Positions 1 to 30,365 of a stretch of DNA of 30,365 nt are shown piece after piece. The stretch lies in IMG/VR virus record IMGVR_UViG_3300017917_001379, positions 1-30,365 of that record; one strand, written 5' to 3'. The notes beneath the pieces were generated by a model. That model made no database searches. It was not told where the DNA came from and worked only from the letters and a program-made list of their open reading frames with translations. This DNA comes from a virus. Each line of letters begins with the position of its first letter. Within the stretch, counting starts at the first letter, position 1. The position numbers and the translations under genes were made by a program.

Positions 1-108
1 ATGATAAACTCAGTTCAGAGAATAAATTGTGACGAATGCTATGGTCACGGCGTTATCTTCTATGGTGACGAAAATGATTACTCAATAGAGCCTTGTGAGT
101 GTGTATGA
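1..108 (+). CDS. small cysteine-rich protein (35 aa or longer)
   Basis: An open frame starts with ATG at base 1 and ends with TGA at 106-108. It may extend upstream of the window, so the start is uncertain. The product has a C-D-E-C-x-G-H-G segment and a C-E-C pair at its end, the spacing of a single DnaJ-type or rubredoxin-like metal knuckle. The next gene begins at 105, overlapping the stop as ATGA, which suggests translational coupling. The function is unknown; it is probably a small early phage protein. Confidence 0.5.
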   Translation: MINSVQRINCDECYGHGVIFYGDENDYSIEPCECV

Positions 109-242
109 ATTACTCACAAGAACAACTAAAAAGAAAAGCCCACCTAGAAAATGGTGGGACACTTTCTAACTATGACCGCACACATTATCCAAAAGAACAA
201 CTAGAAAAGGCAGGGTATAAAAATGAAACTAACAATAACTAG
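105..242 (+). CDS. small hypothetical protein (45 aa)
   Basis: ATG at 105 overlaps the preceding stop (ATGA), and the frame runs to TAG at 240-242, overlapping the start of the next gene by 20 bases. The product is hydrophilic, rich in Lys, Asn and Glu, with a repeated K-x-Q-L-x-K-A-like element (residues about 5-11 and 30-36). No family is recognised. The tight overlaps on both sides are the main support that it is expressed; no Shine-Dalgarno is obvious. Confidence 0.4.
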   Translation: MNYSQEQLKRKAHLENGGTLSNYDRTHYPKEQLEKAGYKNETNNN

Positions 243-405
243 CATGAATGGGCAAACCTTTGACATGGAATTGCCAACAAAAGAAAATGTAAATTATTTT
301 ATTGACTTGTATCGCAAAAATCTCAAAAGAAATCAGAGAGTAAAAATTACTTGTGATTTACTTGGAATTGACGGGTATTTACAAGGCACAGCTCCCATTA
401 GATAA
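223..405 (+). CDS. small hypothetical protein (60 aa)
   Basis: A 60-residue open frame begins MKLTITSMNG and ends just before a terminator hairpin. It has a plausible short alpha/beta composition: a starting strand, a helix around residues 20-35, and a basic K-x-L-K-R-N-Q-R patch in the middle. A weak AAAGGCAGGG-like purine stretch lies upstream. It is the last gene of a compact three-gene run, and its function is not recognised. The terminator after it supports a real transcript end here. Confidence 0.55.
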   Translation: MKLTITSMNGQTFDMELPTKENVNYFIDLYRKNLKRNQRVKITCDLLGIDGYLQGTAPIR

Positions 406-414
406 ATAAAAAAA

Positions 415-486
415 GATCACACTGCTACCAATACTTTTTAGGGGTAGTGGTGTGCTCACTATTTATTTTTTATTTTATTTTTTAAA
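415..486 (+). terminator. rho-independent terminator
   Basis: A 15-position stem (415-429 with 443-457) pairs GATCACACTGCTACC with GGTAGTGGTGTGCTC, with two wobbles and one mismatch, around a 13-base loop. A T-rich tract (461-486) follows directly. It closes the small-gene run before the hesB promoter. Confidence 0.85.
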
Positions 487-522
487 ATGTGCATCATACA
501 TCTTTGAAAAATTTTCAGATTT

Positions 523-531
523 TGGTATAAT
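523..531 (+). promoter_or_regulatory. extended -10 promoter, leaderless hesB
   Basis: TGGTATAAT matches the extended -10 consensus TGN-TATAAT. The A of the hesB ATG (538) is the seventh base after the hexamer, which is where transcription should start, so the mRNA is predicted to be leaderless. No Shine-Dalgarno is present. Confidence 0.75.
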
Positions 532-537
532 GGACTT

Positions 538-867
538 ATGAAACTAACAGAAGAAGCAATATCAAAAGTAGCAGAATTAATAAAAAATGAACAAGTAGCT
601 TTTACTGACAAAACATTATTTTTGAGAGTAGCTGTACAGCCTGGAGGATGTTCTGGTCTTAGATATCAAACATATTTTGACTATGATATAAAAGACGGAG
701 ATCATCTAGTTAGATATAAAGATTTTGATTTGCGGGTAGATAAAATGTCCTGGCCATATTTAGATGGATCTACTATGGACTTTGTGAACAAAATAGATAA
801 ACAAGGATTTAATATAGATAATCCAAATGCACAGGGCGGATGTGCTTGTGGGGATAGTTTTAATTAA
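538..867 (+). CDS. HesB/IscA-like A-type iron-sulfur carrier
   Basis: The 109-residue product has the hallmarks of A-type Fe-S carriers. These are the P-G-G-C-S-G-L-R segment with Cys38 and a C-terminal G-G-C-A-C-G-D-S-F with Cys102 and Cys104, the three cysteines that hold a [2Fe-2S] or [4Fe-4S] cluster for delivery to apoproteins. Length is normal for the family. Such genes are known in phages of aquatic bacteria, where they may supply clusters to host or phage enzymes during infection. It is a single-gene unit with its own promoter, and its stop overlaps by two bases the stop of the convergent minus-strand gene ending at 864. The family is clear; the target protein is unknown. Confidence 0.92.
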   Translation: MKLTEEAISKVAELIKNEQVAFTDKTLFLRVAVQPGGCSGLRYQTYFDYDIKDGDHLVRYKDFDLRVDKMSWPYLDGSTMDFVNKIDKQGFNIDNPNAQGGCACGDSFN

Positions 868-1376
868 TCTTTTATATCAAAACTTTCTTTTACAAAATCT
901 GGAAATATTCTTATTTTAAAATTTTCTTTATGATCACGAACATGTTTAATAAATATTTTTTCTCCATATGGATGAACTCCATTTTCATTAACATATAAAA
1001 AATTTATTTTATTTTTTTTAAAATAATTTTTAGCCCAATCTATCATTTCTTTTGAAGGTAAGCTAGGAGCTTGTATAAACTCTACATATTTAATATCATG
1101 TATAGCGTTAAATTTCATAATAACTCCACAATTTTCAGGTTTCCATTTATCTGGAATATTTTTTATATCTAACCAAACGCAATTAAAAGTTTTACAAGGA
1201 TAATTTGGTCTTGTATCATATCTTGTACATCCATTATTTTGTTTTAAAAAAATACAAGGATTTCCTGGATATATTCTAGTACTATCTACAGTAAAAGTTA
1301 ACCACCCCTCACAACATTTAGTACATGTTCCACATGTTTTATTTTTACCAAATTTTATTGTTGAAATTAAATTCAT
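864..1376 (-). CDS. CxxCxxCC (YkgJ-like) metal-binding protein
   Basis: The 170-residue protein carries Cys15, Cys18, Cys21 and Cys22 (C-G-T-C-T-K-C-C), then Cys41, Cys50, Cys61 and Cys66 in a C-x-F-L ... C-x-x-Y-x-x-R-P ... C-x-x-F-x-C pattern. This is the layout of the putative zinc- or iron-chelating YkgJ family (PF03692), whose biochemical role is unsettled. The C-terminal 90 residues are alpha/beta and unrecognised. The start ATG overlaps the stop of the upstream gene as TAATG, so it is the fourth, translationally coupled gene of the minus-strand operon. It may share a role with the six-cysteine ribbon protein at the operon head. Family assignment is fairly sure from the motif; function is unknown. 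Confidence 0.8.
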   Translation of the reverse strand: MNLISTIKFGKNKTCGTCTKCCEGWLTFTVDSTRIYPGNPCIFLKQNNGCTRYDTRPNYPCKTFNCVWLDIKNIPDKWKPENCGVIMKFNAIHDIKYVEFIQAPSLPSKEMIDWAKNYFKKNKINFLYVNENGVHPYGEKIFIKHVRDHKENFKIRIFPDFVKESFDIKD

Positions 1377-2164
1377 TATATTTTTCCTTCAATCCATTTT
1401 TCTTTCTTTGTTTTGCTATCTCTATCTTTTTGCATTTTTCTATAAACACCACTCTCTAATCCAACAGATTCATACTCTATTATTGCTTCCATTAGTTTAT
1501 CATACATTTTACTTGTATTAGATTTTATATTTAAATTATACTTAGTTCTTTTAAATGGCATAATGGTTATAAACGGATCTCCAGATTTTACTTTAAAAGA
1601 TTTGTTGTCTGAGTGAAACAATGACGGTATATTTATTTCATGATGGATATCTGTATCAATAATTCCTGGCATTGGAGTAAAGTTTTGATTAAATGAATAT
1701 ATTGGTGGAATAACTAAAATCGAATATCCTTTTGGAGTAACTATAGACCATGGAGTTACTATTTTAATAGTATTTTCTACTTTTTTATTTCCTACATAAA
1801 AGTCTGTATATTCTAATAATTGTTGTTTTGAATGTTCTCCCCAATATAAATTATTCTTATATATACATTCATATTTATCTTCTAAATTATTAAATATGAT
1901 TTTACCATTGTCATTATATATATCTGATGTTATCCACATAGGCATTATATATAGGTTTGAAAAAAAATCTACTATTGCTGGACAAATTCTAGCAGTAGGA
2001 ATTAAATCAAAAAGAATATCTTTATTTTTTTGTTCTACTTTTGTTGGAATATTATTCCACCAATCTGGTAATAAATTTCTATATGGTTTAGGACAAAAAT
2101 CTAAATCTTTATCTAAATTATTTACTATGCTTGTAAAATAAATATTTTTATTTTTTTTAAAAAT
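1376..2164 (-). CDS. TPKGYS-family phage protein, paralogue 1
   Basis: The product (262 aa from the ATG at 2164) is a paralogue of the genes at 2157-2909 and 8934-9638. Shared landmarks are L-P-D-W-W near residue 33, R-I-C-P-A-I-V-D-F-F near 60, T-P-K-G-Y-S at 143-148, G-I-I-D-T-D at 167-172 and G-D-P-F ... P-F-K-R at 195-206. The pattern suggests a beta-rich single domain. It is reminiscent of the unknown-function family DUF6065, but this is from memory and uncertain. A longer reading from 2212 is open, but the start at 2164 aligns best with the paralogue and reduces the overlap with the upstream gene to 8 bases. No catalytic residues can be named. Confidence 0.75.
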   Translation of the reverse strand: MFKKNKNIYFTSIVNNLDKDLDFCPKPYRNLLPDWWNNIPTKVEQKNKDILFDLIPTARICPAIVDFFSNLYIMPMWITSDIYNDNGKIIFNNLEDKYECIYKNNLYWGEHSKQQLLEYTDFYVGNKKVENTIKIVTPWSIVTPKGYSILVIPPIYSFNQNFTPMPGIIDTDIHHEINIPSLFHSDNKSFKVKSGDPFITIMPFKRTKYNLNIKSNTSKMYDKLMEAIIEYESVGLESGVYRKMQKDRDSKTKKEKWIEGKI

Positions 2165-2909
2165 CATTTCTTTTTTCTTTCTGAATTTTCCTATATGCAT
2201 TTCTAAATCCATAACCTAAACCTAAATGAAGATCTTGTTTTTGTTCCCAATCATTCATTACTTTACTAAAATAATTATCATGTTCTATATTTTTCTTTAT
2301 TATTTTATAGTTTGTTTTTGTTCTTTTAAAAGGTATATACATTAAAAGAGGTGTACCACTTAATATACTAAATTGTTTATCATTACAATGTAATAAACTA
2401 GGATGATTCATTTGATGCATAATATCAGTATCAACTATTCCAGGCAGTATAGTAAAATTTTCATAAAATTCATAAAATACTGGCAAAACTAAAGTTGACC
2501 ATCCTTTAGGAGTAATTACATGCCAAGGACTATCAAACTTTATTATTCCATCTATATCTCTATCTCCAATTCTAAATTTATGATGTTCTAAAAATTGATT
2601 TTTATCATGTCCAGAAAGTTTTTGAAATCTATCATTATTATCTATATAGAAGTCTATTCCTGTTTTTTCTTTATTTAATCCATGAATTAATATGTTTGTC
2701 CACATAGGAACAATATATCCTTGATTAAAAAAATCTGGTACTGCTGGACATCTTCTTATTGTTGGCCAATTATTAGATTGATTTGGTATTTTAGTCCACC
2801 ATGAAGGAATATATTTTTTTGCAGAGTATGGAACTATATCTTTATTTTTTTCTAAATCATCTATAGAAGCATAAAACTTAATATTATTGTCTGATCTATT
2901 AAAAAACAT
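2157..2909 (-). CDS. TPKGYS-family phage protein, paralogue 2
   Basis: This 250-residue protein shares the order of motifs of its neighbour: I-P-S-W-W near 36, R-R-C-P-A-V-P-D-F-F near 53, T-P-K-G-W-S at 133-138, G-I-V-D-T-D at 157-162, and S-G-T-P ... I-P-F-K-R. The ATG at 2909 overlaps the upstream stop as TAATG, the junction used repeatedly in this phage; a GTG two codons earlier (2915) is a poorer choice. It is the second gene of the minus-strand operon, directly after the ribbon protein. Function unknown. Two tandem diverged copies suggest paired or heteromeric roles, or different substrates. Confidence 0.75.
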   Translation of the reverse strand: MFFNRSDNNIKFYASIDDLEKNKDIVPYSAKKYIPSWWTKIPNQSNNWPTIRRCPAVPDFFNQGYIVPMWTNILIHGLNKEKTGIDFYIDNNDRFQKLSGHDKNQFLEHHKFRIGDRDIDGIIKFDSPWHVITPKGWSTLVLPVFYEFYENFTILPGIVDTDIMHQMNHPSLLHCNDKQFSILSGTPLLMYIPFKRTKTNYKIIKKNIEHDNYFSKVMNDWEQKQDLHLGLGYGFRNAYRKIQKEKRNDF

Positions 2910-3109
2910 TACCACTTACCAATAGGGCATTTTGCATTTTCTAATGTTGTTTTTAATTTCATAAAACACCCACACTTTCTACATGTCTTTGTTTTTTGTC
3001 TAAACCATTCACAACCACTACAGATTTCAAGGCGGTATATAGAAAGTTCCTCTGAACTTCTAGGTGAATTAGGATTTATTAAATCCCATGGTTTCACATC
3101 ATCTGACAT
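2909..3109 (-). CDS. six-cysteine zinc-ribbon-like small protein
   Basis: The 66-residue protein begins with a K-P-W-D-L-I-N-P motif, then cysteines at 30, 33, 43, 46, 48 and 61 and an ending C-P-I-G-K-W. The paralogue at 11407-11643 has exactly the same cysteine spacing (3, 10, 3, 2, 13). This is expected to bind one or two metals, probably zinc. It heads the minus-strand operon and has a promoter with TATAAT seven bases upstream of the ATG, so it should be translated from a leaderless mRNA. Small proteins like this recur in aquatic phages, but I know of no assigned function. Confidence 0.8.
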   Translation of the reverse strand: MSDDVKPWDLINPNSPRSSEELSIYRLEICSGCEWFRQKTKTCRKCGCFMKLKTTLENAKCPIGKW

Positions 3110-3116
3110 CTAATCC

Positions 3117-3122
3117 ATTATA
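3117..3122 (-). promoter_or_regulatory. -10 element of leaderless minus-strand operon
   Basis: On the minus strand the sequence reads GGTATAAT, then seven bases, then the ATG of the ribbon protein at 3109. The extended TG is replaced by GG. It would drive the four-gene operon 3109-864. Confidence 0.7.
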
Positions 3123-3262
3123 CCTTATCCCTGATATTCTGTAAAATGCCATACATAGAAAATAATACATATTTAGACATATAGAATGTTTACATTCATT
3201 TATTGTCTTTAGAGGGTTTTAATATCTCTATTTTCGGCTTCGCTCTATACCGTCGATTTTAA

Positions 3263-3271
3263 TGTTATAAT
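3263..3271 (+). promoter_or_regulatory. extended -10 promoter, leaderless unit at 3278
   Basis: TGTTATAAT lies six bases before the ATG at 3278, so the transcript is predicted to start at or next to the start codon. The 168-base gap 3110-3277 holds this and the divergent minus-strand promoter and otherwise shows no gene. Confidence 0.72.
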
Positions 3272-3277
3272 TCTAGT

Positions 3278-3565
3278 ATGACCGCACATATATTACATAC
3301 CCTTAGCAACTCGTCTGTGACCCGTTTAACCCCGAATGGAACGCATTCTGGAATGGATTTTACAATTCAAAATGCGAACGATACGGGTTATATTTATGTT
3401 GGTGGAACAGATACAGTTTCATCTACTGATTATGGATTTAGAATTTTACCAAATCATTCTATTTCATTCGAACTACCTCCAAAAGATGCATTATTTGCGA
3501 TTGCATCTGTTAACGGAATGAAAGCAGCAGTAATTAGCATGAGTTTGGAAAGTCAGAATAAATAA
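3278..3565 (+). CDS. probable small virion protein (95 aa)
   Basis: A 95-residue beta-rich protein, high in Ser, Thr, Asn and Gly, with I-Y-V-G-G-T-D-T-V near the middle and S-F-E-L-P-P later. This resembles small beta-sandwich decoration or tail-appendage proteins, but no family is named. It is first in a leaderless unit and is coupled by a TAATG overlap to the next gene, also virion-like. Assignment as a structural protein comes from composition and context only. Confidence 0.6.
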   Translation: MTAHILHTLSNSSVTRLTPNGTHSGMDFTIQNANDTGYIYVGGTDTVSSTDYGFRILPNHSISFELPPKDALFAIASVNGMKAAVISMSLESQNK

Positions 3566-4029
3566 TGGCACGGTTTACCCATCCATCTATAGGACCGCTT
3601 GATGTATCAATTGACGATGGAAGTATAACTAGTACAATTCATACTTATTCACCAGTATGGTCTGGAACTGGACTTACATTTACTGGTACACCAGCAACAG
3701 GATCTTATATTAAAATTGGTAAATTAGTTACAATTCAAATAGATGTTTTATGTACTACTGTTACTAACTTTGGAACTGGACAATATTCTTTAACAATTCC
3801 ATTTGCATCAAAATATCATACAGATGTTTATGGAGGATCAATTCATGATGTTACTCCATCAGGTACTGACCATTATAGTATTAAAGGACATTTATCTCCA
3901 TCTAGCACAACAATGACAGTTTGGAATATTAAATCATCCGCAGCTGACGAGCCATTTGATCATAATTCTCCAATTAACTTATCAACTGCTGATAAATTTC
4001 ATATGTCATTCTCATACATTTGTGAATAA
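3565..4029 (+). CDS. beta-rich tail appendage/adhesin-like protein
   Basis: The 154-residue product has a stretch of the type Y-x-P-V-W-S-G-T-G-L-T-F-T-G followed by G-S-Y-I-K-I-G-K-L-V-T-I-Q-I. I recognise this as typical of C-terminal beta-structured domains of phage tail and appendage proteins. The ATG overlaps the upstream stop (TAATG), so it is translated with the 95-residue protein. It probably forms part of a receptor-binding or decoration structure. The domain-level resemblance is moderate; the exact virion site is unknown. Confidence 0.6.
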   Translation: MARFTHPSIGPLDVSIDDGSITSTIHTYSPVWSGTGLTFTGTPATGSYIKIGKLVTIQIDVLCTTVTNFGTGQYSLTIPFASKYHTDVYGGSIHDVTPSGTDHYSIKGHLSPSSTTMTVWNIKSSAADEPFDHNSPINLSTADKFHMSFSYICE

Positions 4030-4043
4030 TTTATTTCAAATAA

Positions 4044-4052
4044 TGATATAAT
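4044..4052 (+). promoter_or_regulatory. extended -10 promoter before holin-like gene
   Basis: TGATATAAT ends ten bases before the ATG at 4063, leaving at most a leader of about 3 bases. No Shine-Dalgarno is visible. Confidence 0.65.
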
Positions 4053-4062
4053 TTATCTCATT

Positions 4063-4329
4063 ATGACACCACGAGACTGGATTACAATGACACTTGAAAT
4101 TTTGTCAATACTTACTATAGTTGGTGTAGGAGTTAGGTGGACTGTGAAAAAATATGTAGAACAAATAATGGCAGAATTAAAACCAAATAGTGGATCCAGT
4201 ATGAAAGATCAAGTTACCAGATTAGAATTACGTATGAATGAAGCTGATCAAATGCGACGTGATATGGACAAAAAACTTGATAAGATGTATAATATTTTGA
4301 TTGATCACGTTGCTAAAAATAATAATTAA
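4063..4329 (+). CDS. holin-like single-span membrane protein
   Basis: The 88-residue product has one hydrophobic span at about residues 8-25, followed by a charged region with a predicted coiled coil (about 46-80, heptad-like R-L-E-L-R-M-N-E and D-K-K-L-D-K-M-Y). Size and topology fit small phage holins or spanin-like and DUF2746-like actinophage membrane proteins. The lysin candidate lies far away at 13191-13751, so lysis linkage is not shown by position. It has its own near-leaderless promoter and stands alone. The membrane call is confident; the holin role is inference. Confidence 0.55.
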   Translation: MTPRDWITMTLEILSILTIVGVGVRWTVKKYVEQIMAELKPNSGSSMKDQVTRLELRMNEADQMRRDMDKKLDKMYNILIDHVAKNNN

Positions 4330-4515
4330 TTACTATATATAATATATATTAAATATTTAATTTATTAAGATATTCTTTTTCTTTAATATATATTTCAATT
4401 ATACACTTGTTTCCTGGCTTTTTCAACTTATACCGTGGTTTTCTTTATAACTCTTTTATAACTTTTAATAACAATGTCTGGTTTGATATAGTTTGTACGT
4501 TTTTATATAAATTAA
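4330..4515. other. AT-rich intergenic region without a gene
   Basis: About 190 bases of very AT-rich sequence with a 14-base AT palindrome at 4348-4361 and two TTATAACT copies near 4446-4466. No open frame of note and no convincing terminator. It leads into the small RNA candidate promoter at 4516. Confidence 0.5.
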
Positions 4516-4524
4516 TGTTATAAT
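4516..4524 (+). promoter_or_regulatory. extended -10 promoter for hairpin RNA
   Basis: TGTTATAAT ends seven bases before the first base of the long hairpin at 4532, so transcription is predicted to begin at about the hairpin base. Confidence 0.6.
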
Positions 4525-4531
4525 TCCTTTT

Positions 4532-4590
4532 GCTGGCACTCAAGGTTGCTTCTACCCACCCCACTGCCCCTTGGGTGTCAGCCTTTTATT
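4532..4590 (+). ncRNA. candidate small hairpin RNA
   Basis: Arms 4532-4545 (GCTGGCACTCAAGG) and 4569-4582 (CCTTGGGTGTCAGC) form a continuous 14-pair stem with two G-U pairs, closing a 23-base pyrimidine-rich loop. The stem starts at the predicted start point of the promoter at 4516-4524 and ends in CTTTTATTT, a possible intrinsic terminator. A second promoter (4594-4602) follows at once for the next gene, so the hairpin need not be that gene's leader. No family match is recognised and it is not a tRNA. Confidence 0.5.
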
Positions 4591-4593
4591 TAA

Positions 4594-4602
4594 TGGTATA
4601 AT
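4594..4602 (+). promoter_or_regulatory. extended -10 promoter, leaderless gene at 4610
   Basis: TGGTATAAT lies seven bases before the ATG at 4610. This decides the start: an upstream in-frame TTG at 4571 lies inside the hairpin arm and before the promoter. Confidence 0.75.
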
Positions 4603-4609
4603 CTGTTTT

Positions 4610-5005
4610 ATGTGTACACCAGAAACAGAAAAATATGGAGCAACCCCAGCAAATATACAATGGACAGTTGTTCGTGGTGATACTGCTAAATTACAAATTC
4701 AATTTTTAGAAGATGACGAAGTCACTGGCTTTGACACTGATGGCTGGACGTATAAAGCAACATCTTATGATCCAAATGGTGATATTTTAGATGATTTAAC
4801 AGTTGATGCTGAAGGACATTCAGTAACAATAATTGCCCCAGCATCTATTACAGAAAATTGGGGAACTAGTTATAAATCTGTTGTTACAGAACTTTCATTT
4901 GATTTATCTGTAACTATTGTAGATGGTTTAGAAACAACTATATGGACTCCAGTTATCGGTACGATTTGTGTTTTGGGTGATGTTACTCCAGGAGGTAGCT
5001 TATAA
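4610..5005 (+). CDS. RGDT-motif appendage protein, copy 1
   Basis: From the leaderless ATG at 4610 the product is 131 residues. After a short N-terminal arm comes W-T-V-V-R-G-D-T-A-K-L-Q-I-Q-F, a beta domain opening also seen at 5851 (Y-R-G-D-T-F-Q-F) and 14394 (V-K-G-D-T-A-S-F). The layout is like the N-terminal domain of BppU-type baseplate proteins, a beta-sandwich of about 120 residues. Each copy is followed by a small gene starting on its stop codon; here it is the 28-residue gene at 5005. Probably a tail-tip or baseplate part; the RGDT residues sit in a conserved turn. Confidence 0.62.
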   Translation: MCTPETEKYGATPANIQWTVVRGDTAKLQIQFLEDDEVTGFDTDGWTYKATSYDPNGDILDDLTVDAEGHSVTIIAPASITENWGTSYKSVVTELSFDLSVTIVDGLETTIWTPVIGTICVLGDVTPGGSL

Positions 5006-5091
5006 TGCCAGTAGTTAAAATATCAGTATCACAAGATAATTTACCTCCAGTTATTAAAATTGGAAATAAGGTTTTTAAGGTAAAGAAGTAG
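5005..5091 (+). CDS. 28-residue partner of RGDT protein
   Basis: ATG at 5005 overlaps the preceding stop (TAATG) and the frame ends with TAG at 5089-5091. The product starts MPVVKISVSQDN and ends with V-F-K-V-K-K. Its beginning resembles the starts of the partners at 6213 (M-P-T-V-L-V-N-N-D-D) and 14810 (M-A-S-V-A-I-Y-D-N). Position and this shared start support it as real despite its size. Function unknown; possibly a short strand that docks to the RGDT protein. Confidence 0.5.
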   Translation: MPVVKISVSQDNLPPVIKIGNKVFKVKK

Positions 5092-5100
5092 GTAAAGTTC

Positions 5101-5826
5101 ATGGCGCAAATCATGGATTTTCCAAATTCTTCAAAGAATAAAAAAAAGTATTCTGATAATGTAGTAAAAGATACTGACTTAATTGTAGATCCAGAAATGT
5201 TTATAGCAGTACCTGGACCTCAAGGAGAACGTGGTCCAATTGGTCCCAAAGGAGATACTGGTCCGCAAGGAGAACAAGGTCCTAAAGGAGATAAAGGCGA
5301 TCCTGGACTTAATGGCAAAGATGGTCGTGATGGAAAAAATATTTTATCTCCATCAGAACAAAATATAGGTTGGGCTTTATATGATAATCTAAATAAATAT
5401 ATATATAGATTAGGTGCAAATCGTGGGGAAGATGGATGGGTAAATTTTTCTGTTGATGGAAATGGCAAAAATACTAATGAAAAATTTTTACCAAAAGAAT
5501 CAGTTGGTTTATGTAATATAGAAATAAAAAGATTAAATTTTAAAACATTAAATATAGGTTCAATTATAACAGTTCGTTATAATATAGAATTAACAACATT
5601 ATCTAATAATACAGAAGTATGGTTTAGAACATTATCTAAAAATGAAGATACATCTCCAACAACATATTTAGGTTGTTTAAAATATCAATTTTCATATGAT
5701 ATTTCTATGCAACATACTATATTTTTAGAAAATAGGGAGATGCAGCTTTTTGGTGGTATACCCCAAATTAGAACAGATCATGATGCAGAAATGATAGTAA
5801 AATCCATACATATTGCAGTGTCATAA
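5101..5826 (+). CDS. collagen-like tail fibre protein
   Basis: The 241-residue protein has an N-terminal anchor (1-38), 14 uninterrupted Gly-X-Y triplets (about 39-80, for example G-P-K-G-D-T-G-P-Q-G), and a C-terminal beta-rich domain of about 160 residues. Phage collagen-like segments form rigid trimeric rods between an attachment domain and a receptor-binding or trimerising head. It lies nine bases after the small 5005 gene, with only a weak purine stretch before the start. The next gene's promoter follows its stop. A fibre role is well supported; the receptor is unknown. Confidence 0.82.
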   Translation: MAQIMDFPNSSKNKKKYSDNVVKDTDLIVDPEMFIAVPGPQGERGPIGPKGDTGPQGEQGPKGDKGDPGLNGKDGRDGKNILSPSEQNIGWALYDNLNKYIYRLGANRGEDGWVNFSVDGNGKNTNEKFLPKESVGLCNIEIKRLNFKTLNIGSIITVRYNIELTTLSNNTEVWFRTLSKNEDTSPTTYLGCLKYQFSYDISMQHTIFLENREMQLFGGIPQIRTDHDAEMIVKSIHIAVS

Positions 5827-5835
5827 TGGTATAAT
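5827..5835 (+). promoter_or_regulatory. extended -10 promoter with short leader and SD
   Basis: TGGTATAAT lies 15 bases before the ATG at 5851, with AGGAGG at 5841-5846 in between. The predicted start point falls at about the SD itself, giving a leader of only about 10 bases. Confidence 0.65.
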
Positions 5836-5850
5836 AAAGCAGGAGGAATA

Positions 5851-6213
5851 ATGGCATTTCCAGGAACATATAATTTTAGTTACTATCGTGGAGACACATT
5901 TCAATTTGTTATAAGGCCAAAGACAGCCAATGGTGGATCATTTTCTTTAGATGACTATGCAGGCAATGCTGTTTTTACAATATCTACATCAAGAGGTCCT
6001 TCTGGGGTTGCCAATCAAGTTACTGCCACCGCTGTTATTGATACTGCAGAAGATATAGTTACATGCACAATAGAGCCAGATCAAGGAAGAGAGCTTGAAG
6101 GCGGTACAACATATGTATATGACGTTCAGATAGATAATGGTGCAGATGTAATATATACTCTTTTAACTGGAACAATAACAGTTACAGATGATATTACAGG
6201 GGCAACAATATAA
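5851..6213 (+). CDS. RGDT-motif (BppU-like) appendage protein, copy 2
   Basis: The 120-residue product starts MAFPGTYNFSYY and then R-G-D-T-F-Q-F-V-I-R-P, followed by alternating strands and an ending T-G-T-I-T-V-T-D-D-I-T-G. It fits the compact beta-sandwich seen in BppU-type N-terminal domains of baseplate upper proteins, and is a paralogue of 4610-5005 and 14394-14810. A strong Shine-Dalgarno AGGAGG precedes it. Its stop is shared with the start of the 6213 gene (TAATG). Likely a small baseplate or tail-tip subunit. Confidence 0.66.
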   Translation: MAFPGTYNFSYYRGDTFQFVIRPKTANGGSFSLDDYAGNAVFTISTSRGPSGVANQVTATAVIDTAEDIVTCTIEPDQGRELEGGTTYVYDVQIDNGADVIYTLLTGTITVTDDITGATI

Positions 6214-6773
6214 TGCCAACAGTATTAGTAAATAATGATGATTTAACTGTTTTAGGTCCTCCAGAAACCACAGAAGTTTTAGTTGATATTGGTCCAAAAG
6301 GTGACCGTGGTAGTCAAATTTTTGTTGGATTGGGAAATCCAAATTCAGTATCTATTGGACAAACTCCAGAACTTAATGATATTTATATAAATGCAACGCC
6401 AGGTACAGAATACTCTTATTTATACCAGTATGTTTCTGAACCAGGTGGAAATACGTGGGTAGAGGTTTTAAAAATTAGTCCAACAATATATGCAAAACTA
6501 CATACAGTATCTTTTGTAGATGGCGCTGGAACTGTAGAAATTCCAATATCAGATATTACATCTATAAGTGGTGGAGATCTAGATCCAGAAAATTTTAATA
6601 TTCAATATCAGATAACTGGAAGCAATCCAATATCTTCGGCTATGGCTATTCCATCAATAACTGGTGGAGATACAAACTTAGAAATAAATATATCTGCTAT
6701 GGAATATGATGGAGGTTGGCAGAATATAGATGAGAATAGAACAGTTCATATTTTCATCTCAATTATGCTATAA
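6213..6773 (+). CDS. tail appendage protein, RGDT partner (186 aa)
   Basis: The protein begins M-P-T-V-L-V-N-N-D-D, like the partners of the other two RGDT genes, then has a single collagen-like remnant G-P-K-G-D-R-G at about 27-33. A beta-rich region of about 150 residues containing G-x-x-W-V-E-V-L-K follows. This organisation (short anchor, Gly-X-Y linker, beta domain) is that of a small fibre. The start overlaps the upstream stop (TAATG). The terminal TAA lies inside the -10 element of the next promoter. Confidence 0.6.
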   Translation: MPTVLVNNDDLTVLGPPETTEVLVDIGPKGDRGSQIFVGLGNPNSVSIGQTPELNDIYINATPGTEYSYLYQYVSEPGGNTWVEVLKISPTIYAKLHTVSFVDGAGTVEIPISDITSISGGDLDPENFNIQYQITGSNPISSAMAIPSITGGDTNLEINISAMEYDGGWQNIDENRTVHIFISIML

Positions 6774-6774
6774 T
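6766..6774 (+). promoter_or_regulatory. extended -10 promoter, leaderless fibre gene
   Basis: TGCTATAAT overlaps the last codons and stop of the upstream gene. ATG 6782 lies seven bases after it, so the fibre mRNA is predicted leaderless. Confidence 0.72.
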
Positions 6775-6781
6775 AAACATT

Positions 6782-7648
6782 ATGTCAGAACAAATCGGAG
6801 CCCTTTACCCAACTCAAATTCCAGCTTATTCTGAAACGGCAGATATACAGGCTGCTTTTAGATTATATCACTATGGTTCTAGTGCATATGATACAGAAAA
6901 TGAAGATCCAGCAGAATTGGTTGAAGGATCTATTGCTTATACATTAAATGATTTTCAAAATCAAATTGATACAATTGATCCAGCTGGTAAAATTTCAGAA
7001 ACTATTATTGATGCCAAAGGTGATTTAATTGTTGGAGCTTCAAGCGATACCCCTTCTAAACTTTCTGTTGGTAGCAACAATTTTGTTTTAACTGCCGACA
7101 ATGCTCAAACCCTAGGAGTCAAGTGGGCTGCTCCAGATGTTTCTCAATCAAACGCAGTCACATTAACTAATAAAACTTTAACAAGTCCAATAGTTGATGG
7201 ATCTGGAATTATATTTGAAGGTGCAACTGCAGATGCATATGAAACAACTTTAACAGTTACAGATCCAACTGCAGATAGAACTATTACTTTACCAAACGCA
7301 ACTGGTACAGTTGATTTACAAGAGTTATCTTTTAATACTCAGTCTGGAACAACATATACTTTTGTTTTAGCAGATCAAAGCAAAATGATTACAGCATCTA
7401 ATGCTTCTGCACAAACTTATTCAATTCCTACAAATGCATCTGTTGCTTTTCCAGTGGGAACACAAATACATATAATTCAAATAGGGGCTGGACAAGTCAC
7501 TATTTCTGCAACTACCCCAGCCACAACAACGGTACTTTCATCATCATCCATTAATGCAAATAATCCAAAAACTAGGGTACAATATTCTTCAGCGACCTGT
7601 ATAAAGGCTGCTACGGACACATGGTACGTGATAGGTGATATAGTATGA
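6782..7648 (+). CDS. tail fibre with lectin-like C-terminal knob
   Basis: The 288-residue protein has an N-terminal region (1-90) with I-D-A-K-G-D-L-I-V-G, then one L-T-N-K-T-L-T-S-P repeat (about 126-134). [12 protein letters not shown] element is also present in two copies in the 18277 fibre. The C-terminal 110 residues match the C-terminus of that fibre (S-V-A-F-P-x-G-T-Q-I-H-I and A-T-D-T-W). The C-terminal domain is probably a trimeric knob that touches the receptor. It overlaps the next gene as ATGA, so both are made together. Confidence 0.75.
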   Translation: MSEQIGALYPTQIPAYSETADIQAAFRLYHYGSSAYDTENEDPAELVEGSIAYTLNDFQNQIDTIDPAGKISETIIDAKGDLIVGASSDTPSKLSVGSNNFVLTADNAQTLGVKWAAPDVSQSNAVTLTNKTLTSPIVDGSGIIFEGATADAYETTLTVTDPTADRTITLPNATGTVDLQELSFNTQSGTTYTFVLADQSKMITASNASAQTYSIPTNASVAFPVGTQIHIIQIGAGQVTISATTPATTTVLSSSSINANNPKTRVQYSSATCIKAATDTWYVIGDIV

Positions 7649-8490
7649 GAATATTAGGTATAGTTGCTTCTTCAGTATTTAAGACGTTTATTGATAATTT
7701 TAATAGAAGCACTTCAGGAAGTTTAGGAACTCCGTCTGGTGGTGGAGTCTGGATTGCTACAAGCGGAACATGGTCAGCAGATGGATCTAAAGCAACATCT
7801 GCCACTGCTGCATCATCTTATCCAATTGCATCTGCAGAACTTTATACTAATGCACCAACAATTGATCTAGATACAGATGGTGCTGGTGCTGGTGTAGCAT
7901 TTTGGGTTCAAGATTCTTCAAACTGGTATGGTGTAGTTCCTTGGAGAGCAACGGATACTGTTTATAGTCAACAAGCTAACTACGGTTCACAGTGTAATGC
8001 ATATTCACAAACGTGCAATGCGTATACTCAAGTGGGTCCTATTTGTACTGGAGCATATTCTATATTTACAAATAATAGATATGGAAAATATACTCTTTAT
8101 TGTAGAGAATTTGCCTATCAATCATCATGTAGCGCTTATGGATCATTATGTAATGCATATTCACAAACAACATCTTATTCTCAAATAACTTCATATGCTC
8201 AAGGTCAAAGATATTTAAGATTATTAAGAAATGTAGGCGGAACTGTAAGCACAGTAACTGATCAAGCAGTAAATGCTGCTGTAGCATCAATAAAAGTTAT
8301 TGTCAATTCTGCGGGAGCAATTACTGCTAGAGCCTATTCAAGTGCAGGTCAAACAAATCAAACTGGAAGTGATTTAACAAATACTCCAGTATCGCCTACA
8401 AGAGCAACAAAACATGGAATTATATTAGCCCCATCTGGCTCTGATACTCAACAAACCAAAGTTGATAACCTAAGCATGAAAGGAACATGA
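7645..8490 (+). CDS. beta-sandwich fibre protein with Cys-heptad insert
   Basis: This 281-residue protein has a lectin or LamG-like beta-sandwich (G-V-A-F-W-V-Q-D-S-S-N-W-Y-G-V-V) that is interrupted at about residues 107-185 by an insert with six cysteines (117, 124, 134, 153, 162, 169). The core continues with R-Y-L-R-L-L-R. Within the insert, Cys-Asn/Ser-Ala-Tyr heptads repeat in two pairs. The start ATG overlaps the upstream stop (ATGA). It is likely the last part of the fibre unit begun at 6782. The insert could form a disulfide- or metal-stabilised loop exposed to the receptor. Function by context only. Confidence 0.65.
   Translation: MRILGIVASSVFKTFIDNFNRSTSGSLGTPSGGGVWIATSGTWSADGSKATSATAASSYPIASAELYTNAPTIDLDTDGAGAGVAFWVQDSSNWYGVVPWRATDTVYSQQANYGSQCNAYSQTCNAYTQVGPICTGAYSIFTNNRYGKYTLYCREFAYQSSCSAYGSLCNAYSQTTSYSQITSYAQGQRYLRLLRNVGGTVSTVTDQAVNAAVASIKVIVNSAGAITARAYSSAGQTNQTGSDLTNTPVSPTRATKHGIILAPSGSDTQQTKVDNLSMKGT
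7993..8168. repeat. 20-base direct repeat encoding CNAYSQT
   Basis: TGTAATGCATATTCACAAAC occurs at 7993-8012 and again, identical, at 8149-8168. Each encodes the Cys-Asn-Ala-Tyr-Ser-Gln-Thr heptad, which points to recent duplication within the insert. Confidence 0.8.
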
Positions 8491-8502
8491 TATATATTAG
8501 TG

Positions 8503-8508
8503 TATAAT
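8503..8508 (+). promoter_or_regulatory. -10 element before 8533 gene
   Basis: TATAAT preceded directly by GTG, not the usual TGN. It gives a leader of about 18 bases carrying the Shine-Dalgarno AAAGGAGATA before ATG 8533. Confidence 0.55.
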
Positions 8509-8532
8509 ATATATTAGAAAAAAGGAGATAAA

Positions 8533-8898
8533 ATGCCACAAGCACCAAGAAACTATAAAGAATTACAAGTACCACCAAGTATTTTTACTTTACCCAAACA
8601 TATTGCTTTAATTATAGATGGAATTGTAGAAAATATACTTCATCTTAATGAAGATGAATATAATTTATTTATGTCAAATCCAAATATTGTTTTGTTAGAA
8701 CCAGAAACGTCAGACGGTATGTATACTATTCAAATTAGTAATGATTCTAAAACACAAAAATTTTATTTTACAGAACGAGATGCATCAATTATTTTATCAT
8801 CACCAACTTTTAAAGAAGTTAATATTAAATCAAGCGGTGGTCCAGATATTGGATATTTATATGATTTGGCAACAGATACCTTTACTGAAAATCAATAA
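8533..8898 (+). CDS. hypothetical protein (121 aa), probable virion-associated
   Basis: The product has no recognised domain. Residues 1-25 are Pro-rich and basic (M-P-Q-A-P-R-N-Y-K-E-L), the middle is alpha/beta with a hydrophobic I-A-L-I-I-D-G-I-V, and the end carries G-P-D-I-G-Y-L-Y-D-L-A-T. A good Shine-Dalgarno lies upstream. It is the last gene before the accessory cassette and follows the fibre unit. A structural or chaperone role for fibres is possible but is only a guess from position. Confidence 0.55.
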   Translation: MPQAPRNYKELQVPPSIFTLPKHIALIIDGIVENILHLNEDEYNLFMSNPNIVLLEPETSDGMYTIQISNDSKTQKFYFTERDASIILSSPTFKEVNIKSSGGPDIGYLYDLATDTFTENQ

Positions 8899-8911
8899 AA
8901 AAATAATTTAA

Positions 8912-8917
8912 TATACT
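8912..8917 (+). promoter_or_regulatory. -10 element of accessory cassette
   Basis: TATACT followed by a TATAGGGGTGAT stretch. The predicted start point is about 8924, so the transcript would begin within the GGGGTGAT Shine-Dalgarno and read ATT at 8934. Confidence 0.45.
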
Positions 8918-8933
8918 ATAGGGGTGATAAAAA

Positions 8934-9638
8934 ATTAAGTATACTTATTTTATTTCAGATCCACGATCTGCAAATTATATATTACCAGTTTCAGCAAAAG
9001 AATTAATTCCAGAATGGTACAAAAAGTCAGAAAAGTTTTGGATTGATATAGATACTGAAAGACCTGGAATAAAATCTTGTATTCCAATATTAGATGCATT
9101 AATATCTGGATATTTTTTATTAACCCAAGTTGACATTTATATAGAAAAAGATAATAATGGGTCAATATCTATAAATTATGGAAATGATAATTTAAATGAT
9201 TATGATTTTATTTCAGAAAGACCAGATGATTTAGGAAAAAATATGCCAAGACCAGCTGGACATTTAAGAAATCATTTAGTTTGGACTTCAAATTGGGCTT
9301 GGAAAACTCCAAAAGGGTACAGTATGTTAGTTACACACCCACTAAATGGTTGGCACTTACCTTTTACAACCATGTCTGCAATAATTGATAGTGATAAATT
9401 TAATGGTCCAGGAAATATACCATTTTTTTTAAAAAAAGATTTTGAAGGTATAATTCCAAAAGGAACTCCATATGCTCAACTTATTCCAATAAAAAGAAAA
9501 AAATGGACTATGGTATATAGTAAAAAATTAACAGATTCTATGATGTATAATGGTGTAGAAAATACAAGTGGTTTATATAAAGAACGAACTTGGGAAAAAA
9601 AAATATATTTAACAAAGGATGAAAATGAAAGAGAATGA
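8934..9638 (+). CDS. TPKGYS-family phage protein, paralogue 3 (ATT start)
   Basis: No ATG, GTG or TTG is available between the in-frame stop at 8928-8930 and the internal ATG at 9243, yet the protein clearly continues upstream. Residues P-V-S-A-K-E-L-I-P-E-W-Y match P-Y-S-A-K-K-Y-I-P-S-W-W of the 2157 paralogue. ATT at 8934, five bases after GGGGTGAT (a near-perfect anti-SD match), is the best start and gives 234 residues. T-P-K-G-Y-S is at 125-130, A-I-I-D-S-D at 149-154 and P-K-G-T-P ... I-P-I-K-R at 175-188. First gene of the sugar/sulfotransferase cassette. Function unknown. Confidence 0.72.
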   Translation: MKYTYFISDPRSANYILPVSAKELIPEWYKKSEKFWIDIDTERPGIKSCIPILDALISGYFLLTQVDIYIEKDNNGSISINYGNDNLNDYDFISERPDDLGKNMPRPAGHLRNHLVWTSNWAWKTPKGYSMLVTHPLNGWHLPFTTMSAIIDSDKFNGPGNIPFFLKKDFEGIIPKGTPYAQLIPIKRKKWTMVYSKKLTDSMMYNGVENTSGLYKERTWEKKIYLTKDENERE

Positions 9639-10377
9639 AAAAGTTGCTATAGGATGGATAGATGGAGGATCAATAACTAGTGGATTTGCATCATACATAT
9701 CACAATTATTATTACATAGAAATAATATAATAAGCGATGTTGTTGTTGGTACAGGTCCATATCTATCATCAAATAGAAATAAAATGGTAGAACTTTTTTT
9801 AAACGGCACAAAAGCAGAGTGGCTATTGTCATTAGATAGCGACCTTCTTATTGATTTAGATTCATTTGATAAATTAGTTGAATCTGCAGATTCTGAAAAA
9901 CATGGAATAATTGCAGGAAAATATTTTTTACCAATAGGAAATCAAGTAGTTTTAGCAGCTCAAAAATTTAATAATGAAACTAAAGATATAGGGATTTGGA
10001 TTGATGGAGATGATCCAGATTTAAAAAAGAAGATAATAAATGGCCTTCATTCTGTAGGTGCTGGATATATGCTAGTTCATAGATCTGTTTTTGAAACAAT
10101 ATCAATGAATATAGGTACATCATGGCCATGGTTTCAAGATTATTGGGTTGAATATCCTTATAATTCTTGGATTACAGATGATATTCATTTTTGTAATTTA
10201 GCAAGACAATATGGTTTTAATATTGCACTATGTACAAATGCAACATCAACTCATTTAAAAACAGCATATATTAATGAATCTACTTTTATTAGTGCTCAAA
10301 ATTATACAAAATGGTTACATGATAAAAATTTTAAACCAGAGTCTAAAAAAAGTTGGATGGTAAGAGGTAAAAGATAG
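9619..10377 (+). CDS. GT-A-fold glycosyltransferase (family 2-like)
   Basis: The 252-residue protein looks like a GT-A glycosyltransferase. A hydrophobic strand and W-L-L-S-L-D-S-D-L-L place the DxD-type Asp73-Ser74-Asp75, which binds the nucleotide-sugar metal. G-A-G-Y-M-L-V-H-R-S-V-F at 148-159 is the acceptor-site segment typical of these phage enzymes, and W-I-T-D-D-I-H-F-C (184-192) carries likely catalytic acids. It overlaps the upstream gene by 20 bases; ATG 9619 and ATG 9625 are both possible, the latter having AAAGGA in front. It would transfer a sugar, perhaps made by the dehydratase downstream, to a virion or cell-surface acceptor. Acceptor unknown. Confidence 0.82.
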   Translation: MKMKENEKVAIGWIDGGSITSGFASYISQLLLHRNNIISDVVVGTGPYLSSNRNKMVELFLNGTKAEWLLSLDSDLLIDLDSFDKLVESADSEKHGIIAGKYFLPIGNQVVLAAQKFNNETKDIGIWIDGDDPDLKKKIINGLHSVGAGYMLVHRSVFETISMNIGTSWPWFQDYWVEYPYNSWITDDIHFCNLARQYGFNIALCTNATSTHLKTAYINESTFISAQNYTKWLHDKNFKPESKKSWMVRGKR

Positions 10378-10378
10378 T

Positions 10379-11407
10379 ATGAAAGTTTTATTAACTGGTG
10401 CTGGTGGATTTGTTGGGCATCATACTTTATCACATTTATTAAAAACAACAAATTGGGATTTTGTTGTAACTGATTCATTTAAACACCAAGGTATATCTTC
10501 TAGACTTAGAGCTGTTTTTGAAGAATTACCAAATGAAATCAAAAGAGTAAAAGTGGTAACACATGATCTTGTATCTCCAATTGATTCCGTTACATCGCAT
10601 GAGTTTGGAAAAATAGATACAATTATAAATATGGCATCAGATTCTCATGTTGATAGATCAATTCAAAATCCTAGACCATTTGTTGAAAATAATATAGCAT
10701 TAATGTTAACAATGGTAGACTATGCACGAACATTAGATAGTTTAAAATGTTTTATTCAAGTATCCACTGACGAGGTATATGGTCCAGCCCCATATGGTAC
10801 TTTTCATAAAGAATGGGAACCACTTATACCATCTAATCCATATTCTGCAAGTAAAATGGGACAAGAGGCAATAGCAAATGCATATTGGAGATCATATGGT
10901 TTACCTATGGTAATAACAAATACAATGAATATAATTGGAGAAAGACAAGATTCTGAAAAATTTGTCCCTAAAACTGTAAAAAGTCTTTTATTTGGAAAAC
11001 CAATTACTGTTCATTCTAGTTTTATAGATAATAAATGGGTATCTGGAAGTAGATTTTATTTACATGCAAGAAATCAAGCAGATGCACTTCGGCATTTAAT
11101 TGAATATTTTTATAATAAACCACATAGATATTTAGATGGATTATCTAAACCAGAAAGATTTAATGTTAAAGGTGAAATAGAAATATCTAATGATGAAATG
11201 GCTTTTATGATTGCTGATATTTTAGGTATAGAAAAAGAAAAAGCTGTTGAATATGTTAATGTAGAAAACAGTAGACCTGGACATGATTTAAGATATGCTC
11301 TTGATGGATCTAAATTAGAAAGTATTGGATGGAAACCTCCAGTACCCTTTAGAGAATCTTTAGAAAGAACTGTTATGTGGACAAAAAATAATCAAGAGTG
11401 GCTATAA
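10379..11407 (+). CDS. RmlB-like NAD-dependent sugar-nucleotide dehydratase
   Basis: An extended short-chain dehydrogenase of 342 residues. The NAD-binding glycine motif G-A-G-G-F-V-G is at 7-13, S-D-S-H-V-D-R-S-I at 87-95, S-T-D-E-V-Y-G at 129-135, and the catalytic Tyr155-x-x-x-Lys159 in Y-S-A-S-K. These are the signature elements of dTDP-glucose 4,6-dehydratase (RmlB), which makes 4-keto-6-deoxy sugars, though UDP-sugar relatives share them. Length is typical. It starts one base after the glycosyltransferase stop, and its stop overlaps the ribbon gene (TAATG). Substrate is inferred from the family, not proved. Confidence 0.88.
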   Translation: MKVLLTGAGGFVGHHTLSHLLKTTNWDFVVTDSFKHQGISSRLRAVFEELPNEIKRVKVVTHDLVSPIDSVTSHEFGKIDTIINMASDSHVDRSIQNPRPFVENNIALMLTMVDYARTLDSLKCFIQVSTDEVYGPAPYGTFHKEWEPLIPSNPYSASKMGQEAIANAYWRSYGLPMVITNTMNIIGERQDSEKFVPKTVKSLLFGKPITVHSSFIDNKWVSGSRFYLHARNQADALRHLIEYFYNKPHRYLDGLSKPERFNVKGEIEISNDEMAFMIADILGIEKEKAVEYVNVENSRPGHDLRYALDGSKLESIGWKPPVPFRESLERTVMWTKNNQEWL

Positions 11408-11643
11408 TGTCTGAAGATAGACAAGTAAGACCATGGGATTTTTTTAAAGAAGATACAATGTATGCTTCTGATAAAATTGCAGAAGAAAGAATGTCTATTT
11501 GTAATAATTGTGAATTTTTTTTTAAATTTACAAAACAGTGTAAAGTATGTATGTGTGTAATGCCATGGAAAGCAACGCTTGCAGATGCAACTTGTCCTAA
11601 AGGAAAATGGGGCAAAACCACAGATTATAAAAAAGAAATATGA
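11407..11643 (+). CDS. six-cysteine zinc-ribbon-like small protein, copy 2
   Basis: From ATG 11407 (TAATG overlap) the product is 78 residues; an upstream GTG at 11398 is less likely. Cysteines at 32, 35, 45, 48, 50 and 63 have exactly the spacing of the minus-strand paralogue, and V-R-P-W-D-F and C-P-K-G-K-W frame the motif as there. It should bind metal. It sits between the dehydratase and the sulfotransferases, while the other copy sits before two TPKGYS genes, so the ribbon and TPKGYS families travel together. Function unknown. Confidence 0.78.
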   Translation: MSEDRQVRPWDFFKEDTMYASDKIAEERMSICNNCEFFFKFTKQCKVCMCVMPWKATLADATCPKGKWGKTTDYKKEI

Positions 11644-12431
11644 TTAGTTCAAGAAGTCAATATTATGATTTTGATAACATAGATTTTTATCATTTGCATA
11701 TAATGAAAACTGGTGGAATACATTTACATAATTTTTTATTTAATAATGTAACAAATATATTAGTAAAAAATAATGTAAAAGTTTTTAATCAAAGAGTTCG
11801 TGGACATTTTGCTTGGGAACCTGCAAACAACAACACATATATAATTTCTACTTTTAGGGACCCAGTAAAAAGATCAGTTAGTCATTTTATGTATTTAATT
11901 AATCAAGTATATGTAATAGAAAACAATAAAAAAAAACCTACAATTTTTGATAGATCAGTAAATGATCATGGTTTATTTCATATTAAAAATTTTGAAAATC
12001 CAACAATAGATGATTTTTTTATTTGGTTTTATCAAAAAAAAGACATTTTATCAAATTTTCAAATAAAAAATTTATATAACGATAATCATTATATTTTAGA
12101 TGCATCTAATTTACATTTAACAAATTTTAATATATCTAGTTTTAATTTAAATACAGCAATGCAAAATTTATCAAAAATTAATATATTAATAAAAACTGAA
12201 AATCTTACAAATGAAATTTTATCTAAAAGCGCAATAAAAATTTTTAATAATTTTAATATAAATTATAATATTGATTTTAAATTTCCAGATAAAAAAATTA
12301 ATTATCATCAACCATCTTATGATTTTTTTACTAAATTATCAAAAGATAACATTAAAGAAATAGAGTTATTAAATTCAGATGATATGAATATATATAATAC
12401 TAATTCATATTTTACATCTTTTGAAAGTTAA
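11640..12431 (+). CDS. PAPS-type sulfotransferase, copy 1
   Basis: The 263-residue protein carries a 5'-phosphosulfate loop-like H-I-M-K-T-G-G-I-H-L (residues 20-29) and a 3'-phosphate-binding S-T-F-R-D-P-V-K-R-S-V-S-H-F (70-83) with Arg73, Asp74 and Ser81. This is the pattern of Golgi-type and bacterial sulfotransferases (Sulfotransfer_2/3 families), which transfer sulfate from PAPS to sugars. The loop lacks the usual Thr-Ser after K-T-G-G, having Ile-His, so activity may be altered. It is extremely AT-rich with many Asn, Lys and Ile codons, and overlaps the ribbon gene (ATGA). The 12435 copy is its tandem paralogue. Confidence 0.78.
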   Translation: MISSRSQYYDFDNIDFYHLHIMKTGGIHLHNFLFNNVTNILVKNNVKVFNQRVRGHFAWEPANNNTYIISTFRDPVKRSVSHFMYLINQVYVIENNKKKPTIFDRSVNDHGLFHIKNFENPTIDDFFIWFYQKKDILSNFQIKNLYNDNHYILDASNLHLTNFNISSFNLNTAMQNLSKINILIKTENLTNEILSKSAIKIFNNFNINYNIDFKFPDKKINYHQPSYDFFTKLSKDNIKEIELLNSDDMNIYNTNSYFTSFES

Positions 12432-12434
12432 AAT

Positions 12435-13175
12435 ATGCAAAAAAAAATTTTTTATCATTTACATATACCAAAAACTGGCGGAACATCATTAAATTTATTT
12501 CTTAATAAAACAATATATCCTATTTTAAAATCTAATAATATAGAAATATACACACAAAATAATAATATTGATATTATACCAATAAGTCACAATGGTTGGA
12601 AACCTATAAATAATAATATATATATAATTTCATCAATGAGAGACCCTGTAAAAAGATGCATAAGTCAATATGTTTTTCTTGATAATTTTAAAAAAAATAA
12701 TAATTTTGATATAGCAAATACAGATATAAATAAAAAAACTTTTTTAGAATGGTTTTATAAAAATGAAAATATTTTATCTAACTATCAATTAAAAAATTTA
12801 TTTTACTGTCAAGATGGCTCGTTTTATCCAGAAGAACTAGATGGAAATTCACCTGAAATAAATATTAATGTTTTGCCAATAGAAATAATAAAAAAAAATC
12901 TATCAAAAATTAATATATTAATAAAAACTGAAAATATAACAGAATTAAATTTAAAATTAATGTATTATAAAATATTAAAAGATTTTAATATTGATATTAA
13001 AGAAAAGTATGAATATAAAGAAAATATTAAACAATATGTAAATAATAAATCATTAGATATATATAACTCTTTAACAAAATCTGAAATTAATTTTATAGAA
13101 GTTATAAATAGTATAGAATTAGAAATATATAATACAGAAAGTTATTTTACTAAATTTGAAGATACCCCCCAATAA
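12435..13175 (+). CDS. PAPS-type sulfotransferase, copy 2
   Basis: This 246-residue paralogue has an intact 5'-phosphosulfate loop H-I-P-K-T-G-G-T-S-L (10-19, Lys13, Thr14, Gly15, Gly16, Thr17, Ser18) and a 3' motif M-R-D-P-V-K-R-C-I-S-Q-Y (68-79, Arg69, Ser77). It shares with copy 1 I-L-S-N-x-Q-x-K-N-L, L-S-K-I-N-I-L-I-K-T-E-N and a Y-N-T-x-S-Y-F-T-x-F-E ending. It is likely a carbohydrate O-sulfotransferase acting with the neighbouring glycosyltransferase and dehydratase. The stop lies inside the terminator hairpin. PAPS would have to come from the host, since no APS kinase is seen in the window. Confidence 0.84.
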   Translation: MQKKIFYHLHIPKTGGTSLNLFLNKTIYPILKSNNIEIYTQNNNIDIIPISHNGWKPINNNIYIISSMRDPVKRCISQYVFLDNFKKNNNFDIANTDINKKTFLEWFYKNENILSNYQLKNLFYCQDGSFYPEELDGNSPEININVLPIEIIKKNLSKINILIKTENITELNLKLMYYKILKDFNIDIKEKYEYKENIKQYVNNKSLDIYNSLTKSEINFIEVINSIELEIYNTESYFTKFEDTPQ

Positions 13176-13185
13176 AGGGGGGCAT
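13161..13185. terminator. bidirectional terminator-like hairpin
   Basis: GATACCCCCC, loop AATAAA, then GGGGGGCATC: a stem of nine pairs plus one mismatch between the convergent sulfotransferase and lysin genes. T-tracts on both sides are weak, so termination strength is unclear. The sulfotransferase stop lies in the loop. Confidence 0.65.
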
Positions 13186-13190
13186 CATTC

Positions 13191-13751
13191 TTAGTGAGGG
13201 AATTTAGCCATCCACTCCAACGTTTTTGAAGTAACGCCTTTCCAGGCACTCCAATTCTCCCCACCGTTTGACATTTTATATGCTATTTGTGCATTAACAA
13301 CTGGATTAAATAGGTCTACATTGTGTTCTAAATTATATTTATCACGACGATCAGAACCCATCATTCCAAGCATATTTATTTGAAAAATACCATAAGAACT
13401 GTCTCCAGTTTTAGTATTTCCATTAAATGCAAAAGGTCTTCCATTGCTTTCTTTTTTAGCAATAGCCCACGCCTCCTTTAGATTTTGACCTTCAAAACCT
13501 ACTAAAGATAATAGATTTTTTAGATCTTTGTCAGATAGAGTTATAGCATTTGCATATTTTTCTAACTGATCTTCTTTAGCCTTAGAAACGATTTTGGCCA
13601 CTTGCGTGGCCTCTATTGATTCTTCTAGCACGATAGATTTACTATCTAATCGGTTTTCAGAAGCATTAGCCACATTTGACCAAACGCCAAACATAGCTAA
13701 AATGCTGAGTGTGCCAATGACTTGTTTATTATTTCTCATAAAGTCAATCAT
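13191..13751 (-). CDS. exported lysozyme/transglycosylase-like muralytic enzyme
   Basis: The 186-residue product has a membrane or signal segment (about 11-28) ending in A-N-A, with a likely cleavage after Ala30. A Lys/Glu-rich linker follows (about 31-75), and then a soluble transglycosylase-type domain (about 88-180). In it, E101 of A-K-K-E-S-N-G-R is the expected catalytic acid, S-Y-G-I-F-Q-I-N (119-126) is the conserved strand, and N-V-D-L-F-N-P-V-V-N-A and N-W-S-A-W follow. It cleaves peptidoglycan glycan strands. It is the only minus-strand gene in this half, with a strong promoter, a 5' hairpin and an AAGGAGG ribosome site. It may be the lysin, or an exported virion or host-surface enzyme. 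Confidence 0.85.
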   Translation of the reverse strand: MIDFMRNNKQVIGTLSILAMFGVWSNVANASENRLDSKSIVLEESIEATQVAKIVSKAKEDQLEKYANAITLSDKDLKNLLSLVGFEGQNLKEAWAIAKKESNGRPFAFNGNTKTGDSSYGIFQINMLGMMGSDRRDKYNLEHNVDLFNPVVNAQIAYKMSNGGENWSAWKGVTSKTLEWMAKFPH

Positions 13752-13771
13752 TGTTCCTCCTTAGAAACAAA

Positions 13772-13790
13772 TGACACCATTAAGGTGTCA
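13772..13790 (-). promoter_or_regulatory. 5'-terminal hairpin of lysin mRNA
   Basis: A perfect seven-pair inverted repeat, TGACACC with GGTGTCA around a five-base loop. Its first base (13790 on the minus strand) is the predicted start point, the seventh base after the -10 hexamer. Confidence 0.6.
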
Positions 13791-13796
13791 TAGACT

Positions 13797-13826
13797 AGTA
13801 TAGCAGAATCTTATATTTTTTGTCAA
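13797..13826 (-). promoter_or_regulatory. sigma70-type promoter of lysin gene
   Basis: On the minus strand, TTGACA (13826-13821), an 18-base spacer and TATACT (13802-13797). Of the promoters I can see, only this one has a consensus -35 hexamer. Confidence 0.85.
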
Positions 13827-13848
13827 GATGTGAAAATTATTGTTTTAA

Positions 13849-13857
13849 TGCTATAAT
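13849..13857 (+). promoter_or_regulatory. extended -10 promoter for 13867 unit
   Basis: TGCTATAAT ends nine bases before ATG 13867, so at most two or three leader bases. It drives the coupled genes 13867-15034. Confidence 0.68.
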
Positions 13858-13866
13858 TAGGATATC

Positions 13867-14394
13867 ATGGCCACAGGACAAACTACAATTTATGAATTAC
13901 CATATCCACTTTCTGGAGATCCAGTAAATGTTCATGGAGATATTCAAGATTTATCAGAAAGATTAGAAACAATATTATCTACTATTGGTACCCCATTTAT
14001 TTCACATGAAGTAAGAAATATAAGTGGTTCATCAATTTCAAAGGGTACACCAGTTTATATCACTGGATATTCTACAAAAACAACAATAGATAAATGTGAC
14101 TCAGATAATTTAGAAACATTTCCAGTTTTTGGATTAATGGCAGCAACTACTGCTAATAATAATGATGGCGTTGTAATTATTTCTGGAGTATTTAGTAATA
14201 TTAATACATCATCCTTTACTGCTGGAGATATATTATATGTTGCTAATGGTGGAGGATTGACAAATTCTCAACCCGCAACTGGATCTGGAGCTATTGGTAT
14301 TGTTGCATATTCAAATGCTTCAAATGGAATTATAATTGTTGGACAGCCAAAAGGTAATGGTACTTGGGGATCACTGAAAGCAGGTTTAGCATAA
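13867..14394 (+). CDS. tail appendage protein (175 aa)
   Basis: After an N-terminal helix (about 22-40) the protein has V-R-N-I-S-G-S-S-I-S-K-G-T-P-V-Y-I-T-G-Y, an element recurring in phage tail and fibre proteins of beta type. G-L-M-A-A-T-T and G-D-I-L-Y-V-A-N-G-G-G-L-T follow. The element resembles a small beta-barrel module in tail proteins, where it may form a hub or fibre base. It leads a three-gene coupled unit with an RGDT protein. The exact virion role is not shown. Confidence 0.62.
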   Translation: MATGQTTIYELPYPLSGDPVNVHGDIQDLSERLETILSTIGTPFISHEVRNISGSSISKGTPVYITGYSTKTTIDKCDSDNLETFPVFGLMAATTANNNDGVVIISGVFSNINTSSFTAGDILYVANGGGLTNSQPATGSGAIGIVAYSNASNGIIIVGQPKGNGTWGSLKAGLA

Positions 14395-14810
14395 TGGCAA
14401 CTTATAGAGGTTCTGGATCTGGAACATATGATATTGGAGAAAAACCTCCATTTGTAAATTGGACATTTGTAAAAGGAGATACTGCATCTTTTAAAGTTTA
14501 TGTAACTGATGATGCCAGGGTACCTTTAAACATTGCTGATTGGACAATCAGTATGCAAATTAAAAGACCCACTACTGATCCAGTAGTATCTGGAGAAATA
14601 ACAGATACAGCAACATTATTATATACTTTAACTCCAGAAGCAGATGAAGATGATGCTGCAGGAGAATTTACTGTATCATTAACTGCAGCACAAACTGCTG
14701 CATTACAAACAGATGATATTTTTGATATTGAATTATCTTTACCAGCAGATCAAATTGTTTGGACAGTTGCTCAAGGCAAACTAATAGTTCTTGAGGATGT
14801 AACAGCATAA
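14394..14810 (+). CDS. RGDT-motif (BppU-like) appendage protein, copy 3
   Basis: From the coupled ATG at 14394 (TAATG) the product is 138 residues. The first 30 are Gly-Ser-Pro-rich, then N-W-T-F-V-K-G-D-T-A-S-F-K-V-Y opens a beta-sandwich like those at 4610 and 5851, with Lys in place of Arg in the motif. The end V-W-T-V-A-Q-G-K-L-I-V-L-E-D-V parallels the ends of the others. It shares its stop with the start of the 14810 partner. Likely a baseplate-type subunit; the three copies may form different layers or attach different fibres. Confidence 0.64.
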   Translation: MATYRGSGSGTYDIGEKPPFVNWTFVKGDTASFKVYVTDDARVPLNIADWTISMQIKRPTTDPVVSGEITDTATLLYTLTPEADEDDAAGEFTVSLTAAQTAALQTDDIFDIELSLPADQIVWTVAQGKLIVLEDVTA

Positions 14811-15034
14811 TGGCATCTGTTGCTATTTATGATAATAGTCCAGTATTAACACAAAAAATAGAAAGATCGGATTATTCAATAACAAAATTTAAAACAGGTA
14901 AAAGAATATCTGTTATAGAAGAAATACTTCCATTTAGAATTAGATTTACTGCTATACAAATTCCAGGGGTAGGTCCAAATAATATACCACCAATTCCATT
15001 ACAGGTTAGTGGTGTTTCTAACTATATTTTGTAG
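14810..15034 (+). CDS. RGDT partner small protein (74 aa)
   Basis: The ATG overlaps the upstream stop (TAATG). The product starts M-A-S-V-A-I-Y-D-N-S-P-V-L, similar to the 5005 and 6213 partners. It is basic in the middle (K-F-K-T-G-K-R-I) and ends with Pro-rich and hydrophobic residues. It is the third example of an RGDT protein followed by a small partner. Function unknown; strand exchange or anchoring of a fibre is possible. Confidence 0.55.
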   Translation: MASVAIYDNSPVLTQKIERSDYSITKFKTGKRISVIEEILPFRIRFTAIQIPGVGPNNIPPIPLQVSGVSNYIL

Positions 15035-15042
15035 AAAATCTG

Positions 15043-15051
15043 TGATATAAT
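15043..15051 (+). promoter_or_regulatory. extended -10 promoter, leaderless unit at 15058
   Basis: TGATATAAT ends six bases before ATG 15058. The predicted mRNA has no leader. Confidence 0.72.
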
Positions 15052-15057
15052 TTCACC

Positions 15058-15504
15058 ATGGCCAGATTATCTATAGCTTCTGTAAAAACAAAATTCCAGA
15101 CAGGGGATCGTCCTAGTCAAGAAGACTATGAGGATTTAATTGATACCGTTTCAGGTCAAGCTACAGATCTTGGCACAAGCGGTAATAATGAAAATACAAT
15201 TACAGGAATTGAAAATGCAACTGTAGTTGATAACTTTGATGCAACTGCATGGAGAATGATTAAATATTTAATCTCTATTGCTAAAACTTCATCAGGTGAT
15301 AATAAATATTATGCAACAGAATTGACCATACTAATTGATGGTACAAATGTAAATGTATCTGAGTATGGAACAATAGACAATGATGGGAATATTGGCACCA
15401 TTAGCGTCTCTAAAGTAGGGTCTACAGTTAATTTAACAGTAACCCCTGCAGTGGGTATAACGCCTATTACAGTACGTTACGCACGTATTGGTTTAAAGGC
15501 TTAA
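15058..15504 (+). CDS. short fibre protein with shared C-terminal domain
   Basis: The 148-residue protein has an N-terminal segment M-A-R-L-S-I-A-S-V-K-T-K-F and a helical linker. Its C-terminal beta domain of about 75 residues (A-T-E-L-T-I-L-I-D-G-T-N ... T-I-S-V-S-K-V-G-S-T-V-N-L-T-V-T) is similar to the C-terminus of the 15518 fibre (E-V-L-V-T-L-D-A-S-D-N ... S-N-V-R-L-R-V-T). This suggests a short partner fibre carrying the same tip. It is followed after 13 bases by the longer fibre gene, which has AAGGAGATA in front. Confidence 0.65.
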   Translation: MARLSIASVKTKFQTGDRPSQEDYEDLIDTVSGQATDLGTSGNNENTITGIENATVVDNFDATAWRMIKYLISIAKTSSGDNKYYATELTILIDGTNVNVSEYGTIDNDGNIGTISVSKVGSTVNLTVTPAVGITPITVRYARIGLKA

Positions 15505-15517
15505 CTAAGGAGATAAA

Positions 15518-17754
15518 ATGGCAACAGTCGCAAAAGACTTTAAGGTTAAAATGGTCTGATTGTTGAAGGTTCAACAGGTACCATCAACGGATCAAACATT
15601 TTAACTGAGGCATCAACTGAATTCCTTCAAGATACTATTGGATCAATGGTTGATGGTAGTACACAAACAAATATTACTGTTACATATGATGATTCAACTG
15701 GAAAGTTGAACTTTGTAGCAGAAAATGGAGTCGCAGATTCAACAACAGATAACTTGACTGAAGGCTCAACAAATAAATATTTTACAGATGAAAGAGCACA
15801 GGATGCTGTAGGTAATGCAGTTGGAACTGGTCTTGAATACAATGACACAACTGGTGCAATTGGAATTACTTCATCAGTAACAACCAACTCTGGCTCACAA
15901 ACTCTTACTAATAAAACAATTAGTGGATCAAATAATACAATTTCAAATATTGGAAATTCATCACTTACAAATTCATCTATAACAATTAATGGATATGAAA
16001 TTTCACTTGGTGGATCAGCAACATACGGAACAGATAATATTTCTGAAGGTACAACAAATAAGTACTTTACAGACGAAAGAGCACAAGATGCAATTGGTAC
16101 AGCCATTGCAAATGGTACTCAAACAAATATTACAGTTACCTATGACGATACAACAAACTCGCTATCGTTTAACGCATCAGGAGGAGTTTCAAGTTTAACT
16201 GGAACTGCAAATGAAGTTGAAGTTTCTTCTTCAACAGGTGCAGTTACAATTGGTCTTCCAGACAATGTAACTCTTGCTGGAAATCTTACAATTAATGGAA
16301 CACCAACAGATGCACATCATGCTGCTACTAAAGAATATGTTGATGCCTCTACTGCTGGACTCAATGTTCATGAATCAGTACGAGCAGCAACTACTGCTAA
16401 TATTAACTTAGCAAACGCTCTTGAAAATGGAGATACTCTTGACGGAGTAACGCTTGCTACTGGTAATCGTGTTCTTGTTAAAAATCAAACAACAAAAACA
16501 GATAATGGTATTTATGTTGTTCAAGCATCTGGTGCAGCAGTTCGTGCAGCAGACTATAATACTGCAGGAGAAGTAGATGCTGGTGACTTTGCATTCGTTG
16601 AAGAAGGTACTGTTAACGGTAAAACTGGCTGGGTACAAACAAACAAGATTACAACATTAGGTTCTGATGATATTGAATTCACACAGTTCTCTGGTGCTGG
16701 TACATACCTTGCTGGAACTGGTCTTACTCTTACAGGAAATTCGTTCAGCATTGATTCAACAGTAACTACAAACTCTGGTACACAGACTCTTAGTAACAAA
16801 ACTCTTACAAGTCCAACGGTATCGGGATTATATCTATCAGATAATAATATTATTGTTGAAGGTACAAATGACGTTAATGAAACAACACTTACATTTACAG
16901 ATCCTACACAAGATAATTTAATCACATTTAAGGATGCTACTGGTACAGTTGCATTCACATCTGATATTCCATCAAGTACTGATGGACTTTCAGAAGGCTC
17001 TACAAATAAGTATTTTACGGATGAACGTGCACAAGATGCAGTAGCAACCGCTATTGCAGCAGGAACTCATTCTAATATCACAATTACTTATGATGATGAA
17101 AATAATAAATTTACATTTGCTGCTGAAAATGGTGTAGCAGATTCTACAACAGATAATTTAACTGAAGGTACAACAAACCTTTATTTTACAAATGAAAGAG
17201 CAGAAGATGCTGTAGGTGGAATGGTTACATCTAATACAGAAACAGGTATTAGTGTTACATATGATGACACAACTGGCAAACTTAACTTTGCAGTTGATGA
17301 TCAATTCCCAAGCAAATCAACAACAAACCTTGCTGAAGGTACAAATCTATACTTCACAAATGAACGTGCAGTAACTGCTCTTGAGGCAGTTATTCCAAAC
17401 TTTACATCAATTGATATTAATAATGTTGCAACTCAGGTTGCTGCCATAACGTCAGTTGCTACAGCAAGTCAGGTAACTGCATATCAGTTTGCTAAAGCAA
17501 ATTATCGTTCTGCAAAATTCTTAGTAAAAGCACAAACTGCAACACATACAGAATTATCTGAAGTTCTTGTAACACTCGATGCTTCTGATAATGTTGCAAT
17601 TACAGAGTATGCAATTGTTGGAACTAATGGCAATCTTGTAGATGTGACTGCAGATGTTAGTGGATCAAATGTAAGACTTCGTGTAACAACTATTAATAAT
17701 AATACAGATGTTACAGTAGTCGGAACATTAATTGCTGCAACAACATTACCATAA
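15518..17754 (+). CDS. long repeat-containing tail fibre, one-base frameshift
   Basis: From ATG 15518 (SD AAGGAGATA) the frame reads M-A-T-V-A-K-D-F-K-V-K and stops after 13 codons. Adding one A to the A-run at 15548-15551 restores N-G-L-I-V-E-G-S-T and the full 745-residue protein. The restored start matches the gene at 17772 (M-A-T-V-D-K-D-F-K-V-K-N-G-L). The protein has five copies of a T-N-x-Y-F-T-x-E-R-A element (roughly 80-600), L-T-N-K-T repeats, a 144-residue block shared with the 18277 fibre, and the tip domain seen at 15058. If the shift is real, only M-43-type internal starts (15646) give protein without the docking N-terminus. Confidence 0.78.
16321..16752 (+). repeat. duplicated fibre block, copy A
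   Basis: Codes for a 144-residue block (A-A-T-K-E-Y-V-D to N-S-F-S-I) that aligns without gaps to copy B at 19654-20085; by hand count 119 of 144 residues are identical. Confidence 0.85.
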
Positions 17755-17771
17755 TAGATTAGGAATAGGAA

Positions 17772-18233
17772 ATGGCAACAGTAGACAAAGACTTTAAAGT
17801 AAAAAATGGTCTTAATGTTACTCTAGGTGGTACATTTGGAGGAACAGTCACTGTTGCCACTCCTACAGAAAATTCACATGCTGCAACAAAATTATATGTT
17901 GATACATTAACTGGAACAGTTATAGTTGATTCAGGTGCAAACAATCCTGTTTCTGGAACAAATGGTGAATTATTTTTAAATACCACAGAAAATAGAATAT
18001 ATTTTTATTATAATAGCGCATGGTATTCTTTAGCTTTGGTTCAAGATACATTAGATTTGCCACAACATATTCACGATACAGCAATCGATGGCACTGGTTT
18101 AATAGTTTCTACATTCAAAGATGCTGGAGTTATTACAGAAGCAGTATCTGAATCAGAAGATGCTGGGTATTACAATACTAACTCATGGTCTGTTACATGG
18201 GATGGTGGAATTTCAACAGATAATTTTAACTAA
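17772..18233 (+). CDS. tail fibre-associated protein (153 aa)
   Basis: It begins M-A-T-V-D-K-D-F-K-V-K-N-G-L-N-V, nearly identical to the intended start of the 15518 fibre. A segment of the type H-A-A-T-K-L-Y-V-D-T-L-T-G follows, like a piece of the duplicated fibre block. The remainder is beta-rich with N-G-E-L-F-L-N-T-T-E-N-R-I-Y-F-Y-Y. It looks like a second, shorter fibre or an adaptor docking at the same N-terminal site. It starts 17 bases after the 15518 gene with a weak AGGAATAGGAA ribosome site. Trimerisation and a virion role are inferred. Confidence 0.66.
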   Translation: MATVDKDFKVKNGLNVTLGGTFGGTVTVATPTENSHAATKLYVDTLTGTVIVDSGANNPVSGTNGELFLNTTENRIYFYYNSAWYSLALVQDTLDLPQHIHDTAIDGTGLIVSTFKDAGVITEAVSESEDAGYYNTNSWSVTWDGGISTDNFN

Positions 18234-18238
18234 TTAAC

Positions 18239-18247
18239 TGGTATAAT
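18239..18247 (+). promoter_or_regulatory. extended -10 promoter of Mtd_N fibre
   Basis: TGGTATAAT lies 29 bases before ATG 18277, with AGGAGG at 18266-18271. This leader is about 23 bases and uses a ribosome site, unlike the leaderless units. Confidence 0.68.
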
Positions 18248-18276
18248 ATGAAAAGAAAATGTCATAGGAGGAACTA

Positions 18277-21084
18277 ATGGCAACAAGAATGCAACAGCGC
18301 AGAGGAACCGCTACACAGTGGACTACTGCCAATCCAATTCTCAATGCTGGTGAAATTGGTTTTGAATCAGATACAAATAAATTTAAGATTGGTGATGGAA
18401 CCAATAACTGGGCAAATCTAGCATATTTTGCTGACGTAGATACCCTTGGTACAGCACTTGCAGGTGATTATTTAGAATTAACAGATGTTGGTGTAGCAAA
18501 TGGTGTTGTTGGATTAGACTCAAGCCTAAATGCTGTAGTTCCTGGAGCTTCCATTATTGTTGAAGGCTCAACAGCAAATGCTTATGAAACAACTCTTACT
18601 GTTACAGACCCAACAGCAGATCGTACAATTACATTTCCAGATTCTAATGGTACAGTAGTTCTATCTGACGGTAGCGGAAATGTAACTGTTTCTGGTAACT
18701 TAACAGTTAGTGGAACAACTACAACCGTAAATAGCACTGAAGTAAATATTGTTAATTCATTTACATTTGAAGGAACGACTGCAGATGCCTATGAGACAAC
18801 ATTAACAGTAACAGATCCTACCGCTGATCGTACAATTACTCTTCCAGACGCAAGCGGTACAGTAGTTCTTACAACTACACTTGATGAAATGGCACAAGAT
18901 GCAGTTAACTCTGCAATTGTTGCAGGTGTTGGTTTAGATAAGACATATGATGATAATGGAAATACTATCACTCTTGATATTGATTCCACAGTCACAACAA
19001 ATTCTGGATCACAGACTTTAACAAATAAGACAATTAACCTTAGTTCAAATACTTTATCTGGTACAACAGCAGAGTTTAATTCTGCCCTTTCAGATGGAGA
19101 TTTTGCAACTACAGCTGGTTCAGCAACACTAACTAATAAAACAATTAGTGTAGATAATAATACAGTATCTGGAATTGCTGCATCAAGCTTTGTTCTTTCA
19201 GACGCTTCTGGAAATATTGATGGATCTGCTTCACAAAAAGCAATTCCATCTGGAATAGTAGTTGGTACAAGTGATAGTCAAACACTTACAAATAAGACAA
19301 TCAACCTTACAAGTAATACTTTATCTGGTACAACTGCTGAATTTAATACAGCATTATCAGATGCAAACTTTGTAACAACTGGTGATACAGGAACTGTTAC
19401 AAGCACAATGATTGCTGACGGCACCATAGTTGATGGAGATATTAATGCGTCTGCAGCAATTGCCCTAAGCAAATTGGCTACAGATCCTCTTGCTCGTGCT
19501 AACCATACTGGTACACAAACAGCAAGCACAATATCTGATTTTGATACACAAGTTAGAACTTCAAAAGTAACAGATTTAACAGCTCCTACAGGCTCATTCT
19601 CAATGAATAGCCAAAAGATTACAAATCTTGCAACACCTACTGCAGATACAGATGCTTCTACAAAAGCATATGTTGATGCTGCAACTGCAGGATTAAATGT
19701 TCATGCTTCTGTAAAAGCAGCAACTACTGCTAACGTAAATCTTAATAATGCACTTGAAAATGGAGATACTCTTGATGGAGTAACTCTTGCAACTGGCAAC
19801 CGTGTTCTTGTTAAGAACCAAAATACAGCAGCAGACAATGGTGTTTATGTTGTTCAGGCAAACGGTGCAGCAGTTCGTGCAACAGACTATGACTCAACTC
19901 CAGAAGTAGATGCTGGTGACTTTATATTCGTAGAGTCTGGTACAGTAAATGGAAAAACTGGCTGGGTACAGACAAATGTCATCACTACAATTGGATCTGA
20001 TGATATTGCATTTACTCAATTCTCAGGTGCTGGTACATATTCGGCGGGTACAGGATTAACACTAACTGGTACAACATTTAGTATTAATACAGGTACAACA
20101 GTAGATTTAAATACTGCACAAACCCTTACAAATAAAACAGTTAACCTAACAAGCAATACATTGTCAGGTACAACGGCTCAGTTTAATACAGCATTATCTG
20201 ATGGAGATTTTGCTACTCTTGCGGGTACAGAAACATTAACTAATAAAACCTTGACAAGTCCTACATTAACAACTCCAGCACTTGGAACTCCATCTGCTGC
20301 TGTTCTTACCAACGCAACTGGTCTTCCAATTAGCACTGGTGTTAGCGGTCTCGGAACTGGCGTAGCAACAGCACTTGCAGTAAACGTAGGATCCGCTGGA
20401 GCACCAGTAGTAAACGGTGGAGCATTAGGCACACCTTCAAGTGGTACTCTTACAAATGCAACAGGACTTCCAGTTAGTGGTATAACATCATCAACCACAC
20501 AAGCCCTTGGTCTTGGAAGTATTGAGCTAGGACATGCCACAGATACAACGATTGCTCGTGGATCTGCTGGTGTTGTAACAATTGAAGGTGTAAATGTTGT
20601 TACTACATCTTCTACAGATACACTTACCAATAAGACTCTTACAAGCCCAACTGTTAATACACCAACATTAACACTTGCTACATCTTCATCTACAACAGAT
20701 GCTCGTATGTCATGGGATACAACAAATAAAAAGATACAGGTTGGTAACGGTACAACAGCAGTTGATTTCCCATCATCTAACTTAACTACAAATGCTCAAA
20801 CAGCATCTTATACACTTGTTCTAGCAGATAAAGATAAGTTGGTAGAAATGAACGTAGCATCTGCTAACAATTTAACAGTTCCATTAAATTCTTCAGTTGC
20901 TTTCCCTACTGGAACACAGATACATATCTTACAGACTGGTGCTGGACAAACAACAGTAGTAGCTACTGCTGGTGTAACAATTAACTCTGCAATAGGATTA
21001 AAGTTCCGTGCTCAATGGTCATCATGTACTCTAATTAAGAGAGCTACAGATACATGGGTACTAGTTGGAGATACTGCAGCATAG
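18277..21084 (+). CDS. long tail fibre with Mtd-like N-terminal domain
   Basis: The 935-residue fibre starts [15 protein letters not shown], then [10 protein letters not shown] and K-I-G-D-G-T-N-N-W. This is the recognisable Mtd_N attachment domain of tropism determinants and similar fibres. Next come two [11 protein letters not shown] elements, six T-L-T-N-K-T repeats, three N-T-L-S-G-T-T-A elements, the duplicated block (about 460-603) and a knob (about 820-935) shared with the 6782 fibre. It is probably the main receptor-binding fibre. The terminator after it ends the transcript. There is no sign of a variable repeat/reverse transcriptase system here. Confidence 0.85.
19654..20085 (+). repeat. 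duplicated fibre block, copy B
   Basis: The 144-residue block matches copy A at 16321-16752 over its full length without gaps. DNA between the copies is also similar enough to allow recombination. Confidence 0.85.
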
Positions 21085-21135
21085 TACTTATAAAAAAGTA
21101 AAGTACTCAATCTAAACTAAAGGTTGAATAAGTTT

Positions 21136-21165
21136 AAACCCCTTGAAATATAGGGGTTTTCTTAT
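21136..21165 (+). terminator. rho-independent terminator after fibre gene
   Basis: AAACCCCT (21136-21143) and AGGGGTTT (21152-21159) form a perfect eight-pair stem around an eight-base loop, followed by a T-rich run. A weaker AGTACTT/AAGTACT stem lies just upstream at about 21084-21109. Confidence 0.88.
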
Positions 21166-21176
21166 TTATAATTTTG

Positions 21177-21185
21177 TGCTATACT
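21177..21185 (+). promoter_or_regulatory. extended -10 promoter of RNR gene
   Basis: TGCTATACT sits just after the terminator. The seventh base after it (21192) is the first base of the hairpin at 21192-21210. A second TATAAT at 21214-21219 is closer to the gene but lacks the TGN. Confidence 0.6.
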
Positions 21186-21191
21186 TGTACT

Positions 21192-21210
21192 ACTTTACAA
21201 ATTGTAAAGT
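21192..21210 (+). promoter_or_regulatory. 5'-terminal hairpin of RNR mRNA
   Basis: ACTTTACAA A TTGTAAAGT is a perfect nine-base inverted repeat about one base, best read as a seven-pair stem with a five-base loop. It begins at the predicted start point of the RNR transcript. An operator role is also possible. Confidence 0.55.
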
Positions 21211-21246
21211 TCTTATAATATTTTTAGTGGAAGGTTTTAATTTTAA

Positions 21247-23277
21247 ATGTCAGATGTATTTTCTTTTCATTTATTGGATGAGTTTGTAAATAAATATAAA
21301 AATGTAGAGTCTCCTTTTGGTTTTACCGACGCAGGTGGTAACTCTTTAGGAGAAATAACATTTATTCGTACTTATTCAAGAGTAAAAGAAAATGGTACAA
21401 AAGAACGTTGGCATGAAGTTTGTAGACGTGTAATTGAGGGTATGTATTCTGTACAAAAAAATCATGCTAAAGAAAATCGCCTTCCATGGAATGATAATAA
21501 AGCTCAAAAATCTGCTCAAGAAGCATATGACAGAATGTTTAATCTTAAATGGACACCCCCAGGACGTGGACTATGGGCTTTTGGTACCCCTATGACCATG
21601 GCTAAACGCAATTCTGCAGCCTTACAGAACTGTGCTATGGTTTCTACCAGGGATATTGATAGAAACGATCCTGGAGCCCTTTTTGGCTGGGTTATGGATG
21701 CTTTAATGCTTGGGGTAGGGGTAGGGTTTGATACCTTGGGTCAAGAAAAGGGTATGGAAATATATCCTAATATTTCAGAAGAAATAACATATGTAATTCC
21801 TGATACTAGAGAAGGATGGGTAGAATCTGTAAGATTACTACTTAATTCATATTTAAAACCAAATCAGGCTAAGATTAATTTTGATTATTCTGAAATAAGA
21901 CCATTGGGAGCACCAATTAAAGGTTTTGGCGGTACCGCTTCAGGTCCAGCACCATTAATTAAATTACATGATAATTTACGTATTGTAATTGGAAATAGAG
22001 CAGGGCAAACATTAGATTCTCGTGCAATTGTTGATATTGTAAACTTAATTGGTACTTGTGTTGTTGCTGGTAATGTTCGTCGTTCTGCAACGCTTGCACT
22101 TGGAAATCCAGAAGATCAAGATTTTATTAATTTAAAAAATGCAGAAGTATTTCCTGATAGAAATTCATTTGATTCAGAAAATCCTGGATGGGCATGGATG
22201 AGTAATAACTCTATATCCGCAACTGTAGGAACAAAGTATGAAGATTATGTTGATTTAATTTCTAATAATGGTGAGCCAGGATTTATTTGGCTTGATGTTG
22301 CTCGTAATTATGGTCGTCTTGCAGATCCTGCAGATGGAAAAGATTATCGTGTAATGGGATTTAATCCATGTGCAGAACAACCATTAGAGTCATATGAGCT
22401 TTGCACATTGGTTGAAGTACATTTAAACCGTCATGAATCTAAAGAAGACTTTTTGCGTACATTAAAGTTTGCATATTTATATGGTAAAACAGTTACTCTT
22501 GTTCCAACACATTGGCAAATTACAAATGGTATTATGCAACGAAATCGTCGTATTGGAACATCTCTAACTGGTATTGCATCTTTTGCAGATCAAAAAGGAT
22601 TACCCGCAGTTCGTGAATGGATGGATGAAGGATATAAAACAATTCGTAAATATGATCACTCATATTCTGAGTGGCTGTGTGTTCGTGAATCTATTCGTGT
22701 AACAACTGTAAAACCTTCAGGATCTGTATCATTGCTATCTGGAGCAACTCCAGGAGTTCACTGGGGTCCAGGAGGAAACTTTTTCCTTCGTGCAATTCGT
22801 TTTGGTAATCAAGATCCTATGATTCATTTATTTAAAGCTGCAGGGTATAAGATGGAAGCAGATCTAGTATCTGCAAATACAACAGTAGTATATTTCCCAG
22901 TACATTCTGGACATGCAAGATCTGAAAAAGATGTAACACTATTTGAAAAAATTGGTCTTGCTGCAACAACACAAAAATATTGGTCAGATAATGGTGTCTC
23001 TGTAACTTTGTCATTTGATAAAGAGTCTGAAACAAAGCATATTGCTCCAGCATTACATATGTATGAAGGTCAGTTAAAGGCAGTCTCATTTTTACCTATG
23101 GGTAATATGACATATCCTCAACAACCTTATACTCAAATTACTAAAGAAGAATATAATTCATATATTGGACAAATTAAAAAGATTGATTGGTCTGCAATAT
23201 ATGATGGTATTGATAATTTAGAGGCTGCTGGAGAGGCATACTGTACTACAGATTCTTGTGAAATAAAAATCTCATAA
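21247..23277 (+). CDS. class II B12-dependent ribonucleoside-triphosphate reductase
   Basis: The 676-residue enzyme resembles the monomeric adenosylcobalamin-dependent RTPR of lactobacilli. It would make dNTPs for phage replication from host ribonucleotides using host B12. N-P-C-A-E-Q-P-L-E at 373-381 has Asn373, the thiyl Cys375 and Glu377. Cys129 (Q-N-C-A-M-V) and Cys386 form the redox pair, and Cys666 and Cys671 in Y-C-T-T-D-S-C are the C-terminal shuttle cysteines. K-P-S-G-S-V-S at 489-495 is also typical. All expected catalytic residues are present. It is a single-gene unit between a terminator and a promoter, placed inside the virion genes. A GGAAGG ribosome site lies about 12 bases upstream. 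Confidence 0.95.
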   Translation: MSDVFSFHLLDEFVNKYKNVESPFGFTDAGGNSLGEITFIRTYSRVKENGTKERWHEVCRRVIEGMYSVQKNHAKENRLPWNDNKAQKSAQEAYDRMFNLKWTPPGRGLWAFGTPMTMAKRNSAALQNCAMVSTRDIDRNDPGALFGWVMDALMLGVGVGFDTLGQEKGMEIYPNISEEITYVIPDTREGWVESVRLLLNSYLKPNQAKINFDYSEIRPLGAPIKGFGGTASGPAPLIKLHDNLRIVIGNRAGQTLDSRAIVDIVNLIGTCVVAGNVRRSATLALGNPEDQDFINLKNAEVFPDRNSFDSENPGWAWMSNNSISATVGTKYEDYVDLISNNGEPGFIWLDVARNYGRLADPADGKDYRVMGFNPCAEQPLESYELCTLVEVHLNRHESKEDFLRTLKFAYLYGKTVTLVPTHWQITNGIMQRNRRIGTSLTGIASFADQKGLPAVREWMDEGYKTIRKYDHSYSEWLCVRESIRVTTVKPSGSVSLLSGATPGVHWGPGGNFFLRAIRFGNQDPMIHLFKAAGYKMEADLVSANTTVVYFPVHSGHARSEKDVTLFEKIGLAATTQKYWSDNGVSVTLSFDKESETKHIAPALHMYEGQLKAVSFLPMGNMTYPQQPYTQITKEEYNSYIGQIKKIDWSAIYDGIDNLEAAGEAYCTTDSCEIKIS

Positions 23278-23278
23278 C

Positions 23279-23287
23279 TGATATAAT
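23279..23287 (+). promoter_or_regulatory. extended -10 promoter with short leader
   Basis: TGATATAAT lies 17 bases before ATG 23305, with AAGGAG just before the start. Predicted leader about 11 bases. Confidence 0.66.
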
Positions 23288-23304
23288 AGAGGGCAAGGAG
23301 AAAA

Positions 23305-26300
23305 ATGTCTAGCCCATCAAATTTATATGCAGAAAAGATATATTCAGAGCATCCGCTAGTTCTTTGGGCATTAGATGATCAATTAGATTATATAAGTTTA
23401 ATATCTGAAGATCAAAGAGATATTACAGAGGAATGGGATTTAAGTAACGAACATAGTGTTTCTGGTGTTCCAGCAGATATCGGACAACCGTTTTTTGGTA
23501 GTGTAACAACAGAAATACAATGCGAGTTACCAAATTTAAGTCAATCATATACAGAATGTATTAGTCCAGATATTATTAATTTTACCAATCTAGATTCTAA
23601 TATAAGTACATTTTGTATTGGAACTTATGTCTATATTGATAGCGACTATATTTCTTCAATAGATATTGGATATAAATATACAGATACAACATCAGCTCAA
23701 GATGTTATAGTTACAAAATCTTTTAACTATTTAGATTCCAAAAAATGGGTTTTTATTTCTGGAACATTTGAAAAACCTTCAGATAATACTAATTTAAAGA
23801 TCTATATAAAAATTAATAAATCAAATGGTGGTATAGAACCATCTTATTACAAAATTTATTTTAATGGAATTAGTTTAGGACAATGGTCAGAAGAGTTTAA
23901 TAAAACATCTTTAGGTATAGACACTATCGCTTTTCCAGCGAATATATCATTAAATCAAACATATGCAATAGCAGCAGACGCATATGGTGTGGGAGAAAAA
24001 ACTGGATACTATTTAACAAATCAAACTTCATTAAAAGCTAGAAACTCAGGCATACCGATGGTATATGGTGCTAATAGTGTAACTACACTGTATCCTCAAG
24101 ATAATAATGATAGTGGTATTGAAGGAAACTTACAAAGAACTTGGGATGATGTATTACAAGAAAATTGGCAATATTGGAATGATCAAGGTTTTAGTTGGTC
24201 TGAATTTACATATACCGCAGGAGATAAACCATCATTAATAGTTCCTGGACAAGGATTTTTAAATAATGCTGGCAAGTATAAAGAATTTACTGTTGAATTT
24301 TGGCTTAAAGCTAATTCAGATACAAAAACATCTAAAAGAATCTTTGGTCCTATAGCATCTTCAGACGGTATTTATATTAAAGATGGATTTATAACATTAG
24401 TAATTGGTAAATATTTTATGTCACATTTTATCAATGAATGGTATAGACCAATGTTAATAGATTTAAGAGTATCAAATCAAAATGCAACCTTATTAATTAA
24501 TGGTGAAGAAGTTATATCTTTAAATATAGATTTAGAACAAGTAGAATTTCCAAATCAATATGATCTAGAAGGAAAAAGCCAAGATTGGCTTGGTTTTTAT
24601 GCATATAATGATATTACACCAGTATTAGTAGATTGTATTGCAATATATTCTTATTTAGTCCCTACTGTAGTTGCTAAGAGACGGTTTGTATATGGACAAG
24701 GTGTTGTTTCTCCAGAGGGAATTAATTCAAGTTATGGCGGAGTTACAGCATATATAGATTACCCTTTTGCTGATTATACAGCAAATTATAAATATCCAGA
24801 TTTTGCAAGATGGGAACAAGCAAGTTTTGACAATTTAGCAATAAATACAACATCAGTATCTTTGCCAAACTATTCTTTACCAAATATTTTTATAGAAGGA
24901 CAAAGTCTAGATTTATTATATAAAGATAATAAACAATCAAATGAAAGTGAAAATGATAGTAATACTTATTTTACATTTAGACCAAATAGTTCTTGGAATA
25001 CAGTTGATTCTTATTTAAACTTTAGTAATTTTAATTTTTTAAGAGAAGAAATAAAAGCAATATATGGAGTATTTTCTTCAACTAACCTATCTACAAATCA
25101 AACACTATTTAAAATACAAAATACTATAAACAATAATTATTTTATAGCAAAACAAAATTTAAATGTTATTGAATATTCAATTGTTATTGATGGTCAAGAA
25201 ACTATTTTAGAAACTACCTCATCAATATCTTCTGGAGTTAAATTCGCAGCTGGAATTAATATAATAGATTTAATAGATAGATTTGGTGGAAACGTTGCAT
25301 CATTTTTTGGTAATAGAAATGGATTACAACTATATGTTGCGGGATCAAATACAGATACATTTTTGGGTAAATTATATAATTTTGGATTATGTTCTTTATT
25401 TAATTTACAGCAAGCTATAGATTATTTTGATAATGGATTTGCAATAAAAACTCAATCAACAAACTTACTTAACTTTACTGCCAGCTACACCTTAATGCCA
25501 TATATAGAATATAATCAATATTTCTTAGATATTAACGCTTACGGATATTGGGAAGACTATATGCCTTTGTCATATTTTGGACAATATGTTCAAGACTCAT
25601 ATGGAGATACATATTATGACTTAGACTTTTTACAATTTAATATTGGATATCCAGCACCTTCTAAGGCAGAAGAAACTGAAATTATATCTAGTTGGAGTTA
25701 TGGTGAATTACAAGAAAGTTATGCATCTCCAACTCAAAAACAATATGGACAATTAGATAACTATGTTTACACTGGATATAATAACTATGAAGATTTAGAA
25801 CAAAAATCAGAAAAACATTATCCATATAATACAAGTGGATCTTACTTAAACAGCTATATAACATTTCAATATATTGAAAGTGGAGCAAATAATCCAAAAT
25901 CCTATTTCACCCAAACTTCTGAAATACATAGAGAAAAAATTATAGATGCCAATGATTATACTGATTGGGAAGTCAGAAAATTTAATGTTATTGATAATAC
26001 AATTATATATCCTCCAAAAGAAGTTGATTTTACTAAACTTGCAATTGTATATCATATTGATTTTTATGTTAAACAATTATTACATCATCCAATTTCTTTA
26101 AAACAACTAGAGATATCTTCACAAGCATTAAATAATAATTCATTTAATCCAATAGGAACTAGATTTGGAATTAATTTATTTCCATATAAACAAAATGGTT
26201 TCTATTATGATTATAAAGCAAAAAATCCTTACAGCATTTATAAGGGAAGCAGTCCATATTTATATTTAACTAAAAATTCTGGCATAGAGGTTCGTGGAGA

Positions 26301-27009
26301 TTTTGATCCATTATCAAATAGAGGAATATCATTTCCTATTAATCAATCTTTAGGTGCTGAATATAAAGTAAGTTCAATTCAAATCTGGTCTATGTATAGT
26401 TATGATTTAATGCCAGCATCAGAAACTCCAATATTTGAAATAAAACATAAAGATGATAAAATTAAATTCTATTTAATTTCAGATAATGAAATAGGAAATC
26501 GTGGACGCATTTTTGCTAAGTCAAATAAGACTGGTAATAAAATTAATAATTTAGAATATTATATTAATGGAACTCAAGTTTTTGAACCAGTAATAAATAT
26601 AAAAGAGTGGAATTCTATAGGTATAGAATTTCCATCTGCTTTAGACTTTAATTCCTACCTTGGATCATTTAATATAAATGGACCATTATTAGTAAACAAT
26701 ATTTCATACTATCAGGCAAACAATACACAGCAGGTTCAAAGCAGAATAAACAGAAGTTGGGCAAAAACAAAAACAGATAGAGATGAAAATATATCATGGG
26801 GGTATTGGCTTAATAACTTTACTTGGGGCGGTATGAGATCAATATCTGAAACCGATATATATCTGGTAAATCCATCAGATGTATACAAAACATATATTGG
26901 AACCAATAAAATAATTATAGATGATCAAGAGGGAATTGTCATAGACTCTGACAAATTAAAGGTATATAACGACATTTCTTGGTCATCATCAATACGTTCA
27001 GCCGTTTAA
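23305..27009 (+). CDS. large LamG-type tail protein (1234 aa)
   Basis: It begins L-Y-A-E-K-I-Y-S-E-H-P-L-V-L-W-A-L-D-D, an opening I know from tail proteins of phages of Gram-positive and aquatic bacteria. A carbohydrate-binding-like beta domain (about 95-200) is followed by a LamG/concanavalin-like domain at about 327-450 (F-T-V-E-F-W-L-K-A-N ... W-L-G-F-Y-A-Y-N-D). The long C-terminal half is rich in Asn, Tyr and Ser and may contain further beta sandwiches. It is likely a minor tail or tip protein that binds host glycans. Composition is strongly AT-driven. Length is at the large end for tail proteins but not unusual. Confidence 0.72.
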   Translation: MSSPSNLYAEKIYSEHPLVLWALDDQLDYISLISEDQRDITEEWDLSNEHSVSGVPADIGQPFFGSVTTEIQCELPNLSQSYTECISPDIINFTNLDSNISTFCIGTYVYIDSDYISSIDIGYKYTDTTSAQDVIVTKSFNYLDSKKWVFISGTFEKPSDNTNLKIYIKINKSNGGIEPSYYKIYFNGISLGQWSEEFNKTSLGIDTIAFPANISLNQTYAIAADAYGVGEKTGYYLTNQTSLKARNSGIPMVYGANSVTTLYPQDNNDSGIEGNLQRTWDDVLQENWQYWNDQGFSWSEFTYTAGDKPSLIVPGQGFLNNAGKYKEFTVEFWLKANSDTKTSKRIFGPIASSDGIYIKDGFITLVIGKYFMSHFINEWYRPMLIDLRVSNQNATLLINGEEVISLNIDLEQVEFPNQYDLEGKSQDWLGFYAYNDITPVLVDCIAIYSYLVPTVVAKRRFVYGQGVVSPEGINSSYGGVTAYIDYPFADYTANYKYPDFARWEQASFDNLAINTTSVSLPNYSLPNIFIEGQSLDLLYKDNKQSNESENDSNTYFTFRPNSSWNTVDSYLNFSNFNFLREEIKAIYGVFSSTNLSTNQTLFKIQNTINNNYFIAKQNLNVIEYSIVIDGQETILETTSSISSGVKFAAGINIIDLIDRFGGNVASFFGNRNGLQLYVAGSNTDTFLGKLYNFGLCSLFNLQQAIDYFDNGFAIKTQSTNLLNFTASYTLMPYIEYNQYFLDINAYGYWEDYMPLSYFGQYVQDSYGDTYYDLDFLQFNIGYPAPSKAEETEIISSWSYGELQESYASPTQKQYGQLDNYVYTGYNNYEDLEQKSEKHYPYNTSGSYLNSYITFQYIESGANNPKSYFTQTSEIHREKIIDANDYTDWEVRKFNVIDNTIIYPPKEVDFTKLAIVYHIDFYVKQLLHHPISLKQLEISSQALNNNSFNPIGTRFGINLFPYKQNGFYYDYKAKNPYSIYKGSSPYLYLTKNSGIEVRGDFDPLSNRGISFPINQSLGAEYKVSSIQIWSMYSYDLMPASETPIFEIKHKDDKIKFYLISDNEIGNRGRIFAKSNKTGNKINNLEYYINGTQVFEPVINIKEWNSIGIEFPSALDFNSYLGSFNINGPLLVNNISYYQANNTQQVQSRINRSWAKTKTDRDENISWGYWLNNFTWGGMRSISETDIYLVNPSDVYKTYIGTNKIIIDDQEGIVIDSDKLKVYNDISWSSSIRSAV

Positions 27010-27011
27010 TC

Positions 27012-27020
27012 TGGTATACT
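27012..27020 (+). promoter_or_regulatory. extended -10 promoter, leaderless gene at 27028
   Basis: TGGTATACT lies seven bases before the ATG at 27028. An in-frame ATG at 27022 is only one base after the hexamer and so is upstream of the predicted start point. Confidence 0.7.
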
Positions 27021-27027
27021 TATGGAT

Positions 27028-27426
27028 ATGAATCCATTAATAGATCCAAAAACTGGCGAACCTGTGGTAAAAAATGTTCGCAGACAGGTTATTGAAAAAA
27101 AATATAACTGGGGACTTTATGTTTATAAAAAATCAAATGGAAAATGGTTCACTGATGGTGATGGAAATGTTTTAAATATACCAGCAGTTCGTGGTGATAT
27201 TACTAAAATTGCACAATTAAAAGACGCAGCAGTTTATTACGGAGATCCTGGTGATGGTCAGTGTATTTTTGTTCCAGGACTAAGTAGGGTATCTGAAGAA
27301 GAATATTCTGAGCAAGTTGATCGTATGAAGAGTGGTTTAATTCCTAACCTTAATGATTTAGGTTCTATTTATGATGCACAGAAAACTTTAAAGACACATG
27401 GAAAAGAGGCATACGAAATTGACTAG
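27028..27426 (+). CDS. hypothetical head/portal-proximal protein (132 aa)
   Basis: From ATG 27028 the product starts M-N-P-L-I-D-P-K-T-G-E-P-V-V and has a beta-rich middle with N-W-G-L-Y-V-Y-K-K-S-N-G-K-W-F and V-F-V-P-G-like F-V-P-G-L, then a helical end. It lies directly before the portal and overlaps it. Position suggests a structural or assembly role in the head region, but no family is recognised. Confidence 0.6.
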   Translation: MNPLIDPKTGEPVVKNVRRQVIEKKYNWGLYVYKKSNGKWFTDGDGNVLNIPAVRGDITKIAQLKDAAVYYGDPGDGQCIFVPGLSRVSEEEYSEQVDRMKSGLIPNLNDLGSIYDAQKTLKTHGKEAYEID

Positions 27427-29035
27427 AGAATTTGATTATATTCAAGCTTCACTTAATACACAACCTGAAGAAAGAAATATTTTTAAAGAGCAGGACCCTT
27501 TTAATAAATCGTGGGATGACTTAAAAGGTTTCTCTGGATTAAGTAATAATTTTAAACGTAGAACAGTACGTAATGTATCAAAAATTTATCCAGCATCTCA
27601 AGATGATACTGCATATTTAAACAGTGCTAATGCAGTTCCTTCTGGCAAAGATGCAGAATCAAAACAAATTAATCCAGGAACTGTTTATCACAATGGATAT
27701 GGAATTTTTGATGCAATTACACCACCATATAATCTTTATGAATTAGCAAGTTATTATGATACATCTTTTGCTAATCATGCTGCAATTGATGCTAAAGTAG
27801 AAAATGTTGTAGGTCTTGGATATCGTTTTGAAATTACAGACAGAACTTTATTAAAGTTTGAAAATAGCGATGATCCAGCAGCTGTGGATAGAGCACGTAA
27901 TCGTATTGAAAGAATGAAATTAGAATTACGTGATTGGCTTGAAAATCTTAATGATGAAGATAGTTTTCAAAAAACTATGGAAAAAATTTATACAGATTTA
28001 CAGGCAACTGGAAATGCATATTTAGAAGTAGGTAGAGCAGTAAATGGTGAAATAGGATATGTTGGACACATTCCTGCAACTACAATTCGCATTAGGCGAC
28101 TACGTGATGGATTTGTTCAAGTCATTGGTCGTAAGGTTGTTTATTTCCGTAATTTTGGTGCAAAAAATCCTAATCCAGTTACAGATGACAATAGACCAAA
28201 TGAAATTATTCATATTAAAGAGTATTCACCTTTAAATACATATTATGGAATTCCAGATATTATTGCTGCTATTCCATCACTTATTGGAGATCAACTAGCA
28301 TCTCAATATAATATTGATTATTTCCAAAATAAGGCGGTACCAAGATATATTATAACTCTTAAGGGTGCTAAGTTATCTGCTGATGCAGAAGATAAAATGT
28401 TTAGATTTTTACAAACAGGATTAAAATCTCAATCACATAGAACCTTGTATATTCCACTTCCTGGAGATACAGACCAAAATAAAGTTGAATTTAATATGGA
28501 GCCAATTGAAAATGGAGTACAAGAAGCTTCATTTGAAAAATATCGTAAACAAAATCGTGATGATATTTTAATTGCTCATCAAGTACCAATTTCAAAATTA
28601 GGAGGATCTGATTCTGCTGCTATTGCTGCTGCGCTTTCACAAGATCGCACATTTAAAGAGCAAGTTGCTAGGCCAGCACAAGGGTATTTAGAAAAAATTG
28701 TTAATAAGATTATTAAAGAAAAAACTGATATTTTAGAATTAAAATTTAATGAACTTACATTAACAGATGAAATAGCACAGTCTCAAATTATTGAAAGATA
28801 TGTAAAAACTCAGGTTATTACACCAGATGAAGCTCGTGAAATGATAGATTTGCCTCCTAGACCAGATGGCGATGGCAACTCTCCATTTACAATGTCACCA
28901 AGACAAGCAACAGATGCCAGGGCAAATACTGCAGGCAATAGGGCAAGGAATTCAGAAAGAACAAATAATAATTCTGACTCCCCTTCTACTATTTCTGGAA
29001 GAAATGCACAAGGAGAGGGTCGTTCATCTCAATAG
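27398..29035 (+). CDS. portal protein
   Basis: The 545-residue protein matches the portal type of siphoviral phages. It has Y-D-T-S-F-A-N-H-A-A-I-D near 126-137, G-N-A-Y-L-E-V-G-R near 206-214, H-I-P-A-T-T-I-R-I near 225-233, Y-G-I-P-D-I-I-A-A near 286-294, and a C-terminal D-E-A-R-E-M-I-D-L-P-P that ends the clip region. It forms the dodecameric DNA gate at the head vertex. ATG 27398 overlaps the upstream gene by 29 bases; TTG 27419, with AGAGG nine bases before it, is an equally plausible start. The protease-scaffold gene follows, as expected. Confidence 0.9.
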   Translation: MEKRHTKLTREFDYIQASLNTQPEERNIFKEQDPFNKSWDDLKGFSGLSNNFKRRTVRNVSKIYPASQDDTAYLNSANAVPSGKDAESKQINPGTVYHNGYGIFDAITPPYNLYELASYYDTSFANHAAIDAKVENVVGLGYRFEITDRTLLKFENSDDPAAVDRARNRIERMKLELRDWLENLNDEDSFQKTMEKIYTDLQATGNAYLEVGRAVNGEIGYVGHIPATTIRIRRLRDGFVQVIGRKVVYFRNFGAKNPNPVTDDNRPNEIIHIKEYSPLNTYYGIPDIIAAIPSLIGDQLASQYNIDYFQNKAVPRYIITLKGAKLSADAEDKMFRFLQTGLKSQSHRTLYIPLPGDTDQNKVEFNMEPIENGVQEASFEKYRKQNRDDILIAHQVPISKLGGSDSAAIAAALSQDRTFKEQVARPAQGYLEKIVNKIIKEKTDILELKFNELTLTDEIAQSQIIERYVKTQVITPDEAREMIDLPPRPDGDGNSPFTMSPRQATDARANTAGNRARNSERTNNNSDSPSTISGRNAQGEGRSSQ

Positions 29036-29057
29036 TTGAGAAACTATTATAAAGGAA

Positions 29058-29066
29058 TGATATAAT
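29058..29066 (+). promoter_or_regulatory. extended -10 promoter of protease gene
   Basis: TGATATAAT ends nine bases before ATG 29076, leaving at most three leader bases. Confidence 0.7.
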
Positions 29067-29075
29067 TATTCTGCC

Positions 29076-30365
29076 ATGAATATAAATAAAGCACATTGGA
29101 CTACTGATGGCGATACTGTTCGCTTTTCAATGCCTATCGGCAAGGTTGATCAAGAGCGCAGAACCGTCTCTGGTTTTGCAACACTTGACAATGTTGATAA
29201 GCAGAACGACATCGTAACTACTGAGGCAAGTTTAGCAGCATTTAAGAGATTCCGTGGGAATCTTCGTGAGATGCATCAGCCAACTGCAGTAGGAAAAGTA
29301 GTTTCTTTTAAAGAAGATAGATACTTTGATCCACAAACTAAAAAGTTTTATAGTGGTGTATATGTGTCAGCATATGTTTCCAAGGGTGCACAAGATACAT
29401 GGGAAAAAGTTCTTGATGGTACATTAACTGGATTTTCAATTGGTGGAAATATTAAAAAGTTTGATGATGAATATAATGAAAAAATGGAAAAGCCAGTTCG
29501 TATTATTAAAGAATATGACCTTCATGAATTATCACTTGTTGATAATCCAGCAAATCAATTTGCCAATGTTGTCTCAATAGAAAAAGGAGAACTTGGCGGG
29601 TATTTAGCAAAAACAGTAATTGATAATGTTTACTGGTGCAGTACGGATGATATAGTAAGATTATCAAAAGATTCTGATGAAAATTGTCCATCATGTAATT
29701 GTGGAATGAAGAATATTGGATTTGTTGAAGATCAAAATGATACAGAAACATTAAAGTTCTTAGTTGATAGTGCAAAAGGCATTAGAACAATTAAGATGAC
29801 AAAGGAGGAAAATCCTATGACAGAAGAAACAAAAACTGTTGAAGAAATTGTTGAAAAATCTGATACAGCAGTAGTTGAAAATGTTGAGGTTGCTCCAGAG
29901 GCTCCAGCAGATGCTGTACCTGCAGAAGTTGTTGCAGAAACACCTGCAGAAGAGTCAGTAGCAGAGGCAGTAGCAGAAGCAGTAGATGCTCCTGTTGCTG
30001 AAGAAGCAGCAGAAAAGTCAGTTGATGCAGTTGTTGATGCAACAGCAGAAATTACAAAATCTGTTTCAGAGATTAATGAATCTCTTACTAATGCCTTGAG
30101 CAATCTTGCAGAAACAGTTAAGGCTATGCAAGCCAATGTTGATGCAATCACAAAGTCCCTTGAAGCCGTTACAGGTGAAGTAAAATCTGTAGCAAGTGAG
30201 GTAAAAGAAGTCAAGGGTACGTTTAATGAGTTTGGAAAGCGAGTAGATCTTGTTGAAAAAGACACTGCTTTCCGCAAGTCTGGCGATCTAGGCGAGATCG
30301 TGCAGGAGTTCCCAGAAATGAGAACTCAAAAATCCCTATGGGGCGGACGTTTCCTCACAAATGCC
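29076..30365 (+). CDS. prohead protease fused to scaffold (partial)
   Basis: The frame is open for 430 codons to the end of the window. Residues 1-170 are an HK97-type prohead protease with His67 (R-E-M-H-Q-P-T), Ser121 (T-G-F-S-I-G-G) and the E-L-S-L-V-D-N-P-A motif at 151-159. It cuts scaffold and capsid N-termini during head maturation. Residues 186-215 contain Cys188, Cys204, Cys207 and Cys209, a ribbon-like insert. Residues 248 onward are Ala/Glu/Val-rich with coiled-coil character, as in scaffold proteins. The C-terminal part, T-Q-K-S-L-W-G-G-R-F, continues past the window and may reach the capsid protein. It has its own near-leaderless promoter after the portal. Confidence 0.88.
   Translation, partial: MNINKAHWTTDGDTVRFSMPIGKVDQERRTVSGFATLDNVDKQNDIVTTEASLAAFKRFRGNLREMHQPTAVGKVVSFKEDRYFDPQTKKFYSGVYVSAYVSKGAQDTWEKVLDGTLTGFSIGGNIKKFDDEYNEKMEKPVRIIKEYDLHELSLVDNPANQFANVVSIEKGELGGYLAKTVIDNVYWCSTDDIVRLSKDSDENCPSCNCGMKNIGFVEDQNDTETLKFLVDSAKGIRTIKMTKEENPMTEETKTVEEIVEKSDTAVVENVEVAPEAPADAVPAEVVAETPAEESVAEAVAEAVDAPVAEEAAEKSVDAVVDATAEITKSVSEINESLTNALSNLAETVKAMQANVDAITKSLEAVTGEVKSVASEVKEVKGTFNEFGKRVDLVEKDTAFRKSGDLGEIVQEFPEMRTQKSLWGGRFLTNA
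29801..29819 (+). promoter_or_regulatory. internal ribosome binding site and start for scaffold
   Basis: AAAGGAGG at 29801-29808 lies eight bases before an in-frame ATG at 29817 inside the protease gene. This is a full-strength Shine-Dalgarno with good spacing. Confidence 0.6.
29817..30365 (+). CDS. nested scaffold-like protein (partial)
   Basis: A second product of the protease gene may start at codon 248 (M-T-E-E-T-K-T-V-E-E), giving at least 183 residues of acidic Ala/Glu-rich scaffold and a coiled coil (about residues 85-150 of this product). Lambda Nu3 is made in the same way from the end of the protease gene C. The evidence is the internal Shine-Dalgarno and the domain boundary. It runs past the window end. 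The capsid-like segment further on could be a separate part. Confidence 0.5.
   Translation, partial: MTEETKTVEEIVEKSDTAVVENVEVAPEAPADAVPAEVVAETPAEESVAEAVAEAVDAPVAEEAAEKSVDAVVDATAEITKSVSEINESLTNALSNLAETVKAMQANVDAITKSLEAVTGEVKSVASEVKEVKGTFNEFGKRVDLVEKDTAFRKSGDLGEIVQEFPEMRTQKSLWGGRFLTNA

Follow-up and report, generated by a model that had tools for sequence, protein, structure and literature searches.

Why does a phage carry a glycosyltransferase (GT), a sugar dehydratase (SDR) and two sulfotransferases (ST1 and ST2) in a single run behind a fibre-like gene, and which molecule would these enzymes modify? The window analysed here is a 30,365-bp IMG/VR virus record (GC 32%), in which a portal and a head-maturation protease are clearly recognised. 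This virus of aquatic bacteria probably has an actinobacterial host: the protease is nearest to those of Streptomyces phages (58% over half of the protein), and two relatives sharing the cassette (L003 and L117) encode WhiB, a transcription factor characteristic of actinobacteria and the phages that infect them.

Layout of the run and its sugar genes

All four enzyme genes of the original prediction were recovered in place, and their DSD, YxxxK, KTGG and RDPxxR motifs were confirmed in the translations of one tight unit. That prediction had left out the DUF6171 gene, the upstream DUF6065 gene and the tandem paralogy of ST1 and ST2. The features of the locus are as follows:

7645..8490, + strand: fibre-like protein, 281 aa, the proposed substrate; homologs lie immediately upstream of all cassettes examined
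8533..8898, + strand: small conserved ORF, 121 aa, between fibre and cassette; homologs at the matching place in several relatives
8934..9638, + strand: DUF6065/phrog_7084 (1e-19), dUTPase-like fold, predicted by modelling the paralog at 2157-2915
9619..10377, + strand: GT-A glycosyltransferase with DSD motif; phrog_34859, 4e-17; conserved start probably 9625
10379..11407, + strand: RmlB-like NDP-sugar 4,6-dehydratase (SDR); TIGR01181 4e-61, below the equivalog cut-off; PDB 1e-50
11408..11643, + strand: DUF6171/phrog_13558, small, Cys-rich, probably metal-binding; matching neighbourhood in relatives
11640..12431, + strand: ST1, sulfotransferase paralog (KTGGI, GHFAW, RDPVKRSVS)
12435..13175, + strand: ST2, sulfotransferase paralog (PKTGGTS, SHNGW, RDPVKRCIS)
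13191..13751, - strand: SLT/lysozyme-like gene, convergent, bounding the sulfotransferase slot; PF18896 9e-16; boundary kept in L119 and L124

The same-strand run thus reads DUF6065, GT, SDR, DUF6171, ST1 and ST2 up to the convergent lysozyme-like gene. SDR begins 1 base after GT, ST1 overlaps the DUF6171 gene by 4 bases and ST2 follows ST1 after 3 bases. The DUF6065 gene occupies an open frame at 8931-9638 with no ATG, GTG or TTG near its conserved N-terminus, and its start is probably the ATT at 8934, behind GGGGTGAT; the DUF6171 gene lies in an ORF at 11398-11643 with a likely ATG at 11408.

Sequence evidence supports the predicted classes of both sugar genes, and in each case the family profile matched solved structures. 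For the putative GT-A glycosyltransferase, the motif LLSLDSDLL holds an aspartate pair (D73 and D75) that is invariant in 5/5 GT members, and the profile matched A197 of STIV, a solved viral GT-A (E=1.4e-6). Against the Pfam GT2 models the GT scored just under the cut-off, and a search for GT relatives in bacterial genomes found none. The SDR carries TGAGGFVG (Rossmann GxxGFxG), STDEVYG (with the catalytic T-D-E), YSASK (YxxxK) and RPGHDxRYAL, its family profile matched solved dTDP-glucose 4,6-dehydratases at E=9.8e-51, and it is 51% identical to a protein of Arthrobacter phage Racecar. With RmlB and the phage 'nucleotide-sugar epimerases' (phrog_540), it shares full-length homology and the last three of these motifs. 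Unlike RmlB, however, it stays far under the 365.1-bit NCBIfam equivalog cut-off of TIGR01181 (206.9 bits), and for this reason we call it RmlB-like only and assign neither nucleotide nor sugar specificity from its sequence. Beyond this dehydratase, the window has no recognised step of a deoxysugar pathway.

The sulfotransferase pair

Taken singly, ST1 and ST2 both fall under Pfam cut-offs. ST2 reached PF00685 at E=0.002 (17.9 bits, below the 22-bit gathering score) and phrog_3347 at 5e-5, ST1 had no relevant Pfam or PHROG match, and single-protein searches of phage records, viral contigs and the PDB gave nothing usable; tblastn of the pair against 50,697 phage records produced no match. Only the two-paralog alignment of ST1 and ST2 opened the family, finding four relatives in IMG/VR, from which a profile search iterated over the fetched loci led to 22 sequences (18 in the alignment, with duplicates left out). 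The profile of these 18 phage relatives matched HS6ST3 across positions 8-239 of 241 (E=1.4e-6); its matches to the remaining listed sulfotransferases were weaker (E 0.07-0.34).

The original prediction had made a P-loop-like PAPS fold its structural check, and the AlphaFold2 model of ST2 (pLDDT 80.5, pTM 0.81) has a sulfotransferase fold. Foldseek against the PDB ranked HS6ST at the top (prob 1.00; TM (TMq) 0.52-0.56) with HS2ST also among the best hits (prob 0.97), and the first 48 PDB matches were all sulfotransferases or sulfotransferase-fold enzymes, with a best E of 8e-3 and none at E<=0.001.

Across the 18 members (ST2 numbering), Arg69, Pro71 and Ser77 are invariant and Gly16, His52 and Gln118 nearly so. 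These residues match the pattern reviewed for PAPS sulfotransferases, which comprises a PSB loop with Lys and Gly, a PB Ser and a His base (PMC11625862): the loop corresponds to KTGG, present in ST1 and ST2 and kept in most members, the 3'-phosphate-site Arg and the helix Ser to R69 and S77 (18/18 members), and the candidate catalytic base of ST2 to His52, which sits in an H-x-x-W motif. With the HS 6-O- and 2-O-sulfotransferases (Sulfotransfer_2 superfamily, PF03567), the window proteins share KTGG, RDPxxR...S, the candidate-base His, N-x-Q and the fold, but they are only about 14% identical to them, shorter, apparently cytoplasmic and below the Pfam cut-off. L119, a close relative, has a sulfotransferase at the matching place that passes PF03567 (29.0 vs 22 bits). 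Fold and motifs together support the earlier call of two PAPS-type sulfotransferases, which would presumably be active as such.

ST1 and ST2 stand in tandem and are paralogs of each other (38% identity, E=5e-44). A tree pairs them with modest support (82/88), so that duplication within the window lineage is likely and no firmer than that. Could one or both be inactive relics or binding proteins? ST1 (IMKTGGIH, FRDPVKRS) has lost the Pro and the Thr/Ser that flank KTGG in ST2 (IPKTGGTS, MRDPVKRC), its branch is longer (1.5 vs 0.83), and the L090 homolog lacks both the KTGG loop and the His. Against this, ST1 and ST2 are intact ORFs that retain the Lys, Gly, Arg, Ser and H-x-x-W His, and we consider loss of function very improbable.

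Recurrence of the cassette and an optional sulfotransferase slot

To follow the gene set in relatives, which the original prediction had named as a further check, we made three scans without the sulfotransferases, seeded with an SDR relative, the GT alignment and the fibre alignment. The GT scan returned five contigs, and 5/5 carry fibre, DUF6065, GT, SDR and ST in this order. The fibre scan returned nine contigs with GT (one ending inside it) and 11 without, several of the latter being near-duplicates or truncated; it added L119 (with ST), two contigs lacking ST (L121 and L124) and L120, which stops within GT. Overall, the order fibre-DUF6065-GT-dehydratase is kept in eight other contigs, few in number and all from IMG/VR, even though identity to the window's proteins spans only about 30-76%. 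Every GT found lies behind this fibre type, and fibre relatives also exist without GT.

Sulfotransferases were found in the records of 6/8 relatives by a whole-record profile search (none in L121 and L124), and in 7/9 cassettes that continue past SDR, the window included; these counts are small, and two copies occur in the window only. L119 and L124 are close relatives, with SDRs 88% and lysozyme-like genes 96% identical. Between DUF6171 and the lysozyme-like gene, L124 has about 50 bases, L119 one ST and the window two. Since zero, one or two copies occupy the same place, the slot is fixed and the sulfotransferase module in it optional. Family members also occur in phage loci with no GT or SDR nearby (L004, L006, L020, L025 and others). 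Because both sugar-less ST loci and ST-less sugar cassettes exist, sulfation and glycosylation are separable: the enzyme classes behind the earlier 'sugar-sulfation' label hold, whereas its link between sulfate and sugar is hypothetical, given these loci and the two cassettes that lack ST.

The sulfotransferases might then be independent of the sugar genes, acting on tyrosines, another protein, a metabolite or a nucleotide and merely filling a hypervariable slot before the lysozyme-like gene. The variable copy number and the sugar-less loci are in keeping with this, as is the composition of the window's fibre insert, of which 16% is Tyr (13 of 82). The best structural relatives, however, are carbohydrate sulfotransferases (HS6ST, HS2ST) and not tyrosylprotein sulfotransferases, and an ST is present in every cassette contig from the GT scan; we judge independence unlikely.

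A phage-encoded PAPS supplier was considered and set aside. In four cassettes (L003, L005, L088 and L117), the ST is directly followed by a fusion of an APS-kinase-like N-terminus and a nucleotidyltransferase C-terminus. We did not use this gene as evidence for PAPS supply because its N-terminus matches TIGR00455 (2e-16) over only about half of the APS-kinase domain, because it is widespread (phrog_10255 'kinase', at least 597 viral sites) and mostly without ST in the fetched DNA (ST in about 11/80 sites fetched), and because neither the window record nor L090, L119, L121 or L124 contains it.

The fibre as candidate substrate

The product of 7645-8490 probably has a virion role, given its position among structural genes. 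Beside its conserved flanking domain it has an 82-aa insert rich in Tyr, Ser, Thr and Cys, which is longer in most relatives and is a natural candidate acceptor. Triplets of one aromatic and two small residues reach 6.2-12.6 per 100 in 10 fibres with GT, compared with 0-2.7 per 100 in 5/6 fibres without GT (6.4 in the sixth), an enrichment that is suggestive of a substrate and was rejected as proof of one, as the measure was picked post hoc and the GT-less fibres are more distant kin.

We give about even credence to the reading that the cassette makes a modified sugar and attaches it to the phage fibre in the host cytoplasm, with the sulfotransferases adding sulfate from PAPS. The RmlB-like dehydratase would convert an NDP-glucose, probably host dTDP-glucose, to a 4-keto-6-deoxy sugar, and the soluble GT-A would transfer this sugar, or a derivative finished by the host, to the adjacent fibre, most plausibly within the Tyr/Ser/Thr-rich insert. 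ST1 and ST2 would then add sulfate to the sugar or to the protein, His52 being the candidate base. A negatively charged, variable fibre surface that alters adsorption or recognition would be the likely outcome. For this scheme we infer the activity of the cassette, the donor sugar, the substrate, the order of steps and the benefit.

The original prediction had left the target between fibre and host surface. On the host-surface alternative, the deoxysugar would be built onto a polymer of the host envelope or onto a lipid carrier and then sulfated in place, masking receptors or excluding superinfecting phages. RmlB supplies wall-polymer pathways in actinobacteria, and the sulfotransferases, which diverge fast and are strongly AT-biased (GC 18%, compared with 28-31% in their cassette neighbours), resemble host-interaction genes. 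A host-surface role is also among those discussed for GTs of phages, cultivated Nanopelagicales phages among them (PMC10202952). However, no membrane GT, flippase or carrier-lipid enzyme was recognised in the cassette, and the set lies among late structural genes, right behind the fibre in all relatives. In GT, SDR and the sulfotransferases the hydropathy maximum over 19 residues is 0.6-1.2, which indicates no strong hydrophobic segment and fits a cytoplasmic substrate. We regard host-surface modification as unlikely and infer that the virion is the favoured target, because the GT is fixed behind the fibre, membrane segments are lacking, and mycobacteriophages and STIV offer precedents. Shared descent without a functional tie could also explain the fixed order.

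In mycobacteriophages Che8, Corndog and Myrna, phage-encoded GTs glycosylate the capsid and tail tube of the virion (PMC12363180, citing Freeman 2023). The probable actinobacterial host and own GT of the cassette place it alongside these phages, but its putative target is a fibre, and that paper mentions no sulfotransferase. STIV A197 and the cassette GT are both small and without an additional domain, with a profile match that covers the DxD region plus one further stretch; A197 belongs to an archaeal virus. We know of no sugar-modifying genes adjacent to A197. This GT is essential to the virus, and its presumed substrate is the coat protein of STIV itself (PMC10551542).

The original prediction had also called sulfotransferases next to glycan genes unusual in a phage. 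This is too strong for the sulfotransferase itself, since phage sulfotransferases have been reported from OM43 phages and Synechococcus phage S-SRM01, with their function left open (PMC10580990), and from glacier viruses (PMC8290583), and they form a named PHROG (phrog_3347, 'Galactose-3-O-sulfotransferase'). Those of OM43 phages and S-SRM01 are phage-borne like ST1 and ST2 but belong to Sulfotransfer_3, and the consulted passages of these papers describe no conserved GT/SDR/fibre context such as that of the cassette. Phage sulfotransferases, RmlB-like genes and virion glycosylation are thus each already known; the literature searches, which covered few subscription papers, did not turn up their fibre-linked combination.

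A bolder version of the fibre reading, tentative and rather doubtful, is that aquatic actinobacterial phages place a self-made sulfated deoxysugar on their own fibre, at its hypervariable aromatic/Ser/Thr/Cys repeat insert, and that the number of sulfotransferases in the fixed slot acts as a tunable surface-charge module. A sulfotransferase slot behind a fibre gene with GT and dehydratase offers a concrete candidate substrate, and natural versions exist with no copy or one copy in relatives and two copies in the window. If the proposal is true, these phages sulfate their own surface, changing its charge and receptor recognition.

The DUF6065 family, which opens the run, has three copies in the window. 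Modelling of the copy at 2157-2915 predicts a dUTPase-like fold for the family (Foldseek 4e-5), with a weak match in sequence over GIVDTD...GTPIAQII.

DUF6065 paralogs and the cassette start codon

Three DUF6065/phrog_7084 paralogs are encoded in the window:

1376-2212, minus strand, DUF6065/phrog_7084 paralog
2157-2915, minus strand, DUF6065/phrog_7084 paralog, the copy modelled with AF2
8934-9638, plus strand, DUF6065/phrog_7084 paralog, cassette copy

The predicted structure of the 2157-2915 copy (pLDDT 80.7) matched trimeric dUTPases in Foldseek (best 4e-5), and its GIVDTD...IPxGTPxAQxIP pattern resembles dUTPase motifs. Haloviruses, for example HF2, also carry relatives. In the region 8931-8960, the apparent start codon of the cassette copy is ATT (8934), which is preceded by GGGGTGAT and aligns with ATG in relatives.

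Sulfotransferases and the APS-kinase-like fusion

GC content is 18% in the two sulfotransferase genes (11640-13175) versus 28-31% in other cassette enzymes. In four cassettes, sulfotransferases adjoin a phrog_10255 fusion of an APS-kinase-like P-loop domain and a short nucleotidyltransferase domain, which is very common among viral contigs (at least 597). Loci on related IMG/VR contigs were as follows:

L003:8629-9381, phrog_10255 fusion
L005:8714-9469, phrog_10255 fusion
L117:10456-11205, phrog_10255 fusion
L090:7699-8364, sulfotransferase homolog, degenerate PAPS loop

The L090 homolog, with a KNGN loop and Asn in place of His, is probably inactive.

Fibre-like and iron-sulfur genes

7645-8490, fibre-like protein family, also in L003, L005, L088, L090, L117, L119-L121 and L124
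538-867, iron-sulfur cluster assembly protein (PF01521)

Fibre-like proteins of this family share a conserved frame and carry a highly variable insert, 80 to about 240 aa long, that is built from short aromatic/Ser/Thr/Cys repeats. The iron-sulfur cluster assembly gene is an auxiliary gene already known from phages.
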